Of a DNA stretch of 64,000 nucleotides, positions 1 through 64,000 are shown piece by piece. The position numbers and the translations under genes were made by a program. Position 1 is the first letter of the stretch, and the number at the start of each line of letters is the position of its first letter. Under the pieces are notes generated by a model, which saw nothing but the letters and a program-made list of their open reading frames with translations, made no database searches and was not told the origin of the DNA. Source of the stretch: Anoxybacillus amylolyticus (GTDB lineage: Bacteria; Bacillota; Bacilli; Bacillales; Anoxybacillaceae). Location: assembly GCF_001634285.1 (NCBI RefSeq), contig NZ_CP015438.1, positions 244,501-308,500 of the forward strand. The letters are read 5' to 3'.

Positions 1-122
1 CAATATTTCAATTGATGAATGGAAATGCCTTGCGCCTCGCACCATGCGGCCATCGTAAGTCCGCTGGTTCGGTACTCTTCCACGCGAGAAGTCCATTCCC
101 GGATCCGTTGCTCACGATCCAT
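1..122 (-). CDS. tnpA: IS66 TnpA (Orf1), partial: N-terminal part only
   Basis: This is the first 40 or so codons of the small IS66 accessory protein TnpA, read right to left from an ATG at 122 behind an AAAGGAGG ribosome site. It matches the start of the complete copy at 8596-8928. The gene leaves the window at position 1, so whether it is intact cannot be judged. In IS66 elements TnpA is a small helix-turn-helix-like protein needed with TnpB and TnpC for transposition. Confidence 0.8.
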   Translation of the reverse strand, partial: MDREQRIREWTSRVEEYRTSGLTMAAWCEAQGISIHQLKY

Positions 123-209
123 GAGATCTTGACCTCCTTTTTCATGTGCTTGAGGCCATTGTCTCATGAATGATGAATCGGATACAGGTGGGTTTTATTT
201 GACGCTTAC
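1..209 (-). mobile_element. IS66-family element, truncated by the window edge (copy 1)
   Basis: Positions 1-209 repeat 8807-9015 with no difference that I can see, and end in the same terminal inverted repeat (185-209). Only the tnpA-proximal end is inside the window; the rest lies to the left. The element breaks an IS21-type istA, whose reading frame resumes directly at 210. Confidence 0.9.
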
Positions 210-523
210 GTTTTATCAGCTACGATGGGGTTCGGTATGGAGTACCCTGGATGTATAGCGGCCGGGATGTCGATGTGCGGGATCTCAACGGAAGGATTGA
301 GATCCTTGTAAACGGGGTTCCGATTGCCATACACAAGAAGGTGCAACGATCCCGAGCGGTTATCCTGTGTCCAGGCCAGTATACGGGTCTTACGACCGCA
401 AACGGACACGCCCATTCCCGTCCACAAGCCAGACAAATTGCAGCGGACGATGTGGAAATCCGTTCGCTGGATGTGTATGAACGACTCGTGGAGGTGGGAG
501 TGTCAACGCCGGATTTGTTTTGA
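210..523 (+). pseudogene. istA: IS21 IstA transposase, C-terminal fragment (element A)
   Basis: From 212 the frame reads FISYDGVRYGVPW and matches the C-terminal domain of the intact IstA at 1340-2566, which has FVSWDGVRYGVPW. The catalytic DDE part is missing because IS66 copy 1 cuts the gene at 209/210. The last genuine codons end at 500. Beyond that the frame runs into the terminus of element B and stops by chance at 523. Before that insertion the protein would have ended about one codon further on, with TGA overlapping the istB start. The fragment cannot act as a transposase. Confidence 0.88.
497..500. repeat. 4-bp target duplication GGAG, left copy
   Basis: GGAG directly precedes the TGTCAACG terminus of element B and is repeated at 2677-2680 after its other terminus. 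IS21-family elements make short duplications, often 4 bp. Confidence 0.85.
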
Positions 524-566
524 CCCGTTTCGCCGGGTTAGTTTTGACCCACCCAGCGACGTTGAA

Positions 567-2566
<2,000 letters not shown>

Positions 2567-2676
2567 TTGGATTTCCCCCTTCGACAACATTCGCACGTTA
2601 TCGATGGGAGATATTCAACGCAGGTGGGTCAATTTCATTCCGGCGTTACTGGGTCAATTTTAACCCGGCGGTCACA

Positions 2677-2680
2677 GGAG
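2677..2680. repeat. 4-bp target duplication GGAG, right copy
   Basis: This second copy of the duplication flanking element B also serves as the ribosome-binding core (GGAG, 1 base before the ATGATG) of the istB of element A. Confidence 0.85.
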
Positions 2681-2681
2681 C

Positions 2682-3455
2682 ATGATGGAATTGGACCAAG
2701 CGCGCCAGCGGCTACAAGAACTGGGCCTCGAACGAGCAGCTCATATGTTGGATGCAGAGCTGGAAACCGCAATTCATGCCCAAAGTCCCTACCTTACGTT
2801 TTTAAATCGGCTCTTGGATGTCGAAATCTCCGAACGACAAAGGCGGAATCTGGAAGTCAGGACCAAGCTGGCGCATCTTCCGTACCGAAAAACACTTGAT
2901 GAGTTTGACTTTTCCTTTCAGCCCAGTGTCGATGAACGTCTGATCCGTGAATTGGGTACCATGGCATTTGTGGCCCGACATGAAAACGTGTTGCTATTAG
3001 GCCCTCCCGGCGTCGGAAAAAGCCACTTGGCAGTGGCTCTCGCCATAAAAGCAATTGAACTTGGGATTTCCGTATACTTCGTAAGCCTGACCTATATGAT
3101 CGAAGATCTTCGAAAGGCTTATATGGAGAACCGTCTGAACAAGCGGTTGCGAATCTACACAAGACCCAAAATTCTTGTGATTGACGAAATCGGGTATCAT
3201 CCTCTTGATGAACTGGCAGCGAATCTCTTATTTCAGGTGATCTGTGCCCGATATGAACGTGGAAGCATTGTGTTGACCAGCAACAAAAGCATCAGTCAAT
3301 GGGGTGAACTGCTTGGAGACGAAGTCTTGGCAACTGCGGTCGTAGACCGCCTCCTCCATCATTCTCACGTTATCAACATACGAGGAAACAGCTATCGCTT
3401 GAAAGAACGCATGCGGACAGGAATTGATCCAAGCCTGAATGCAATGAAAAAATAA
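2682..3455 (+). CDS. istB: IstB, ATP-binding helper of IS21 element A
   Basis: 257 residues with Walker [10 protein letters not shown], Walker B ILVIDEIGY and LTSNKS. It is the downstream gene of element A, separated from its istA by the 2.2-kb insertion of element B, so any translational coupling is lost. It starts at ATGATG; in the reconstructed element the istA stop TGA overlaps this start. The ORF itself is intact, but its partner istA is destroyed, so element A cannot move without help in trans. Confidence 0.92.
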   Translation: MMELDQARQRLQELGLERAAHMLDAELETAIHAQSPYLTFLNRLLDVEISERQRRNLEVRTKLAHLPYRKTLDEFDFSFQPSVDERLIRELGTMAFVARHENVLLLGPPGVGKSHLAVALAIKAIELGISVYFVSLTYMIEDLRKAYMENRLNKRLRIYTRPKILVIDEIGYHPLDELAANLLFQVICARYERGSIVLTSNKSISQWGELLGDEVLATAVVDRLLHHSHVINIRGNSYRLKERMRTGIDPSLNAMKK

Positions 3456-3520
3456 AAAATCGCCGGGGTGGGTCAATTTTAAAACGGCCAAAATGGTTCA
3501 ATTATAATCCGGCCTTGACA

Positions 3521-3838
3521 CTAACGAATAAAATGAGTTGTCAAGGATCCTGCTATCACACCAATAATTACAGACAGAAGAAATGACTTAAATATCTTCA
3601 TGCAGATAGCAACTATAATCCCTGCAACTATAACGGGAAATGATAATGAGATTTTACCGTTTTTAATATAGAACAACTGAGACGCTACGAGTGCGGATAT
3701 TGCTCCAGCTGGAACATAGTTTAAATACATTTGTACTCTACTATTTACTTGTCTCCCAATTAACGCTTCAATTCCCGCAATTCGGCTAATGTATGTTAAA
3801 ATAGCCAATATTATTATTAATAACCAATTATTCCACAT
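3521..3838 (-). CDS. azlD: AzlD-family small subunit of an amino acid exporter
   Basis: 105 residues, nearly all in hydrophobic segments, with the family sequence TYISRIAGIEALIGR near the N-terminus. AzlD pairs with AzlC to form a branched-chain amino acid exporter, known in B. subtilis from azaleucine resistance. The start lies inside the end of azlC (11-base overlap), as is usual for this pair. The TAG stop abuts the end of IS21 element A at 3520, so the element inserted right behind the coding region without shortening the protein to an unusual length. Confidence 0.85.
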   Translation of the reverse strand: MWNNWLLIIILAILTYISRIAGIEALIGRQVNSRVQMYLNYVPAGAISALVASQLFYIKNGKISLSFPVIVAGIIVAICMKIFKSFLLSVIIGVIAGSLTTHFIR

Positions 3839-4550
3839 TGGACTTTCGACTCCTTAAATAGCATCCAACGAACGGAGAAATGAAACCTGCGAGTAAAATG
3901 ACATAAGGCGACCCAGGTACAAAAATTTCATTTGCAATTGTAATTATTGCTCCTGTAAGTGCTGTTGCTATAATAGGTTTATCTTTTATTATTTGAGAAA
4001 GAATCGCAACGAAAGTCATGGGAAAGGCCAAATCCAGGCCTAAATCTTGGGTATTGATATGTCCTCCTATAATTGCACCGATAAATGATGTAGCCACCCA
4101 AGTTAAGTAAAAAACAATAGTAATTATTCCAAAATACAATGGATCGGGGCCAAAAGATTGAAATCGAGCAGTTCCTAATACAAAAGGCTCATCCGATACT
4201 CCAAAAGCTAACAGCCATCTCCATTTTTTTGCCGTGCTAATTCCTGAAGCTAATGTTGCACCATATAACAAGTTTCGTAAATTTAGCAAAACTGCGGTTC
4301 CAATAATACTAACTAAACCAGCACCGGCAGTATGCATTGCAATCGATATCATTTGCACCGAACCTGAAAAAACCAACGCTGACATTGCGACTGTACCTAA
4401 TACACCGAATCCAGCATGAATACCAAGTACTCCATAAGGTATTCCATATGTAGCAATACCAATTGCAAGAGGGAACGCATCACGGATCCCCTGTCGTATC
4501 GTATTATGTAATAAGATATTTTTATTGATTACTAAGTCGTTGCTTTTCAT
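3828..4550 (-). CDS. azlC: AzlC-family exporter large subunit (branched-chain amino acid type)
   Basis: 240 residues and about seven or eight membrane segments. It contains the AzlC-type stretch AMSALVFSGSVQ and NLRNLLYGA, plus SDEPF further on. With AzlD it should export hydrophobic amino acids or analogues across the membrane. Its ATG overlaps the TGA of the preceding SagB-type gene (ATGA) with AGAGGAG just upstream, so the two are translated together. That arrangement suggests the exporter handles the product of, or something controlled with, the flavin enzyme upstream. The actual substrate is inference. Confidence 0.85.
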   Translation of the reverse strand: MKSNDLVINKNILLHNTIRQGIRDAFPLAIGIATYGIPYGVLGIHAGFGVLGTVAMSALVFSGSVQMISIAMHTAGAGLVSIIGTAVLLNLRNLLYGATLASGISTAKKWRWLLAFGVSDEPFVLGTARFQSFGPDPLYFGIITIVFYLTWVATSFIGAIIGGHINTQDLGLDLAFPMTFVAILSQIIKDKPIIATALTGAIITIANEIFVPGSPYVILLAGFISPFVGCYLRSRKSNVE

Positions 4551-5644
4551 TCAAAACTCCTCTTTCTTTGATTTTTACTATCTCTTAATGAAACATGTTC
4601 CAGGATTTTTTCATCAAAACTTTTATTTTCGCCAATTCCAGCTCCCACAAAAAACAATGTACTTTCGCTTACTCCATCAATTCCAAGAAATGAATCCACT
4701 TCTCTATCATGAAAAGCACCGGTTAGCCAAGACTGGTATCCTAAACTTGTTGCACAAAGTTGGAATGTTTGTGATACGTGCCCAATATCAAGTAACACAT
4801 TCCTATACGCACGAGAATGACGATATTTCCACCAAGCCTTATCAAATCTAGCAGTTATAAAAATTCCCACAGATAACCCACGAGCATAATATTGGTGATA
4901 CAGTAATTCAATTAGCCTATCCTCTGATATTTCTTCTGTAAGAAGTGTAAGTTTATGGTCCATACGATAATGGTAAACTCCTGGATTTAGTCCATCAACA
5001 CGAAGCGCTAATACATAAGCTTCTTCTGGATGTAATCCTCCTCCCGATGGACTTGATTTCCGTATCCCTGTTGTAAGAAGTCCGTTTTCATTTAAATCCG
5101 ACCAATCACCGTGAATTGGTCCAAACGTCATGTATAGCAACGTTGATAAAGTATTTAGTGGCATGACACCCCCATTAAATACGCGGGAGGTTTTTCTATC
5201 CTTTAACGTCGATAATAATGTCTTGTTATTAAAAAGCGAATAGTCAGGATCTGGTAAATCAATGATATGACCTTGACGCTTAGTGAATAAATCAGGTTGT
5301 TCATTAATAATAGATTCACAGTATTCTAGATATTCTTCTACCCATGTATCGTAATCTGGGTTTTCGACTTTAGTAATCGGTATATTTTGTGTTCCTTTAT
5401 GAAAAATATGAGAAAGTACATCCCATCCCCAATCATCAATAATTGGAGGTTCTAATTGAACTATATTTGCTTCAATCAAATCTTTATCGATTGAACTATC
5501 ATCGACTCTTTCACCATTATTCAATTCCAATAAACGTTTTACATATCTAGGTTCTAAAGCAAATTGTTGATGATTGAAATAGTCCCAAACAATTACTTCC
5601 CCGTTTCTAAATAACATAAAAATATATGGATTAATATAAGCCAT
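4547..5644 (-). CDS. SagB/ThcOx-type flavin dehydrogenase (nitroreductase fold)
   Basis: 365 residues from the ATG at 5644, chosen for AAGGAG 7 bases upstream; a longer frame to 5698 has no ribosome site. The N-terminal 140 or so residues resemble the winged-helix region of SagB proteins. The nitroreductase-fold half begins near SRVFNGG and carries the family signature SSPSGGGLHPEEAYVLAL and VLLDIGHVSQTFQL. SagB-type enzymes bind FMN and oxidise azolines to azoles in thiazole/oxazole peptide maturation. No cyclodehydratase (YcaO) or E1-like gene is in the window, so the substrate is unknown. It is co-transcribed with azlCD and preceded by a 21-codon peptide gene. Confidence 0.87.
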   Translation of the reverse strand: MAYINPYIFMLFRNGEVIVWDYFNHQQFALEPRYVKRLLELNNGERVDDSSIDKDLIEANIVQLEPPIIDDWGWDVLSHIFHKGTQNIPITKVENPDYDTWVEEYLEYCESIINEQPDLFTKRQGHIIDLPDPDYSLFNNKTLLSTLKDRKTSRVFNGGVMPLNTLSTLLYMTFGPIHGDWSDLNENGLLTTGIRKSSPSGGGLHPEEAYVLALRVDGLNPGVYHYRMDHKLTLLTEEISEDRLIELLYHQYYARGLSVGIFITARFDKAWWKYRHSRAYRNVLLDIGHVSQTFQLCATSLGYQSWLTGAFHDREVDSFLGIDGVSESTLFFVGAGIGENKSFDEKILEHVSLRDSKNQRKRSFE

Positions 5645-5685
5645 AATAAAACTCCTTATATATTTAGTTAATTCAATGAAATTTT

Positions 5686-5713
5686 GGTGGCATCTCAATA
5701 ATGGGATGCCACC
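5686..5713 (-). promoter_or_regulatory. Stem-loop between the small peptide gene and the SagB-type gene
   Basis: GGTGGCATC (5686-5694) pairs with GATGCCACC (5705-5713): a 9-bp perfect stem with a 10-base loop, starting 7 bases after the peptide's stop codon. No T-run follows on the minus strand, so it is not a standard terminator. It may be an mRNA-stability or attenuation element that keeps the peptide transcript more abundant than the enzyme message. Confidence 0.7.
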
Positions 5714-5720
5714 GTTTAAA

Positions 5721-5786
5721 TTACTTACGTACGATTACAGGGAGCAGAGCGCAGAAATTTTTGCTTTCAAGCTGAATTTTTTTCAC
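5721..5786 (-). CDS. 21-residue peptide (candidate RiPP precursor or leader peptide)
   Basis: A GTG start at 5786 sits 8 bases behind a perfect AGGAGG (AGGAGGGG), the best ribosome site in this area. The peptide begins MKKIQLESKNF and ends CALLPVIVRK, with TAA at 5721-5723. It lies 78 bases before the SagB-type gene in the same transcript, between a consensus promoter and a stem-loop. Two readings fit: a substrate of the flavin enzyme (one Cys, one Ser), or a regulatory leader peptide whose Leu-Leu-Pro-Val-Ile-Val codons sense branched-chain amino acids, the likely cargo of AzlCD. I know no homologue. That it is translated is well supported; its role is not. Confidence 0.65.
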   Translation of the reverse strand: MKKIQLESKNFCALLPVIVRK

Positions 5787-5927
5787 AACAATCCCCTCCT
5801 ATCTTTACAAAGATTAATCCGCGGACAACTATATTATATATATAATTTCACAATCATGGTACATTTTATAAGTAAAAATATTTCGACAATTTCCTCCATT
5901 AACGCTTTAGTGTGTTGATTGAGTTTG

Positions 5928-5956
5928 ATTATATTGGAAACAATTTATACAGTCAA
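5928..5956 (-). promoter_or_regulatory. Sigma-A promoter of the peptide–sagB–azlCD operon
   Basis: On the minus strand TTGACT (5951-5956), a 17-base spacer, then TATAAT (5928-5933). Start of transcription is expected near 5921, giving a leader of about 135 bases before the peptide gene. Confidence 0.8.
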
Positions 5957-6541
5957 TACAAATAAGAATAATCGGGTATGTACCATTAAAAACGGGTTAG
6001 ACTCTCTAGCCTGAAATATAATGTTTTTGATTGGATCCTGTTTCCTATGCTAACAAGCAATGTGGTTAAAGAAGTGATATGGGTGATTATCAGTACAAAC
6101 GTACATTTTTATCCATGACAAGCGCCTTTCTTTGGATCGATGTACATTATCCATATAATCCGTAAATGCACTATTCATATCACCACTCTCACCCATATAT
6201 GCATTACCCGGATCCATTTCCTATCATCAGGATTACTAACTACGAAAAACCATTTGCTTTCCTACCGGAACCCTGGCAGTATGCTGACAAAACACCCTCT
6301 ATCTCACATAGCAGAGGGAATTTGTCTGCAATCCTAGTGGGTAATAAAAAATAAGAGCCATTTATCTCTGGCTCTTAAAGTACGCTTATTATATGAATGG
6401 TCTTCTAAAGAAAAAGGGTCTTCTGAAGAAAAAACAGTTGTGTCCGTATAATTGTGTAAAATTCATCTTTTAAAAATAGAAGAGCCATTTCTATTTCTCC
6501 TCGGTTAGAATGTAGTTGACGAGACAACATTCGGAAAGGAG
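5957..6541. other. Mostly non-coding stretch between the sagB promoter and IS66
   Basis: No convincing gene. Two adjacent plus-strand reading frames, 6077-6163 (28 codons) and 6166-6354 (62 codons), share His/Tyr/Pro-rich wording (HYPYNP, HYSYHHSHPY) and may be one broken gene; the second has no ribosome site. A hairpin with AAGAGCCA (6353-6360) and TGGCTCTT (6369-6376) is followed by a T-rich tail only on the minus strand. An AAATAGAA/TTCTATTT repeat lies at 6474-6495. Confidence 0.5.
6353..6376 (-). terminator. Hairpin with a U-rich tail on the minus strand
   Basis: An 8-bp stem, AAGAGCCA with TGGCTCTT, and on the minus strand ATTTTTTATT follows. No minus-strand gene to its right survives; the IS66 element lies there now. 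Confidence 0.5.
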
Positions 6542-6566
6542 GTAAACGTCAAATAACCCCCACCTG
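6542..6566. repeat. IS66 left terminal inverted repeat
   Basis: It begins GTAAACGTCAAATAA and ends CCCACCTG; 22 of 25 positions match the inverted copy at 8991-9015. Confidence 0.85.
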
Positions 6567-6596
6567 TTGATCCGATGAGGGCTTCGATAAAATAGG

Positions 6597-8180
6597 TTAC
6601 GATTGAGTTGTTCGACATACAAGCGGTAACGTTGGAGACCAAGGCAGCAGATTGTCCAGCGCTTCCGTATCTTTTGGATCTGCAAGCTGCGGAAGCTGCT
6701 CAAACAGATACTTCAAGTATTGGAACGGATTCAGTCCGTTCTCTTTCGCGGTCTCAATCACGCTGTAGATCGTCGCGCTGGCCTGTGCTCCGCGAGGCGA
6801 GTTGGCAAACAGCCAGTTCTTTCGTCCAATCACAAATGGCTTGATCGACCTTTCGCTGCGGTTGTTGTCGATCTCCAGACGACCATCCTGCAGGAAAGCC
6901 GTCAGTTTGTCCCATTGGTTCAAGCTGTACGCAATCGCCTGTCCGAGCAGACTTTTTGGCAGCGTTCGGGGCCGTTGCTTTTGAAGCCATGCCAAATAGG
7001 CCTCCAAGATGGGCTTGCTTCGCTCCATTCGGACGGCATAGCGTTCTTCCGGCGACGCGTCCCTAAGCCCTCGCTCAATCGCAAAGAGCTGGTTGCAAAA
7101 CTCCAGTCCCTGTCGGGCCGCCGTTTCGGTTTTCGGTTGTCCGGCAGGCATCGCCTTCAGCGCCTCGTCGAACTTGCGGCGCGCATGCGCCCAGCATCCA
7201 ACGAGGGTCACGCCCTGCACCTTATGGTAACCGGAATACCCGTCAACGTGCAGGTAGCCGCGAAATCCCGAAAGAAAGTTTCGCGGATGCTCCCCGTTTC
7301 GCGTCGGCTTGTAGTCGTACAGGACGATCGGCGGGCCCATGCGCCCGGTCCGATACAGCCACAAGTACGATTGCGTCTCGGCTGATTTGCCCGGCTCGCG
7401 CAGCACCTGCAGCGTCGTCTCATCTGCATGCAGAATGTCCTGCTTCAGCAGATGCTCACGCATGCGATCCGTTAGCAGCGACAGCCACTCGGCGCCGTAC
7501 ATCATCCAGTTGGCCAACGTCTGCCGGGAAATCGAAAGTCCCAGACGGGAAAATTGCTGCTCCTGCCGGTACAGCGGCTGGCTGTCCACATACTTCTGTG
7601 TCATCACATACGCCATACTCGAAGGAGAAGCGAGGCTGCCCGGATAGATGGGATTTGGCATCGGGGCCGTTACGATCGGCGTACGGATCTCCTCGCGCTC
7701 GCAGCGGCGGCAAGCATATACCTTGCGCACATGCTGCACCACTTTCACCTGCGCTGGAATAATCGCAATTTCATGACGCGTCTCGGAGCTCATTTCATGA
7801 AGGGGGTTGCCACAGCACGAGCAGACCCGTTCGTCTTCGTTCAACTCATACGTCACCGTCTCCACTGGCAGATGGTCCAGTTTGGCTGTGCGTGGACCGG
7901 CTGGTTTCCGGCGCTCGTACGTAATTTTCTCCATGGGCGGCTCTTCGCCTTTCGGCGTGGCAAGGACTTCTGCTTCGTTGAACAGATCCAACTCCAACTG
8001 GTTCGGATCCGTCTTCTCGCTGGAGGCGCCGAAGCGCTTTTTTTGCGCGAGGCGGAACTGTTCTTCGTACCATTTGAGTTTGGCCGACAGTTCGGCAACC
8101 TGCTGTTCCAGCCTGGCAACCTGAGCCTCATATTCTTCCGTTGTAAGGGTAGGGGTGAGAGCGTTCGTTTTCTTTTCCAT
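6597..8180 (-). CDS. tnpC: IS66 transposase TnpC
   Basis: 527 residues, full length for the family. The order is an N-terminal leucine-zipper-like helix, a zinc-finger-type CSCCGN...CRRCE region (about residues 120-170), the DDE core with HADETT and HVDGYSGYH, and the C-terminal DNNRSERSIKPF box that supplies the catalytic Glu. It cuts and joins the element's ends, with TnpA and TnpB assisting. It sits 65 bases downstream of tnpB. The frame is intact. Confidence 0.96.
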   Translation of the reverse strand: MEKKTNALTPTLTTEEYEAQVARLEQQVAELSAKLKWYEEQFRLAQKKRFGASSEKTDPNQLELDLFNEAEVLATPKGEEPPMEKITYERRKPAGPRTAKLDHLPVETVTYELNEDERVCSCCGNPLHEMSSETRHEIAIIPAQVKVVQHVRKVYACRRCEREEIRTPIVTAPMPNPIYPGSLASPSSMAYVMTQKYVDSQPLYRQEQQFSRLGLSISRQTLANWMMYGAEWLSLLTDRMREHLLKQDILHADETTLQVLREPGKSAETQSYLWLYRTGRMGPPIVLYDYKPTRNGEHPRNFLSGFRGYLHVDGYSGYHKVQGVTLVGCWAHARRKFDEALKAMPAGQPKTETAARQGLEFCNQLFAIERGLRDASPEERYAVRMERSKPILEAYLAWLQKQRPRTLPKSLLGQAIAYSLNQWDKLTAFLQDGRLEIDNNRSERSIKPFVIGRKNWLFANSPRGAQASATIYSVIETAKENGLNPFQYLKYLFEQLPQLADPKDTEALDNLLPWSPTLPLVCRTTQS

Positions 8181-8245
8181 ACCGATTCATTTCTACACCG
8201 ATCCCCGGATTCCTTGTGGTCAATGGGCTGACAGGGTGAATTGTT

Positions 8246-8602
8246 TCAAATGACATACTTTGCCCGAACGGCAGGATGCGCCTGCTGTTGTTCCAGCGAC
8301 AGGCCGTCCAGTAGCCATCGTAATTCGCGGCCGCTCATCTCAAGCGGCCGTGCGGATGGAGCCATCGGCCACGGAAACCTCCCGCGCTCCAATCGGCGGT
8401 AGAAGAGCCAGAAGCCGTTGTGGTCCCAGAACAGAATCTTTACTTTGTCCCGTTGCCGGTTGCAGAAGACAAACAGCGCGGGAGAGAACGGATCCAGCTC
8501 GAATCCTTCCTGCACCAGGGCGGCCAACCCGTCGATCGATTTGCGGAGATCGGTGCTGCCGCAGGCAAGATAGACGCGGATCGAATTCGGAATGCTTAGC
8601 AT
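8246..8602 (-). CDS. tnpB: IS66 TnpB (Orf2)
   Basis: 118 residues with the IS66 Orf2 signature: GSTDLRKSIDGLAALV near the N-terminus, then FVFCNRQRDKVKILFWDHNG. It is needed for IS66 transposition, but its biochemical role is not settled. It overlaps the end of tnpA by 7 bases, which suggests translational coupling. Intact. Confidence 0.95.
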   Translation of the reverse strand: MLSIPNSIRVYLACGSTDLRKSIDGLAALVQEGFELDPFSPALFVFCNRQRDKVKILFWDHNGFWLFYRRLERGRFPWPMAPSARPLEMSGRELRWLLDGLSLEQQQAHPAVRAKYVI

Positions 8603-8928
8603 AAGGGCATCAAGGTCTGAACAACCTGACGGAGAAGTTGGGGATCAAAACCGTTTGCGACCTCGATGGATACCTGGCCGATCCGAATGACAACCCCTGG
8701 ATCCGGGTTCTGGTTTTCAGGGGAGGATGTCACGGTCACTGGTACCCAACCCATGGTAGAAGCATTTGTCCGACTCGAATCGGATAGCCGTTTCAAACGA
8801 TTCAGCCAATATTTCAATTGATGAATGGAAATGCCTTGCGCCTCGCACCATGCGGCCATCGTAAGTCCGCTGGTTCGGTACTCTTCCACGCGAGAAGTCC
8901 ATTCCCGGATCCGTTGCTCACGATCCAT
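8596..8928 (-). CDS. tnpA: IS66 TnpA (Orf1)
   Basis: 110 residues. The start at 8928 is chosen for AAAGGAGG about 9 bases upstream; a frame open to 8973 lacks such a site. The N-terminal part (REWTSRVEEYRTSGLTMAAWCEAQGI) is a helix-turn-helix of the type seen in IS66 Orf1 proteins. First gene of the element, overlapping tnpB. Its first third matches 1-122. Confidence 0.92.
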   Translation of the reverse strand: MDREQRIREWTSRVEEYRTSGLTMAAWCEAQGISIHQLKYWLNRLKRLSDSSRTNASTMGWVPVTVTSSPENQNPDPGVVIRIGQVSIEVANGFDPQLLRQVVQTLMPLC

Positions 8929-8990
8929 GAGATCTTGACCTCCTTTTTCATGTGCTTGAGGCCATTGTCTCATGAATGATGAATCGGATA

Positions 8991-9015
8991 CAGGTGGGTT
9001 TTATTTGACGCTTAC
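8991..9015. repeat. IS66 right terminal inverted repeat
   Basis: It begins CAGGTGGGTTTTATTTG and ends GCTTAC; the inverted partner is at 6542-6566. An identical copy at 185-209 belongs to IS66 copy 1. Confidence 0.85.
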
Positions 9016-9121
9016 TAATACTGGTCTTGTAACATCATTTTACCCTATCAACTGGTACGGTGAACCGTATCATAAATAACTCTTCCCTTTCGTGCTTTTT
9101 TAAATCGAATCAGGGAAAGTA

Positions 9122-9151
9122 TTGTACATTTTCCGCTAAATTTTTTATAAT
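9122..9151 (+). promoter_or_regulatory. Likely promoter of the DUF1611–racemase operon
   Basis: TTGTAC (9122-9127), an 18-base spacer, TATAAT (9146-9151), about 105 bases before the first gene. Confidence 0.5.
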
Positions 9152-9176
9152 TATTAATAGAATAACCATTTTTATG

Positions 9177-9217
9177 AAAGAACATCTTTCCTAAATAAGG
9201 ATTAAGGTGTTCTTTTT
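9177..9217 (+). terminator. Hairpin with T-run in the leader of the DUF1611 gene
   Basis: AAAGAACATC (9177-9186) pairs with GGTGTTCTTT (9206-9215), followed by T's. It lies between the predicted promoter and the first gene, so it may be an attenuator, or the terminator of a gene removed when IS66 arrived. Confidence 0.5.
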
Positions 9218-9258
9218 CGTGGAAAAAATTGATTTCACATGAAATGGAGGGGTTTCTG

Positions 9259-10347
9259 ATGAAGAAATGTGCCATTGTTTATTGTGAAAATCAATTTGGC
9301 TCCATGGATGGAAAAACTGCCAATGGTTTAGTTCGCAATTCTGGGCTGTATGAGATTGCGGCGGTCATCGACAGCACGAAAGCCGGACAAGACGCAGGTG
9401 AAGTATTAGACAAAAAACGAAACGGCATCCCGATTTGCAAAGACCTTCAAGAAGCGATTACCTCTGCGAAAGAAAAAACGAACTACTTTATCCTTGGAAT
9501 TGCTCCCGCAAACGCTTTTCTCAAACAAGAAGAACGGCAAGTAGTAATAGATGCAATAGAAGCAGGAATGCATATTATTAATCCGCTACAAGAATTTTTG
9601 ACAGAAGATGAAGAAATCATGGCAATTGCTAAACGTTGCGACGTAGAAATTCGGGATATTCGCAAACCGCGGCCGAAAAAGGAATGGACGTTATTTACTG
9701 GCCGTATTTTGCAAGTAAAGGTGCCAGTCGTTGCTGTGCTAGGTACCGATGGAGCGTGCGGCAAACGGACGACTGCAATGATCGTGGACAAAGGGCTGCA
9801 AGCGCGCGGCTACCGCACGGCTTTTATTGCTACTGGACAAACAGGACTCATTCAAGGCGCTTCTTACGGTTTCGCCATGGACGCGTTTCCGCTCCAATAT
9901 ATGATTGGAGAATTGGAACGAGAAATTGTCCGAGCATACGAAACCGAGCAGCCGGACATTATTATCGTCGAAGGACAAGGAGCATTAAGCCATCCTGCGT
10001 ACGTCAGCTCATGTGGCATTTTAAAAGGAGCAAGGCCGCAGGCAGTAATTTTGCAACATCCGCCAAAGCGAAAAGTACTTGGCGATTTCCCGTTCATGAA
10101 AATGCCGTCCGTTCAAAGCGAAATCGAGTTGATTGAACATTTCGGACAAACAAAAGTCGTCGCAATTACGTTAAACCACGAAGGAATGACCGATGACGAA
10201 CTACAACAAACAATTATAGAATATGAACAAACGTTCCACATGCCAGTGACAGATGTTTTAAAAATGGGACCAGACAAAGTAATTGATCGTCTTATCGACT
10301 ACTTCCCGTCATTACAAAAGAAACGTTCGTCAGGGGTGGCCGTATGA
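9259..10347 (+). CDS. DUF1611 family protein, DgcN-like acyltransferase
   Basis: 362 residues. The start at 9259 is chosen for GGAGGGG 5 bases upstream. An N-terminal Rossmann-like part is followed by a P-loop NTPase-like half with GTDGACGKRTTA (about residues 160-172). The family was characterised in a marine bacterium as DgcN, which N-acetylates D-glutamate as the first step of its conversion to L-glutamate; transfer of that role here is inference. The downstream racemase starts inside this gene's stop codon (ATGA overlap), so the two work together, probably in the fate of a D- or unusual amino acid. Confidence 0.75.
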   Translation: MKKCAIVYCENQFGSMDGKTANGLVRNSGLYEIAAVIDSTKAGQDAGEVLDKKRNGIPICKDLQEAITSAKEKTNYFILGIAPANAFLKQEERQVVIDAIEAGMHIINPLQEFLTEDEEIMAIAKRCDVEIRDIRKPRPKKEWTLFTGRILQVKVPVVAVLGTDGACGKRTTAMIVDKGLQARGYRTAFIATGQTGLIQGASYGFAMDAFPLQYMIGELEREIVRAYETEQPDIIIVEGQGALSHPAYVSSCGILKGARPQAVILQHPPKRKVLGDFPFMKMPSVQSEIELIEHFGQTKVVAITLNHEGMTDDELQQTIIEYEQTFHMPVTDVLKMGPDKVIDRLIDYFPSLQKKRSSGVAV

Positions 10348-11450
10348 GAACAGTGCTCACTCCAAGGGTGGAAATTGACTTGCACAAAATTCTTCATAAT
10401 GCTAGCGTGCTAAAAAAATTATATGAAGAAAAAGGGATTCGAGTGACAGCGGTCGTCAAAGGAGTAGGCGCTAGTATCGAGATTGCGAAAACGCTTGTAG
10501 AGAGCGGGATTACGAGCTTAGCCGATACAAAAATTTCCCGCCTCCGACGATTAAAAACGGCGCGTTTGAATGCGACGCTCATGTTGCTAAGGACGCCAGC
10601 ATTAAGCGAAGTAGCGTCAGTCGTTCAAGTTGCCGACATTAGTATGAACACAGAACTAGACGTGATTCGTGCATTGGCAAACGAAGCAGTAAAGCAACAA
10701 AAGAAACATTCGATTATTTTAATGATCGAAATGGGTGACTTGCGCGAAGGGATTATGCCAGAAGATTTGCCAGCGGTTATCGAAGAAGTGTTAAAGTTAC
10801 CAAACATTCAGCTTGTCGGTCTTGGCACGAATTTCGCTTGCTTTGGCGGCGTGATTCCGACTGAGCAAAAAATGCGTGAATTTTCTTCGCTCGTTAAACA
10901 AGTCCAAAAGCAATTTTCGTTATTTCTCCCGTACGTTTCAGGAGGAAACTCTGCTAATTACTATTGGGTGAAACAAACAAAAGATGCCGGAATGGTAAAC
11001 CATATTCGCCTTGGCGAATCGATTTTTTTAGGGCGGGAAACAGTGAACGGCACCCCGATTCCCGAGCTATATCAAGATGCGTTTTGCTTAGTAGCGGAAG
11101 TGATTGAAGCAAAATCGAAGCCATCTGTTCCATTTGGGGAGCGAGGGCGAAACGCGTTTGGCGAATCGATTACGTTTGGCGACCGTGGACTTATCCGGCG
11201 TGCCATCGTTGGAATTGGGCGACAAGATGTCTTCGTTCCAGGGTTAACACCGGTATTGCCGATAGACATCCTTGGGGCAAGCAGCGACCATATTATTCTT
11301 GATACGAAAAATGTCGAGATAAAGATCGGGGATGAAGTAAAATTCACCCTCGATTACGGTGCGCTTATTTCGGTTATGACATCTCCTTATGTTTATAAAA
11401 AATATTTGCCTGAACGAAGCCACTATTCCAAAAGTCGAACGTCGGCATAA
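10344..11450 (+). CDS. Alanine/ornithine racemase-family PLP enzyme
   Basis: 368 residues, a fold-type III PLP enzyme. The Schiff-base lysine is in TAVVKGVGA (Lys39). A TIM-barrel N-terminal part is followed by a beta-domain. Relatives act on alanine, ornithine or other amino acids, and the residues visible do not decide the substrate. It overlaps the DUF1611 gene by 4 bases and is followed by a strong terminator, so the operon has two genes. It is not the housekeeping alr, judging by its divergent sequence and context. Confidence 0.78.
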   Translation: MRTVLTPRVEIDLHKILHNASVLKKLYEEKGIRVTAVVKGVGASIEIAKTLVESGITSLADTKISRLRRLKTARLNATLMLLRTPALSEVASVVQVADISMNTELDVIRALANEAVKQQKKHSIILMIEMGDLREGIMPEDLPAVIEEVLKLPNIQLVGLGTNFACFGGVIPTEQKMREFSSLVKQVQKQFSLFLPYVSGGNSANYYWVKQTKDAGMVNHIRLGESIFLGRETVNGTPIPELYQDAFCLVAEVIEAKSKPSVPFGERGRNAFGESITFGDRGLIRRAIVGIGRQDVFVPGLTPVLPIDILGASSDHIILDTKNVEIKIGDEVKFTLDYGALISVMTSPYVYKKYLPERSHYSKSRTSA

Positions 11451-11457
11451 GATAGGT

Positions 11458-11504
11458 ATCGCTTTTCTGCTTTAGGTGAATCGGAGGCAGAGAAGCGATT
11501 TTTG
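11458..11504 (+). terminator. Terminator of the DUF1611–racemase operon
   Basis: ATCGCTTTTCTGC (11458-11470) pairs with GCAGAGAAGCGAT (11487-11499), then TTTT. Confidence 0.85.
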
Positions 11505-11548
11505 TTGAAAATTAGTACGTAATAATAATACCTGGTAGTAAAAAAAGA

Positions 11549-11578
11549 TTGACAGGACAAGATGAGAGATGGTAGGAT
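11549..11578 (+). promoter_or_regulatory. Promoter of the fatty acid desaturase gene
   Basis: TTGACA (11549-11554), an 18-base spacer, TAGGAT (11573-11578). The untranslated leader is about 120 bases. Confidence 0.65.
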
Positions 11579-11704
11579 AAAGCATAAGTAATAATAACCG
11601 CATAAATGGTCTTTTCAGAATATTACGACTTATTTTGCGGTAAATGTGTAGTGCCTTTTGTTCATTTTCTCTGGCAGAAGGTTCAATTTGAAAGGAGTCG
11701 TTAA

Positions 11705-12802
11705 ATGAAAGAATTTCATTCGTTTGGCTGGTATGCGGCAAGAATTTCCCCGCATTTGCCAAAAAAAGCATTTCAACCCGTCCCTTCTCGTCTTTTCGGT
11801 GGTCTAGCGTATTTTCTCATCGCGTTGAGCGGTATCCTCGCTATTTCTTTACTTGATCTTCATCCAATATGGAAGACGCTTATTTCTGTTGTATTAGGTT
11901 TTAGTTTTGCTGCTTTAGGGTTTTTGGGGCATGAAATTTTGCACGGTACCGTCGTGCGAACGCCGTGGTTGCGCGATTTCCTTGGCGCCGTTGCTTTTTG
12001 GCCGCTATGTACCGGACCAAAACTATGGAGAAAGTGGCATAATGTCACACACCACGCTCATACACAAGACGAGGAGAAAGACCCTGACGCATGGCCTGCA
12101 GTTGAAAAGTTAGCAAAAAGTCGTTTATTGCGCTGGGTGTATAACATTCCGTTTACGATTCGGGCATTTTTTGCCTTTAGCTCGTTAGCGATTACGTTTA
12201 CCCTTCATTCGACGAGAATGCTGTTTTATTTTCTTAAAGATTTTCAACCGAGAAATCGCAGTATTGTGTTCTTTCAGTTTTTGTTGCCTTGGGCAACATG
12301 GATCGGCTTATTGTTTGTTGTAGGATTTGCTAATTGGTTCTTTATCTTTTTATTGCCGCTATTGATTGCCAATTTTATCGTCATGAGCTATATTTCGACG
12401 AACCATCGCTTAAATCCATTAGTGCCCGTGAACGATCCGCTTGCCAATAGCTTATCGGTCACCGTGCCAAAGTGGGTCGATGTGCTCCATTTTAACTTTT
12501 CATACCATACCGAGCACCATCTATTTCCGAGCATGAGTTCAAAATATTACCCACTGGTAAAAGAACATATTAAGAAAATGTGGCCAGATCGTTATCATGA
12601 AATGCCGATGATTCAAGCGTTACGGGCGCTCTGGAAAACACCAAGACTGTATTATCAACAGACTGAACTAATTGAACCGCGCCAAGGAAACGTATACGGT
12701 TCTTTAGGATACGGGCTAGACCCTTCGCACATCGAATATCGCAAAATGGAGAACAAAAAACAAGTCCTTACGAAAAAAGTAGCTGGACAATTGAAAAAGT
12801 AA
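11705..12802 (+). CDS. Membrane fatty acid desaturase
   Basis: 365 residues with several membrane segments. Three histidine boxes bind the di-iron centre: GHEILHG (about 75-81), WHNVTHHAH (about 111-119) and YHTEHHLFP near 270. It introduces a double bond in acyl chains of membrane lipids and is usually induced by cold. AAAGGAG precedes the ATG. Single gene between a promoter and a terminator. No DesK/DesR two-component genes are adjacent. The position of the double bond cannot be told from sequence. Confidence 0.85.
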   Translation: MKEFHSFGWYAARISPHLPKKAFQPVPSRLFGGLAYFLIALSGILAISLLDLHPIWKTLISVVLGFSFAALGFLGHEILHGTVVRTPWLRDFLGAVAFWPLCTGPKLWRKWHNVTHHAHTQDEEKDPDAWPAVEKLAKSRLLRWVYNIPFTIRAFFAFSSLAITFTLHSTRMLFYFLKDFQPRNRSIVFFQFLLPWATWIGLLFVVGFANWFFIFLLPLLIANFIVMSYISTNHRLNPLVPVNDPLANSLSVTVPKWVDVLHFNFSYHTEHHLFPSMSSKYYPLVKEHIKKMWPDRYHEMPMIQALRALWKTPRLYYQQTELIEPRQGNVYGSLGYGLDPSHIEYRKMENKKQVLTKKVAGQLKK

Positions 12803-12813
12803 GGATTCGGATT

Positions 12814-12840
12814 GCTGGTTCTATTTGGAGCCAGCTTTTT
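12814..12840 (+). terminator. Terminator of the desaturase gene
   Basis: GCTGG (12814-12818) with CCAGC (12831-12835) plus inner pairing, then TTTTT. Confidence 0.8.
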
Positions 12841-12909
12841 GTTTGTCGCCGTCTTCCAAAAGTAATATGATGGAAATAACCAGATGCGAAGAAAGTGAGG
12901 AGAAAAAAC

Positions 12910-14061
12910 GTGAAGATTGTCATTGCGCCGGATTCGTTTAAGGAAAGTTTGTCAGCATGGGAAGTCGCTAACGCCATCGAAAGAGGGTTTCGTCGTGTTT
13001 TTCAAGAGGCGGAGTATGTAAAAGTTCCGCTCGCAGACGGTGGAGAAGGAACGGTTCAAGCGCTTGTAGATGCGACAGGAGGAACGATTATCGAAAAGCA
13101 AGTTACCGGACCGTTAGGAGAAACAGTGTCTGCTTTTTTTGGCTTGCTTGGTGACGGCAAAACCGCGGTGATTGAGATGGCGGCCGCGTCAGGGTTGCAT
13201 CTTGTCCCAAGGGAAAAACGAAATCCGCTCGTTACGACAACATGTGGAACAGGCGAGCTCATTCGTTCGGCGCTTGATTATGGTGTACAGCGTATCATCA
13301 TCGGACTTGGCGGAAGTGCGACAAATGACGGTGGAGCAGGAATGGCACAAGCGCTTGGCGTAAAACTATTAGATGAGAACGGGGAAGAAATTGGATTTGG
13401 TGGTGGAAGTTTGTCGCGATTAGCGCAAATTGACGTGTCTCTGCTAGATCCACGGCTAAGACACGTAAAGATTGACGTCGCGTGCGACGTGACGAATCCG
13501 TTAACAGGGCCAACAGGAGCGTCGTTTGTTTTCGGGCCGCAAAAAGGTGCCACTTTCGAAATGGCGCGACAGCTAGATGACCATTTGCACCACTATGCTG
13601 ACATCATCGCTAAAACGCTTGGGAAACAAGTCAATGTTCCTGGTGCTGGAGCGGCCGGAGGGCTCGGTGCAGGGTTATTGGCATTTTTGCCTGTCGAATT
13701 AAAACGAGGAATTGACATCGTATTAGAAGCGGTTCAATTCGCGGAAAAGTTAGCGAACGCGTCGCTTGTCGTGACAGGAGAAGGCCGAATTGACAGACAA
13801 ACCGCTTATGGGAAAGTGCCAATTGGCGTCGCAAAAGTAGCGAAAACAAAAAACATTCCGGTCATCGCGTTGGCGGGGTCGCTAGCGGACGACAGCGACG
13901 TTGTTCTCGATTATGGAGTGGACGCCCTTTATACAATCGTTCCAGGTGTTGTGTCCCTTTCAGAAGCGATGGAAAAGGCTACGGACTACATAGAGCGTAC
14001 CTCCCGTCACATTGCGGCGTCGCTTCGGATAGGAATGAACGTAGAGCGATCCCCTAAATAA
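12910..14061 (+). CDS. glxK: Glycerate 2-kinase family (GarK/GlxK type)
   Basis: 383 residues from GTG at 12910, with GAGGAGA just upstream. The N-terminus MKIVIAPDSFKESLSA and PLADGGEGT are family hallmarks; GLGGSATNDGGAGMAQALG (about 135-153) forms the phosphate-binding loop. It phosphorylates glycerate to 2-phosphoglycerate, feeding glyoxylate-derived carbon into lower glycolysis. Single gene, convergent with the Rieske oxidoreductase gene. Confidence 0.9.
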   Translation: MKIVIAPDSFKESLSAWEVANAIERGFRRVFQEAEYVKVPLADGGEGTVQALVDATGGTIIEKQVTGPLGETVSAFFGLLGDGKTAVIEMAAASGLHLVPREKRNPLVTTTCGTGELIRSALDYGVQRIIIGLGGSATNDGGAGMAQALGVKLLDENGEEIGFGGGSLSRLAQIDVSLLDPRLRHVKIDVACDVTNPLTGPTGASFVFGPQKGATFEMARQLDDHLHHYADIIAKTLGKQVNVPGAGAAGGLGAGLLAFLPVELKRGIDIVLEAVQFAEKLANASLVVTGEGRIDRQTAYGKVPIGVAKVAKTKNIPVIALAGSLADDSDVVLDYGVDALYTIVPGVVSLSEAMEKATDYIERTSRHIAASLRIGMNVERSPK

Positions 14062-14075
14062 CAAGGAGATCGCTC
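14044..14075 (+). terminator. Hairpin between glycerate kinase and the convergent oxidoreductase
   Basis: GAGCGATC (14044-14051) pairs with GATCGCTC (14068-14075). The stop codon of glxK lies inside it. It could serve both strands. Confidence 0.65.
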
Positions 14076-14084
14076 ATTTGGTGC

Positions 14085-15596
14085 TCATTCGATTTTTTGT
14101 AACGGCTGTTTCGCTGGACCTTCGATGACGTCACCTTTGATGGAGAAACGAGAGCCATGGCATGGACAGTCCCATGTGCGGTCGCCGCTGTTCCATTCGA
14201 CTTCACATCCTAGATGGGTGCACGTCGTATCGACAAGAAAAAGGGTTCCGTTTTGGTCTTTATAGGCTCCGGCTCGTTTATTGTTTACAAGAACGACTGC
14301 ACCTTCTCCGTTTGCCAAATCTTCTGGTGTCCGCACGATAACTTCGATTTTTCCTTCCACGAGATGTTTAGCGACATCGGCGTTCTGTATAATGAAGTGT
14401 TTGACGCTTGGGTCGGCATAAAATCGCGACGGTGTATAAAGCTCGCTGTAGCGATTGTCTCGCCCTAAAATCAAATCGCTTAACAACAATCCTGCCACTG
14501 TTCCGTTTGTCATCCCCCATTTTCGGTATCCTGTCGCGACATAGACGTTCGGTGTGTTGGTTGTCATGGGACCGATGTACGGCACTTTATCAAGTGTCGT
14601 TAAGTCTTGGGCGGACCAGCGATAAGGAATGGCGGTGACTGGAAACAACTCGGACGCAAACGACCGCAATGCGTCATAATGTTCGATGGTTGGTATTCCT
14701 TGCCCAGTTTTATGGCTTTCTCCGCCGATAAGAAGAAGTTCCCCATCGGGCGTGTTCACCGAACGAATCGACCGTTTCGGTTCATCGGCGCTTAAATACA
14801 TGCCGCCGGGATATTTTTTATCACTTTGAACAGCAAGCACATACGAGCGTTCTGCATACATGCGCGAAAAATAAAACCCACCGTCATAAAAAGGAAAATG
14901 GGAACAGACGACAAGATGGCGACACGTGAGCCGTTTATGCTGCCTCGTAATAACCGTTAACGTTTCCCCTTGTTCTACATCAGCCGCGGGGGTTTGCTCA
15001 TATATTTTTCCCCCTTTTTGTTGGATGATTTCGACAAGCGTTTGCAAATATTTTAACGGATGAAATTGGGCTTGGTTTTTCATGACGAGCGCTGCGCGAA
15101 TAGACATCGATAGTGGCATCGTTTCTTTCATTTCACCATGAATACCTATTTTTTCGTATGCTTTCCATTCGTTGATTAGTTTATGGAATGAAGCGTCTGT
15201 TGTTGAATAAATGTACGCCTCTTCCTCTTTCCAATCGCAGTCAATACGTTGTGCTTCAATTGTTGTTTTTATCCATTGCATCGCCTCTTTGCAGGCGTCA
15301 TAATACATCCTCGCTTTTTCGATGCCGAGATGATGAAGTAATTCATCGTAAATAAGATCGTGTTGTGCCGTCACTTTTGCGGTGGTGTGCCCTGTTGTTC
15401 CGTTTAATAGGCGGTCGGCTTCAATAAGTGCAACATCTACTCCAGCATTCGCTAATAAATAGGCAGTTGTAATGCCGGAAATACCGCCACCAACGATAAC
15501 TGTATCCACATGAATATTTTCTGTTAACGGCGAAAAAGATGGGAGCACAGTGGACGTGCGCCAATACGGTTCGACAAGTTGCGGAAGTGAGTGCAT
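14085..15596 (-). CDS. FAD-dependent oxidoreductase with C-terminal Rieske domain (YhfW-like)
   Basis: 503 residues. The N-terminal DadA/glycine-oxidase-type FAD domain has VIVGGGISGITTAYLLA. The last 85 or so residues form a Rieske [2Fe-2S] domain with CTHLGC and CPCHGS. The same fusion is known as YhfW in B. subtilis, with no settled function. GAGGAGGAAT precedes the ATG. Both domains have complete cofactor motifs. It converges with glxK. Confidence 0.87.
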   Translation of the reverse strand: MHSLPQLVEPYWRTSTVLPSFSPLTENIHVDTVIVGGGISGITTAYLLANAGVDVALIEADRLLNGTTGHTTAKVTAQHDLIYDELLHHLGIEKARMYYDACKEAMQWIKTTIEAQRIDCDWKEEEAYIYSTTDASFHKLINEWKAYEKIGIHGEMKETMPLSMSIRAALVMKNQAQFHPLKYLQTLVEIIQQKGGKIYEQTPAADVEQGETLTVITRQHKRLTCRHLVVCSHFPFYDGGFYFSRMYAERSYVLAVQSDKKYPGGMYLSADEPKRSIRSVNTPDGELLLIGGESHKTGQGIPTIEHYDALRSFASELFPVTAIPYRWSAQDLTTLDKVPYIGPMTTNTPNVYVATGYRKWGMTNGTVAGLLLSDLILGRDNRYSELYTPSRFYADPSVKHFIIQNADVAKHLVEGKIEVIVRTPEDLANGEGAVVLVNNKRAGAYKDQNGTLFLVDTTCTHLGCEVEWNSGDRTWDCPCHGSRFSIKGDVIEGPAKQPLQKIE

Positions 15597-15769
15597 TCGA
15601 TATTCCTCCTCATGATTCTACCTACATACATAAATTTCCTTAAATTTAAAAAATTATCCGTGGCTCGTTCATTTTCTTTTTTGCCTCTCGTTCCTAGAAA
15701 GGTGATAAAATAAGAAACAGAGAGAAAAGGGATTTATTTTCATACTATAGCGTAAGAGGGAGATTGGAA
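15597..15769. other. Divergent promoter region
   Basis: AT-rich interval between the Rieske oxidoreductase (leftward) and the ATPase-fold gene (rightward). No single promoter stands out clearly. Confidence 0.4.
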
Positions 15770-17143
15770 GTGAATAATTATACAAATAACTTAGAGCATC
15801 ATTCCTCTGGATTACAAGATAACGTCATTTTAGAACATTACGGTTTGAACGAATTAAATTTTGAATCGGTTAAGCATTATCGGGAAAAATTTTGCGCAGC
15901 AAAACCGAATCATCCGTGGAATGGACTAGAGATGAAAGAATTTTTATACAAAATTGGTGCATGGGGAAAATTAAGAAACAGCAGTAAAGAAGGCATTACG
16001 ATCGCTGGACTTTTAATGTTTAGCGAAGAACGAATCATTACGGAAGTATTGCCACAATATTTTCTAGAATATCGTGAAATACAAGCAGTTTCTAAAAGCG
16101 GGTGGTCGAATCGGTTTACTTCTCAAGATGGGACATGGTCAGGAAACGTATACGATTTTTATTTTAAAGTGATGGAAACCATTCCTCTGCATGAGCGCTC
16201 GATAGTACCAGCGTTGCATGAAGCCGTCATTAACGCGCTTGTTCATGCCGATTATTTCGGGGAAGGTGGAATTGTCATTGAGAAAGAACGTAACACATAT
16301 CGGCTTTCTAATCCGGGGTTGCTCCGCATTCCGGTAGAATCTGCTTGGACAAGTGGAATGAGCCATTTGCGCAATCCAAATGTGTTTAAAATGTTTATCT
16401 TAATCGGGTTATGCAAAAGAGCGGGATTTGGACTTCCGTATCTTTCGTCCGTATGGAAAGGACATCGTTGGAAACAGCCGCAGATCATTCAACAAGCGGA
16501 TCCAGCACGTACAATATTCGTATTGTCGACAGAACTGAGCGATGTCATATTTTCAGAAGAAATAGCAGTGGCATTTGAAACAGAAGAACAATCATTAGTA
16601 ATACAGCATGGAGAGCAAGAGGTTGTTGACTGGGGAGAGGAGCTAACTTTGGACTTCGTAAATAACGGACCTAACTCCGTATACAACAACTCGAACTCTT
16701 TAAATAACGGAGAAAACTCCGTAAATAAAACCCAAAACTCCATAAATAACGGGCCTAACTCCATAAACAAAAACATAAACCCCATAAATAACGGTGTGGG
16801 ATCCGTAAATAACGGACCTAACTTCGTAAATAAGCGTTCTAGGTCCGTAAATAATAAAAGCGGAGAGGAGCATATGGATGTAGAGGATTCGTTATGGGAA
16901 ATTGCTTCTTTAGCACGGAAGAAAAGAAGGCTTCCTCCAGCGATGATGGAGGAAATTATTTTACAGCTTTGTGCGAAACGCCCGCTCATGCTAAAAGAAT
17001 TGTCCTATTTATTGGATCGGACGGCAGACGGATTGCGCAATAACTATTTGGCTAAGTTATTAGAGGAAGGAAAAATACGGTTGAAATATGCCGAACAGCC
17101 AAACCATCCGCGTCAAGCATATATGACAACGCAAGATTCATAA
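15770..17143 (+). CDS. RecG/AlbA-like ATPase-fold regulator with Asn-rich heptad repeats
   Basis: 457 residues. GTG at 15770 fits a GGGAG site 7 bases upstream; a TTG two codons earlier is too close. Residues of about 125-230 resemble the GHKL-like ATP-binding half found in AlbA_2/RecG-like regulators (HEAVINALVHADYF, LSNPGLL, RNPNVFKMF, GFGLPYLSSVW). The usual N-terminal AlbA_2 domain is shortened or missing. Ten Asn-rich heptads follow (about residues 297-366), then a winged-helix-like C-terminus (KRPLMLKELSYLLDRTADGL). Probably a DNA-binding regulator; target unknown. Confidence 0.65.
   Translation: MNNYTNNLEHHSSGLQDNVILEHYGLNELNFESVKHYREKFCAAKPNHPWNGLEMKEFLYKIGAWGKLRNSSKEGITIAGLLMFSEERIITEVLPQYFLEYREIQAVSKSGWSNRFTSQDGTWSGNVYDFYFKVMETIPLHERSIVPALHEAVINALVHADYFGEGGIVIEKERNTYRLSNPGLLRIPVESAWTSGMSHLRNPNVFKMFILIGLCKRAGFGLPYLSSVWKGHRWKQPQIIQQADPARTIFVLSTELSDVIFSEEIAVAFETEEQSLVIQHGEQEVVDWGEELTLDFVNNGPNSVYNNSNSLNNGENSVNKTQNSINNGPNSINKNINPINNGVGSVNNGPNFVNKRSRSVNNKSGEEHMDVEDSLWEIASLARKKRRLPPAMMEEIILQLCAKRPLMLKELSYLLDRTADGLRNNYLAKLLEEGKIRLKYAEQPNHPRQAYMTTQDS
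16658..16867 (+). repeat. Ten in-frame 21-bp repeats coding for Asn-rich heptads
   Basis: Units run every 21 bases from 16658; the consensus codes for V-N-N-G-P-N-S. The best-preserved units start at 16658, 16742 and 16805. The unit length is a multiple of three, so changes in copy number keep the frame. Confidence 0.92.
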
Positions 17144-17221
17144 TTTGTTCAATAGTATCGTGCATACTGGGGGTGGAAAACGTATTACAATTAAATCAAA
17201 CAGCAGGGAGGAGTGAGGACG

Positions 17222-17449
17222 ATGCTTCTTTGTGAATGGCGGGACTTTTCGACAGACGCAGCGACTTATACGCTAGAAAGCTTTGAAGAAATGATTGGTG
17301 ACGAGTTTGAAGCAATGATGTTTGAAGAAGGAAACGATATTCCTTCTTATATATGGACCGTAAATTATGTTGTCATTATTAAACGAAATACGCGTATGTA
17401 TAATGATATTTCATTTACCAAAATTCCGCGAAACCCTGCTTGCGAATAA
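17222..17449 (+). CDS. Small acidic protein of unknown function
   Basis: 75 residues from ATG 17222; GGGAGGAG lies 10 bases upstream. It begins MLLCEWRDFST, has the acidic stretch DEFEAMMFEEGND, and ends in a beta-rich half (YIWTVNYVVIIKR). I do not recognise a family. Good ribosome site and a hairpin just after the stop support it as real. It follows the Asn-rich-repeat regulator by 78 bases and might be co-transcribed. Confidence 0.6.
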   Translation: MLLCEWRDFSTDAATYTLESFEEMIGDEFEAMMFEEGNDIPSYIWTVNYVVIIKRNTRMYNDISFTKIPRNPACE

Positions 17450-17452
17450 AAA

Positions 17453-17480
17453 GGCGGGCTATTTTCCAAGGTAGCCCGTT
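17453..17480 (+). terminator. Hairpin after the small acidic protein gene
   Basis: CGGGCTA (17455-17461) with TAGCCCG (17472-17478); the T-tail is short (TTCC), so it is a weak terminator. Confidence 0.5.
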
Positions 17481-17542
17481 CCGTATGAAAAAATTGCTCA
17501 ACATTTCACAAATTTGACATACCTAAATACGAGCCAATCGTT

Positions 17543-17548
17543 TATAAT
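17543..17548 (+). promoter_or_regulatory. -10 box of adhE
   Basis: TATAAT at 17543-17548, with a poor -35 at the right distance; a TTGACA at 17514-17519 is 23 bases away, too far. A weak -35 would fit an activated promoter. Confidence 0.45.
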
Positions 17549-17596
17549 GAAAGTGTGATGGATGAGAGATTTCTCATCTAAAATTTTTCTTCTTTA

Positions 17597-17614
17597 TTGT
17601 GAAATTGTTCACAA
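17597..17614. promoter_or_regulatory. Rex operator upstream of adhE
   Basis: TTGTGAAATTGTTCACAA matches the Rex consensus TTGTGAAnnnnTTCACAA at every fixed position. It lies about 45 bases after the -10 box and 20 bases before the adhE start, where bound Rex would block transcription until NADH rises. Confidence 0.88.
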
Positions 17615-17634
17615 ATTGATAGGAGGGCATCAAC

Positions 17635-20238
17635 ATGGCGGTGGAAGAAAAAGTATTAGAGAAAAAGACCGAAGTGGCGGCAATGATCGACCAGCTTGTC
17701 GCAAACGCCCAAAAAGCGCTAGAAAAATTACGCAACTATGACCAAGAAACGATCGATAAAATTGTCAAAGAAATGGCGCTCGCTGGACTCGATCAGCATA
17801 TGCCGTTAGCAAAAATGGCAGTAGAAGAAACAAAACGCGGTGTATATGAAGATAAAATTATTAAAAATATTTTTGCAACAGAGTATATATACCACAACAT
17901 TAAATACGATAAAACCGTTGGTATTATTCGTGAAAATCTGCATGAAGGAATTGTGGAAATTGCCGAGCCAGTTGGGGTTATCGCTGGGGTGACACCAGTC
18001 ACGAACCCAACATCGACTACGATGTTCAAAGCATTAATTTCTATTAAAACACGTAACCCAATTATTTTTGCCTTCCATCCATCTGCACAAAAATGTAGTA
18101 GCGAAGCAGCAAGAGTGTTGCGGGATGCGGCAATTAAAGCAGGAGCGCCAGAATATTGCATTCAATGGATTGAAACCCCTTCATTAGAAGCGACACAGCA
18201 ACTCATGGCTCATCTAGGTGTTTCGCTTATTTTAGCGACTGGCGGCGCCGGAATGGTGAAAGCAGCTTACAGTTCCGGAAAACCCGCCTTAGGGGTGGGG
18301 CCTGGTAACGTGCCTTGCTATATTGAAAAAACAGCGAACATTAAACGTGCGGTAAACGACTTAATTTTATCGAAAACATTTGACAACGGAATGATTTGTG
18401 CTTCGGAACAAGCGGTCATTATCGATAAAGAAATTTACGATCAAGTGAAAAAAGAAATGATCGACAACCGTTGTTATTTCTTGAATGAAGAAGAAAAGAA
18501 AAAAGTAGAAAAATTGGTTATTAACGAAGACAAATGCGCTGTCAACCCAGACATTGTCGGAAAACCAGCATACGAAATTGCGAAAATGGCTGGTGTCGAC
18601 GTACCGAAAGATACAAAAATTTTAGTGGCGGAATTAAAAGGCGTCGGACCGCAATATCCGCTTTCTCGTGAAAAACTAAGCCCAGTATTGGCTTGCTATA
18701 AAGTCAATAGCACAGAAGAAGGATTAAAACGTTGCGAAGAAATGTTAGCGTTCGGCGGATTAGGGCACTCGGCAGTTATTCATTCTGACAACCAAGATGT
18801 CATTACTCAATTTGGGCAACGGATGAAAGCAGGTCGTATTATTGTAAATGCGCCATCTTCGCAAGGGGCAATCGGTGACATTTATAACGCCTACATTCCG
18901 TCTTTAACGCTCGGCTGCGGTACGTTTGGTGGAAACTCGGTATCCACAAACGTAGGTGCGATCCATCTCATTAACATTAAGAAAATGGCGAAAAGGACGG
19001 TCAATATGCAATGGTTTAAAGTACCGCCAAAAATTTACTTCGAGAAAAACTCGACGCAATATTTGGCGAAGATGCCGAATATCTCGAAAGCATTTATCGT
19101 GACTGACCCTGGCATGGTCAAACTTGGCTATGTCGATAAAGTGCTTTACTATTTGCGGAAACGCCCAGATTACGTCCATTGTGAAATTTTCTCGGAAGTT
19201 GAACCAGATCCATCGCTTACAACGGTCATGAAAGGCGCGGAAATGATGAGAAGCTTCCAACCAGACGTCATCATCGCGCTTGGCGGTGGTTCAGCAATGG
19301 ACGCAGCAAAAGCGATGTGGTTGTTCTATGAACATCCAGAAACAGACTTCCACGGATTAAAACAAAAATTCTTAGATATTCGGAAACGTGTCTTCAAATA
19401 TCCGAAGCTTGGTCATAAAGCACAATTTGTGGCGATTCCGACAACGTCTGGAACAGGTTCAGAAGTGACATCGTTTGCGGTCATTACCGATAAAGAAAAC
19501 AATGTAAAATATCCATTGGCAGACTATGAATTAACGCCAGACGTCGCCATCATTGACCCGCAATTTGTCATGACGTTGCCAAAACATGTAACGGCTGATA
19601 CAGGAATGGACGTGTTAACACACGCGATTGAAGCATATGTGTCCAACATGGCGAACGACTATACAGACGGTCTTGCGATGAAAGCGATCCAGCTTGTATT
19701 CGAATACTTGCCAAGAGCATATAAAAACGGCAACGATGAAGTAGCTCGCGAAAAAATGCATAACGCATCGACCATTGCAGGGATGGCGTTTGCGAATGCG
19801 TTCTTAGGCATTAACCATAGCTTGGCGCACAAACTCGGTGCGGAATTCCACATTCCACACGGACGTGCGAATACGATTTTAATGCCGCACGTCATTCGCT
19901 ATAACGCAACGAAGCCGAAGAAATTTACTGCCTTCCCGAAATACGAATATTTCGTAGCGGATCAGCGTTATGCGGAAATCGCAAGAATGCTCGGTTTGCC
20001 AGCAAGAACGACGGAAGAAGGCGTAGAAAGCCTCATCCAAGCGATCATTAAGTTGGCAAAAGAATTGGAAATTCCGTTAAGCATTGAAGCATGCGGTGTC
20101 AGCAAGCAAGAATTCGACAGCAAAGTCGACAAATTAGCCGAGCTTGCTTTCGAAGACCAATGTACAACAGCTAACCCGAAACTCCCGCTTGTCAGTGATT
20201 TAGCAGACATCTACCGACAAGCGTTTAAAGGAGTATAA
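17635..20238 (+). CDS. adhE: Bifunctional acetaldehyde-CoA/alcohol dehydrogenase
   Basis: 867 residues. The N-terminal CoA-acylating aldehyde dehydrogenase domain (about 1-440) has the active Cys in GMICASEQ (about Cys255). The C-terminal iron-dependent alcohol dehydrogenase has GGGSAMDAAK (about 550) and the metal ligands in HSLAHKLGAEFHIPHGRAN. It reduces acetyl-CoA to ethanol, re-oxidising two NADH, and family members form spirosomes. It stands alone behind a Rex operator. The pflBA genes nearby supply acetyl-CoA under anaerobiosis. Confidence 0.97.
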   Translation: MAVEEKVLEKKTEVAAMIDQLVANAQKALEKLRNYDQETIDKIVKEMALAGLDQHMPLAKMAVEETKRGVYEDKIIKNIFATEYIYHNIKYDKTVGIIRENLHEGIVEIAEPVGVIAGVTPVTNPTSTTMFKALISIKTRNPIIFAFHPSAQKCSSEAARVLRDAAIKAGAPEYCIQWIETPSLEATQQLMAHLGVSLILATGGAGMVKAAYSSGKPALGVGPGNVPCYIEKTANIKRAVNDLILSKTFDNGMICASEQAVIIDKEIYDQVKKEMIDNRCYFLNEEEKKKVEKLVINEDKCAVNPDIVGKPAYEIAKMAGVDVPKDTKILVAELKGVGPQYPLSREKLSPVLACYKVNSTEEGLKRCEEMLAFGGLGHSAVIHSDNQDVITQFGQRMKAGRIIVNAPSSQGAIGDIYNAYIPSLTLGCGTFGGNSVSTNVGAIHLINIKKMAKRTVNMQWFKVPPKIYFEKNSTQYLAKMPNISKAFIVTDPGMVKLGYVDKVLYYLRKRPDYVHCEIFSEVEPDPSLTTVMKGAEMMRSFQPDVIIALGGGSAMDAAKAMWLFYEHPETDFHGLKQKFLDIRKRVFKYPKLGHKAQFVAIPTTSGTGSEVTSFAVITDKENNVKYPLADYELTPDVAIIDPQFVMTLPKHVTADTGMDVLTHAIEAYVSNMANDYTDGLAMKAIQLVFEYLPRAYKNGNDEVAREKMHNASTIAGMAFANAFLGINHSLAHKLGAEFHIPHGRANTILMPHVIRYNATKPKKFTAFPKYEYFVADQRYAEIARMLGLPARTTEEGVESLIQAIIKLAKELEIPLSIEACGVSKQEFDSKVDKLAELAFEDQCTTANPKLPLVSDLADIYRQAFKGV

Positions 20239-20264
20239 TCATAGATCCCTAACCTCCCCTCTGG

Positions 20265-20290
20265 AGCTGAGGCAATTGCCTCAGCTTTTC
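20265..20290 (+). terminator. Terminator of adhE
   Basis: GCTGAGGC (20266-20273) with GCCTCAGC (20278-20285), then TTTTCTT. Confidence 0.9.
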
Positions 20291-20371
20291 TTATTGCAAC
20301 ATAATATTGCGTTTCTTCCTTTACTTGCTTATCGTTGAAATGGAATCGTTGTATATGTAGGAGGAATTAAC

Positions 20372-21073
20372 ATGTCGCTCGAAAGTCATAATGGTGCAAT
20401 GATGAAAGCAGTTATTTTTGATTTAGATGGGGTCATTGCCGATACAGTGGAGTTATATTATATTGCCACAAAGCGGATTGCGGATGAAATTGGCGTTCCG
20501 TTTGATCATAGACTCAATCAGCAACTCCAAGGAATGAGTCGGCAGGCGATGATTGAAGTGCTGCTTGGAGAAAAAGCGGGTGAATGGACGATAGAGGAAA
20601 AAGTGAAGCTTGGCGAGCGGCGTGGGGTGTATTATCGAGAGTTAATCGAGCAGCTAACCCCGCAACATATATTGCCGGGGATGTACTCGCTCTTGCAACA
20701 TATTCGTAACGACGGTGTGCCGGTCGCACTGGCATCGTCTAGTTCCAATGCATTCACCGTCGTAGAGCGCCTCGAAATTCGCTCGTTTTTTGACGTTATC
20801 GTAAATGTGAACACGATTGCGCAACTGAAGCCCCATCCGGAGATTTTTTTAACCGCAGCGAACGAGTTAGGTGTCGACCCACGTGATTGTATTGCCATTG
20901 AAGATGGAGAGGCAGGCATTCAAGCAATTAAGCAAGCGGGCATGTTTTCGGTCGGGATTGGGAAACATTTAGCCCCGCTTTCGCCAGATTGGCTTGTCGA
21001 ACGGACAGAGCAAGTGACGTGGGAACAATTGAAGCGCATGGTTGCGAGAAAACGAACCACCCCTCTTACGTAA
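20372..21073 (+). CDS. pgmB: Beta-phosphoglucomutase-family HAD phosphatase
   Basis: 233 residues from an ATG behind TAGGAGG. HAD motifs: DLDGVIADT (nucleophile Asp17, acid/base Asp19), SSSS, KPHPEIF and EDGEAGI. Likely interconverts beta-glucose 1-phosphate and glucose 6-phosphate, as for maltose or trehalose phosphorolysis. No phosphorylase gene is adjacent, so another sugar phosphate is possible. Converges on pflA, and the stop codons lie in one palindrome. Confidence 0.8.
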
Positions 21074-21082
21074 GAGGGGTGG
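21057..21082. terminator. Bidirectional terminator: 26-bp perfect palindrome shared by pgmB and pflA ends
   Basis: Positions 21057-21082 read the same on both strands (left arm CCACCCCTCTTAC). Both stop codons are inside it, and both proteins therefore end in Thr-Pro-Leu-Thr. The coding regions overlap by 8 bases. Confidence 0.88.
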
Positions 21083-21806
21083 CTTCGTGCAAAATGCTGT
21101 ACGCCAGTTGGACGCTTTCTTCAGAAGGCGGTTCAATTCCTTCGAGCGGATAAGTAATCCCGAGTTCCTTCCATTTATATACTCCTAATTTATGATAAGG
21201 GAGAATTTCAATTTTCTCTACATTGTTCAATGTCCGAATAAACGTGGCAAGCCGGCGCAAATCGTCTGGATCATCGGTAATCGTCGGAACGAGCACGTGG
21301 CGAATCCAAACCGGTATCCGTTTTTCGGATAAGAGCTTGGCAAACTGTAAAATATGGGTGTTCGTTTTCCCAGTCAGTTTGCGATGTTTTTTTTCGTCGA
21401 TATGTTTTAAATCGAGCAAAATTAAATCCGTATATTGAAGCAATTCGTCTAATTTTCGTTGAAATGTCTCTTCCGTTGTGTAACAGCCGCCAGAGGAATC
21501 AATGGCCGTATGAATGCCAAACTTTTTGCATTCTTTAAATAGGGCGATTAAAAAATCGATTTGAAGTAACGGTTCGCCACCGCTCACGGTAACGCCGCCA
21601 CCGGATGCGTTAATAAATGAAAGATACGTCTGTAAGTCAGCGATAATTTCCTCGACCGTCATTTCTTTTCCTTTGCCTATTTCCCACGTATCGGCGTTAT
21701 GGCAATATTGGCAACGTAATAAACAGCCTTGCATAAAGACAACGTAGCGAAGGCCAGGGCCGTCAACCGTACCACATGATTCAATCGAATGAATAAATCC
21801 TTTCAT
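21066..21806 (-). CDS. pflA: Pyruvate formate-lyase activating enzyme
   Basis: 246 residues from ATG 21806 with GAAGGAG upstream; the frame is open further but without a site. It is a radical SAM protein with CLLRCQYC (Cys28, Cys32, Cys35) holding the 4Fe-4S cluster, and SGGEPLLQ. It generates the glycyl radical on PflB anaerobically. It lies 63 bases after pflB, separated by a strong hairpin without a U-run, so it is probably expressed at a lower level than pflB. Confidence 0.96.
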
Positions 21807-21833
21807 GGAAAATTCTCCTTCCAAATAGAAATG

Positions 21834-21863
21834 CCCCCTCACGAAAAGCGGGGCGTGAGGGGG
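21834..21863 (-). promoter_or_regulatory. Intercistronic hairpin between pflB and pflA
   Basis: CCCCCTCACG (21834-21843) pairs with CGTGAGGGGG (21854-21863): a 10-bp GC-rich stem. No T-run follows on the minus strand, so it is more likely a stability or partial-termination element. Confidence 0.75.
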
Positions 21864-21869
21864 AGTTTA

Positions 21870-24128
21870 TTACATGCTTTCGTGGAACGTGCGGTTAATG
21901 ACATCAATTTGTTGTTCGCGCGTCAATTTAATAAAGTTTACCGCATATCCAGAAACACGAATCGTTAATTGCGGATATTTTTCTGGATGCTCCATAGCAT
22001 CTAACAACGTTTCGCGGGTAAAGACGTTAATGTTGAGATGGTGTCCGCCTTTTTCCGCATAGCCGTCTAAAATCGCGACAAGGTTACGAACTCGAGTTTG
22101 TTCATCTTTTCCAAGCGCTTTTGGCACGATCGAGAACGTGTTCGAAATGCCGTCTAGCGCATGTTCATAAGGCAATTTCGCGACAGAGCTTAACGAAGCT
22201 AACGCCCCTTTCGTATCGCGGCCATGCAATGGGTTTGCACCAGGTGCGAACGGCTCACCTGCACGGCGGCCATCTGGTGTATTCCCTGTTTTTTTGCCGT
22301 ATACGACGTTCGATGTAATCGTTAAAATGGATGTCGTATGTTTGGAATCACGATATGTTTTATGCTTTTTTAATTTGGTCATAAACCGTTCGACAATGTC
22401 GACAGCAATCGAATCGACGCGGTCGTCATTGTTACCGTATTTCGGGAAGTCGCCTTCCGTTTCAAAGTCAACAGCTAAGCCTTTTTCATCGCGGATTGTT
22501 TTTACTTTCGCATATTTAATGGCACTTAAGGAGTCCGCGACAACGGACAATCCAGCGATACCGGTTGCCATTGTGCGTAAAATGTGCGTATCGTGAAGCG
22601 CCATTTCAATCCGCTCATAGCAATATTTATCGTGCATGTAATGAATAATGTTAAGTGTATTAATGTAAAGTTCAGCGAGCCATTCTAACACTTGGTCATA
22701 TTTACGCATTACTTCTTCATAGTCTAAGTATTCCGATGTAATTGGGGCAAATTCCGGACCAACTTGGATTTTTAATTTTTCGTCGACACCACCGTTAATC
22801 GCGTATAGTAACGCTTTCGCAAGGTTTGCCCGCGCGCCGAAAAACTGCATTTGTTTGCCGATTCGCATCGCCGATACGCAGCAGGCGATGCCATAATCGT
22901 CACCGAATTCTGCGCGCATTAAATCGTCGTTTTCGTATTGGATGGAACTTGTTTTAATCGACATTTTCGCGCAATATTCTTTAAAGCCTTCTGGCAATTG
23001 TTTCGACCAAAGAACCGTTAAGTTTGGCTCTGGCGCAGGACCTAAGTTGTCAAGCGTATGAAGAAAACGGAACGAGTTTTTCGTCACAAGGGGACGGCCG
23101 TCAATCGCCACACCACCGATCGATTCTGTTACCCATGTTGGGTCGCCGCTGAATAGTTCATTATATTCTGGTGTTCTTGCGAATTTAACAAGGCGCAATT
23201 TCATGACGAAATGGTCGACGAGTTCTTGCGCTTCTTTTTCTGTTAAGATACCTTCTTGCAAGTCGCGTTCGATATAAATGTCAAGGAACGTCGATACGCG
23301 ACCTAAGCTCATTGCCGCACCGTTTTGTTCTTTAATCGCTGCAAGATACGCGAAATAGAGCCATTGGAACGCTTCGCGAGCGTTGCGCGCCGGTTCGGAA
23401 ACATCGTAGCCGTAGCTTAACGCCATTTGTTTTAATTCTTGAAGTGCGCGAATTTGTTCCGATAGTTCTTCGCGCAGCCGAATAATATCTTCGCTCATCG
23501 TGCGCGCACCGGTGTTGCGCAAATCTTTCTTTTTCTCTTCGATTAAACGGTCAACGCCGTATAACGCGACACGGCGATAGTCGCCGATGATGCGACCGCG
23601 TCCGTATGCGTCAGGAAGACCGGTAATGATCCCTGCTTTGCGCGCCGCTTTCATTTCATCTGTGTAAGCGTCAAATACGCCTTGGTTATGCGTTTTGCGG
23701 TATTGTGTAAAAATCTTTTTCACTTCATCGCTCACTTGGTAGCCGTAAGCTTCGCACGATTGTTCCGCCATGCGAATGCCGCCAAACGGCATAAGCGAAC
23801 GTTTAAAAGGTTTATCGGTTTGGAAGCCGACTACTTTCTCTAGCGATTTGTTTAAGTAGCCAGGTTGATGGGAAGTAATCGTTGAAACGATTTCGGTGTC
23901 CATATCAAGAACCCCACCTTTTTCCCGCTCCTGTTTCGATAATTCCATCACTTGTTTCCATAGCTGTTTCGTTGCTTCTGTCGGTCCTTCTAAAAACGAT
24001 TCATCTCCATAGTACACAGTGACGTTGTTTAAAATAAAATCACGGACGTCAATTTCCTTTTTCCATTTCGATCCTTTAAAGTTTCGCCACGGATCCAATG
24101 AAGTTTTTGGTAGAACGATTTGTTCCAT
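21870..24128 (-). CDS. pflB: Pyruvate formate-lyase (formate C-acetyltransferase)
   Basis: 752 residues, full length. The adjacent catalytic cysteines are in IACCVSAMR, and the glycyl-radical site is RVSGYAVNF near the C-terminus (about Gly727). It cleaves pyruvate with CoA to acetyl-CoA and formate without oxygen. First gene of pflBA; AGGGGAGG lies before the ATG. An Fnr-like box is in the upstream region. Confidence 0.98.
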
Positions 24129-24525
24129 AGCAGTCCCCTCCCATTATTTTAAGACTATAACAGAACGATAAAAACTAATATAACAGTTTCTGGTTATAGC
24201 ATACTACATTTCTGAAGAAGCGGAAGCGGTCATTCTTGAATGATTTGTGAAATTTTGAGCAAATGTGATAGACGTCACGTTTTTTGTAAAAACAGAGCGA
24301 AATTGCAATAGGAAAATATTTAGTAACTTTTGTAAGAATAATATTTAGACAGGCGAAATGTTTTGGTGAAGAAGCTTTACAAATGAACCGTTCGCACGTT
24401 GTAAAGCGGATTTTGACGAAAAAAGTTTTTTCCAGTAAAAAAATAATGCTTGTCTATTTGGACAATTCATATTATATTTTTCTTAAAATAAAAAAAATTT
24501 TTAAAAGTGAAAAAGGGGGATTTGA
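24129..24525. other. Divergent regulatory region between pflB and livJ
   Basis: AT-rich and non-coding, about 400 bases. It contains the Fnr-like box at 24264-24279 and a half-matching Rex-like sequence (TTGTGAAATTTTGAGCAA from 24245). The livJ side is very A/T-rich just before its ribosome site AAAGGGGG. No clear -35/-10 pair could be assigned to either gene. Confidence 0.5.
24264..24279. promoter_or_regulatory. Fnr/CRP-like box upstream of pflB
   Basis: TGTGATAGACGTCACG fits TGTGA-N6-TCACA in 9 of 10 fixed positions. Its centre is about 140 bases from the pflB start. Bacillus Fnr activates anaerobic genes from such sites; the match is seen, the function is inference. Confidence 0.6.
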
Positions 24526-25743
24526 ATGGTCTTAAAGAAAACACTTTCCATTCTTGCAACAACGACACTGGCAGTCGGTATTTTAGCCGGATGCTCAGGC
24601 GGTCAGAAAAACGACACTGCCAATAACGGTGGGAACGGTGGCGGCGGTGGCGGCAGCAACGTTATTAAAATTGCGACGCAAACTCCGCTTTCGGGTGGAA
24701 GTGCGACGTTGGGCGAATCAATTAAGCTCGGTGCGCAATTGGCGTTGGAAGAACAACAAGCAAACTTTGAAAAGCTTGGCTTTAAGTTAGAGCTTGTTCC
24801 ATATGACGACCAAGGTGACCCGAAAAAAGGGGTAGCGAATGCGCAGTTAATTGGCGCTGATAAACAAGTATTTGGTGTTGTTGGTCACTTAAACTCCGGC
24901 GTAGCGATTCCATCGTCAGAAATTTATGAAAAGTACAGCATTCCAATGGTCTCTCCAGCAAATACAGCAACAGACGTAACAGACCGCGGCCTAAAAACCG
25001 TCAACCGCATTTGTGCCCGTGATGATTTCCAAGGACCTGCAGGCGCGAAATTCGCTGTTGAAAAACTTGGCGCGAAGAAAATCTTTATCATTCAAGACAA
25101 AACCGCTTACGGTACTGGTTTAGCGGAAGCGTTTAAAAAAGGGGCAGAAGAACTTGGCGCGCAAATTCTTGGCTTTGAGGGAATTACCGTTGGGGAAAAA
25201 GACTTTAACGGCGTCTTGAACCAAGTATTGGCGAAAAAGCCTGACTTAATCTACTTCGGTGGTCTTTACACAGAAGGTGGTTTATTAATTAAACAAGCGC
25301 GCGATAAAGGAATTACTGTTCCGATTATGGGTGGCGACGGACTAGACTCTTCGACACTTGTCCAAATCGCTGGCGATGCGGTGAAAAATACGTACATGAC
25401 TTCAGCTGCTGGTTTAACAACGGTAACAGATGCAGGAAAACAATTTGCGGAAAAATATAAGCAAAAATTTGGTAAAGAAATCGAGTCTTATTCAGCATAT
25501 GGTTATGATGCGATGGGCGTATTGCTAAAAGGGCTTGAAAATGCGATTAAAGCAAACGGCAACAAACTTCCAACGCGTCAACAAGTAGCAGAAGAAGTTC
25601 GCAAAGTACAAGATTACCAAGGGGTTGTTACGAAAGTAAGCTTTGATGAAAAAGGCGACAACAAATACGCAAAAATTTACATCTACAAGTTTGATGAAGC
25701 GAAATATCCGGCTAAGTTAGAGGACGAAGTGAGCAAACAATAA
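24526..25743 (+). CDS. livJ: Branched-chain amino acid ABC transporter, substrate-binding lipoprotein
   Basis: 405 residues with a lipoprotein signal ending LAGCSGG (Cys23), then a Gly/Asn-rich linker with six glycines in a row, then a type I periplasmic-binding fold (IKIATQTPLSGG...). It captures Leu/Ile/Val-type or related amino acids outside the membrane. First gene of livJHMGF; a terminator-like hairpin follows, which should make it more abundant than the membrane parts. Confidence 0.92.
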   Translation: MVLKKTLSILATTTLAVGILAGCSGGQKNDTANNGGNGGGGGGSNVIKIATQTPLSGGSATLGESIKLGAQLALEEQQANFEKLGFKLELVPYDDQGDPKKGVANAQLIGADKQVFGVVGHLNSGVAIPSSEIYEKYSIPMVSPANTATDVTDRGLKTVNRICARDDFQGPAGAKFAVEKLGAKKIFIIQDKTAYGTGLAEAFKKGAEELGAQILGFEGITVGEKDFNGVLNQVLAKKPDLIYFGGLYTEGGLLIKQARDKGITVPIMGGDGLDSSTLVQIAGDAVKNTYMTSAAGLTTVTDAGKQFAEKYKQKFGKEIESYSAYGYDAMGVLLKGLENAIKANGNKLPTRQQVAEEVRKVQDYQGVVTKVSFDEKGDNKYAKIYIYKFDEAKYPAKLEDEVSKQ

Positions 25744-25754
25744 ACGGATGACCG

Positions 25755-25790
25755 GAAAAGGGTATGACAGTTTGCTGTACCCTTTTCTTT
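25755..25790 (+). terminator. Partial terminator between livJ and livH
   Basis: GAAAAGGGTA (25755-25764) pairs with TACCCTTTTC (25779-25788), then TTT. Read-through is needed for livHMGF unless a second promoter lies in 25790-25890. Confidence 0.8.
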
Positions 25791-25896
25791 AAGGCATCGT
25801 TTCACGCCCGGCTTATTGGTGGCAAACAAAGAATTTTGTTATGTACAAAGCTGGGCGATTTTTCTGTAAAAGTTGTAAAACAGGCGGGTGAACAAA

Positions 25897-26883
25897 ATGA
25901 TCAATGAAGTGTTGCATACGTTGCCGCAAGTGTTAATTGATGGGTTAACGCTCGGAGCTGTTTATGCGATTGTCGCATTAGGATATACGATGGTATATGG
26001 GATTTTGGAGCTGATTAACTTTGCCCACGGGGAAATCTTTATGACGGGGGCATTTGTAGGAACGGCGATTTTATTGACGTTTGCAGGATTCGGCTGGTTG
26101 GCGTCCATGCCAGCGCTCGTAGCACTTGTTTTAGTGCTTGTGGTTACGTCGGTAGTTACCGGTTTGCTTGGGATGGGAATTGAACGAGTGGCATATCGTC
26201 CGTTGCGCAATGCACCGAAGTTAATCACGTTAATTACAGCAATTGGCGTTTCGTTTTTGCTTCAAGATATCGTTCGTTTTATCGCAGAATTGAAAAACGG
26301 CAACTACATTTTAACGGGACCAAGCTTGTTTAGCGGGCAAATTGGGATTAAAGCTTCCTCTATTTCGTCGATATTTAACGATGCATCGGTCAAATCTTCG
26401 TTTTTTATCGTGTTAATTGTAGCGGTCATTATGATGGTGACGTTGGACTTCTTCGTCAATAAAACAAAATGGGGAATGGCGATGCGTGCTGTGGCGCAAG
26501 ACCGGGAAACAGCGGCGTTAATGTCGGTAAACGTGAATAAAGTCATCGCTCTTACATTTTTTATTGGTTCTGCATTAGGAGGAGCAACAGGTGTATTGTT
26601 TGCGATCCAATACGGGACGATTGATCCGTATATCGGGTTTATTCTAGGATTAAAAGCTTTCACGGCTGCCGTTTTGGGTGGAATCGGCAACATTCGTGGA
26701 GCGATGTTTGGCGGTATTTTGCTAGGGGTTATGGAAATGTTTGCGGCGGCGAACTTGCCAGTCGTTTCACACGGAGTGCTTGGTGCAGAGTATAAAGACG
26801 TATTTGCTTTTGCGATTTTAATTATCGTATTAATTTTCAAGCCAGAAGGACTCTTCGGAAAAGTGTCAGTAGAGAAAGTGTAG
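25897..26883 (+). CDS. livH: Branched-chain amino acid ABC permease LivH
   Basis: 328 residues; ATG 25897 is preferred to a GTG three codons earlier because GGCGGG lies 8-9 bases upstream. About eight membrane segments with the family stretch TLGAVYAIVALGYTMVYGI and NFAHGEIFM. One half of the membrane channel, partner of LivM. It precedes livM by 9 bases. Confidence 0.93.
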   Translation: MINEVLHTLPQVLIDGLTLGAVYAIVALGYTMVYGILELINFAHGEIFMTGAFVGTAILLTFAGFGWLASMPALVALVLVLVVTSVVTGLLGMGIERVAYRPLRNAPKLITLITAIGVSFLLQDIVRFIAELKNGNYILTGPSLFSGQIGIKASSISSIFNDASVKSSFFIVLIVAVIMMVTLDFFVNKTKWGMAMRAVAQDRETAALMSVNVNKVIALTFFIGSALGGATGVLFAIQYGTIDPYIGFILGLKAFTAAVLGGIGNIRGAMFGGILLGVMEMFAAANLPVVSHGVLGAEYKDVFAFAILIIVLIFKPEGLFGKVSVEKV

Positions 26884-26892
26884 GTGATCGAG

Positions 26893-28185
26893 ATGAAAAA
26901 TTGGCTCCATACGATCCAACAAAACAAGCGCCTTCAGGCTATCATCGTTGGCTTATACATCGTCGTTACGTTTTTTAGCTTATATTTGGCACAAAAATCA
27001 GTCGTTGCGTTTTTGCTTTTATTGTCGTCGTTATTGCTTCTTTATTTCACAACGTTTTCTAATCGCGTAAAATGGCTCATTGGCGGGGTAGTGATGGTTG
27101 TCTTGCTGCCGCTTGCCGCTAGCCAAGGGGAAGCGTATCAGTCGTATATGGAAGTTGCGACATTAGTCGGTATTTATATCGCGATGGCGCTCGGGTTAAA
27201 CATTGTTGTCGGGATGGCAGGGCTTTTGGACTTAGGGTTTGTGGCGTTTTTTGCGCTCGGTGCTTACACGTACGGAATTTTTGCGACCGGTCAGGCGAAC
27301 AACTTTATGCCTTTTGGTCATTATCCGTTATCCGGTGAGAGCTTCTGGGTATTTATTTTCATCGGCTGCTTTGTCGCAGCACTGTTCGGTATTTTGCTCG
27401 GGGTGCCAGTATTGCGGGTAAAAGGCGACTACTTAGCGATTGTTACGCTAGGGTTCGGGGAAATTATCCGTATTATTTTTAACAACTTGGACAAGCCAGT
27501 AAATATTACAAACGGTGCGATGGGGCTTGCATCTGTTCAACCACCGCGTTTGTTTGGCATTGATTTTATGTATCCAAGCCAATTTTACTACATTGTATTA
27601 GTAATTTTAATTACTGTTATTTTCGCCGTGCGACGTCTTGAATTTTCAAAAATCGGCCGCGCATGGAAAGCGGTACGAGAAAATGAGATCGCTGCACAGG
27701 CGATGGGCATTCACCTTGTGAAAACAAAGCTTATGGCGTTTGCGGTTGGTGCTTCGTTCTCAGGAATGATGGGCGTTGTGTTTGCAGCAAAACAAACATT
27801 CGTTGACCCGACAAGCTTTACGTTGCTTGAATCGATTACGATTCTGGTCATGGTTATTTTAGGAGGAATGGGCAGTGTGCCGGGCGTTATTCTTGGGGCA
27901 GCACTTGTAACGATTTTGAACTTGCAGGTGTTGACGGAATTGACGAACTGGCTGAACCAATTGAGCTTAAATGGGGTTATTAACGTTCCAGATGCACTTT
28001 CTCCGGCAAAAATGCAGCGGTTTATTTTCGGGGTCATTTTAATTCTTTTTGCCCTTTACCGGCCGCAAGGGTTGTTGCCGGCGAAAAACCCTGTCTTTGA
28101 TGAAAAAGAACTAAAGGATGCAGACAAACTAGTCAACGCCGGCGTACAGAAGGAGGTGCCCCAAAATGTCCATCTTGACAGTTAA
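26893..28185 (+). CDS. livM: Branched-chain amino acid ABC permease LivM
   Basis: 430 residues from ATG 26893 (AGGTGAT upstream). An N-terminal hydrophobic extension is followed by the LivM core with GLNIVVGMAGLLDLGFVAFFALGAY-type sequence and YLAIVTLGFGEIIR. It forms the second channel subunit. Its 3' end overlaps livG by 20 bases, indicating coupled translation. Confidence 0.93.
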   Translation: MKNWLHTIQQNKRLQAIIVGLYIVVTFFSLYLAQKSVVAFLLLLSSLLLLYFTTFSNRVKWLIGGVVMVVLLPLAASQGEAYQSYMEVATLVGIYIAMALGLNIVVGMAGLLDLGFVAFFALGAYTYGIFATGQANNFMPFGHYPLSGESFWVFIFIGCFVAALFGILLGVPVLRVKGDYLAIVTLGFGEIIRIIFNNLDKPVNITNGAMGLASVQPPRLFGIDFMYPSQFYYIVLVILITVIFAVRRLEFSKIGRAWKAVRENEIAAQAMGIHLVKTKLMAFAVGASFSGMMGVVFAAKQTFVDPTSFTLLESITILVMVILGGMGSVPGVILGAALVTILNLQVLTELTNWLNQLSLNGVINVPDALSPAKMQRFIFGVILILFALYRPQGLLPAKNPVFDEKELKDADKLVNAGVQKEVPQNVHLDS

Positions 28186-28942
28186 AAATTTAACGAAACA
28201 GTTTGGCGGGCTTGTCGCCAATAGTAATATCGACATGGAAGTGCAAAAAGGATCGATTACGGCAGTCATCGGTCCGAACGGTGCTGGAAAGACGACATTT
28301 TTTAACATGGTTACTGGCGTCTATCAACCAACGAGTGGCGAGATTTTATTAAATAATGAATCGATTGTCGGATTGAAGCCGCATCAAGTGACGAAAAAAG
28401 GGATTGCCCGCACGTTTCAAAACATCCGTTTATTCGGCGCAATTACCGTATTGGAAAACGTCATGGTTGGCATGCATAACCATCTGCGCGGCGGATTGTT
28501 TAGTACGGTGTTGAGTTTGCCGCGTGTGCGAAAAGAAGAAAAAGAAGCGCGGCGCGAAGCATATCGCCTCCTTGAATATGTTGGGTTAGAATCGTTCTAT
28601 AACGAAGAAGCAAGCAGCTTGCCGTACGGAGCGCAGCGGAAATTAGAAATTGCCCGCGCGCTTGCAACGAAGCCGAAAGTGTTGTTGCTTGACGAGCCGG
28701 CGGCTGGCATGAACCCAAAAGAAACGAGCGAATTGACAAAGCTCATTTATAATATGCGCGAAGAATTGGATTTAACGATTGTCTTAATTGAACACGACAT
28801 GAAGCTTGTCATGGAAATTTCCGAGCATATTGTCGTATTAGACCATGGGGAAAAAATTGCCGAAGGGACACCTGATGACATACGCAATAACGAGAAAGTG
28901 ATTGAAGCTTATTTAGGAAAAGGTGCTGCTACAACGGCTTAA
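28166..28942 (+). CDS. livG: Branched-chain amino acid ABC ATPase LivG
   Basis: 258 residues. Walker A GPNGAGKTT, signature LPYGAQRKLEIARAL, Walker B VLLLDEPAAGM. The ribosome site AGGAGGTG lies inside the livM end. It powers transport together with LivF on the inner face of the membrane. Confidence 0.96.
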   Translation: MSILTVKNLTKQFGGLVANSNIDMEVQKGSITAVIGPNGAGKTTFFNMVTGVYQPTSGEILLNNESIVGLKPHQVTKKGIARTFQNIRLFGAITVLENVMVGMHNHLRGGLFSTVLSLPRVRKEEKEARREAYRLLEYVGLESFYNEEASSLPYGAQRKLEIARALATKPKVLLLDEPAAGMNPKETSELTKLIYNMREELDLTIVLIEHDMKLVMEISEHIVVLDHGEKIAEGTPDDIRNNEKVIEAYLGKGAATTA

Positions 28943-28956
28943 GGGGGAACCTCGCA

Positions 28957-29664
28957 ATGAGTTTGCTACGGCTAGAAGACATTAACACATTTTACGGCGG
29001 GATTCACGCGCTAAAAGGAGTTTCGCTTGAAGTAAACGAAGGCGAAATCGTTACGTTAATCGGAAGTAATGGTGCTGGAAAATCGACGACGTTAAAAACG
29101 ATTAGCGGGCAAGTGAAGCCGAAAAGCGGAAAAATTGTTTACAACGGGAAAGATATTACAAACACCCCTCCGCATGTGACGGCGCTGACGGGCATTGCCC
29201 ATGTACCGGAAGGACGGCGAATTTTCCCGCGTTTAACGGTCAAGGAAAATTTAGAGATGGGTGCGTTTTCGGTGAGAGATAAGCGGGTCATCGAGGAGCG
29301 AATGGAGCGTGTCTTTCATTATTTCCCGAGAATTAAAGAGCGGCTTCAGCAAAAAGGCGGGACGATGAGCGGCGGCGAGCAGCAAATGCTTGCGATCGGC
29401 CGGGCATTGATGATGCAACCAAAGCTGTTAATGCTGGACGAACCGTCGATGGGACTTGCACCAATTATCGTTGAGCAAATTTTTGAAATTATTAAAGAAT
29501 TGAATGAGGAAGGCATGACGATTTTGCTTGTTGAACAAAACGCGTTCCAAGCCCTGCAAATCGCTCATCGCGGCTATGTTATTCAAACAGGCGAGATTGT
29601 CATGTCTGGGCTTGGAAAAGAGTTACTTGTGAACGAACAAGTGCGCGAGGCGTACCTAGCATAA
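28957..29664 (+). CDS. livF: Branched-chain amino acid ABC ATPase LivF
   Basis: 235 residues. Walker A GSNGAGKSTT, signature MSGGEQQMLAIGRAL, Walker B LLMLDEPSMGLAP. Last gene of the liv operon, 14 bases after livG, followed by a strong terminator. Confidence 0.96.
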   Translation: MSLLRLEDINTFYGGIHALKGVSLEVNEGEIVTLIGSNGAGKSTTLKTISGQVKPKSGKIVYNGKDITNTPPHVTALTGIAHVPEGRRIFPRLTVKENLEMGAFSVRDKRVIEERMERVFHYFPRIKERLQQKGGTMSGGEQQMLAIGRALMMQPKLLMLDEPSMGLAPIIVEQIFEIIKELNEEGMTILLVEQNAFQALQIAHRGYVIQTGEIVMSGLGKELLVNEQVREAYLA

Positions 29665-29666
29665 TG

Positions 29667-29694
29667 AAAAGGACCCCAAGGAAGGGGTCCTTTT
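29667..29694 (+). terminator. Terminator of the liv operon
   Basis: AAAAGGACCCC (29667-29677) with GGGGTCCTTTT (29684-29694), U-rich tail. Confidence 0.92.
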
Positions 29695-29757
29695 CTATTG
29701 CGGTAAATTTTTGTACAATGAATGTCGTGCTTACAAACTGGAACGAAGGTGAAGACT

Positions 29758-30468
29758 ATGGACGAAAAGGAAGCAAAAGCGTTCATTGAACAAATGCAGC
29801 AAGAAGGATTGTTAACGGAAGAAATGCGACCTGTGTGGCAAATGATTATGCCGGACCGCTTGAAGCGAATGTATGATGTATTGAACGAACGAACCCGCTA
29901 TATCACGATCATTACAGAAGCGGTCGACGACCCGCATAACCAAGCGGCTGTGCTACGTTCCGCTGAAGCGTTTGGGTTGCAAGACGTCTATGTCGTCACA
30001 GGGAGTGCCCCGTTTCAGCCGAATCCGTTTGTGACACGTAATGCAGATAAATGGTTAACAGTTCAGCAAAAAAAGGATATTCAAACTGCTATACACCAAT
30101 TAAAAGAAAGCGGCTACCAAGTGTTCGCAAGCTATTTAGGGGAAGGGACGATTCCTCTTCAAGCAATCGATGTATCGAGACCGACGGCGCTATTATTTGG
30201 CAATGAACATCGTGGCGTATCAGATGACGCGATTCGTTTAGCCGATGGGACATTTATGATTCCGATGCATGGATTTGTGCAAAGTTTTAACATATCCGTC
30301 GCCGCTGCTTTAACACTATATGACGTGACGGAGCGGGCGCGTCAATACGCAAAGGAGGCGTATTATTTGCCATTTGCTGAAAAAAAGGCGCTATATGAAC
30401 AATGGATGTGGCAAACGCTTCAGCCGCGGCTACGCCGTATGCTAGAAATACGGCTTCAAAAAAGCTGA
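29758..30468 (+). CDS. trmH: TrmH-type SpoU RNA methyltransferase (tRNA Gm18-like)
   Basis: 236 residues from ATG 29758 (AAGGTGAAG upstream). SPOUT motifs: DDPHNQAAVLRSAEAFG (motif 1), LLFGNEHRGVS (motif 2) and FVQSFNISVAAAL (motif 3). Length and an extra C-terminal helix fit TrmH, which 2'-O-methylates G18 in the tRNA D-loop using SAM. An rRNA target cannot be excluded from sequence. Single gene with its own terminator. Confidence 0.82.
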   Translation: MDEKEAKAFIEQMQQEGLLTEEMRPVWQMIMPDRLKRMYDVLNERTRYITIITEAVDDPHNQAAVLRSAEAFGLQDVYVVTGSAPFQPNPFVTRNADKWLTVQQKKDIQTAIHQLKESGYQVFASYLGEGTIPLQAIDVSRPTALLFGNEHRGVSDDAIRLADGTFMIPMHGFVQSFNISVAAALTLYDVTERARQYAKEAYYLPFAEKKALYEQWMWQTLQPRLRRMLEIRLQKS

Positions 30469-30493
30469 TCTTCGAAAGGAGGTCAGCTTTTTT
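30461..30493 (+). terminator. Terminator of trmH
   Basis: AAAGCTGATC (30461-30470) with GGTCAGCTTT (30481-30490), T-run following; the stop codon is inside the stem. Confidence 0.9.
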
Positions 30494-30647
30494 ATACATG
30501 TCTACTTAGTAGATGTTCATTTTCAATAGCCAATCGTTTTTTTACTCTTCACTACAAGTTGTACTTGATTTTTTATAACGCAATCTATCGATGCGTATGA
30601 GGAAGAATCAGCAAATTAATGATTTTGTCACATTTTTGTTCAGGAAA

Positions 30648-30694
30648 GCGCATCACTCGTTAAGTACATGTTGTGGTGATGCGCCCTTTTTTTG
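30648..30694 (+). terminator. Orphan terminator upstream of qoxA
   Basis: GCGCATCAC (30648-30656) with GTGATGCGC (30676-30684), then CCTTTTTTT. It lies about 155 bases after the trmH terminator, with no ORF between. Confidence 0.85.
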
Positions 30695-30793
30695 TTTAAA
30701 AGCAAATTCAATGGGAGATTTTCATGTTTTATCCATACAACTGAATATTTCGTGAACAGTTTTTGAACAGATTGTGACAATTTTTTTGCGTAT

Positions 30794-30811
30794 TTGTGAA
30801 CTTTTTCGCAA
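30794..30811. promoter_or_regulatory. Rex-like operator upstream of qoxABCD
   Basis: TTGTGAACTTTTTCGCAA matches TTGTGAAnnnnTTCACAA at 13 of 14 fixed positions, 90 bases before qoxA. It suggests control of the terminal oxidase by the NADH/NAD ratio. Confidence 0.68.
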
Positions 30812-30900
30812 AACCGTTTCAAACATTTTCACTTTTGATATGTTAGAAACAAACGTATTGAGCATGGGATGTCATTTTGCAAATGTAAGGAGGAACACCG

Positions 30901-31755
30901 ATGAAGCAAAGGGTGTGGAAATGGGCTTCGTTACTTCCGTTATCGTTATTGTTTTTTTTAAGTGGATGTAGTGAAAATATGCTCGTATTGCAGCCAAAAG
31001 GACCTGTGGCGAAAACGCAGTACGATTTAATTGTTTGGTCAGTTGGTTTTATGTTGCTCATTATTGTTGTTGTCTTTGCGTTGTTTGCTGCTGTGTTAAT
31101 TCGGTATCGCGAAAAGCCAGAGAACGCTAATTACGAGCCACCAGAAGAAGAAGGGAACACGCTACTAGAAATTATCTGGACGGCAATTCCCATCGTTATT
31201 GTAACAGCGCTAGCTATTCCAACGGTCAAAGCGACCTTTGCCTTAGAAAAGCCGTCTCAGAAGAGCGTAAAACCTTTAACGATTCATGTTACCGCGGCAA
31301 ACTGGAAATGGATTTTTAGCTATCCGGAACAAAATATCGAAACGGTGAACTATGTCAATATTCCAGAAGACGTTCCTGTAAAATTCAAGTTAACATCAGT
31401 TGGTCCGATGAGTTCATTTTGGGTACCGCAGTTAGGGGGACAAAAATATGCGATGGATGGCATGGAAACGGAATTGTTCCTTGAAGCAGATGAGCCAGGT
31501 TCGTATATGGGTCGGAACGCGAACTTCACAGGAAAAGGCTTTACGCATATGGAGTTTGAGGTTGTCGCACAAACAAAAAATGACTTTAACAAATGGGTAA
31601 AAGAAGTGCAACAAACAGCACCGAAACTAAGCAAAGAAAAATATGACACCATTTTAAAACCAGGGCTTGTTGGACGGATGACGTTTTCGAGTACCCATCT
31701 TGGCTGGATGGATCATGCGAAGCAAAACAGCCACCACATGAATATGGAGCATTAA
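30901..31755 (+). CDS. qoxA: Menaquinol oxidase aa3 subunit II
   Basis: 284 residues. Lipoprotein signal ending LSGCSEN (Cys23), two membrane helices, then the cupredoxin domain. The CuA cysteines of cytochrome c oxidases are missing (the [19 protein letters not shown] region has none), which fits a quinol oxidase. It builds the aa3-600-type oxidase with QoxBCD. GGAGGA precedes the ATG. Confidence 0.95.
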
Positions 31756-31778
31756 GTGAGGGAAGGAGGAACACGCAC

Positions 31779-33725
31779 ATGAAGTGGAGCGAGTTTTTCG
31801 TTACAGGGGAGCCCCTAATTTATGCCGCTGACGTGTCCATTGTGTTGACAGTAATAGGTATTGTCTTTATTCTAACGTATTTTAAAAAGTGGAAATGGCT
31901 TTGGAATGAATGGTTGACGACGGTGGATCATAAAAAAATCGGCGTTATGTACATTATTTCAGCGGTGTTGATGCTGTTCCGCGGTGGGGTTGATGCGTTG
32001 CTTATGCGGGCGCAATTAACGGCACCGAATATGAAGTTTCTTGACTCTCAACATTATAACGAAATTTTTACGACGCACGGGACGATTATGATTTTATTTA
32101 TGGCGATGCCTTTTATTATTGGACTCATGAACATTGTCGTACCGTTGCAAATCGGGGCGCGCGATGTGGCGTATCCGTATTTAAATGCGTTAAGTTTCTG
32201 GTTGTTTTTCGTCGGAGCGATGTTGTTTAACATTGCGTTTGTCATTGGTGGTTCACCGGATGCAGGTTGGACAGCTTATTTTCCGCTTGCTGGGAACGAG
32301 TTTAGCCCGGGAGTTGGGAACAACTATTACGCGGTCGCTTTGCAAATCTCCGGTATTGGTACGCTCATGACAGGGATTAACTTTTTAGTCACTATTTTAA
32401 AAATGCGTGCGCCAGGGATGACGCTTATGCGCATGCCGATGTTCACATGGACGATTTTGATTACGTGCGTGCTCATTATTTTTGCCTTTCCAGTATTGAC
32501 GGTGGCATTGGCGTTAATGACGTTTGACCGTTTGTTTGATACACAGTTCTTTACGATGGCAAACGGCGGGATGTCGATGCTTTGGGCAAACTTATTCTGG
32601 ATTTGGGGACATCCGGAAGTATATATCGTTATTCTTCCATCATTCGGAATTTTCTCCGAGGTTGTGAGTACGTTTGCTCGCAAGCGTTTATTTGGCTATA
32701 AAGCAATGGTTGGCTCCATCGTTGGCATTGCGTTTTTAAGTTTTATTGTTTGGGTGCATCATTTCTTTACAATGGGCGCGGGAGCAGCCGTTAACTCGTT
32801 TTTCTCGATTACAACGATGGCGATTGCGATTCCGACCGGTGTGAAAATTTTTAACTGGCTGTTTACGCTCCGCAAAGGGCGAATTCGCTTTACAACTGCG
32901 ATGCTTTGGTCGCTCGCATTCATTCCAAACTTCGTCATCGGCGGGGTTACCGGCGTGATGCTTGCGATGGCAGCTGCCGATTATCAGTACCATAATAGCT
33001 ATTTCTTAATCGCTCACTTCCATTATGTCTTAATCGCAGGTACGGTGTTTGCCTGCTTTGCCGGCTTGCATTATTGGTATCCGAAAATGTTCGGTCATCT
33101 TTTGAACGAACGGTTAGGCAAGTGGACGTTTTGGTTGTTTATGATTGGGTTTAACGTTTGTTTCTTCCCGATGTATTTCTTAGGACTCATGGGGATGACG
33201 CGACGCATGTACACATATTCTGCGGGACTTGGCTGGACGCCGCTTAACGTTGTCGCGTCAGTGGGTGCCGCTTTAATGGGGATTGGTTTTCTTGTGCTTT
33301 GCTATAACATTTATTACAGTGCACGTTATGGGGAGCGCGACATGACGGGAGATCCGTGGGATGGCCGTACGCTCGAGTGGGCGACATCTTCGCCGGTTGC
33401 GCATTATAACTTTGCTGTGATTCCAGAAGTGAAGGATTTGGATGCATATTGGGAAATGAAGAAATCCGGAAAAGGTTTTGAAATTAACGAGGAGAAATTG
33501 AAACCAATTCATATGCCAAGCAATTCCGGACGCCCGTTCTTAATATCGATTGCCTTTTTCTTTGCAGGGTTCGGTCTTGTGTTTAAATGGTTTACGCTAG
33601 CGATTATCGCTGCAGTATTTATCATTCTCGGTTTAATTCTTCGTTCGTTTGATGATGATGACGGTTACTATATCAGTGTAGACGAAATCAAGCGTACGGA
33701 GCGTTTGACGCGAAAGGAGGCATAA
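31779..33725 (+). CDS. qoxB: Menaquinol oxidase aa3 subunit I (haem–copper centre)
   Basis: 648 residues with about 14-15 membrane helices. It holds the low-spin haem, the haem a3 and Cu[27 protein letters not shown] and [10 protein letters not shown] supply histidine ligands and the Tyr cross-link. It reduces oxygen to water with proton pumping. Follows qoxA by 23 bases with GGAAGGAGG. Confidence 0.97.
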
Positions 33726-33728
33726 AGA

Positions 33729-34343
33729 ATGGCAGAAGCAGCTCATCATTATGATGAAACGATGCCATTAGAGTATCGAACAGAAGAAAGCCGCCTCAAT
33801 ATTTTAGGATTTTGGATTTTCCTTGGCGCCGAGGTCGCGCTGTTTGCGACCTTGTTCGCCACTTACCTTGTCCTATTCCAGCGAACTGGTCATGGACCGA
33901 CAACGGCTGATTTATTTGAAATCAAAGATGTCATGATTGAAACGCTTCTTCTTTTGACGAGCAGTTTCACATGCGGGCTTGCCGTATTTGAAATGCGCCG
34001 CCGCCGATTGACAGGATTGCTAGTATGGCTGTTGGTGACGCTGCTTTTAGGTGCCGGGTTCATCACATTTGAGGTGCGTGAGTTCATCCATTATGTTCAC
34101 GAAGGGGCAACGATCCAAACGAGCGCGTTTCTTTCAAGCTTCTTTGTGCTTGTTGGGACACACGGAGCGCACGTTAGCCTCGGAATTGGCTGGATGACAC
34201 TCATTATTATTCAGCTTTTGCAGCGAGGATTTACGCCAAGAACGGCACGCAAAGTGTTTATTGTCAGCTTGTACTGGCATTTCCTTGACGTTGTCTGGAT
34301 TTTCATCTTTACGCTAGTTTATTTGACAGGGATGGTGATATAA
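33729..34343 (+). CDS. qoxC: Menaquinol oxidase aa3 subunit III
   Basis: 204 residues, five membrane helices, typical of subunit III of haem-copper oxidases (GFWIFLGAEVALFATLFATY, THGAHVSLGIGW, YWHFLDVVWIFIF). Four bases after qoxB, with the ribosome site inside the qoxB end. Confidence 0.95.
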   Translation: MAEAAHHYDETMPLEYRTEESRLNILGFWIFLGAEVALFATLFATYLVLFQRTGHGPTTADLFEIKDVMIETLLLLTSSFTCGLAVFEMRRRRLTGLLVWLLVTLLLGAGFITFEVREFIHYVHEGATIQTSAFLSSFFVLVGTHGAHVSLGIGWMTLIIIQLLQRGFTPRTARKVFIVSLYWHFLDVVWIFIFTLVYLTGMVI

Positions 34344-34344
34344 G

Positions 34345-34638
34345 ATGGGAAATCACCATGAAACATTTCCTTGGAAACATGTGATCGGATTTATTTTGTC
34401 GCTCGTGCTAACGTTTGTCGCGCTGTGGGTCGCATTGTCTTCAGGACTCGCGACAAAGGCGATCCTTGTCGTGATTGTGACGTTGGCGATTGTGCAAGCG
34501 GTGTTGCAGCTATTTATGTTCATGCATGTAACTGAAAGCGACAGCGGCAAAATCCAAACGATCAATATGGCATACAGCTTTTTTATCGCCATTGTTGTCG
34601 TGGCAGGTTCGATTTGGACGATGGCGTTCGTGTTGTAA
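34345..34638 (+). CDS. qoxD: Menaquinol oxidase aa3 subunit IV
   Basis: 97 residues with three membrane helices, of the CyoD/QoxD type (FMFMHVTESDSGK after helix two). Helps assembly of the oxidase. Starts 2 bases after the qoxC stop. Last gene before the operon terminator. Confidence 0.93.
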   Translation: MGNHHETFPWKHVIGFILSLVLTFVALWVALSSGLATKAILVVIVTLAIVQAVLQLFMFMHVTESDSGKIQTINMAYSFFIAIVVVAGSIWTMAFVL

Positions 34639-34643
34639 CAGTA

Positions 34644-34677
34644 TAGCTGGCTTTCCGTGGGGAGGCCAGCTATTTTT
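34644..34677 (+). terminator. Terminator of qoxABCD
   Basis: TAGCTGGC (34644-34651) with GCCAGCTA (34665-34672), then TTTTT. Confidence 0.9.
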
Positions 34678-34786
34678 CTGCGGAAATAGCAAATCTATGA
34701 ACGGGTGTTTTCATGAGTTGATAGTGGGCAAAACTTGCTTATGCTTTATTCTTTGGACAGAGGAAGTTTTTATTTCAAATTAGGAT

Positions 34787-34824
34787 AAAAAGACATCCAC
34801 CTTTAGAAAGGTGGATGTCTTTTT
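34787..34824 (-). terminator. Terminator of the polar amino acid ABC operon
   Basis: 17-bp arms at 34787-34803 and 34808-34824 (AAAAAGACATCCACCTT) with T-runs on both strands; it overlaps the stop of the ATPase gene. Confidence 0.9.
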
Positions 34825-35545
34825 ACAATACTTTTGATAAAAATGCTTTCGTCCGTTCGTTTTGCGGGTTGTCGAAAATGTCGCTTGGCGTGCCTTCCTC
34901 GACGATGTAGCCGCCGTCCATAAAGAGGACGCGGTCGCCGACTTCGCGGGCAAAGCCCATTTCGTGGGTGACGACAACCATCGTCATTCCTTCGTTCGCG
35001 AGCTGCTTCATAACGGCTAATACTTCCCCGACCATTTCCGGGTCTAACGCGGAAGTCGGTTCGTCAAACAACATCACTTTCGGTCCCATTGCGAGTGCGC
35101 GGGCGATGGCGACACGTTGCGCTTGTCCGCCGGACAATGAATCCGGATAGACGTTTGCTTTATCTTGCAGACCGACTTTTTTCAATAGCTCGATCGCTGT
35201 TGCTTTCGCTTTTTCAAGCGGCCATTTACGCACTTTCAACGGTGCTAACGTAATGTTATCGAGAACAGTCATGTGCGGGAATAAGTTGAAGCGTTGGAAC
35301 ACCATGCCGACTTCTTCGCGCACTTTATTAATGTCGGTATTTTTGTCTTTTAAATTAAACCCGTCAATCACAATATCGCCTTCATCGAAATCTTCAAGCA
35401 AGTTTAAACAGCGTAAAAACGTGGATTTTCCAGAACCGGAAGGGCCGATGACAACGACGACTTCCCGCTCTTTAATATGCGCGTCAATTCCTTTTAATAC
35501 TTGTAAATCGCCAAATGATTTTTTTAAATTTGTCACTTTAATCAT
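34823..35545 (-). CDS. Polar amino acid ABC transporter ATPase
   Basis: 240 residues. Walker [10 protein letters not shown], signature [15 protein letters not shown], Walker [15 protein letters not shown]. It is the GlnQ/ArtR-type ATPase, the energy unit for the permease and binding protein encoded before it. The start overlaps the permease stop by 4 bases. The arginine/lysine/histidine assignment rests on similarity of the binding protein to ArtJ. Confidence 0.93.
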
Positions 35546-36207
35546 TGCGTCGAATACTTCCTTTCCAAATAATGTAGTAGTTTACTGAGGGAAAGGGTTA
35601 AAATCAAATAAATGAGCGCGACTGTTAAATACGGCTCCCAAACGCGGTAATATTGCCCTTGTGCTGCTCTTCCCCAATACATTAACTCCGGCGCAGCAAT
35701 AATCGCAGCGAGAGAAGAGTCTTTAATTAAAACGATAAATTCGTTCGCAAACGGTGGAATCATCCGTTTTAACGCTTGCGGCAAAATAACGTAACGCATC
35801 GCTTGAGCGTGTGTCATTCCGAGCGAGCGAGCCGCTTCCATTTGCCCTTTATCAATGGACTGAATACCTGCACGGAAAATTTCAGCGATGTAGGCTGCTG
35901 AGTTTAACGACAATGAGACAGCCGCCGAAACGGTTGGACTCGGTTGTGCAAAGAGAAGAGGCATGAGTCCGAAATGAACGAGTAAAATTTGCACAAATAA
36001 GGGTGTTCCGCGGAAAAAGTTAATGTACCATTCAAATGGGAGGCGGACGAGTACTCTTTTAGACATTTTGCCAAGCCCAATCGCCAATCCAAGAATGGAG
36101 CCGACGATGATGGCAATTAAAGATAAACCAATTGTTAGTAATACGCCTTGTAAAAAAAACGGGGCGTATTCTTGAATAATATCAAAGCGAAAATCCATTC
36201 TCCTCAC
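35542..36207 (-). CDS. Polar amino acid ABC transporter permease
   Basis: 221 residues, about five membrane helices, with the conserved loop [23 protein letters not shown] near the middle. Acts as a homodimeric channel with the ATPase. Overlaps the ATPase gene and follows the binding-protein gene after a terminator-like hairpin. Confidence 0.93.
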
Positions 36208-36218
36208 CTTTCTTTATA

Positions 36219-36255
36219 AAAATTGCGTAACTAGCAACAGATAGTTACGCAATTT
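36219..36255 (-). terminator. Partial terminator between the binding-protein and permease genes
   Basis: AAATTGCGTAACT (36219-36231) with AGTTACGCAATTT (36243-36255); a T-run follows on the minus strand. It favours extra binding protein. Confidence 0.8.
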
Positions 36256-36267
36256 TTTCAATATCGT

Positions 36268-37077
36268 TTATTGTTGTTTTACCAAGTTGTCGACGTTTGG
36301 TTCATTTCCAAACCACTTTTTATAGATTTCGGCATATTTGCCGCTTTCGATTACTTTCTTAATTGCTTCGTCGACTTTCGGTTTTAAGTCGCTTCCTTTC
36401 GGGAACATTAACCCATAAAACTCGGATTCAAAGTTAGTCGGGTCTTCAATCGCTTTTAATTTTTTATCAGGGTTGTTTTTCACATATTCGTTTGCGACTG
36501 CGTTGTCTGTTACAACCGCGTCAACGCCGCCGTTTAAAAGGTCCATAATCGCCACAACGGTGTTTTCAAACTTTTTGATGTTTTTGTTTTCTGCGCCAAG
36601 CAATTTTTCAACTGCCGCTTGTCCAGTTGTTCCGTTTTGTACGCCAACGACTTTTCCTTTTAAGTCAAGCGCATTTTTAATCGGGCTATCTTCTTTTACC
36701 ATAATCATATGAGTTGATTCAAAGTAAGGAACAGAGAAATCATACGTTTGTTTCCGCTTATCGTTGATGGTAATACCAGAAATGGCTAAGTCCACTTCTT
36801 TTCCTTGTACCGCGGCAAAGAGCGGATCCCAGCCGATGTTTTTCAATTCATATTCAAGCCCGGCTTCTTTCATGACTGCATCTAAGAAATCGACGTCAAA
36901 CCCAACAATTTTTCCTTTGTCCATGTACTCAAACGGTGCAAACGAAGCGTCTGTGCCAACAACTACTTTTTTCTTTCCTTCCCCGTTTCCAGCTGATTGT
37001 TCGGAAGATTTTCCCCCGCATCCTGCTAGTGCTACAAATAATGCCAAGATGACTGTAAACACCAATCCTCTTTTCAT
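36268..37077 (-). CDS. artJ: Basic/polar amino acid-binding lipoprotein (ArtJ-like)
   Basis: 269 residues. Lipoprotein signal ending VALAGCGGK (Cys20), a Ser/Gly/Lys linker, then a type II periplasmic-binding fold (VVVGTDASFAPFEYMDKG, DLAISGITI). It resembles the thermophile ArtJ, which binds arginine, lysine and histidine; specificity is inference. First gene of the operon, with GGGGGAAGG upstream. Confidence 0.82.
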   Translation of the reverse strand: MKRGLVFTVILALFVALAGCGGKSSEQSAGNGEGKKKVVVGTDASFAPFEYMDKGKIVGFDVDFLDAVMKEAGLEYELKNIGWDPLFAAVQGKEVDLAISGITINDKRKQTYDFSVPYFESTHMIMVKEDSPIKNALDLKGKVVGVQNGTTGQAAVEKLLGAENKNIKKFENTVVAIMDLLNGGVDAVVTDNAVANEYVKNNPDKKLKAIEDPTNFESEFYGLMFPKGSDLKPKVDEAIKKVIESGKYAEIYKKWFGNEPNVDNLVKQQ

Positions 37078-37448
37078 TTGTTCCTTCCCCCTTTTGTATA
37101 AAAAAATCAGTTTTATTTTATATTTATCCAGTGTCTAACGCGAAAGATGGTCAATGACACTGACTATAACGATTATCATACTATCAACATTTATTTATTT
37201 ATGCAATACTTTTTATAAAAATAATTTTTTGTAACATTTAGAAAAACAACCAAAACATATAAAAAGGGTTTGAGTTTTATTTTTATGAATATATTATATA
37301 TTCTGAAAAAATAGAAAACAACAAAATATATTTTTATGTAAATAAATCACTTGCTTAAGAATGTTTTTTAGGTAAAGTTTTTCTGATAGAGGAAATAATT
37401 TTTCGTGGAAATTACATCAATAATATTCTCCCATCAACGACAGAAGGT
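37078..37448. other. AT-rich upstream region of artJ
   Basis: No gene seen. It contains a 17-base perfect palindrome at 37287-37303 (GAATATATTATATATTC), directly followed by TTCTGAAAA, which resembles the core of a CodY box (11 of 15 matches from 37297). An ArgR-type site cannot be recognised with confidence. Confidence 0.45.
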
Positions 37449-37487
37449 AGAACAGTCACCTTTCCTAAATAGAAAGATGACTGTTCT
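37449..37487. terminator. Hairpin at the 3' end of the nitrilase-family gene
   Basis: AGAACAGTCA (37449-37458) with TGACTGTTCT (37478-37487); the gene's stop codon is inside. T-tails are weak on both strands. Confidence 0.6.
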
Positions 37488-38343
37488 CTTTCCAATCAGG
37501 GTATAAGTCTGTGCGGCGGTCGCGCCATGTCGTGACCGAGCCTTTTTCGCGCACATTGTACAAAAGTGACAAGTCAAGGTCCGCAACAACGACCATGTCG
37601 TCGTTGATTTCGCCTTCCGCAAGAATGCCGCGCGGCGGAAATGGAATGTCGTTTGGTGTGATGACAGCTGCTTGCCCAAAATTCGCACGCATAAAATCGA
37701 CTGTCGGTAATGAGCCCACGGTGCCGGTCGTGACGACGTACACTTGATTTTCGACAGCACGGGCGTGGCAACAATACCGGACGCGATGAAAACCGTGTCG
37801 GTCGTCGGTGCACGACGGACAGAAAATGACGTCCGCTCCCTTTGCTCGCACGATGCGGACGATTTCCGGAAATTCAATATCATAGCACGTCAATAACGCG
37901 ATTGTTCCTTTTTCTGTTTCAAATACTCCTACTTCGTCTCCAGGTGTAATCCCCCATTCTTTTACTTCTGTCGGTGTAATGTGTAGTTTCGCTTGTTTAT
38001 GAATCGTTCCTTCGGGTGTAAACAAATGGGCGACGTTATATCGTTTATTGTTTTGTTCGATGACGTGCGTACCACCGATTAAATACATATTAGTTTGTTT
38101 CGTAAGCGTGGTGAACAGCTCGTAATATTGCTCTGTATAGGTAGGCAAGTCATGAATTGTTGCTTGTTTTCCATTTACCGGGATGGACAGCAATTGTGTT
38201 GTAATAAATTCCGGAAAAAGCACAAACTGCGCGTCAAATTCTTGCGCGGTTTTGACGTAATGAGTAACTTGTTCGGCAAATTGTTCAAACGACGTGATCG
38301 TATGCAAATGATATTGAACAGCACTTACTCGCAACACATTCAC
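37465..38343 (-). CDS. Carbon–nitrogen hydrolase (nitrilase superfamily)
   Basis: 292 residues. The catalytic triad is visible: Glu in LFPEF, Lys in QAKLHIT, Cys in LLTCYDIEFPE. Such enzymes cut amides or nitriles (omega-amidase, N-carbamoyl compounds and others); the true substrate is not evident. Single gene upstream of ald on the opposite side of its terminator. AAGGAAG precedes the ATG. Confidence 0.85.
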   Translation of the reverse strand: MNVLRVSAVQYHLHTITSFEQFAEQVTHYVKTAQEFDAQFVLFPEFITTQLLSIPVNGKQATIHDLPTYTEQYYELFTTLTKQTNMYLIGGTHVIEQNNKRYNVAHLFTPEGTIHKQAKLHITPTEVKEWGITPGDEVGVFETEKGTIALLTCYDIEFPEIVRIVRAKGADVIFCPSCTDDRHGFHRVRYCCHARAVENQVYVVTTGTVGSLPTVDFMRANFGQAAVITPNDIPFPPRGILAEGEINDDMVVVADLDLSLLYNVREKGSVTTWRDRRTDLYPDWKENSHLSI

Positions 38344-38368
38344 TTCCTTTTTTCTTTTTACTATACCA

Positions 38369-38396
38369 AAAACAGGTACCGTTACGGTACCTGTTT
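38369..38396 (-). terminator. Terminator of ald
   Basis: ACAGGTACCGT pairs with ACGGTACCTGT around 38383; TTTTT follows on the minus strand. Confidence 0.85.
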
Positions 38397-38399
38397 CTT

Positions 38400-39533
38400 T
38401 TAGTTCGCCATTAATTGTTTTCCGAACGCTTCGTCGACTGGTACGTACGTATAACCGAGGTCGCGAGCAACTGCTTCGTACGTGATTTCGCCAGCTGCGA
38501 CGTTGACGCCAAGTTTTAATGCTGGGTTATCCGCGATTGCTTGGCGGACGCCTTTATTCGCGATTTGTAATGCATACGGAATCGTCACGTTCGTTAACGC
38601 GATCGTCGATGTTCTTGGCACCGCACCTGGCATGTTGGCTACCGCATAGTGAACAACGCCGTGTTTCACATACGTTGGGTTGTCGTGTGTCGTGACGTGG
38701 TCGCTCGTTTCGACGATTCCGCCTTGGTCAATCGCAACGTCCACGATGACCGAACCAGGCGTCATAGCTTTTACCATTTCTTCTGTGACAAGTTTTGGCG
38801 CTTTTGCCCCTGGAATTAATACCGCACCGATGACAAGATCAGATTCCGCCACCGCTTGGGCGATGTTCATTGGGTTGGACATTAATGTTTTAATTTGGTT
38901 GCCGAAAATATCGTCTAGCTCACGAAGACGGTCTGCGCTTAAGTCGATGATTGTGACGTCTGCGCCTAAGCCAATCGCCACTTTCGCTGCGTTTGTTCCG
39001 ACGACACCGCCACCGATGATTGTTACTTTCCCGCGATTTACGCCTGGAACGCCGCCAAGAAGAATACCTTTTCCGCCTTCAGGCTTCTCTAAAAATTGTG
39101 CGCCGATTTGGGCAGCCATGCGACCAGCAACTTCGCTCATCGGTGTAAGGAGCGGAAGCGTGCGCCCAATTTGCACCGTTTCGTAAGCAATGGCGGTGAC
39201 GCCTTTTTCTTTTAACGCGCGCGCCAATTCAGGTTCTGCCGCAAGATGTAAATACGTGAAAAGCACTAATCCTGAACGGAAATAGTCGTATTCACTTGGT
39301 AGAGGTTCTTTTACTTTCATGACCATGTCTGCTTGTGCCCATACGTCTTTTGCGCTGTCGATGATTTGTGCGCCAGCTTTTATATAATCATCGTTCGTGA
39401 AACCGCTTCCAATTCCTGCATCTTTTTCAATGATAACCGTATGTCCTGCTTGTACGAATGACATAACGCCAGCAGGCGTAATTGCAACACGGTTTTCGTT
39501 ATTTTTTATTTCCTTTGGTACCCCGATAATCAT
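38400..39533 (-). CDS. ald: Alanine dehydrogenase
   Basis: 377 residues. NAD-binding motif [13 protein letters not shown], substrate residues Lys in MKVKEPLP and His in YLHLA. It converts L-alanine to pyruvate and ammonia with NAD, which in Bacillus supports growth on alanine and sporulation. It stands right behind adeR, its expected activator, but separated from it by a terminator, so it likely has its own promoter in 39534-39605. Confidence 0.97.
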
Positions 39534-39603
39534 AGATTGTCTTCCTCCCTAAAATATCCTCACTTGTAGTATACACAGGTTGCCCTATTTTTTATTTGTT
39601 AAG

Positions 39604-39655
39604 AAGAAAAAAAGACATCGCTTCATTTTGTGGAAATCCACAAAATTAATGCGAC
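39604..39655 (-). terminator. Terminator of adeR
   Basis: Nested stems: TTTTGTGG with CCACAAAA (39630-39649) inside an outer GCGTCGC/GCGATGTC pairing; a run of seven T's follows on the minus strand. Confidence 0.75.
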
Positions 39656-40884
39656 GCCTCGTATTTCGCTAGCTTGATGTCAATGTAAAGCTTGACTTTT
39701 TGGTTCATGTCGCGCAAATCGATTTCGCCGATTTCCCCAATGCGCTTTAGCCGATAAGAAAGTGTATTCGGATGAATATTTAGTGCTTTTGCTGTTTCGT
39801 TGACGTTGCTGTCGTGGTCAAAAAATACTTCAAACGTTTCTATAAGGTTGGTGCGGTGCTTTTTGTCATACGCCTGCAATTTTGCCAATGCGGAATTCGT
39901 CAATTCTCCTTGCTGCTTTTTTTCAAGAAGCAAGTCAAAAAATTGGTACATGCCTAATTGTTGATATCCATAAATGGAAGAAGTTTGCTCAGGGAATTTT
40001 GCTTTCATTGATAAAACGGTCAACGCTTCTTTGTAGCTTTTTTCAATGTGTTCGAACGTTTCGTAAATGCCCCCAAAGCTACTTTGGATATCAGAGATAT
40101 GAAACCGCTCTTTCATTTTTGTCGCGAACGAAGCAATAAACTGGTTGCATTCGGCTAGCGGCTGACGCGTTGATTTTGGCGCAGCGAGCAAAATAAAATC
40201 ACTACGGTCCATGGTGTACAGAAGCACTTGAATTTGTTGCGTCGTTTGTAAAATGTACGAAATTTGCTTTTCAATATCGCTTGTAATATCGTTTGCAAAG
40301 CGGAAGACGAACACAGAAAAGAGCGGAGCGGTTGGAATTTGCAGAAAATCGAAGTTTTCTTTAATTTCCTCATTGGAGGTAATATGTCCGGTTAATAATT
40401 TCCAAAAAAATTCTTGTACGCGCTCTTCCCGTTTGTTTTTGCGCATATATAGCTGCAATACTTTATTTTTCGCCGCTTTTGCCGCTTTTTTCAACAGCTC
40501 CAAATCGTCTTTTGTTAACGTTCGGTCGGTTTCGAGCGCCCAAATAAATCCAATCACTTCTTGGTTTTTCCAAATCGATACCGCTACGCGATTTCCGAGT
40601 CCAACTTCGGAAATGGTTTCGATGCGTAGCGGCTCTTGGCTGTTTAATAACGCAGGAATGACCCCTTTTTTCCATAGGCTGTTAATTACTTTTTCCGGTA
40701 CGCGGCGGCTAATAATCGTTGCCGTCCGCGCGGGGTCGGTATAGTCGTCATGTGCGCTATAGGCGATCAGCCGATGGTTTGCATCTTCAATGGTGATGGG
40801 GCATTGCAATAAGTCGCTAATGCGGTCGGCAAACTCCTCTAAGCTGTCGAAATTTCCTTTGAACGGGTCATCTTGATATTTCAC
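39646..40884 (-). CDS. adeR: PucR/CdaR-type activator of alanine dehydrogenase
   Basis: 412 residues. A long sensory N-terminal part is followed by a C-terminal PucR-type helix-turn-helix (NETAKALNIHPNTLSYRLKRIGEI, about 360-385). B. subtilis AdeR (YukF) has this architecture and sits next to ald, which it activates. The same neighbourhood here supports the assignment. A GGGG site precedes the ATG. Confidence 0.85.
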   Translation of the reverse strand: MKYQDDPFKGNFDSLEEFADRISDLLQCPITIEDANHRLIAYSAHDDYTDPARTATIISRRVPEKVINSLWKKGVIPALLNSQEPLRIETISEVGLGNRVAVSIWKNQEVIGFIWALETDRTLTKDDLELLKKAAKAAKNKVLQLYMRKNKREERVQEFFWKLLTGHITSNEEIKENFDFLQIPTAPLFSVFVFRFANDITSDIEKQISYILQTTQQIQVLLYTMDRSDFILLAAPKSTRQPLAECNQFIASFATKMKERFHISDIQSSFGGIYETFEHIEKSYKEALTVLSMKAKFPEQTSSIYGYQQLGMYQFFDLLLEKKQQGELTNSALAKLQAYDKKHRTNLIETFEVFFDHDSNVNETAKALNIHPNTLSYRLKRIGEIGEIDLRDMNQKVKLYIDIKLAKYEASH

Positions 40885-40976
40885 ACGTTTCCCCCCGTGG
40901 TTGATAAAATCAATTTCATTGTACTACAAATGTTGTTACAATGATAAAGGAATGTTAGAAAAAAGGGGAGAAGAGG

Positions 40977-42593
40977 ATGAAGTGGCAAACGAAGCAACAA
41001 TTACGGAAATTGCTTTGCCGACTTGTCGAGCATGCAAGCGTTAGCGGGTCGGAAGCGGAAGTGCGTTTAGCGGAGTACATAGCGGGGGAATTGCGGACGC
41101 TGGAGTATTTTCAAGCGCATCCAGAGTTTGTTCAGTTACAGCCAACAGGTGACGGTCGCTATTTTGTAACGGCATTGGTAAAACGTGCGGAGCATGTGCG
41201 CGACACCGTCGTATTAGTAAGCCATTTTGATGTCGTTGATGTGCAAGATTACGGCATATGGAAAGAAATCGCATTTTCACCAGAAACGCTAACGGAGCGG
41301 TTTTATGAACAAAAAGAACAACTTCCATTGGAAGTGCAAGCGGATTTAGCGCGCGATGAATGGCTGTTTGGCCGCGGCGTCATGGATATGAAATGCGGGC
41401 TAGCGCTTCATATGTCGCTTGTCGAGCAAGCGTGTGCCGGAAAATTTGCAGGGAATGTATTATTGTTGACGGTGCCGGATGAAGAAGTGAATTCGGTTGG
41501 GATGCGTGCTGCTGTTCCGGCATTAGTTCAACTAGCGAAACAGTATGATTTAGACTATCGGCTTGTGCTCAATTCGGAGCCGATGTTTACGCGTTATCCA
41601 GGCGACCAGACGAACTATATTTATACAGGTTCGATCGGCAAAGTATTGCCGGGGTTTTATTGTTACGGAAAAGAGACGCACGTTGGTGAGCCGCTAGCAG
41701 GATTGAATGCGAATTTGATGGTGGCGCAAATCGTGAACGAACTCGAGTTAAACACCGATTTTTGCGAAGTATTTGGCGGTGAAGTAAGCCCGCCACCGAC
41801 GAACTTATTCCAGGCGGATTTAAAAGAAGATTATTCGGTGCAAATACCGCATCGGGCCGTGACGTTGTTTAATTTATTTTTGCAACAAAAATCGCTCGAT
41901 GATATTACAGAATCACTTGTTGAATTGGCGAAACGGGCGGCGGATCGCATTGAAAAACGATATCACCAGCAGGCGGTCCGCTTTGCCCAACTAGAGCAGT
42001 CAGCGCCGAAGTCCATTTCAGTAAACGTATGGACATTTGCCGAACTGCGGCAAAAAGCGGTGGAAATCGTTGGCGAAGAGAAAGTCGCACAGCTGGAGAA
42101 GCAAGTGTTTATGGGCGGAAGCAATACAGACGAGCGCGAACGGACAATTGAATTCGTCGACCAACTTGGCACTCTTTGCAAAGATTATGCTCCGATGATT
42201 GTGTTATTTTATGCGCCGCCGTATTATCCGGCTGTCAACTCAAGCGATGAGCCGTTTATTCAGCGGCTTGTGTCGAGCTTGCAGCAATACGCGAAAGAAA
42301 CATACGGTGTGACGCTTGTGCAGCAGCACTATTTCGGCGGCATTTCCGATTTAAGCTACGTCGGACTGCAACAGCCGTTAGCGTCTTTGCGCGTCTTAAC
42401 AGCAAATATGCCGATGTGGAATCAAGGCTATACGTTGCCAATTGAGGCACTAGCGGAATTTAACGTCCCGGTGTTAAACGTCGGCCCCGTCGGCCGCGAC
42501 GCCCATCAATGGACAGAACGCCTAAACGTACCGTTTGCCTTTGAAACGGTCAAAGACTGGCTTGTGTATACGTTGGAAATGGTGTTTGGATAA
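40977..42593 (+). CDS. M20-family peptidase, RocB-like
   Basis: 538 residues, the unusual length of RocB, a protein of the arginine utilisation set. Metal-binding positions of M20 enzymes are visible: SHFDVVD, GRGVMDMKCG, PDEEVNS and a late DAHQW. Substrate unknown. It is divergent from adeR, with about 90 bases between. GGGGAGAAGAGG lies just before the ATG. Confidence 0.85.
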   Translation: MKWQTKQQLRKLLCRLVEHASVSGSEAEVRLAEYIAGELRTLEYFQAHPEFVQLQPTGDGRYFVTALVKRAEHVRDTVVLVSHFDVVDVQDYGIWKEIAFSPETLTERFYEQKEQLPLEVQADLARDEWLFGRGVMDMKCGLALHMSLVEQACAGKFAGNVLLLTVPDEEVNSVGMRAAVPALVQLAKQYDLDYRLVLNSEPMFTRYPGDQTNYIYTGSIGKVLPGFYCYGKETHVGEPLAGLNANLMVAQIVNELELNTDFCEVFGGEVSPPPTNLFQADLKEDYSVQIPHRAVTLFNLFLQQKSLDDITESLVELAKRAADRIEKRYHQQAVRFAQLEQSAPKSISVNVWTFAELRQKAVEIVGEEKVAQLEKQVFMGGSNTDERERTIEFVDQLGTLCKDYAPMIVLFYAPPYYPAVNSSDEPFIQRLVSSLQQYAKETYGVTLVQQHYFGGISDLSYVGLQQPLASLRVLTANMPMWNQGYTLPIEALAEFNVPVLNVGPVGRDAHQWTERLNVPFAFETVKDWLVYTLEMVFG

Positions 42594-42599
42594 TAAAAA

Positions 42600-42628
42600 A
42601 ATGCACCTCTATGAATAGGGGGGTGCTA
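42600..42628 (+). terminator. Terminator of the RocB-like gene
   Basis: GCACCTCTAT with a matching ATAGGGGGGTGC, then a weak T-tail. Confidence 0.6.
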
Positions 42629-42673
42629 CGTTTTGTTAAAAGGATGTCCTAGCTAGTGGTGCCTGTCACCTGT

Positions 42674-42702
42674 CGAAGGAGGGATCCCTCCTTCGTTTTT
42701 TA
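42674..42702 (+). terminator. Second terminator after the RocB-like gene
   Basis: An 11-bp perfect inverted repeat CGAAGGAGGGA/TCCCTCCTTCG (42674-42695) with no loop base, followed by TTTTTTA. Confidence 0.85.
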
Positions 42703-42778
42703 TTTGAAACACTGTGATTATACCAAATATAATGAAACTATACAGTGACTTTACACTTGTCAAAAGAGGAGGCTTGTC

Positions 42779-43975
42779 ATGAATCAACAAGCGATTTCGC
42801 GGCGGAAGTTGCTAGGCATTGCCGGGCTTGGCTGGATGTTTGATGCGATGGATGTCGGGATGCTGTCGTTTATTATCGCGGCACTGCAAAAAGAATGGAA
42901 TTTAACTGCTGAACAAATGGGCTGGATTGGCAGCGTCAACTCGATTGGAATGGCGGTCGGGGCGCTTTTCTTCGGGCTGTTAGCCGATCGGATTGGTCGA
43001 AAACACGTCTTTATTATAACGCTTTTATTATTTTCGATTGGTAGCGGGCTTTCGGCGTTTACTGCGACATTAGCGACATTTTTAGTGCTTCGCTTTTTCG
43101 TCGGCATGGGGCTTGGCGGCGAGCTGCCGGTCGCGTCGACATTAGTGTCGGAAAGCGTGCCAGCAAGCGAACGCGGCAAAACGGTTGTTTTGTTGGAAAG
43201 TTTTTGGGCATTTGGCTGGCTGCTTGCGGCATTGATTTCTTACTTCATCATTCCGAAGTACGGCTGGGAAATGGCGTTATTATTAGGCGCTGCTCCTGCG
43301 CTTTATGCCGTCTATTTGCGCTGGAATTTGCCGGATTCCCCGCGATTTGTCGGCGTGAAAAAGGAAGACAACGTTTTTTCAAATATTATGAAAGTATGGT
43401 CTTTGGAGTATCGGCGGGAAACAATCATGCTTTGGGTGCTTTGGTTTTGCGTCGTTTTTTCCTACTATGGCATGTTTTTATGGTTGCCGAGCGTGATGGT
43501 CATGAAAGGATTCAGCTTAATTAAAAGTTTTCAATACGTGCTGATGATGACGTTGGCCCAGCTGCCTGGCTATTTTAGTGCCGCTTGGCTTATTGAACGT
43601 GCCGGTCGAAAATTTGTCCTTATTGCGTATTTAATCGGCACGGCCGTCAGCGCCTACTTTTTCGGAAATGCCGAGTCGCTTACGTGGCTGATGGTGTTTG
43701 GGATTTTGTTATCATTCTTTAACCTTGGTGCGTGGGGGGCGTTGTACGCTTACACCCCTGAACAATATCCGACATCGATTCGTGGCACGGGGGCAGGCAT
43801 GGCCGCTTCATTCGGACGGATTGGCGGCATTCTCGGTCCGCTTTTAGTCGGTTATCTTGCTGCGCAAAAAACAGAAGTAACGACGATTTTTGCGATTTTC
43901 TGCATGGCGATTTTCGTTGGCGTGTTAGCGGTTTGGACATTAGGAAAAGAAACGAAGCAACAAGAATTGTCGTAG
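42779..43975 (+). CDS. MFS transporter, NiaP/YceI-like
   Basis: 398 residues with 12 membrane helices. MFS motifs are GLLADRIGRKHVF between helices 2 and 3 and GLGGELPVASTLVSE in helix 4. The start MFDAMDVGMLSF resembles the niacin transporter NiaP (YceI) and aromatic-acid/sugar symporters of the same branch; the substrate is inference. AGAGGAGG before the ATG. It precedes the EamA gene by 97 bases. Confidence 0.8.
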   Translation: MNQQAISRRKLLGIAGLGWMFDAMDVGMLSFIIAALQKEWNLTAEQMGWIGSVNSIGMAVGALFFGLLADRIGRKHVFIITLLLFSIGSGLSAFTATLATFLVLRFFVGMGLGGELPVASTLVSESVPASERGKTVVLLESFWAFGWLLAALISYFIIPKYGWEMALLLGAAPALYAVYLRWNLPDSPRFVGVKKEDNVFSNIMKVWSLEYRRETIMLWVLWFCVVFSYYGMFLWLPSVMVMKGFSLIKSFQYVLMMTLAQLPGYFSAAWLIERAGRKFVLIAYLIGTAVSAYFFGNAESLTWLMVFGILLSFFNLGAWGALYAYTPEQYPTSIRGTGAGMAASFGRIGGILGPLLVGYLAAQKTEVTTIFAIFCMAIFVGVLAVWTLGKETKQQELS

Positions 43976-44072
43976 CCATTCGCAAGCATGACGATTGACA
44001 AAAAAGGGAAGGGGCGATACGTTTAATATTATTGCTTCCTTCCTTTATTTTTTAAAGAAGAGGTTAGATGGA

Positions 44073-44990
44073 ATGGCAAAGTTATGGACGTATGTTTCAC
44101 TTGTGTTCGTGATGATTATTTGGGGCGGCAATGTCGTCGCCATTAAGCTATTGGTCAATGCGTTTACGCCGATTACGATTACGGCGCTTCGGCTGTTTGG
44201 CGCTTCGCTGACGGTGTTTGCCGTGATGGCTGTCATGCGGCAATCGTTTCGGCTGACCGCTCGGCAAATGGCGGCTGTCTTTCTCGTCGGTCTATGCAAC
44301 GTCGTCGGCCATCACTATTTTTTAGCAACCGGTTTAACGAAGACGACCGCCTCCAATGCCGGCATTATTTTAGGCATGTCGCCGCTTGTGACCGCCTTGT
44401 TTGCCGCTGTTTTATTGCGCGACCGATTGCGCCCGGCGAAAGTGATCGGCATTGTTTTAGGGTTTACAGGGGTTGTCTTTATTGTGACGCACAGTTCCGC
44501 GAAAATCGGCGCTGTTTCTATTGGCGACGTATATATTGTTGGCGCCGTGTTGACGCAAGCGATCAGCTTTATTTTCATTAAAAAGCTTGCCCAAACGATC
44601 GATGTCATCGCTCTCACGGCGTGGATGTTGCTGATGGGGTCAACGCTGTTGTTTGTGATTGGGCTTGCGATGGAACAAGGCGGTCTCGGGCAGCTTGTGA
44701 AAGGAGGCGGATCGATATGGCTCATCTTTTTCGCCTCAGCCGTCGTTGCGAGCGGGCTAGGGCAAATGATTTACAACCGCGCGATTCAACGTCTCGGTGC
44801 TTCCGAGGCGGCAGTTTTTATCAATTTATCGCCGTTTTTTTCTCTCGTTGCGTCCGCTTTATTTTTGGGAGAAACGATTCATTTTGTGCAATGGTTTGGC
44901 TTTTTCTTTATCGTCATTGGCGTCTTGCTGGCGTCAGGGGCGCTCGAAGAACTCGTTCTTTCTTCATCACGCAAACAAATGACAGGGTAG
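44073..44990 (+). CDS. EamA/DMT-family transporter
   Basis: 305 residues, ten membrane helices in two EamA repeats (first near residues 10-130, second near 145-285). ATG 44073 is chosen for AAGAGG upstream. Exporters of this family move amino acids or metabolites; the substrate is unknown. The glycosyltransferase gene follows after 9 bases, probably in one transcript. Confidence 0.85.
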   Translation: MAKLWTYVSLVFVMIIWGGNVVAIKLLVNAFTPITITALRLFGASLTVFAVMAVMRQSFRLTARQMAAVFLVGLCNVVGHHYFLATGLTKTTASNAGIILGMSPLVTALFAAVLLRDRLRPAKVIGIVLGFTGVVFIVTHSSAKIGAVSIGDVYIVGAVLTQAISFIFIKKLAQTIDVIALTAWMLLMGSTLLFVIGLAMEQGGLGQLVKGGGSIWLIFFASAVVASGLGQMIYNRAIQRLGASEAAVFINLSPFFSLVASALFLGETIHFVQWFGFFFIVIGVLLASGALEELVLSSSRKQMTG

Positions 44991-44999
44991 GTGGGATAC

Positions 45000-45812
45000 G
45001 TGCAGTTAGTTTCGGTAGTCATCCCAACGTATAATCGGCCATATCCGCTTGCGGAGCTGTTGGAATCGTTAAGTAGACAAACGTATGCTAAGATGGACAT
45101 CATTATCGTCAACGACGGCGGCGATCGGGTCGACGACATTGTCGCACACTATCCCGAACTAGACGTTCAGCTTATTCATTGCGCGGAAAACGTCGGGCAC
45201 GTCGAGGCGCGCAACATCGGTGTCAAAGCAGCAAAAGGCGACGTCATTATGCTTTGTGACGACGATGATTTATTGCTTCCTTGCCACGTAGAGCGCATGG
45301 TGCGAGAGCTAGCCGATGCGGATTTCGTCTATTCAGATGTTGAGATTTTCCATTATCGTGTCCATCACAATCAACGCATCCCGACGGAGAGGTTTTTGTT
45401 TGCTTATGACGATGACCAGGAAGCGATGCGCAAATTTTCCACGTACGTGCCGTCTGGAAGCATCTACCGCCGCGACATCCATGAAAAAATCGGCTACTTT
45501 GATCCGTATGTCAACAACTATTGGGACTGGGATTTTTTCTTGCGAGTGTCCTCGTCCTTTCGCGTCAAACGCGTCGCTGTGGCTAGCGTCTTGTACGCGT
45601 TTTCGAACGAAGGGGATCATTTGTCGCGACAGATGAACGACAGACGGCAAATGTATTTAGACCGGCTCTCCAAAAAGCATGGTCTCGGAAATTTGCCAAC
45701 GAAAAATTTTTGGCTGCTTTTAGAAGAGCCGGAAGTGGCGAAACGAAAAGCACCAAGCGAGGTCATTTGGGACGGGACACCGATCGTGTCGCGGTTGAAG
45801 CGCCATTTGTAA
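45000..45812 (+). CDS. Family 2 glycosyltransferase
   Basis: 270 residues. GTG 45000 follows AGGTGGG by 4 bases; an in-frame GTG at 44991 is also possible. GT-A fold: VSVVIPTYNRP at the N-terminus, NVGHVEARNIG, then the metal-binding CDDDDLLLP (about 85-93) and a late WDWDFFLR. It transfers a sugar from a nucleotide donor to an unknown acceptor (surface glycan likely). Tail gene of the EamA transcript. Confidence 0.85.
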   Translation: MQLVSVVIPTYNRPYPLAELLESLSRQTYAKMDIIIVNDGGDRVDDIVAHYPELDVQLIHCAENVGHVEARNIGVKAAKGDVIMLCDDDDLLLPCHVERMVRELADADFVYSDVEIFHYRVHHNQRIPTERFLFAYDDDQEAMRKFSTYVPSGSIYRRDIHEKIGYFDPYVNNYWDWDFFLRVSSSFRVKRVAVASVLYAFSNEGDHLSRQMNDRRQMYLDRLSKKHGLGNLPTKNFWLLLEEPEVAKRKAPSEVIWDGTPIVSRLKRHL

Positions 45813-45830
45813 AAAAATTCATTCCCGCCA

Positions 45831-45860
45831 TTGACGAGTGTTTTTTCGTTTTGTTATGAT
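45831..45860 (+). promoter_or_regulatory. Promoter of glyQS
   Basis: TTGACG (45831-45836), an 18-base spacer, TATGAT (45855-45860), directly before the T-box leader. Confidence 0.7.
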
Positions 45861-45879
45861 AAATAGCAAAACACAATAT

Positions 45880-46082
45880 TGCAACGATGACGGATAAATA
45901 GTAGTTGTCCCTCTCTTCGAAAGCGAGCCGGGGATGGTGGAAGCCTGGTGAAGACGGTCAATGAAACGGCACTCCAGAGTTGCGCGCATGAAAAGTGGAT
46001 GCATGTTGCATCAACTAGGGTGGAACCGCGGGAGTCACGCTCTCGTCCCTAGGCGAAAGGCCTAAGGATGAGAGCGTTTTTG
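45880..46082 (+). promoter_or_regulatory. T-box riboswitch (glycine) controlling the glycyl-tRNA synthetase
   Basis: The leader contains an AGTA loop-E-like element (about 45899), a long stem I, and the T-box AGGGTGGAACCGCGG (46017-46031). The terminator CGCTCTC (46038-46044) with GAGAGCG (46070-46076) and T-run follows. A GGC triplet at 45968-45970 is at a suitable place for the specifier. Uncharged tRNA-Gly should pair with both and allow read-through into the synthetase gene. Confidence 0.9.
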
Positions 46083-46110
46083 TTTGAAAAAAGACGAAGG
46101 AGGAAAGAAA

Positions 46111-47493
46111 ATGTCAGTGACAATGGAACAAATCGTTGCCCATGCGAAACATCGCGGCTTTGTTTTTCCAGGCTCGGAAATTTACGGCGGATTGGCAAAC
46201 ACATGGGATTACGGTCCGTTAGGAACAGAACTAAAAAACAATATTAAACGCGCGTGGTGGAAAAAATTCGTGCAAGAATCCCCGTACAACGTCGGCTTAG
46301 ATGCAGCGATTTTAATGAACCCGAAAACATGGGAAGCATCTGGCCATTTAGGTAATTTCAACGACCCAATGATCGACTGTAAACAATGTAAAGCGCGTCA
46401 TCGCGCGGATAAACTGATCGAGAATGCCCTAGAAGCAAAAGGGCTCGAAATGATTGTCGACGGACTTCCGTTTTCCACAATGGAAGAGCTGATAAAAGAG
46501 CACAACATTGCTTGTCCGGATTGCGGCAGCCAAGATTTCACGAACATCCGTCAGTTTAATTTAATGTTTAAAACGTTCCAAGGCGTTACCGAATCAAGCG
46601 CTAACGAAATTTATCTTCGTCCAGAAACGGCGCAAGGTATTTTCGTCAACTTCAAAAACGTACAGCGGACGATGCGCAAAAAACTTCCGTTCGGGATTGC
46701 GCAAATCGGAAAAAGCTTCCGCAACGAAATTACGCCAGGCAACTTTACGTTCCGGACGCGTGAATTTGAACAAATGGAGCTCGAATTTTTCTGCAAGCCA
46801 GGCGAAGAATTGCACTGGTTCGACTACTGGAAGCAATTTTGCGAGCAATGGTTGTTGTCATTAGGCATGAAAAAAGACAACGTCCGCTTGCGCGATCATT
46901 CGCAAGAAGAATTGTCGCACTACAGCAACGCCACGACCGACATTGAATATAAGTTTCCGTTCGGCTGGGGCGAGCTATGGGGCATTGCGTCTCGCACCGA
47001 CTATGACTTAAAACAACATATGGAACATTCCGGTGAAGATTTCCACTATATCGACCAAGAAACGAACGAACGCTACATCCCATATTGCATTGAACCGTCG
47101 CTTGGCGCAGACCGCGTCACGCTGGCGTTTATGATCGACGCTTATGAAGAAGAGGCGCTTGAAGACGGAACGACGCGGACGGTCATGCGCTTGCATCCAG
47201 CGCTCGCACCATACAAAGCGGCCGTATTTCCGCTCTCGAAAAAGCTGTCGGAAGGTGCACGGCAAGTGTTCGCTGATTTGGCGAAACATTTCATGGTTGA
47301 CTACGACGAATCCGGCTCGATCGGCAAACGCTACCGCCGCCAAGACGAAATCGGAACACCGTTTTGCATTACGTATGATTTTGATTCAGAACAAGACGGG
47401 ATGGTGACGGTTCGCGACCGCGACACAATGGAGCAAACGCGTATACCAATTGCCGAATTAAAACGTTTCTTAGAAGAAAAAATTCAATTTTAA
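46111..47493 (+). CDS. glyQS: Glycyl-tRNA synthetase, single-chain (dimeric) type
   Basis: 460 residues from ATG 46111 (GAAGGAGG upstream). It is a class II synthetase of the archaeal/eukaryotic alpha2 type: [18 protein letters not shown] at the start, a zinc-type CKQCKARH...CPDCG insertion, RPETAQGIF (motif 2 region) and a C-terminal anticodon-binding domain. B. subtilis uses the unrelated alpha2beta2 enzyme; the single-chain form occurs in several Firmicutes. Controlled by the T-box upstream. Confidence 0.95.
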
Positions 47494-47499
47494 GAAAGA

Positions 47500-47530
47500 A
47501 AAGGCTATCCTATAAGCAGGGTAGCCTTTA
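47500..47530 (+). terminator. Terminator of the glycyl-tRNA synthetase gene
   Basis: AAAGGCTATCCT pairs with AGGGTAGCCTTT (about 47500-47530). Confidence 0.75.
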
Positions 47531-47551
47531 TGTTAGAAAGGAGGAAAAGCA

Positions 47552-48226
47552 ATGAGCGTGCTAAAAAACGATTGGGCTCCTTTATTGCAAGAAGAATTTA
47601 CGAAACCATACTACATAAAATTAAGGGAATTTTTAAAAGAAGAGTACCGGACGCGAACGATTTACCCGGATATGTATGATATTTTTAACGCGCTTCATTA
47701 TACGCCGTACGGACAAGTGAAAGTAGTCATTTTAGGACAAGACCCATACCACGGACCGAATCAAGCGCACGGATTAAGTTTTTCAGTCAAGCCGGGCGTG
47801 GCGCTGCCGCCTTCGTTGCTTAATATTTTTAAAGAGCTGCACGATGACCTTGGGTGTTATATCCCAAACAACGGCTATTTAGTCAAGTGGGCAAAACAAG
47901 GGGTGCTTTTGTTAAATACGGTTTTAACGGTAAGGCGGGGGGAAGCAAACTCACATAAGGGAAAAGGATGGGAACATTTCACTGACCGCGTCATTGAAAT
48001 AGTGAACGCCAAACAAGAACCGGTTGTTTTTCTTTTATGGGGGCGTCATGCGCAAGCGAAAAAAGAGTTTATCACCAACCCACGCCATTACATCATCGAA
48101 GCGCCGCATCCAAGTCCGTTTTCCGCCGCCCGTGGCTTTTTTGGTAGCCGGCCGTTTTCGAAAACGAACGCCTTTCTTCAACAGACAGGGAGGGAACCGA
48201 TTGACTGGCAAATCGAAAACGTGTGA
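47552..48226 (+). CDS. ung: Uracil-DNA glycosylase
   Basis: 224 residues. Family 1 motifs: [13 protein letters not shown] (catalytic Asp64) and [13 protein letters not shown] (catalytic His region). It removes uracil from DNA in base-excision repair. GAAAGGAGG precedes the ATG. Its last 26 bases overlap the next small gene in another frame. Confidence 0.97.
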
Positions 48227-48392
48227 ACAGCGAGTAGATTGCTGCCGCTATCAACATTTTTATATCACATGGGATCGGCAATTTCCCCGCCGCTGTCGCA
48301 CATATAGCTTTAAAAGTGCGGCGTTGCCTTCTATGGTCGTTCACCAATCTTCTGGTACTTCCTGTTTAAAATTTATAGCGAAACAAACATAA
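48201..48392 (+). CDS. Small cysteine-containing protein overlapping ung
   Basis: 63 residues from a TTG at 48201, with AGGGAGG 7 bases upstream inside ung. It has five cysteines, including CEQRVDCC near the N-terminus, followed by [24 protein letters not shown] and HQSSGTSC. From memory, the FY(I/V)TWD...FP...C pattern recurs in small uncharacterised Bacillota proteins; no function is known to me. A Cys-based metal site is plausible. The translational coupling to ung is seen in the sequence. The gene would be missed by ORF length filters. Confidence 0.7.
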
Positions 48393-48402
48393 GGGGATGT
48401 TT

Positions 48403-49389
48403 ATGCGGTCATCAAAACCTGTTTTCTTATCTATTTTGGCGATGGGACTGGCGATTGGCGCAGGGACGATTGGCTTTATTCTTTCGGAACATCTTTCTTT
48501 TTTTGATGCACTATGGCTGACGGTCGTGACTATTTTGACAGTCGGGTACGGGGATACTGTGCCGAAAACGTTTTATGGGAGGCTGTTTGCTCTACTGATT
48601 ATTCCGATTGGCATTAGCATCGTCACGTATGCGACAGGTGCGGTCGCCTCAATGATGATGGAAGGGGAATTTTCCAAAACGGTGCGGAGGAGAAAAATGC
48701 GGAAAAAAATTGATTCGTTGTCTAACCATATTATTGTATGCGGATTTGGTCGCGTGGGGGAACAAGTCGTGCGTGAGTTGCTAAAAAACAGGACGCATGT
48801 CGTCGTTGTGGAGAAAAATGTAGAACGGCTAGAAGGAGATGGCTCGCTTCTTTATATCGAAGGGGATGCGACCCAAGATGAGGTGTTGGTAGCAGCAGGG
48901 ATTGAGCGTGCCGCAGGATTAGTCGCTACATTACCGGCAGATGCGGATAATGTGTTTATTTCGCTGACGGCAAAAGGATTAAACCGCAACATTCAAATTG
49001 TCGCTCGGGCGGAGCGGCCGGAGACAGAAGAGAAACTTCGGCGCGCAGGTGCTGATAAAGTCATTAATCCGTCCTTTTTAAGCGGCCGGCGCATGGCAAT
49101 GACGATTTTAAAGCCGGTCAGCATCGATTATGTCGATACGATTTTTCATGACCATGAAGAAGAGTTTGCGTTGGAAGAAATTCGTATATCCCCGCATTCC
49201 CCGCTAACGAACCGGCTGTTGCGGGAAAGTGAAATTCGCCCTCGCTACGGCGTCACAATTGTCGCCATTCAGCGCGGCAAGAAAATCATTAGTAACCCAT
49301 CTTCAGACGAGGTGTTGCAAGCGGGTGATCTAATCATTGTATTTGGAAAAAAAGAGAAGTTGGCTCGATTTGAAGAAGTGGCTAAATAA
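48403..49389 (+). CDS. Potassium channel with TrkA-N (RCK) domain
   Basis: 328 residues; ATG 48403 has AAGGGG 6 bases before (an ATG two codons earlier is too close). Two membrane helices flank the pore loop, with the selectivity filter TVGYGD (46-51). Then comes the RCK domain starting IIVCGFGRVGEQVV and a TrkA-C-like end. YugO/MthK type; gates K+ flow by a cytosolic ligand. Probably transcribed with ung and the small gene, since only 10 bases separate it from the latter. Confidence 0.93.
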   Translation: MRSSKPVFLSILAMGLAIGAGTIGFILSEHLSFFDALWLTVVTILTVGYGDTVPKTFYGRLFALLIIPIGISIVTYATGAVASMMMEGEFSKTVRRRKMRKKIDSLSNHIIVCGFGRVGEQVVRELLKNRTHVVVVEKNVERLEGDGSLLYIEGDATQDEVLVAAGIERAAGLVATLPADADNVFISLTAKGLNRNIQIVARAERPETEEKLRRAGADKVINPSFLSGRRMAMTILKPVSIDYVDTIFHDHEEEFALEEIRISPHSPLTNRLLRESEIRPRYGVTIVAIQRGKKIISNPSSDEVLQAGDLIIVFGKKEKLARFEEVAK

Positions 49390-49390
49390 A

Positions 49391-49425
49391 TGAAAAAGGT
49401 GTCCCTTCCCTCGGGACACCACTAT
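49391..49425. terminator. Bidirectional terminator between the K+ channel and glucosidase genes
   Basis: GGTGTCCC with GGGACACC (about 49398-49420), loop TTCCCTC. Confidence 0.8.
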
Positions 49426-49430
49426 TCATC

Positions 49431-51047
49431 CTATTTTAATTGATAAATGCGCGCTTCATGTGGACGCATATGCAACACCGCGCCTGTTTCCTGAATGTCG
49501 GCATAGTTGCCAAGTAAAGGTTCGCGCGTGTAGGTCGATAACGCCGACGGAAGTTCATAGTCGTTCGGGTTGTCGCAATGATTAAGCACGATGAGCAGGC
49601 GGTCGTCATCGAGTTCGCGCGTATACGCATAAATATACGGGTCGCTTTCCGTAAAGTCATGGAACGTACCGTACACCATTGCGGGATGTATTTTACGTAA
49701 TTGAATGAGTTTTCGGTAATAATGGTAAACCGAATTTGAGTCTTCTAACGCTTGTTTCACATTAATTTCTTTATAGTTCGGATTCACTTTAATCCAAGGC
49801 GTTCCGGTCGTAAAGCCCGCATTTTCGCTGTCGTCCCATTGCATTGGTGTGCGCGAATTATCGCGACTTAACGGCTGGAGGCTTTTGAGCACTTCTTCTG
49901 GGTCGCGTCCTTTCGCGACTTCTTCGGCATATTTGTTTTTCATGGCAATGTCGTTATAATCATCGATCGAAGGGAAGCGAACGCCGGTCATGCCGATTTC
50001 TTCCCCTTGGTAAATGTATGGCGTGCCAGGAAGCGTATGCACCATTGTTCCGAGCAATTTCGCCGATTCGACACGGTATTGTTTGTCGTTTCCATATCGC
50101 GTCACTTGGCGCGTATGGTCGTGGTTGTTTAAAAATTGCGAGTTCCAGCCTTTCCCCCATAGCGCATCATACCAGCGTTTTTGAATTTGTTTAAAGCGCA
50201 GCGGCTCCCAACTTGGCATTTCATCGCATACTTCAAAATGAAACAGTGTATGCAATTCGTGGCGATCTTCTGCGACGTATTTCAGCCCTTCTTCTGGCGA
50301 CACGAATGCGACTTCGCCGACGGTGAAAATATCATAATGCTTAAATACCCGCTCATTCATTTCGCGCAAATAGTTGTGCAGTCCTGGATTATTCGTCAAA
50401 TAGCGAATATCGTATGGATCGGCTGCGTTAGGAAATCCATCTGGTTTGGCGAGAAGGGCGATCGCATCCAATCGGAAACCGTCAATGCCTTTATCCAACC
50501 AAAAGCGCATCATGTTATAAATTTCTTCTCGAACTTCATGATTTTTCCAATTTAAATCTGGTTGCTCCACTGCGAACGAATGAAAGTAATATTGACCGGT
50601 CGCTTCGTCATATTCCCATGCGGACGGTGTGAAGTACGAACGCCAGTTATTCGGCTTGTCGCGCCAAATGTACCAGTCGCGCTTCGGATTATCTTTCGAT
50701 GACCGCGACTCGATAAACCACGGATGCTGATCAGACGTATGGTTGACGACAAGGTCCATGATGAGTTTCATGTCGCGCTTATGCACTTCGTCAAGCAGCG
50801 TTTCCCACGTTTTCATCGTTCCGGCTTTATCCATGATGCGATAGTAGTCGGCAATGTCGTAGCCGTTGTCTTTGTCCGGCGACTCATAGCACGGATTAAG
50901 CCAAATGACATTGACGCCAAGGTGCTTCATATAATCTAACTTTTCAATTACCCCTTGCAAGTCGCCGTACCCGTCTCCGTTAGAGTCGTAAAAACTCCGC
51001 CAATATACTTGATACACTACTGCTTCTTTCCACCATGCTCGCTTCAT
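49431..51047 (-). CDS. malL: Oligo-1,6-glucosidase / alpha-glucosidase (GH13)
   Basis: 538 residues. GH13 regions: DLVVNHTS, GFRLDAI (nucleophile Asp194), FTVGEV (acid Glu245) and NNHD (Asp310). The enzyme cuts isomalto- or malto-oligosaccharides in the cytoplasm. It is a little shorter than the 555-560 residues usual for MalL. Single gene with no transporter beside it. Confidence 0.9.
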   Translation of the reverse strand: MKRAWWKEAVVYQVYWRSFYDSNGDGYGDLQGVIEKLDYMKHLGVNVIWLNPCYESPDKDNGYDIADYYRIMDKAGTMKTWETLLDEVHKRDMKLIMDLVVNHTSDQHPWFIESRSSKDNPKRDWYIWRDKPNNWRSYFTPSAWEYDEATGQYYFHSFAVEQPDLNWKNHEVREEIYNMMRFWLDKGIDGFRLDAIALLAKPDGFPNAADPYDIRYLTNNPGLHNYLREMNERVFKHYDIFTVGEVAFVSPEEGLKYVAEDRHELHTLFHFEVCDEMPSWEPLRFKQIQKRWYDALWGKGWNSQFLNNHDHTRQVTRYGNDKQYRVESAKLLGTMVHTLPGTPYIYQGEEIGMTGVRFPSIDDYNDIAMKNKYAEEVAKGRDPEEVLKSLQPLSRDNSRTPMQWDDSENAGFTTGTPWIKVNPNYKEINVKQALEDSNSVYHYYRKLIQLRKIHPAMVYGTFHDFTESDPYIYAYTRELDDDRLLIVLNHCDNPNDYELPSALSTYTREPLLGNYADIQETGAVLHMRPHEARIYQLK

Positions 51048-51146
51048 CGTTTTTTCCCTCCGTCGAAAGCGCGTCCAGCTTGAAATGTTCCCATATATAG
51101 AATACCATTGAATCAGCGTGAAAAGAAAGATGGGAGTGAAAACGTT

Positions 51147-51371
51147 TTGGACGTATCGGTAACGGTGATTTTAGCGAAAATGGCGGCGCTCGTGGAGCAG
51201 GCGCAACAAAGCGACGTACGGCAAATGCGAGAACATGTTGCTGCTGTTCGTGTGCTTTGCGACCTTATTTTAGAAGAAAAAATGGTGACAACCGTAGTGC
51301 AGGAAACCGCATTACCGAAGAAGCTAGACATCGGCGACGATGCCAACGGCACGTCGTTGTTAGATTTTTAA
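51147..51371 (+). CDS. ywdI: YwdI-like protein
   Basis: 74 residues. TTG 51147 is chosen because GGGAG lies 10 bases upstream and the alignment with B. subtilis YwdI starts there (VTVILAKMAALVEQA, MREHVAAVRVLCDLILEEK). Helical; function unknown. It lies between ung and ywdK as in B. subtilis, although the glucosidase and K+ channel genes interrupt here. Confidence 0.7.
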   Translation: MDVSVTVILAKMAALVEQAQQSDVRQMREHVAAVRVLCDLILEEKMVTTVVQETALPKKLDIGDDANGTSLLDF

Positions 51372-51388
51372 CAAGGGAGAGATGAAGA

Positions 51389-51757
51389 GTGAAAGTATTC
51401 GTTTTGCTTGGGGCAATTGCTTCTTTTTTAGCAGTGGCGCTCGGTGCGTTCGGCGCGCATGGATTGGAAGGAAAAATTCCTGATCGCTATTTAGACATTT
51501 GGAAAACAGCGGTACATTACCAAATGTTTCATGCTGTCGGATTGTTTGTTATCGCGCTTTTATTAGCGAAATGGCCGAATGCTAGCACACTTGTTACAGC
51601 CGGATGGATGATGGTGATAGGGATTGTTTTGTTTTCAGGAAGTTTATACGTGTTAAGCGTTACGCAAATCAAACCGCTCGGGGCGATTACGCCGTTTGGT
51701 GGGGTAGCGTTTTTAATCGCGTGGGCGCTTGTTGCCTACGTGGCGCTCAAACAATAA
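51389..51757 (+). CDS. ywdK: DUF423 membrane protein (YwdK)
   Basis: 122 residues, four membrane helices. DUF423 hallmark FGAHGLEGKI...W.TAVHYQMFHAVGLF. Start GTG 51389 after GGGAGAGATG. Function unknown. Follows ywdI by 17 bases and ends in a terminator. Confidence 0.87.
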   Translation: MKVFVLLGAIASFLAVALGAFGAHGLEGKIPDRYLDIWKTAVHYQMFHAVGLFVIALLLAKWPNASTLVTAGWMMVIGIVLFSGSLYVLSVTQIKPLGAITPFGGVAFLIAWALVAYVALKQ

Positions 51758-51787
51758 AGAGGGCTAGTTTTCAGCCCTCTTTGCTTT
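51757..51787. terminator. Bidirectional terminator between ywdK and gerQ
   Basis: AAAGAGGGCT pairs with AGCCCTCTTT around a TAGTTTTC loop. Confidence 0.85.
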
Positions 51788-52268
51788 AGCGAGGAGTGTA
51801 TGAACTCATTCCAGGTGCGCCGCCAGCATACGGATACTCATAGGCAATTTCTTCGTCAAACGTCACGTAGTTGAGGTAAATCATTGGCAATAAATATCGC
51901 TTCCCTGTTTGCGGGTCACTTAAAATTAAATGGTCGCGTCCAGCAGCTTCAATCGCTCCCCGAAAGATTTTCGCATTCCATTCACGGTTGTTTTCAAAGG
52001 TCATATACACCGTAGCAATTTTTCCTTTGTTTAGGCGTAAAATATTTTCAATGTACGATTGTTCAAGCGGTAGCATCCCTGCGCTTAATTGACTAGTCGG
52101 TGTCAGCGGTTGTGTTGCAAATGTAGTAGGTTGCATGCTAAAACCAGGTGTAGCCGTTGGTTGATACGAGGTCATTTGTTGGGAATAAGGATAAGCGGTT
52201 GGGTAGTATGGTGGATAATAGCCATACGAGTATGGCGAATATTGTGGGCGTTCTTCTTCGTACGTCAT
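51786..52268 (-). CDS. gerQ: Spore coat protein GerQ
   Basis: 160 residues from ATG 52268 (GAGGAGGAGG upstream). The N-terminal half is rich in Tyr/Pro/Ser/Gln (YSPYSYGYYPPYYPTAYPYS); the C-terminal half is the conserved GerQ domain (LPLEQSYIENILRLNKGK...). In B. subtilis GerQ is cross-linked in the coat and keeps CwlJ in place. It is the second gene after cwlJ, 17 bases apart. Confidence 0.93.
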   Translation of the reverse strand: MTYEEERPQYSPYSYGYYPPYYPTAYPYSQQMTSYQPTATPGFSMQPTTFATQPLTPTSQLSAGMLPLEQSYIENILRLNKGKIATVYMTFENNREWNAKIFRGAIEAAGRDHLILSDPQTGKRYLLPMIYLNYVTFDEEIAYEYPYAGGAPGMSSYTPR

Positions 52269-52285
52269 ATGAGAACCTCCTCCTC

Positions 52286-52708
52286 TTAATATACTCTTGG
52301 GCAACTGTCCGGCGACGGCGCGTAAAAGCAATGTGACTTAAATCGCCCGACATTCCACTGATTAAACCATTGCGGCGGACATTCGCCTTCCGGTTTAAAA
52401 AACCAAAGCGCATTCGTTGCAGGATGATAACGCCAGCCGCGAATGACCTGGCGGGCTAACTGAATATCAAGGTCTCTTGCGGCTTGGTAAAAATAGCCCT
52501 TTTGTGTCGCTTCAAAACCACCAGGGCTTTGGAATACCATTTGCCGAATCGAACGAAGTCCACGAAAATCAAGGCAGTTTGCGATAACCCGGTTTACACC
52601 GACATTGCCGACCATCAGCATCCCTAACCGCCCTTCGCCTTCTGCTTCTGCGCGCATTAGCCTCGCCAACAGCTTTACTTCTTCATCGTTGCAAGCGACA
52701 ACAGCCAT
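52286..52708 (-). CDS. cwlJ: Spore cortex-lytic enzyme CwlJ
   Basis: 140 residues from ATG 52708 (AAGAGGTGA upstream). A Hydrolase_2 (SleB-type) catalytic domain alone with no peptidoglycan-binding domain, as in CwlJ. The catalytic Glu is probably in LMRAEAEGEG; WRYHPATNALWFF is typical. It degrades cortex peptidoglycan during germination triggered by Ca-dipicolinate. Paired with gerQ. Confidence 0.93.
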   Translation of the reverse strand: MAVVACNDEEVKLLARLMRAEAEGEGRLGMLMVGNVGVNRVIANCLDFRGLRSIRQMVFQSPGGFEATQKGYFYQAARDLDIQLARQVIRGWRYHPATNALWFFKPEGECPPQWFNQWNVGRFKSHCFYAPSPDSCPRVY

Positions 52709-52825
52709 TCCGTCACCTCTTCCCATTTTTTTTCTCGACAATAATAGGCTATTGAAAAAGCGGAAATTGGTGACAAGAAAAAGCGATTTTATTTTATACA
52801 TATGGGAAAAAGCGAAGGATATGAC

Positions 52826-52854
52826 AAAAAAATAGGGACGTCCATTGACGCCCC
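52826..52854 (-). terminator. Terminator of hemQ
   Basis: On the minus strand GGGGCGTC pairs with GACGTCCC (one G-U pair), then TATTTTTTT. Confidence 0.8.
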
Positions 52855-52859
52855 GAACA

Positions 52860-53606
52860 TTATACGTGTAGAAACGCGTTTACTTTTTCTTTTGATAATC
52901 TATTTCCAACGAAGAACGAACCGAATTCCCCGTAGCGTGCGCTCACTTCGTCAAACCGCATTTCGTAGACAAGCTTTTTAAACTGCAACACGTCGTCCGA
53001 AAAGAGGGTGACGCCCCACTCGTAGTCGTCAAACCCGACCGAGCCGGTAATGATTTGCACGACTTTGCCCGCATATTTGCGACCGGTCATTCCATGGGCG
53101 CGCATTAAGTTGCGGCGTTCTTCCATCGGAAGCATGTACCAGTTGTCATTGCCTTGACGGCGCTTATCCATCGGATAGAAGCAAATATGTTTCGTTTTTG
53201 GTAAGATCGGGAACAGGCGGCGGCGAACTTCTGGATTTTCATACGGGTCGCTGCCATCAGACGGCAAGTAGTTGCTGAGTTCCACAACTGATACGTATGA
53301 GTAAGTCGGCACTAAATATTCCGCCAATTTTGTTTTATTGAACGCCGTTTCGATTTCGTTCAATTCTTCCATCGTCGGTCGCAAAATCATGAACATCATG
53401 TCCGCTTTTTGCCCAACAACGGTATAAATGGCATGGCTTCCTTCGTTGCGCGCTTCGGTTGTTTCCCATGTTTCTACTAATGCTAAAAACTCATCAATAG
53501 CTGCTTGTCGCTCGTCGTTTGAGAGCGTTTTCCAAGCGACCCAATCGACTGAACGGAAATCGTGCAGGCAATACCAGCCTTCGAGTGTTTGTGCTGCTTC
53601 ACTCAT
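52860..53606 (-). CDS. hemQ: Coproheme decarboxylase HemQ
   Basis: 248 residues from ATG 53606 (AAGGAG upstream). Chlorite-dismutase-like fold; reactive Tyr144 in CFYPMDKRR and haem ligand His171 in [12 protein letters not shown], as in thermophile HemQ structures. It converts coproheme to haem b in the coproporphyrin-dependent pathway of Gram-positive bacteria. B. subtilis YwfI. Divergent from pta, as in the ywf region. Confidence 0.96.
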
Positions 53607-53805
53607 TGCTTTCAACTCCTTATGTATGATTTAACTTTACTATATCATAGTTTGCCCAAGGAGCGCTCGAAAAAACAAATACCGGATCATAATGACTGAA
53701 TTATTTTAATAGAAAGACTATTGTTTGTAAGGGGTTACTTTTGTTGCTTTTCCAAATGATAAGAGTATGCTAGTAGGTGAATGATTTTTTGAAGGAGGAA
53801 AACAG

Positions 53806-54777
53806 GTGAGCGATTTATTTTCCAGTTTAAAACAAAAAGTAGCAGGGAAAAAGGTGACGCTCGTTTTTCCAGAAGGATTGGACGAACGCATTTTGACAGC
53901 GGTCAGCCGTTTAGCGAGTGAACAAGTGCTAACCCCAATCGTGATTGGCAACAAGGAGGCAGTGAAGCAAAAAGCAGCAGAGCTCGGCGTAGCGCTTCCG
54001 AACGTTGAAATTATTGACCCAAAACAATACGAAGCAATGGACGAACTGGTGGCAGCGTTTGTCGAGCGCCGGAAAGGAAAAGTATCGAACGAAGAAGCGC
54101 GCAATATTTTGCTCGATGAAAATTATTTTGGCACGATGCTTGTTTATATGAACAAAGCGCACGGGTTAGTGAGCGGAGCAGCTCATTCCACAGCAGATAC
54201 GGTGCGTCCGGCATTGCAAATTATTAAAACGAAGCCGGGTATTCGTAAAACGTCAGGCGTCTTTATTATGGTGCGTGGCGACGAAAAGTATGTTTTTGCT
54301 GATTGTGCGATTAATATTGCACCAGATAGCCAAGATTTAGCGGAAATTGCTGTAGAAAGCGCCAATACCGCGAAAATGTTTGATATCGAACCGCGCGTGG
54401 CGATGTTAAGCTTTTCGACAAAAGGGTCAGCGAAATCGCAAGAGACAGAAAAAGTGATTGAAGCGGTCCGTCTGGCGAAAGAAATGGCGCCAGATTTAGT
54501 CATCGACGGGGAATTCCAGTTTGACGCAGCGTTTGTACCGTCAGTGGCGAAAAAGAAAGCACCGGATTCTATCATTCAAGGCGATGCGAACGTCTTTATC
54601 TTCCCGAGCCTAGAGGCAGGAAACATCGGTTACAAAATCGCGCAACGTCTTGGCAACTTTGAAGCGGTTGGTCCAATTTTGCAAGGATTGAATAAGCCGG
54701 TCAATGACTTATCACGCGGCTGCAACGCTGAAGACGTCTACAAACTCGCGCTTATTACGGCCGCGCAAGCGTTATAA
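53806..54777 (+). CDS. pta: Phosphate acetyltransferase
   Basis: 323 residues from GTG 53806 with AAGGAGG 8 bases upstream. PTA_PTB family (HGLVSGAAHSTADTVRPALQIIKT). It interconverts acetyl-CoA and acetyl phosphate, the first step of acetate overflow. In B. subtilis lipL (ywfL) lies just downstream. Here a 4-kb toxin island separates them. Confidence 0.96.
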   Translation: MSDLFSSLKQKVAGKKVTLVFPEGLDERILTAVSRLASEQVLTPIVIGNKEAVKQKAAELGVALPNVEIIDPKQYEAMDELVAAFVERRKGKVSNEEARNILLDENYFGTMLVYMNKAHGLVSGAAHSTADTVRPALQIIKTKPGIRKTSGVFIMVRGDEKYVFADCAINIAPDSQDLAEIAVESANTAKMFDIEPRVAMLSFSTKGSAKSQETEKVIEAVRLAKEMAPDLVIDGEFQFDAAFVPSVAKKKAPDSIIQGDANVFIFPSLEAGNIGYKIAQRLGNFEAVGPILQGLNKPVNDLSRGCNAEDVYKLALITAAQAL

Positions 54778-55038
54778 GAAAAGCGAAGGCGACTGTTCAA
54801 GGCAAGCCATAAAAATGATTGGAGGTTGTCCGAGAAAGTTTTTTCTTTCAGGGCAATCTCTTATTTTATGTGAAACATTAGGTGATATACCAAAATTTTT
54901 ATTGACAGAATTGATATTTTTTTTTTTATTATTCAATCATCATCCAATTATGTGGGAAAGGGGTCGTATTTTTCATTGATTATGGCTTAGCAACGAACGT
55001 TGTTTAAACAAAAGGACAGAGTCAAAGGAGCGGGGGAG
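54778..55038. other. Left boundary of the toxin island, non-coding
   Basis: An imperfect hairpin at 54828-54867 (TTGTCC...GGGCAA) may end pta. TTGACA (54902-54907) and TATTAT (54927-54932), 19 bases apart, could be the toxin promoter. No attachment site or integrase was seen. Confidence 0.4.
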
Positions 55039-56391
55039 ATGTCTTTTTGGGGTTCATTAAGCAAACTAGGGCATTTGGTCGAGAAAAAGGTAGAGCAGAC
55101 GGTAAAGCATGTCGCCAATGACATCAAAAAAGTAGAGAAGACCATTCAACAAGCTGTTCAGCAAGTAGAAAAGAAAGTCGAGCCAGTGGGGAAACAAGTC
55201 GTAAAGGATACGGTGCACATTAGCCAAAAGGCAAAGGAAGCTTTTCATCAAGCGGAAAAGAAAGCGGAACAAGTGGTAAAGCATGTTGCCCACGATGTGA
55301 AGCAAGCGGAGAAAGCGGTTCAAAAGGTCGAAAAGAAAGTCGAGCATGTAGCGAAACAAGTGGCAAAAGATACGGTACAGATTAGCCAGAAAGCAAGGGA
55401 AGCGTTCCACGAGGCGGAAAAGAAGACGGAGCAAGCGGTAAAGCACGTCGTTCACGATGTGAAAAAAGCGGTGTCCGAAGCGGTTCATCCGATCGGACAT
55501 AAGATAAGGCAAGAGATCAAAGATACGGAGAAAACGATCGAACGCAGTGCGCATCAACTAGAAAAGAAAGCAGAGCATGCCGCTAAGCAGGCTGTTCATG
55601 GTATAATCAATGCAGGACAAAACGCCGAGCGAACGGTTCGGCAAGTAGGAAAAAACATCGAAAAATCGGTACATGAGTTTTCAAAACACCCGATCGAAAG
55701 CGCGGTGGAATTTGCTAGAGGCGCAGGCGATGCGGCTTTACAGGATGTGACATACAATATGGCACACCGTCCTTATAGCAGCTCGCACCCTGTCGCCTAC
55801 GAATTGGGGCAAATGACGGGACATGCTGTATCGACTTTAGCTGGGACGATCGAAACGGTCGGGTTCACGACCTTAGAAGTAGGTGGCATCGCGATTAGCA
55901 GCACGGGAGTAGGAGCGGCTGTTGGAGCTCCTGCCACTGCCATCGCTGCTGTGGGAGCCACTCATGGAGCCACTTTGACGGCAACGGGAGGTTCCAACTT
56001 TGTCCAAAGCGCTAAAGAATTGTACCAGCGAATGAGCCGGAGCGAAGGGGTTTCGGGGAAAGTAGTTAAGAGGGCGGACGAAACTGAGAAGTTTGCTAAG
56101 GGGATGGGTAATGCTCTAAAAAATGTAGATGATGTACTTGTTAAACCTTTAGGCAGAGGATCCACAGGTAGAACCACCCCTAAGAATCTAAATGAGCAGT
56201 TAGCAATGAAACAAGTTATGTCGAATCCAAATGCAGGTAAGCCAGTTCCTATGAGGAAAGGGATGACTGACCCTCGTTGGCCAGCAGAAGAAGGTTGGGT
56301 TAAGATGGCACAAAATGTGAATGGGCACGAAATTCACTATTTGAAAAACACAAAAACAGGTCAATTTGATGACTTTAAGTTTAAAAATTAG
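55039..56391 (+). CDS. Polymorphic toxin with coiled-coil repeat N-terminus
   Basis: 450 residues; ATG 55039 has GGGGGAG just upstream. Residues 1-230 are charged amphipathic helices of EKK/VKHV type, including a 54-residue tandem repeat (43-96, 97-150). Residues of about 235-330 form a Gly/Ala-rich, hydrophobic middle (GVGAAVGAPATAIAAVGATH) typical of pre-toxin regions. The tip, about 339-450, is separate, with MTDPRWPAEEGWVKM and ending DDFKFKN. I recall this ending in polymorphic toxins, possibly RNases, but cannot name the family. No LXG/WXG domain or signal peptide. Immunity gene follows. Confidence 0.75.
   Translation: MSFWGSLSKLGHLVEKKVEQTVKHVANDIKKVEKTIQQAVQQVEKKVEPVGKQVVKDTVHISQKAKEAFHQAEKKAEQVVKHVAHDVKQAEKAVQKVEKKVEHVAKQVAKDTVQISQKAREAFHEAEKKTEQAVKHVVHDVKKAVSEAVHPIGHKIRQEIKDTEKTIERSAHQLEKKAEHAAKQAVHGIINAGQNAERTVRQVGKNIEKSVHEFSKHPIESAVEFARGAGDAALQDVTYNMAHRPYSSSHPVAYELGQMTGHAVSTLAGTIETVGFTTLEVGGIAISSTGVGAAVGAPATAIAAVGATHGATLTATGGSNFVQSAKELYQRMSRSEGVSGKVVKRADETEKFAKGMGNALKNVDDVLVKPLGRGSTGRTTPKNLNEQLAMKQVMSNPNAGKPVPMRKGMTDPRWPAEEGWVKMAQNVNGHEIHYLKNTKTGQFDDFKFKN
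55165..55488 (+). repeat. Tandem repeat of 162 bp in the toxin's helical region
   Basis: Two units, 55165-55326 and 55327-55488, both beginning VEKKVE and containing KDTV-ISQKA-EAFH. The unit is 54 codons. Confidence 0.85.
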
Positions 56392-56403
56392 GGGAGATAA
56401 GAG

Positions 56404-56796
56404 ATGAAAGCCAGATGCATAGCAAATACAGGAAAGGACATATCTGAGAAAGCCTTGAATATAGGATATTCTACAGAAACGGTCTTTGAGTTAGAAATCG
56501 GAAGAGTATATACAGTATATGGAGTCTGTCTGTGGAGAGATTCTTTACATTATCTTATAAAGGGTGAGGAGCATAACTATCCTTCTTGGTATCCTTCTGA
56601 ACTTTTCGATGTTTCTGATCGACTTTTGCCTGTGGAATGGTACTATGATTATTTTAAAGCATTCGATATTACTGCGATTTGGGGCTATAAAGAATTAGTT
56701 GAGGATGATAGTCACTTTGATGGATTAATGGAACGTGATAACAAAGCATTGGAAGTTTTTTTGAAACGAAAGCAAGAAATAGATGGCTATATTTGA
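56404..56796 (+). CDS. Probable immunity protein for the adjacent toxin
   Basis: 130 residues, acidic, with GGGGAG 8 bases before the ATG and 12 bases after the toxin stop. It contains VFELEIGRVYTVYGVCLW and a WYPSELFDV segment; small acidic partner proteins in this position neutralise toxin tips in other polymorphic systems. I do not recognise a named family. Its composition is more AT-rich than that of the flanking housekeeping genes. Function inferred from position. Confidence 0.65.
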   Translation: MKARCIANTGKDISEKALNIGYSTETVFELEIGRVYTVYGVCLWRDSLHYLIKGEEHNYPSWYPSELFDVSDRLLPVEWYYDYFKAFDITAIWGYKELVEDDSHFDGLMERDNKALEVFLKRKQEIDGYI

Positions 56797-57055
56797 TGCT
56801 TATTTCCCTAAGGCTTTTTCCATAGACCAACCTATAGGATATAAGCTGAAATTTTGTTTTACATCCAGCGGAGCACTCACCACGTTATATCATATCGGTT
56901 TGTATTCAGATGAAAACGGAAACGAAAAATCGGAAATTCTTTATTGCAACTTATATATACATGCAACTGGGGAGTTTAACTTATTTTTTCTACTGTCGGA
57001 GGCAAGCCAAAGGCTTATTCCAAACTTGAACAATAAGGAGTATATAAGACCCTAG
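56783..57055 (+). CDS. Small protein of unknown function in the toxin island
   Basis: 90 residues; its ATG overlaps the end of the immunity gene by 14 bases, with no strong ribosome site, so it would depend on coupling. Begins MAIFDAYFPKAF and contains DENGNEKSE. No family recognised. It could be a second immunity protein or a remnant left by cassette exchange. Confidence 0.5.
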   Translation: MAIFDAYFPKAFSIDQPIGYKLKFCFTSSGALTTLYHIGLYSDENGNEKSEILYCNLYIHATGEFNLFFLLSEASQRLIPNLNNKEYIRP

Positions 57056-57074
57056 AGAAGAGGTGATTGTTAAA

Positions 57075-57188
57075 GTGAAACCTATATACGAGGGGCAATC
57101 CCTTAGACCGAGCAAGTTTACAATTGACTACTCAATAAATGGTAAAAAATATTCAGAGAGATTGATTAACTATTCAGAAGGTCAATAA
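57075..57188 (+). CDS. Short ORF, possible truncated immunity gene
   Basis: 37 codons from GTG 57075 with AGAGGTGA upstream; begins MKPIYEGQSLRPSKF. It ends at TAA 57186-57188, just 15 bases before the duplicated toxin segment begins. It may be the head of an immunity gene cut off when the orphan cassette was joined. Confidence 0.4.
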   Translation: MKPIYEGQSLRPSKFTIDYSINGKKYSERLINYSEGQ

Positions 57189-57203
57189 AGATGGAAACCT
57201 ATA

Positions 57204-57986
57204 CGAACGGTTCGGCAAGTAGGAAAAAACATCGAAAAATCGGTACATGAGTTTTCGAAACACCCGATCGAAAGCGCGGTGGAATTTGCTAGAGGCGCAG
57301 GCGATGCGGCGTTGGCGGATGTAACGTTTAATTTTGTGCAACAACGATCTTACAATAGTAAACATCCTGTTGCATATGAAGCAGGTCTGATGGTAGGACA
57401 TGCGGTATCGACGCTTGCGGGAATGGTAGAAACAACGGGGTTCGTTGTTGTTGGAACAGGTGGCACGGTGCTTAATGCCACAGGAGTAGGAGCCGTTGTC
57501 GGGGCGCCTGCCACTGCCATCGCTGCTGTGGGAGCCACTCATGGAGCCACTTTGACGGCAACGGGAGATTCCAACTTTGTCCAAAGTGCTAAGGGACTGT
57601 ACCAGCGAATGAGTCGGGGTGAAGGTGTTTAGACAGGGAGGGCTAAGGAACCAGCAAAAGAAACAGGCGAAGTTGTAATTTCAAGAAGTAAGTACCCCGA
57701 AGCGGCACAACATATAGAAGAATCCATAAAAAATGGACATCCGGATACATTAACTATTAGTCGTAAGAATGCGAAAACCAATCGAAAAGAAGCCTTAAAA
57801 GGACATCAAAAAGTCAAAGATAAAGACCTTGATGAATATCCACCAGCTATGTTTAAAGAAGGAGGAAAAGGTGCTAGCGTTAAACCTATATCTCCATCTG
57901 ATAATAGGGGGGCAGGTTCATCTATGGGACATCAGCTCAGAAAATATCCAGACGGTACAAAAGTAAAAATACGAATAGATGGGTAA
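57204..57986 (+). pseudogene. Orphan toxin cassette: duplicated middle region, in-frame TAG, NucA/NucB-type DNase tip
   Basis: The frame begins without a start codon at 57204, where homology to the toxin at 55630 starts. 57204-57310 equals 55630-55736 with one mismatch, and 57507-57567 equals 55930-55990 exactly. A single TAG at 57630-57632 interrupts it; the same frame then runs to TAA at 57986. The part after TAG (from about 57681) matches NucA/NucB DNases: SRSKYPEAAQHIEESI, DEYPPAMFKEGG, SPSDNRGAGSSMGHQL and YPDGTKVKI. As it stands the cassette is silent; recombination through the shared segments could give the main toxin a DNase tip. Confidence 0.85.
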
Positions 57987-58006
57987 ACGGAAAGTAGGTA
58001 AAATCT

Positions 58007-58675
58007 ATGAAATCATTCAATGAACTTTTTGATAAAACTGAATCAACTTGGAAAACACTGAATGAATGGGTGGAAAATGCGAAAAACCATGTTGAACTAC
58101 TCCCTGTAAATAGTAAAGAAAATCAAAAAATTTTGCTTGAATTGCAGATTACAACGAAATCATTGCTAGGAACAGTCGTTTACTATACAGGAGGAATTTT
58201 AGTGAATGACGGCTGGCTCAGAATTCTAGGTTCTGGAGACTCTCGCTTGCCAAGAAACTTAGCTACTTGGAATCAGATCGAAAATGGTCAAAGTATGAGA
58301 TTACCGGGTTCGCTATTGGTGGCGGATGACGTAGTAGGAGGTTTTTTTGCAATAAACGGCGGCGCATTTGAAGGGAATATTGGTGATGTATTCTATCTTG
58401 CACCAGATACACTTGAATGGGAAAACCTTGATATGTCTTATTCTGATTTTGTCAATTGGACATTAACAGGGGATGTAAATAGATTTTACGAAACCTTCCA
58501 ATGGGAGAACTGGTCTGATATGGTGAGAAAAGCAACAGGAGATAAAGGAATACTTATTTATCCGTATTTGTGGGCAGAAGGAGAAGAAATTGAGTTGCGT
58601 TCAAAATCTATTGTTCCGGTTAACGAATTGTGGGAGCTGAATTTAGACAATAGAAAAAAATTAGGACTCGAATAA
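58007..58675 (+). CDS. DUF2625 family protein, probable immunity to the NucA/NucB-type tip
   Basis: 222 residues. DUF2625 hallmarks: TVVYYTGGILVNDGWLRILG, VVGGFFAINGGAFEG, FYLAPDTLEWENLD and WTLTGDVNRFYE. It directly follows the DNase cassette (21 bases), the place of an immunity gene. That DUF2625 neutralises such a DNase is inference from position. The ribosome site is modest (AAAGTAGG). Followed by a strong terminator. Confidence 0.8.
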   Translation: MKSFNELFDKTESTWKTLNEWVENAKNHVELLPVNSKENQKILLELQITTKSLLGTVVYYTGGILVNDGWLRILGSGDSRLPRNLATWNQIENGQSMRLPGSLLVADDVVGGFFAINGGAFEGNIGDVFYLAPDTLEWENLDMSYSDFVNWTLTGDVNRFYETFQWENWSDMVRKATGDKGILIYPYLWAEGEEIELRSKSIVPVNELWELNLDNRKKLGLE

Positions 58676-58712
58676 CTGGTGTGCCAGTACCATGTCTCAA
58701 TGATTGCCGAAG

Positions 58713-58741
58713 ACAGAGAGTCAATGTCTCTCTGTTTTTTT
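58713..58741 (+). terminator. Terminator closing the toxin island
   Basis: ACAGAGAG (58713-58720) with CTCTCTGT (58728-58735), then seven T's. Confidence 0.9.
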
Positions 58742-58783
58742 ATGTTACAATAGAAATAAAGATAGCAACAAGGAGATTGATGT

Positions 58784-59620
58784 ATGGGACTAGAACTGTT
58801 GCGGCAGCCGAGATGGCGCATTATTGACCAGTCGCACGTCGGACCAATGTTTGATGCTCGTCAATCGTTTGCGATCGACGATACGCTCTGTACGTCCGTC
58901 GGACAAGGAGGCTCGGATGCGGTCGTCCGCACATGGGTGCATCACGATACAATTGTGCTTGGGATTCAAGATACGAAACTTCCGCATTTGCAAGAGGGGG
59001 TTTCTTTCTTAAAAGAACAAGGCTATCGCGTGATCGTCCGCAATTCCGGTGGCCTTGCTGTCGTTTTAGATGCTGGAGTGCTGAACATTTCGCTCATTTT
59101 GCCAGAAAGCAAAAAAGCAATTGACATTAACCAAGGCTATGAAGCGATGTGGGAATTAATCAAACGGATGTTTTCGGTGTATCCGGTCACCATAGAAGCG
59201 AAGGAAATTGTGGGCTCTTATTGCCCCGGCAGCTACGATTTAAGCATTGATGGGAAAAAGTTCGCTGGTATCTCGCAGCGCCGTGTTCGCCGAGGAGTAG
59301 CCGTCCAAATTTACGTATGTGTTAACGGCAGCGGTTCGGAACGCGCCGAATTGATTCGCCAATTTTACGAGCGCGGTTTACAAGGGGCGGAAACGAAATT
59401 TACTTACCCTCGCATCGTTCCGGCCACGATGGCGTCACTGTCCGAATTATTGCATGAGCGGTTAACGATTTCGGATATGATGCTTCGTTTATTGCAGACG
59501 CTTCGTTCGTTTGGAGCCGAACTTTATTCGTCTTCCTTAAACGAAAAAGAATGGTCGCTGTATGAACAATATTGGCAGCGAATGGTGGAGCGGAATGAAA
59601 ATAGCCTGCCCTTTTTATAA
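58784..59620 (+). CDS. lipL: Octanoyl-[GcvH]:protein N-octanoyltransferase
   Basis: 278 residues, BPL/LplA/LipB fold. The catalytic Cys is in [17 protein letters not shown] (Cys147), with [12 protein letters not shown] as the lipoyl-binding loop. LipL moves octanoyl groups from GcvH to the E2 subunits in lipoate synthesis. B. subtilis YwfL, normally next to pta. CAAGGAG before the ATG. Confidence 0.94.
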
Positions 59621-59633
59621 GAGGCAGGCTATT
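59600..59633. terminator. Bidirectional terminator between lipL and rsfA
   Basis: AATAGCCTGCC (59600-59610) with GGCAGGCTATT (59623-59633), overlapping the lipL stop. Confidence 0.88.
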
Positions 59634-59634
59634 G

Positions 59635-60279
59635 TTATTCAGCAATTTTCTCCAAATTTCCGTTTTTGTCCATTTTAAACTTTAACGTCTGTCGTTCTTC
59701 TTCCTCTTGCAACGTCATTTTTCGCGCGCGGTTCATAATGCGAAGCATCGTTTCGTATTCTTCCATCATCGCAGCCGAGTCTTCTTGTAGTTTAGCAATT
59801 TTCTTTTCTAGCTCCTCGTTTTTCGCTGCTAATTCATCGAGTTCTTTTTGCAGCCGTTCGTTTTCAGCTTTCAATGCTTCGGCATGAGCGTTATTGGATT
59901 TAAAGGACTGCAAAAAAGCAATGACGTGGTCGATGGTCAGTTCTGTCGGCTCTGGTGCTTTCAATTGTACTAATTCCCCAAACTCTTCAAGTGAAGGAGT
60001 AGGCGGAGTATACAGCAATCGTTTTTTTCCTGCTTGGTTTTTTCCGAGCAGGCGGAGTCGCTCTTTCCGCTGTTTTTTCGCTAGCTGTAATGCCTTCTCA
60101 TAGCGGCTGCGCACGACGGCGTTCCAGCGAAATCCGCACGCTGCCGACGTTCGGTTCAATTTATCCCCGACTTCTTCAAAGGCGTTCAACTGTGTGCTCC
60201 CTTCTCGCACATGCCTTAACACCGTTTCCGCCAATAGTAAATCATCTTCTTCTGTCCATGCATCTTGTCGTTGTTTCAT
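59635..60279 (-). CDS. rsfA: Prespore regulator RsfA-like
   Basis: 214 residues from ATG 60279 (AAGGGTGG upstream). N-terminal Myb/SANT-like domain ([19 protein letters not shown]...[10 protein letters not shown]), a basic linker, then a long coiled coil (about 130-190). RsfA modulates sigma-F genes in the forespore in B. subtilis (YwfN), where the gene sits in the same place. Confidence 0.88.
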
Positions 60280-60454
60280 AGCTTCCACCCTTTCGAACAA
60301 ACCTTTATCATGAATTAGTAGTAGCATGGACAAAAATAAAACAATCTATACGAGATTTAATGAATAAAAAATTGCAAGTTTTCCTTGCTTGCATTGTCGA
60401 AAGAGAAGCGGTAGAATACACGTTAGCGCAAAGATACGGAAAGGATGTGCGAGG

Positions 60455-60682
60455 ATGGCAAATGAATTTCGCGTTTGTGATGATTGTCAAGCGACGAATG
60501 TAAAAACGTTATTGCCACGGCTGAAAAAACTAGACCCGAACGCCACGATTCAAATTGGCTGCCAGTCGTATTGCGGACCTGGTCGGAAAAAATCGTTCGC
60601 GTTTGTCAACAACCGCCCGATTTCAGCTGTCAATGAGGATGAATTGATCGAAAAAATCGCGCAAAAGTTGAAAAAGAGCTAA
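60455..60682 (+). CDS. DUF1450 family protein (YuzB-like)
   Basis: 75 residues from ATG 60455. Four cysteines, in VCDDCQ near the N-terminus and [23 protein letters not shown], suggest a metal or disulphide site. Function unknown. Single gene with its own terminator. Confidence 0.85.
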
Positions 60683-60718
60683 AAATCGCCTTCCGTACTG
60701 CGAAAGGTGATTTTTTTT
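60683..60718 (+). terminator. Terminator of the DUF1450 gene
   Basis: AAATCGCCTT (60683-60692) with AAGGTGATTT, followed by a run of T's. Confidence 0.88.
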
Positions 60719-60802
60719 CTAATTTTAGGGAAAGTCAACCGTTTTTTTGCCCCCAAAAACGGCGTATAATGGATATATGTTCATAATGGAAGAGGGGATA
60801 AA

Positions 60803-62104
60803 ATGGCGTATCCCGGAGGACAATTGAGCGAAGAAAAAGTATTTAAAGATCCTGTTCATCGATACATACATGTGCGGGACAAATTGATCTGGGATTTAAT
60901 CGGAACGAAAGAATTTCAGCGCCTCCGCCGCATTAAGCAGCTTGGTACAACCTATTTAACGTTTCACGGTGCCGAACATAGCCGCTTTAACCATTCGCTA
61001 GGCGTATATGAAATTATTCGTCGCATTATCGACGATGTGTTTGTCGGGAGAGAGCATTGGGATCATAACGAGCGGTTGTTATGTTTATGCGCGGCATTGC
61101 TTCATGATTTAGGGCACGGGCCGTTTTCTCATTCGTTTGAAAAAGTGTTTCGCCTCGATCATGAAGATTTTACGCAAGCGATTATTTTAGGGGATACGGA
61201 AGTAAATGCGGTGCTTCGGCAGATGGGGGATGGTTTCCCAAAAAAAGTGGCGGAAGTGATTGCGAAAACTTACTCGAATAAGCTTGTTGTCAGCCTTATT
61301 TCGAGCCAAATTGACGCGGATCGAATGGATTATTTATTGCGCGACGCGTATTACACGGGTGTTAGCTACGGCAATTTTGATATGGAGCGCATTTTGCGCG
61401 TCATGCGCCCGCGTGAAGACCAAGTCGTTATTAAGCGAAGTGGCATGCATGCGGTCGAAGACTATATTATGAGCCGCTACCAAATGTATTGGCAAGTGTA
61501 TTTCCACCCTGTAACACGCAGTGCGGAAGTGATTTTAACCAAAATTTTGCATCGGGCGAAAAAACTATACGAAAATGGCTATACGTTTCAAACGGAGCCT
61601 ACTCACTTCTATTCTCTCTTTTCTGGAAATGTCACCTTGTCCGACTATTTAAAGCTAGATGAAGCGGTCATTCTCTACTATTTTCAACAATGGCAAGAAG
61701 AAAAAGATGAGATTTTGCGCGATTTGTGCAGCCGTTTTGTGCATCGTCGGCTCTTTAAGTACGTGGAATTTAGCCCGACGAATGAGCAAATGGAAAAACT
61801 GATGGAGTTGCGTCGCTTATTTAAAAAGATTGGCATCGACCCGGACTATTATTTAGTCGTCGATTCTTCTTCCGATTTACCGTATGATTTTTACCGGCCG
61901 GGCGAGGAAGGCGAGCGGCTGCCGATTTATTTGTTAATGCCAAACGGAGAGCTGCGTGAACTTTCGCGGGAGTCGGTGTTAGTAGATGCGATTTCAGGAA
62001 AGCGAAGAACAGACCATAAACTATATTTTCCTTCGGATTTTTTATCGGATGGAGCGACGAAGCGAACGACAAAGAAAAAAATTTTAGAAATATTAGAGGG
62101 TTAG
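60803..62104 (+). CDS. ywfO: HD-domain phosphohydrolase YwfO
   Basis: 433 residues. HD metal-binding motifs: RFNHSLGVYE, LLHDLGHGPFSH and a late SSQIDADRMDYLLRD. Related to dNTP triphosphohydrolases. B. subtilis YwfO; its cellular role is not clear. Upstream of ywgA by 13 bases. Confidence 0.93.
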   Translation: MAYPGGQLSEEKVFKDPVHRYIHVRDKLIWDLIGTKEFQRLRRIKQLGTTYLTFHGAEHSRFNHSLGVYEIIRRIIDDVFVGREHWDHNERLLCLCAALLHDLGHGPFSHSFEKVFRLDHEDFTQAIILGDTEVNAVLRQMGDGFPKKVAEVIAKTYSNKLVVSLISSQIDADRMDYLLRDAYYTGVSYGNFDMERILRVMRPREDQVVIKRSGMHAVEDYIMSRYQMYWQVYFHPVTRSAEVILTKILHRAKKLYENGYTFQTEPTHFYSLFSGNVTLSDYLKLDEAVILYYFQQWQEEKDEILRDLCSRFVHRRLFKYVEFSPTNEQMEKLMELRRLFKKIGIDPDYYLVVDSSSDLPYDFYRPGEEGERLPIYLLMPNGELRELSRESVLVDAISGKRRTDHKLYFPSDFLSDGATKRTTKKKILEILEG

Positions 62105-62117
62105 GAGATGACTCGGG

Positions 62118-62624
62118 GTGTTAACAGAACACGCAAAAGTGATGAAAGTATTGGAAGCGTCAGGGGAAATCGTCGGGCGAAAAAAGTTGCAAAAAATGAT
62201 TTATATCGCGAAAAAGTTGCAATTTCCGTTTTATGAGAAATTTGATTTTCATTTTTACGGTCCATACTCCGAAGAATTAACGTGGCGCATCGAGGAGCTT
62301 TGCAATTTAGGGTTTTTGCATGAAGCGAAAGAGAAAAAAGGCGGATATGTGCAATACCGCTATACGTTGACGGAAGCAGGGGAGCAATTTTTGTGCCACT
62401 ATGACCTAGACATGCCGCATTTGCAAGATTGCTTGCAAGATATGAATGAACAGAACTCACGGTTTTTAGAGCTGGTTTCAACGGTGCTTTATTTTGAGCA
62501 TTTGCCGAAAGAAGAGGTAGTAGAAAAAATTGTGTTGTTAAAAAGTAAGCAACGCTATACGGAAGAAGAAATCAACGCGGCGTATGCGTATATCAATAAA
62601 CTTCGCGGCTACGTGCAGAGCTAG
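62118..62624 (+). CDS. ywgA: YwgA-like protein
   Basis: 168 residues from GTG 62118 (AGGAG upstream). Begins MLTEHAKVMKVLEASGEIVGRKKLQKMIYIAKKL-type, a winged-helix-like architecture of unknown function. The order ywfO–ywgA is that of B. subtilis. Probably one operon. Confidence 0.87.
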   Translation: MLTEHAKVMKVLEASGEIVGRKKLQKMIYIAKKLQFPFYEKFDFHFYGPYSEELTWRIEELCNLGFLHEAKEKKGGYVQYRYTLTEAGEQFLCHYDLDMPHLQDCLQDMNEQNSRFLELVSTVLYFEHLPKEEVVEKIVLLKSKQRYTEEEINAAYAYINKLRGYVQS

Positions 62625-62652
62625 TCTTAGAAAAGAGAGCCCAAAAGGTCAT

Positions 62653-62679
62653 GGGTGTCCCGGAAGCAAAAGGACACCC
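62653..62679. terminator. Hairpin between ywgA and ywhB
   Basis: GGGTGTCC (62653-62660) with GGACACCC (62672-62679); T-tails are weak. Confidence 0.6.
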
Positions 62680-62687
62680 TGTGTACA

Positions 62688-62873
62688 TTATTCGTCACTT
62701 AGTCGTTTTCCGCCGACGGCGTAGTGGTTTTTCGCCATTTCTTCGATAAATACGACGATTTTTTCTTTTGGTGCGCCGGTTGTTTCTGCGACAGCTTCCG
62801 TTACTTTTTCAACGAGCGCTTTTTTCTGTTCGTCTGTCCGTCCTTCGAGCATTTTAACTGTTACGTAGGGCAT
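62688..62873 (-). CDS. ywhB: 4-oxalocrotonate tautomerase family (YwhB)
   Basis: 61 residues with Pro directly after Met (MPYVTVKMLEGRT), the catalytic proline of this family after Met removal. The natural substrate in Bacillus is unknown. AGGAGG upstream. Divergent from ywhC. Confidence 0.93.
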   Translation of the reverse strand: MPYVTVKMLEGRTDEQKKALVEKVTEAVAETTGAPKEKIVVFIEEMAKNHYAVGGKRLSDE

Positions 62874-62979
62874 AGCGATTCCTCCTTGTTTGACGTTTCA
62901 TTGTTATTGTATCATGAAACCGACCATTTCAGGCGAATAGTGGTATACTAAGTAATAAAGAAAAAAAGGGGTTTGTAGC

Positions 62980-63648
62980 GTGGATCAATTGTTACCGTAT
63001 TCATTAAGTGAAATTCCATATGTGTTGATGGCGCTGGCGATTGCTTTTTCCGTTCATGAATTTTCCCATGCGTACGTCGCTTACAAATTCGGCGACCCGA
63101 CGGCGAAAAATCAAGGGCGGTTAACATTGTCACCGCTTGCCCATTTAGACTTGTTGGGAATGTTGCTCATTTTTTTGGCTGGTTTTGGTTGGGCAAAGCC
63201 GGTGCCAGTCAATCCGTATCATTTCAAAAACCCACGTTTAGCTGGGATTCTTGTATCAGCGGCTGGGCCATTCAGCAATCTGCTTTTGACTGCTATCGGC
63301 TTTCTCGTTTGGTACAGCATGGTTCGTTTTGGTGTCATGAACATCATTCCGGACTGGTTTGCGGCAGGGTTTGAAACGTTCTTTTCCATTTTTATCGGGC
63401 TCAATGCGCTATTGTTTGTGTTTAATTTGTTACCGTTTCCGCCGCTTGATGGCTATCGCATTATCGAAGACTTGTCACCGCGTCATTTGCGGGCAAAAAT
63501 GACACAGTGGGAAAATTACGGAGCGCTTATTTTCCTTATTCTCGTTTTGACACCGCTTGATCGGTATACGATTCACCCGATTTTTAGCGTAGCGGTACCA
63601 TTTGTGCTTGAACGGATGCAATCGTTCTTTTCCGCAATCTTTTTTTAG
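62980..63648 (+). CDS. ywhC: Site-2 protease family zinc metalloprotease (YwhC)
   Basis: 222 residues from GTG 62980. Membrane helix with FSVHEFSHAY (HExxH at 26-30), FGDPTAKNQGRLTLSPLAHLD, and the second metal motif NLLPFPPLDGYRI. Four to five membrane segments. Substrate unknown. ywhD follows after 12 bases. Confidence 0.93.
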   Translation: MDQLLPYSLSEIPYVLMALAIAFSVHEFSHAYVAYKFGDPTAKNQGRLTLSPLAHLDLLGMLLIFLAGFGWAKPVPVNPYHFKNPRLAGILVSAAGPFSNLLLTAIGFLVWYSMVRFGVMNIIPDWFAAGFETFFSIFIGLNALLFVFNLLPFPPLDGYRIIEDLSPRHLRAKMTQWENYGALIFLILVLTPLDRYTIHPIFSVAVPFVLERMQSFFSAIFF

Positions 63649-63660
63649 AGGGGTGGTTCG

Positions 63661-64000
63661 ATGGATAAAAAAAAGAAACCGATGGGATTTAATATTATTA
63701 AAAGCGATCCGACCGCCGGACACGGCGGATTTGGCGCCGGTGTCCTTAGCTTGGACAACGTATCGCCAGTCATTATCGACGTGGACGCTGGGGATGCGTT
63801 CGTTGATATCGGTGCCATGCATGCGCGCAGCGCTGTTGAAAAAGGCATTAAATTTACACCAAACCGCGACGAAGTACCAAACGGGAAGCCGTATTGGCTC
63901 GTTTGGGTAACGATTGACCGAAACGAATCCGGTCCTTATTATGCTGGGGTGACAGCGTGCGAAATGACCGTCGACCGCGAAGCACGGAGAGGGTATAAAT
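63661..64000 (+). CDS. ywhD: YwhD-like protein, partial at the right edge
   Basis: First 113 codons from ATG 63661 (AGAGGGG upstream), beginning MDKKKKPMGFNIIKSDPTAG, as in B. subtilis YwhD. Function not known. The gene continues beyond the window. Confidence 0.88.
   Translation, partial: MDKKKKPMGFNIIKSDPTAGHGGFGAGVLSLDNVSPVIIDVDAGDAFVDIGAMHARSAVEKGIKFTPNRDEVPNGKPYWLVWVTIDRNESGPYYAGVTACEMTVDREARRGYK

Follow-up and report, generated by a model that had tools for sequence, protein, structure and literature searches.

Among the closest described systems are the Pseudomonas pfl/pos clusters, in which the nitroreductase domain of PflD makes Z-dehydrophenylalanine in a peptide without a YcaO enzyme; the accessible part of the 2025 preprint in question describes YcaO-free (or MNIO-fused) nitroreductases in RiPP clusters as rare and functionally uncharacterised (PMC12636437). 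In the Branch 6 ATP-grasp (graspetide-like) loci, as given in the accessible part of another source, a SagB-like enzyme is found with a small predicted precursor (PMC8939145). An earlier note on a 64,000-nucleotide stretch of the Anoxybacillus amylolyticus genome (hereafter the window) had pointed to an operon of a tiny peptide, a SagB-type enzyme and an exporter, for which it knew no described example; that statement is partly overtaken, inasmuch as YcaO-free nitroreductases in RiPP clusters appear in the available portions of these two sources.

The operon and its genomic setting

The whole operon (promoter, peptide, hairpin, sagB, azlC and azlD) lies on the minus strand. Its sigma-A-type promoter (5928..5956, TTGACT-17-TATAAT) agrees with the consensus at 11 of 12 positions; its quality alone stands out, because shuffled sequence gave on average more promoter-like sites (13.9) than the nine that a scan of 3300-6600 returned. 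The Shine-Dalgarno sequence AGGAGGGG (5793..5800) stands 6 nt upstream of the GTG start of a 21-codon ORF, MKKIQLESKNFCALLPVIVRK (5721..5786), a candidate precursor peptide whose position is shared with the tiny ORFs of other long-form SagB loci. When the 356-nt interval was dinucleotide-shuffled 5000 times, 8 of the shuffles contained a perfect AGGAGG followed by an ORF of 15-60 codons. The gap between peptide and sagB holds a stable hairpin (5685..5714), the folding stability of which is reached by none of 500 shuffles of that gap, and the sequence then presents the Shine-Dalgarno motif AAGGAG of sagB (5652..5657). The sagB gene (4547..5644) is coupled through an ATGA overlap at 4550/4547 to the gene for an AzlC-family permease subunit (3828..4550; PF03591, 105.3 bits), which is in turn overlapped by that for an AzlD-family subunit (3521..3838; PF05437, 63.4 bits). 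The promoter, ribosome site, tiny ORF, stem-loop and coupling reported in the earlier note are all borne out.

The paired AzlC and AzlD domains identify an AzlCD exporter, i.e., a member of a pump family for amino acids, in agreement with the Pfam description of the AzlD family as one of branched-chain amino acid transport. The azaleucine-resistance equivalog TIGR00346 is matched at 77.7 bits, below its cut-off of 332.35. No protease gene is present in the operon. For the 21-residue peptide, the search of plasmids returned no match and no diverged homologue was found, the Neobacillus fumarioli copy being an identical sequence and not an independent one; the coding status of the ORF hence rests on its ribosome site and position.

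The hydrophobic run LLPVIV in the peptide, the branched-chain transport ascribed to the AzlD family and the hairpin downstream of the ORF might together point to a regulatory leader peptide acting by attenuation or translational coupling, with a small molecule being altered by SagB and exported by AzlCD. A six-residue window with at least five L/I/V residues occurs in 525 of 20,000 random 21-mers drawn from the window's ORFs, but a total of seven L/I/V in 21 residues is ordinary (3950 of 20,000). An attenuator in particular was rejected: the hairpin has no U-run on the minus strand and there is no signal of a competing pairing, the best partner upstream of each hairpin arm being equalled or bettered in 263 and 276 of 300 simple shuffles. 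Attenuation of the starvation type would presumably also turn on an exporter at the wrong time. Taken with the comparison of relatives below, we consider such a leader quite unlikely. An Rfam search returned no matches.

The operon forms an AT-rich cargo flanked by genes of insertion-sequence type, named by eye from their translations: on one side IS21-type genes (567..3455, comprising istB-like 567-1346 and istA-like 1340-2596 on the minus strand and a second istB-like gene, 2682-3455, on the plus strand), and on the other IS66-type transposase genes (6597..8973, minus strand). It is probably mobile. The Neobacillus fumarioli genome (99% complete) shares 6.3 kb with the window at two differences, a single base each in azlD and the leader, so that the peptide, hairpin, sagB and azlC are the same base for base. 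A scan of genome contigs by exact 8-residue patterns, which miss distant kin, found, besides two short-form genes of Bacteroidales, only the contig of N. fumarioli. A blastn search of plasmids with the operon gave no match, and among viral contigs four queries had pattern matches in which no relative was confirmed. A reading as a defence system was rejected, PADLOC having returned zero families.

The SagB-family enzyme and the place of YcaO

The sagB product is a long-form FMN dehydrogenase of 365 residues, with an N-terminal region of about 110 residues ahead of a nitroreductase core. It scores 122 bits against TIGR03605 (cut-off 78.4), which places it in the SagB family, and 52 bits against PF00881, its sole Pfam match; an MNIO fusion, the trait of PflD-type proteins, is absent. 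Against TIGR04511, for a putative peptide maturation dehydrogenase, it reaches 162.2 bits, under the curated cut-off of 240. The core has the nitroreductase fold and matches ThcOx, BmdC and McbC, and a W-K-Y set is invariant in all six rows of the alignment (A3). The Lys-Tyr pair comprises what we take to be important active-site residues of SagB and ThcOx; one relative (L042) codes for two SagB-like proteins in which Arg replaces this Lys.

A leader-binding (RRE) domain, weakly PqqD-like, is only suggested for the N-terminal region: hhalign comparison with PqqD gave 74% with 11 rows and 1.5% with the six-row set, and the Pfam PqqD profile had no hit in this region of 11 members. The fold model from a four-row alignment is poor (mean pLDDT 49, with block values of 28-48 over residues 1-120), so its N-terminal part, drawn as strands at 8-13, 16-21 and 26-30 followed by helices at 32-43, 54-59 and 71-83, carries no claim. 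The fold comparison covers mainly residues 135-344, so that its having returned no RRE chain for the N-terminal part excludes nothing.

As the earlier note had stated, no YcaO gene lies near the operon; the genome's single match is on another contig (C2). There its neighbourhood includes two further SagB-family genes and a PqqD domain, and an apparent precursor of that YcaO pathway, named by eye, is laid out likewise, as a tiny ORF with a hairpin ahead of a PqqD-domain gene. The YcaO partner of the azol(in)e RiPPs (TOMM/LAP) is therefore lacking at the operon. With one YcaO match in the genome and one Cys in the peptide, an azole pathway with the C2 cyclodehydratase acting in trans may be imagined, but this enzyme lies close to the other SagB-family genes and the PqqD domain on C2, and the operon is present in N. 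fumarioli, whose genome gives no YcaO match. Matches are likewise absent from four genomes with related loci (G005, G008, G028 and G034), i.e., from five of the seven genomes, the other two (G024 and G400) having one or more. On the strength of the genomes that have the operon or related loci and no YcaO match, the trans pathway was rejected as highly improbable.

Recurrence of the layout in related loci

A rule requiring a Shine-Dalgarno-led tiny ORF and a stem of at least eight pairs before sagB is satisfied by 9 of 16 long-form loci (the window, L044, L127, L041, L042, L160, L150, L153 and L119) against 2 of 59 short-form loci when gene starts are set automatically (Fisher p = 4e-6). Without the orthologue L119 the count is 8/15 (2e-5), and 7/15 would give 1e-4; the tiny ORF of L153, as the 3' part of an annotated 113-residue ORF, is doubtful, and its removal leaves 8/16. 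The automatic start being sagB itself, seven of the 16 fail (including L149, L129, L154, L110, L128 and L152); in this run a different nitroreductase gene was picked for L156 and an upstream start for L110 and L128. When the starts are chosen manually, 11 of 15 pass (10 of 14 without L119), the operon's first gene (ATP-grasp or radical SAM) and not sagB being used for L149 and L129, and likewise for L110, while L156, L154 and L110 have no tiny ORF by the rule. The control for that count, 2/63, contained a few long-form genes (L047, L053 and L054), for which reason the count was repeated with one start rule for all, at the sagB gene. Its 59 short-form loci are what is left of 64 on removing L069 (no ORF), L053, L054 and L083 (upstream region too short) and L047 (long-form, failing). 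The long-form loci were hand-picked and their upstream regions viewed before the rule was written. Both counts omit L157 (at the record start), L151 (unannotated), L111 and L112 (aligned over the catalytic part only) and the second SagB of L042, whose tiny ORFs lie beyond the allowed distance. In a general control belonging to the hand-set count 6 of 57 genes pass, namely three long-form ones (window, L044 and L042), an apparent YcaO-pathway precursor (L043) and two others.

The layout is well supported as a recurring one for the long-form SagB family, and weakly supported for the window peptide itself. The checks that the earlier note had suggested give a mixed picture. Peptides from different loci are mostly unlike each other, and that of the window had no match in plasmids and no other copy than the identical one of N. 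fumarioli, so the conservation upstream of SagB homologues that the note had proposed to look for did not emerge. Nor is azlCD, whose constant co-occurrence the note had put forward as a question, the usual partner: MFS pumps are the commoner neighbours of related SagB loci, and the second SagB-azlCD neighbourhood is a decayed locus retaining part of sagB with azlCD. The note had further held that a homologous locus without the ORF would speak against its proposal; several long-form loci do lack one, to be set against the 9/16 versus 2/59 contrast and a coding pattern in the G005 group. There, every gap between the peptide ORF and its orthologue keeps the reading frame (6, 6, 3 and 24 nt), whereas the stretch downstream of the ORF has an 8-nt indel; the 12 codons preceding the core show no difference, and among the final 10 ahead of the stop codon 6 have changed, each of them non-synonymously. 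The three orthologues of this group are identical in the ORF and count as one comparison, in which the sequences suggest the precursor-type pattern of a kept leader and a varied core. This pattern, and the absence (by eye) of an LLPVIV-like run from most relatives' tiny ORFs, speak further against a regulatory leader.

Alternatively, the tiny ORF might be incidental, the operon being a commonplace set for detoxification or amino-acid stress, made up of a nitroreductase-type enzyme and an amino-acid pump. The want of a peptide homologue in plasmids, the commonness of short-form SagB/nitroreductase genes, the dispensability of the enzyme seen in the decayed copy and the seven of 16 long-form loci with no tiny ORF directly before sagB are all compatible with this. 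It is nonetheless unlikely in light of the rarity of such a ribosome site and ORF in shuffles, the much greater frequency of the layout among long-form loci than among the short-form controls, and a TIGR03605 score well above the cut-off.

Related loci of simple make-up, some consisting of three or four genes, occur in Bacillota, Pseudomonadota and Actinomycetota as well as on a gut contig. The candidate peptide has 44 or 31 residues in the G005 group, where two SagB genes accompany it, 25 in the Maritalea pair and 56 in the MT837218 pair. In the tree the deep branches are unresolved, and the window pairs with MT837218 at 98/68. The last gene of L042 (392 residues) is transporter-like by eye and has no Pfam match. 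A metallophore reading was set aside: nik-type genes occur by the Priestia (L044) and Natrinema (L156) loci and siderophore genes near that of Halorussus (L154), and none beside the window operon.

A possible pathway and its known counterparts

The proposal that the set is a minimal system for modifying a peptide, complete with an exporter, persists as the best reading, its independence of YcaO made firmer by N. fumarioli and its chemistry and export being inferred. We lean slightly towards a minimal, probably mobile RiPP-like operon in which SagB would directly dehydrogenate the 21-residue peptide and AzlCD would export the product. The peptide would be the precursor, with MKKIQLESKN as leader and FCALLPVIVRK as substrate, and the hairpin might ensure that more precursor than enzyme is made. 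Long-form SagB would bind the leader, probably via its N-terminal region, and with FMN take two hydrogens from one of the core residues with no prior cyclisation by YcaO. The first candidates would be Phe11, the only Phe of the peptide, which by analogy with what is reported for PflD would perhaps become dehydro-Phe, or Cys12. A host peptidase could then trim the product, and AzlCD could export a small molecule, be it an amino acid, a dipeptide or a short peptide. AzlCD, as an amino-acid pump family, is odd for peptide export, and this counts against the reading.

More tentatively, and somewhat improbably, the operon may belong to a widespread YcaO-free class of long-form SagB, tiny peptide and pump, where in the present case the peptide would be a scaffold for an unsaturated amino acid or dipeptide released by AzlCD; if so, it would rank with the smallest such pathways. 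Were AzlCD to export the product, this would connect pumps for amino acids with small molecules derived from peptides. Comparable small gene sets in distant microorganisms suggest a route to modified peptides that has been little studied and does without the usual partner enzyme, and, with the simple loci each listed with a candidate substrate, action of the enzyme on the peptide is testable by two-gene co-expression.

The operon shares the AzlC and AzlD families with amino-acid exporters, from which it differs in an azlC that falls below the TIGR00346 cut-off and is coupled to SagB. With the azol(in)e RiPPs (SagB of streptolysin S, McbC of microcin B17 and ThcOx of cyanobactins) it shares the dehydrogenase family and core fold; those systems have a YcaO cyclodehydratase partner, whereas this operon has none. 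Branch 6 loci, in the accessible part of their description, resemble it in a SagB-like enzyme with a small predicted precursor, and it differs from them in having no ATP-grasp gene (PMC8939145). Among the relatives, an MvdD-type ATP-grasp gene does precede long-form SagB in L110 and L149, the latter just under the Pfam cut-off. With PflD, likened here by description and not by sequence, the common ground is a YcaO-free nitroreductase-family enzyme clustered with a precursor and transporters; as far as the available portion of that preprint goes, PflD has a fused MNIO domain and acts alongside a HEXXH enzyme, and the pfl/pos precursor, of which residue Q90 of PosA is named, is longer than the 21 residues of the window peptide (PMC12636437).

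Layout of the operon and recurrence of its tiny ORF

The operon occupies 5956-3521 on the minus strand, with a promoter at its upstream end (TTGACT-17-TATAAT) that agrees with the consensus at 11 of 12 positions. A ribosome site, AGGAGGGG, stands 6 nt upstream of the GTG start of a 21-codon ORF (MKKIQLESKNFCALLPVIVRK; 5786-5721), which is followed by a predicted hairpin (5714-5685), the gene for a 365-aa SagB-family enzyme (5644-4547), azlC (4550-3828; Pfam PF03591), which overlaps sagB by ATGA, and azlD (3838-3521; Pfam PF05437). When the 356-nt interval was shuffled by dinucleotides, 8 of 5000 shuffles gave a perfect AGGAGG leading an ORF of 15-60 codons. The gap between peptide and sagB folds at -20.8 kcal/mol versus a shuffle mean of -9.2, a value that none of 500 shuffles equalled. 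A further 21-codon leader ORF, MEEIVEIFLLIKCTMIVKLYI (5899-5834, minus strand), has no clear ribosome site.

To count as a recurrence of this layout, a locus needed an ORF of 18-60 codons led by an SD, its end lying 20-150 nt upstream of the gene and a stem of 8 or more pairs in the intervening stretch. With automatic starts and sagB itself as the gene, the layout was found in 9/16 long-form loci, i.e., those whose SagB has an N-terminal region before the nitroreductase core (8/15 without the orthologous locus L119), versus 2/59 short-form loci (Fisher p = 4e-6 and 2e-5, respectively), and in 11/15 long-form loci when the first operon gene was set by hand; the main limit of these counts is that the long-form loci were hand-picked. 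On the conservation of the peptide before SagB, raised by the earlier note, the outcome is mixed: the layout recurs (the 9/16 loci), but among 45 pairs tested, the window peptide bore no convincing likeness to those of other loci (best values 0.0225 with L149 and 0.065 with G005). Within the G005 group, comparison of the ORF with that of three orthologues, themselves identical in it, shows differences in the form of in-frame gaps; 12 codons are unchanged, and of the 10 that precede the stop, 6 carry changes, each non-synonymous. In this one sequence comparison, that is the pattern of a precursor. The C-terminal ends of the Maritalea (VLDVNGVC) and Streptomyces (MLDLNGNC) peptides are also alike, with 0/400 shuffles scoring as high. 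These two (L127 5762-5839 and L129 3325-3426) share [MV]LD[LV]NG[NV]C with a terminal Cys across phyla, and both loci carry a long-form SagB and an MFS pump.

The enzyme, its relatives and their neighbours

The enzyme scores 122 bits against TIGR03605 (cut-off 78.4) and falls below the cut-off of TIGR04511 (162 bits versus 240). A W-K-Y motif is invariant in 6/6 rows of one alignment, and a Lys-Tyr pair is important in the family; Arg replaces this Lys in two SagB-like proteins on contig C3 of the same genome. Compared with PqqD, the N-terminal region reached 74% when 11 rows made up the profile and 1.5% when 6 did, and it had no Pfam PqqD match. It is modelled, at low confidence, as three strands followed by helices; a role for it in leader binding is a plausible hypothesis.

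At E 0.001, 28/101 relatives' genomes have a match, often a weak one. At E 1e-18, matches occur in 11/397 genomes of the order, 6/41 of the family, 34/398 of the class and 37/398 of the phylum, and many of these are short-form genes whose open frames span about 230-300 aa. Long-form relatives were found in a gut contig catalogued as phage (MT837218.1; 37% identity, 344 aa), where inspection by eye turned up no phage gene; in the plasmid collection (Maritalea, Priestia, Streptomyces, Rhizobium, Roseateles, Natrinema, Halorussus, Ligilactobacillus and Nonomuraea); in the G005/G024/G008/G028 group; and on C3. The C3 stretch (L042 4901-10874) holds two SagB-like genes with transposase-like ORFs between them, a third weakly similar ORF, a transporter-like gene, and a 39-aa tiny ORF with a 21-pair hairpin.

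A same-direction pump lies downstream in 8/14 loci (the hand-start set of 15 minus the orthologue L119). The constant azlCD partnership that had been put up for checking is not seen: AzlCD is the pump in the window, and an MFS pump takes its place in the other seven (L041 and the gut contig by Pfam; L044, L127, L153, L156 and L129 by annotation), with other enzymes intervening in L041, L153 and the gut contig. A carbamoyltransferase gene accompanies SagB and MFS in the gut contig and, on the other strand, in Halorussus (L154); the Streptomyces locus adds radical SAM and methyltransferase genes. In Priestia (L044) and the archaeon Natrinema (L156), long-form SagB and MFS adjoin nik-type importer genes, the former stretch also having a GTP-binding and a TIGR03943 gene; these loci may be linked to metals.

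Origin of the cargo

The cargo has a G+C content of 35.0%, versus 44.5% in the window from 9229 onward, and is flanked by IS21-type and IS66-type genes (named by eye). A contig of Neobacillus fumarioli NBRC 102428 corresponds over its full 6331 bases to window 6540-210 with 2 mismatches, one at 5849 in the leader, inside the ORF at 5899-5834, and one at 3540 within azlD; no base differs in the peptide, hairpin, sagB or azlC. This near-identity suggests that the stretch was transferred recently or, with lower probability, that it is a contaminant. The association of sagB with azlCD predates such a transfer, because in the same-family genome G034 sagB survives as its C-terminal half (75% identity, 168 aa) together with azlC (68% DNA identity, 548 bases), with an AzlD-like ORF nearby. 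A winged-helix-like ORF (by eye; L040 3156-3428), possibly a regulator, adjoins these decayed genes.

A proposed YcaO-free pathway and known systems

The earlier note's statement that no YcaO lies nearby is borne out: the genome's single match lies on another contig (C2 26945-27925), where a PqqD domain and two further SagB-family matches are close by. These genes all occupy the minus strand of that stretch (L043, about C2:20889-27925), in which a hairpin and an apparent precursor of 57 aa stand upstream of the PqqD-domain gene. YcaO matches were absent from 5/7 genomes with related loci, including N. fumarioli (99% complete), so that the operon, if functional there, would be YcaO-independent; G024 and G400 each had at least one. 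Among 15 stretches, L128 alone showed a YcaO (with TfuA), by annotation, genome search or eye.

The operon is best read as a YcaO-free, RiPP-like pathway, in which the leader would be bound, a core residue oxidised directly in a two-electron step, and the product trimmed and then exported. Literature searches covered stand-alone SagB, nitroreductase with precursor peptide, SagB with RRE or without YcaO, SagB-type dehydrogenase with RiPP, SagB with carbamoyltransferase, and nitroreductase with dehydroamino acid. No paper was found on SagB together with AzlC, and the matches listed held no published account of a peptide-SagB-AzlCD operon, subscription literature being mostly outside this scope. 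By sequence and fold, the enzyme core resembles ThcOx, 3eo7, BmdC and McbC. An ATP-grasp gene is present in L110 and L149, and ATP-grasp loci carrying a SagB-like enzyme have been described (PMC8939145).

What the first reader, a model, noticed from the sequence alone, without database searches (positions are those of the whole stretch)
3521..5956. Operon of a 21-residue peptide, a stand-alone SagB-type flavin dehydrogenase and an AzlCD exporter
A consensus promoter, a perfect ribosome site for a tiny peptide, a stem-loop, then an enzyme of the azole-forming dehydrogenase family, coupled by ATGA to an amino acid exporter. No YcaO cyclodehydratase is nearby. The set looks like a minimal peptide- or amino-acid-modifying system with its own export, and I know no described example.
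Basis: partly seen in the sequence, partly recalled or inferred. Interest (0 to 1): 0.82.

Follow-up and report, generated by a model that had tools for sequence, protein, structure and literature searches.

The report
Tiny-peptide and SagB enzyme operon
A bacterial operon encodes a 21-residue peptide, an enzyme with a built-in peptide-docking domain that probably oxidises it, and an amino-acid-type exporter; related operons with the same peptide start but other partner enzymes occur in distant bacteria, which points to a little-described family of peptide-derived natural products.

Summary
In detail: on the minus strand lie a near-consensus promoter, a 21-codon ORF (MKKIQLESKNFCALLPVIVRK), a hairpin, a SagB-type flavin dehydrogenase, azlC and azlD. 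The peptide is real. A small ORF with the same start (M..I.LE) lies just upstream of SagB in 66 of 80 related loci (control 0.003 per region), with purifying selection in the two large types. The SagB N-terminus models as a RiPP recognition element; the rest models as a ThcOx/McbC-type oxidase with Lys-Tyr invariant. Cores match the downstream enzyme: 46 of 46 'AN[LW]' cores with an AurF-like protein, 16 of 16 'SNDAY' cores with a carbamoyltransferase (mostly Pseudomonas and Burkholderiales, so not independent events). The AzlCD version is known from this operon, a 99.97% identical Neobacillus contig (transfer or contamination) and one diverged, broken copy. No YcaO is nearby; 9 of 20 genomes checked have none. 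Seven of 46 AurF-type peptides have no Cys/Ser/Thr after E7, so azole formation cannot be the common reaction. Best reading: a YcaO-independent, RRE-guided SagB RiPP family with very short precursors. Chemistry, product and export are inferred. My searches found no paper describing it.

The parts
5928..5956 (-). promoter TTGACT-17-TATAAT
   Evidence: 11 of 12 consensus matches; consensus match only
5795..5800 (-). ribosome binding site AGGAGG of the peptide gene
   Evidence: read directly; 65 of 66 related ORFs also have AGGA/GGAG/GAGG within 18 nt
5721..5786 (-). 21-codon precursor peptide gene, GTG start, MKKIQLESKNFCALLPVIVRK
   Evidence: motif ORF in 66 of 80 homologous loci; no Pfam or NCBIfam match
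5685..5714 (-). hairpin between peptide gene and sagB
   Evidence: z -4.1; gap folds with z<=-2 in 38 of 66 loci against 2 of 66 random pieces
5652..5657 (-). ribosome binding site AAGGAG of sagB
   Evidence: read directly
4547..5644 (-). SagB-type dehydrogenase, 365 aa
5447..5644 (-). SagB residues 1-66: RRE-like peptide-docking domain
   Evidence: model; best structural matches are RRE-bearing RiPP proteins, each with a modest score
4823..4828 (-). SagB K273-Y274, invariant Lys-Tyr
   Evidence: 31 of 31 chosen sequences; aligned with K-Y of ThcOx and BmdC; catalytic role in McbC recalled
3828..4550 (-). AzlC, large subunit of an amino-acid-type exporter, 240 aa
   Evidence: only AzlC found in this genome; 62% to the AzlC beside the G398 SagB remnant, 32% and 24% to the other AzlC of G398 and G347
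3521..3838 (-). AzlD, small subunit of the exporter, 105 aa
567..3455 (.). flanking transposase/helper-type ORFs (IS21-like istA/istB by recall)
   Evidence: ORFs; family name recalled, not tested
6597..8973 (-). flanking transposase-type ORFs (IS66-like by recall)
   Evidence: ORFs; family name recalled, not tested

Best explanation
This is a small RiPP (ribosomally made, enzymatically modified peptide) operon. The 21-residue peptide is the precursor: its start, MKKIQLE, is the leader and NFCALLPVIVRK or part of it is the core. The SagB protein holds an N-terminal RRE that docks the leader as an extra beta strand (inferred) and an FMN oxidase domain that dehydrogenates the core (inferred). 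No cyclodehydratase takes part, so the reaction is more likely a direct desaturation or another oxidation of the core than azoline-to-azole oxidation. A housekeeping protease frees a small product (inferred), which AzlCD exports (inferred). Relatives use the same precursor-plus-SagB unit and add an AurF-like diiron protein or a carbamoyltransferase, with an MFS exporter. The hairpin after the peptide gene may let the precursor be made in excess of the enzyme (inferred). Shown by computation: conservation, selection, core/partner match, RRE-like fold. Not shown: any binding, reaction, product or transport.
Confidence: 0.78

Rival explanations
1. The ORF is an attenuator leader peptide: a Leu/Val/Ile-rich run (ALLPVIV) plus hairpin senses branched-chain amino acids and controls a branched-chain amino acid exporter operon.
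For: The core is rich in Leu, Val and Ile and the operon ends in azlCD. A hairpin follows the ORF.
Against: The conserved part is the charged start M..I.LE; SNDAY cores hold few branched-chain residues yet sit at the same place. Core type goes with the tailoring enzyme. The hairpin lacks a T run on the coding strand. For the window's own operon alone this rival is less well excluded.
Confidence: 0.07
2. The peptide is a carrier or scaffold (as in pearlins, recalled) on which a small amino-acid-like molecule is built, rather than a precursor whose own residues become the product.
For: The exporters found are small-molecule types: AzlCD, a Bcr/CflA-like MFS protein just under the NCBIfam cut-off, other MFS proteins, Vut_1. 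Precursors are 20-33 aa, with one 54-aa tandem.
Against: No aminoacyl-tRNA-dependent ligase among the eight partner proteins scanned. Core residues A12-N13 (AurF type) and S14-N15-D16-A17-Y18 (SNDAY type) are strictly kept, as expected of substrate residues.
Confidence: 0.1
3. SagB acts with a YcaO supplied in trans and makes ordinary azoles (TOMM/LAP type).
For: The window's genome has one YcaO on contig C2, near another SagB-like match. The own core has one Cys and one Ser. The enzyme keeps the Lys-Tyr pair of azoline oxidases.
Against: 9 of 20 genomes searched hold no YcaO (completeness not told, most are draft records by title). 7 of 46 AurF-type peptides have no Cys/Ser/Thr after E7.
Confidence: 0.05

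Closest known systems
ThcOx / SagB / McbC azoline dehydrogenases (TOMM or LAP pathways)
   Same: SagB-type oxidase domain with invariant Lys-Tyr; structural match to ThcOx over model residues 1-340, including its N-terminal part (that this part of ThcOx is an RRE is recalled)
   Different: No YcaO in the operon; very short precursors; some cores without Cys/Ser/Thr
Pseudomonas sp. Os17 cluster OS3 (PMC7726476; abstract, outline and passages seen)
   Same: SagB-type protein with a small precursor; its authors found no sagA, sagC or sagD homologue
   Different: 85-aa structured precursor, GNAT and HEXXH proteins, 650-aa SagB-type protein; its sequence was not compared here
FVG gvg clusters of Pseudomonas (PMC8064604 passages; PMC8067088 listing abstract only)
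   Same: Two small ORFs among the required genes, a carbamoyltransferase and transporters; [quoted passage not shown]
   Different: 'nitroreductase' does not occur in the main text; 'SagB' was not searched there and the small-ORF sequences were not compared
PQQ, mycofactocin and pearlins (recalled)
   Same: Small product derived from or built on a short ribosomal peptide
   Different: Different enzymes; no radical SAM protein or PEARL among the eight partner proteins scanned
NCBIfam TIGR04511 SagB_rel_DH_2
   Same: Best-scoring NCBIfam match, 162 bits over residues 124-338
   Different: Below its 240-bit cut-off, so not a member

Membership tests
SagB-type dehydrogenase | score over the TIGR03605 cut-off | tested here: met
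   122 bits against 78.4
SagB-type dehydrogenase | Lys-Tyr pair of the oxidase site | tested here: met
   K273 Y274 invariant in 31 of 31 chosen sequences; alignment with ThcOx and BmdC; catalytic role recalled
SagB-type dehydrogenase | FMN bound and dehydrogenase activity | not testable with these tools
   needs purified enzyme
RiPP | conserved precursor gene next to the modifying enzyme | tested here: met
   66 of 80 loci, 14 without
RiPP | leader recognised by an RRE | tested here: inconclusive
   fold matches only; Pfam and NCBIfam scans of 28 N-termini gave no RRE family; binding not tested
RiPP | modified peptide product | not testable with these tools
   no chemistry done
TOMM / LAP (azole peptides) | YcaO cyclodehydratase encoded with SagB | tested here: not met
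   the only YcaO found in the genome lies on another contig; one YcaO query gave no tblastn match in the 80 loci at E<=1 (a weak test)
TOMM / LAP (azole peptides) | Cys/Ser/Thr in the core | tested here: not met
   not met for the class: 7 of 46 AurF-type peptides have none after E7; the window's own core does have S8 and C12
Pearlin / PEARL system | LanB-like peptide aminoacyl-tRNA ligase in the cluster | tested here: inconclusive
   none among the eight partner proteins scanned; loci were not scanned in full
AzlCD amino-acid exporter | AzlC and AzlD over Pfam cut-offs, adjacent genes | tested here: met
   transport substrate not tested

The most novel reading that the evidence does not exclude
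A widespread YcaO-independent RiPP family in which an RRE-fused SagB flavoenzyme alone performs the founding step, a direct dehydrogenation of unactivated residues in a precursor of about 20-33 aa. Lineages then add N-oxygenation, O-carbamoylation or only an exporter, giving amino-acid-sized antimetabolites that leave through AzlCD or MFS pumps.
Probability: 0.38. Interest if true: 0.88.

Novelty: new variant of a known kind. Interest (0 to 1): 0.74.

Why it matters
SagB enzymes are best known (recalled) as the step after a YcaO cyclodehydratase. Here one clade of them is tied to tiny peptides without a YcaO alongside, in Bacillales, Pseudomonas, Burkholderiales, Yersinia, Photorhabdus and some intracellular Alphaproteobacteria. 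If right, it opens a set of clusters whose precursors are short enough to be overlooked by gene finders (I did not check their annotation), and a flavin chemistry on peptides that has to differ from azole formation. The match between core and partner enzyme gives a direct handle on which residues are modified.

Tried and rejected
Viral contigs: 44 pattern matches, none a relative. Plasmid collection: 82 records with SagB relatives, all under 60% identity, 25-36% in the 20 rows listed; no near DNA match to the operon. TIGR04511 membership: below cut-off. RRE by sequence: nothing credible in Pfam or NCBIfam for 28 N-termini. Seven peptides against NCBIfam and Pfam: nothing but one E=0.097 match of the 54-aa L027 peptide. 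Wider search: 10 of 397 genomes of the order match at E<=1e-20, but besides the window's own and the Neobacillus copy they are 29-36% identical; besides the own genome no copy in 398 class genomes at 1e-45 or 398 phylum genomes at 1e-50. Transfer or contamination for the Neobacillus contig: not decided; its 6331 bases equal window 210-6540 at 99.97% and each genome has one match to the istA-type ORF. FVG as a direct relative: not supported by the passages read. Papers: SagB+AzlC+RiPP, SagB+AurF+precursor peptide, stand-alone SagB terms and the peptide strings gave 0 papers; broader searches gave none that describes it among the rows listed (20 of 55, 22 of 22, 2 of 2, 1 row for 2). The library holds open-licence PMC papers only. 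The motif was set after seeing the ORFs; its control is the same pattern elsewhere in the same loci. The hairpin comparison used mononucleotide shuffles and random pieces that are mostly coding.

Full report
What is there. The operon reads right to left. A promoter TTGACT-17-TATAAT at 5956..5928 is followed by a long untranslated leader and, at 5786..5721, a GTG-started ORF with a strong ribosome site that encodes MKKIQLESKNFCALLPVIVRK. After it come a hairpin (z -4.1), a 365-aa SagB-type protein (5644..4547), AzlC (4550..3828, ATGA overlap) and AzlD (3838..3521). The block is AT-rich (30-38% GC in windows from 3601 to 6600) between transposase-type ORFs of 51-58% GC, which suggests acquired DNA.

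Relatives of SagB. A protein search gave 399 relatives, the best 120 listed; after the window's own the two best are metagenomic at 64 and 62% identity, and a Caedibacter protein is at 50%. A scan of named genomes confirmed 202 relatives, of which the tool kept the best 80 (L016-L095); I examined these 80, not the other 122. They come from Neobacillus fumarioli, Alphaproteobacteria that are mostly intracellular (lifestyle recalled), a few MAGs, Burkholderiales, Yersinia, Photorhabdus and many Pseudomonas. In 66 of the 80, an ORF of 15-60 codons that starts M..[IV].[LFI]E lies within 300 bases upstream of SagB; the near-identical Neobacillus copy is one of the 66. The same pattern occurs 18 times in 1,936,406 strand-bases of the remaining DNA, 0.003 per 310 bases. 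The pattern was fixed after looking. 65 of the 66 have a Shine-Dalgarno word; 65 start with ATG, one with GTG. L021 has an off-pattern peptide, MKKVVKEITESVLDTRCIAIIKK, at the same place.

Selection and structure of the peptide. AurF-type peptides (46 loci, 39 distinct DNA sequences) show pS 0.323 and pN 0.137; SNDAY-type peptides (16 loci, first 21 codons) show pS 0.846, which is saturated, and pN 0.209. M1 and E7 are invariant among 21 representatives. In the AurF type I4, L6, E7, A12 and N13 are fixed; in the SNDAY type E7, L10, S11, Q13 and S14-N15-D16-A17-Y18. L027 carries the leader-plus-core unit twice in one 54-codon ORF. The gap before sagB folds with z <= -2 in 38 of 66 loci against 2 of 66 random 80-base pieces; with dinucleotide shuffles, five of six gaps tested have z -2.1 to -5.2 and L034 has none.

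Partners. The second enzyme follows the core type: 46 of 46 AN[LW] cores have an AurF-like protein and an MFS protein (44 Pseudomonas, 2 Cupriavidus), and 16 of 16 SNDAY cores have a carbamoyltransferase, 15 with an MFS protein and one (L039) on a contig that ends there. The family calls rest on Pfam; the NCBIfam models for AurF, NodU and Bcr/CflA match below their cut-offs. These loci are related, so the counts are not independent events. Four loci have other cores: L016 (AzlCD), L034 (a Vut_1 protein), L045 and L060 (another MFS protein). 14 have no motif ORF upstream; all but L021 are alphaproteobacterial (for L044 by recall). Of these 13, L029 (= L109) has a candidate with a Shine-Dalgarno word directly downstream and L023 (= L106) one without; 11 show none that convinces. 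Further copies in the same Caedibacter genomes, outside the 80, add downstream candidates in L110 and L113 and two tandem, mutually similar upstream ORFs in L115.

The AzlCD version. azlC and azlD match beside SagB in 1 of the 80 loci, the Neobacillus contig. That contig equals the window over all its 6331 bases at 99.97%, so it is recent transfer or contamination. One independent case exists: in G398, another genus of the same family with a one-contig genome, a SagB remnant (75% identity over residues 194-359, no N-terminal part found, stops inside) is followed by AzlC (62%) and AzlD (56%). The operon AzlC is 62% identical to that one but 32% and 24% to the other AzlC of G398 and G347, so it looks like a subfamily of its own. 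2 of 41 genomes of the family match this SagB at E<=1e-50, one of them the broken copy. It is the only AzlC found in the window's genome.

Chemistry. No YcaO lies in the operon; the one found in the genome is on contig C2 with a separate cluster. Of 20 genomes searched, chosen from those of the 80 loci, 11 have a YcaO and 9 have none: four with SNDAY cores (L026, L030, L040, L047), two with AurF-type (L055, L069), three others (L016, L034, L045); completeness was not told. Seven of 46 AurF-type peptides (three sequences) have no Cys, Ser or Thr after E7. Azoline oxidation can therefore not be the common reaction. Direct desaturation or another two-electron oxidation of the core is the simplest alternative, by analogy with cyclodipeptide oxidases; this is inference. 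Small-molecule exporters, with no peptidase-type exporter among the eight partner proteins scanned, suggest a small product; this too is inference.

Literature. SagB without its usual partners has a precedent in Pseudomonas sp. Os17 cluster OS3, with an 85-aa precursor (PMC7726476, abstract, outline and passages). FVG clusters need small ORFs and hold a carbamoyltransferase, but the word nitroreductase does not occur in the text (PMC8064604, passages; PMC8067088, listing abstract only). PMC10880069 and PMC13060819 were seen in passages only and none of these describes the system. Searches found no description of this family among the rows they listed.

Verdict. A conserved, probably RRE-guided SagB system with tiny precursors; new variant of a known kind (RiPP). 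The pairing of precursor and enzyme is well supported; the reaction, product and role of AzlCD are inferred.

Noticed in passing
L098 (G000:C2:19001-34000): A YcaO protein (439 aa) next to a 567-aa SagB-like ORF and further ORFs on a 258-kb contig of the window's genome: probably a separate azole-peptide cluster.
   Followed up: partly
L097 (G000:C3:12001-23000): Two SagB-like ORFs (363 and 358 aa), by eye a third shorter one (277 aa) and a 392-aa membrane protein, with transposase-type ORFs among them, on a 65-kb contig of the same genome.
   Followed up: no
L006/L015 (G291) and L007/L014 (G122): Two adjacent SagB-like genes (open frames of 401 and 397 aa) in two genomes of another genus of the same family.
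   Followed up: no
L115, upstream of SagB: Two tandem, mutually similar small ORFs (MKKISKYSQNPVQPMRMCFISLCNLDLVI and MKKLNVFRQHSICPIRMCLVTLCIPNDK) before a divergent SagB in the genome of L018 (Caedibacter sp. 38-128).
   Followed up: no
L020, L022, L024, L028: Candidatus Odyssella thessalonicensis holds four SagB copies of this clade, one with a stop codon inside; no convincing peptide beside them.
   Followed up: partly
L021:7116-9675: SagB followed by a 447-aa protein without any Pfam or NCBIfam match and an ATP-grasp protein: a further cluster variant.
   Followed up: no
window 9229-12802: ORFs of 372, 368 and 365 aa next to the flanking transposase-type genes; by eye DUF1611-like, alanine-racemase-like and desaturase-like (recalled, untested).
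   Followed up: no
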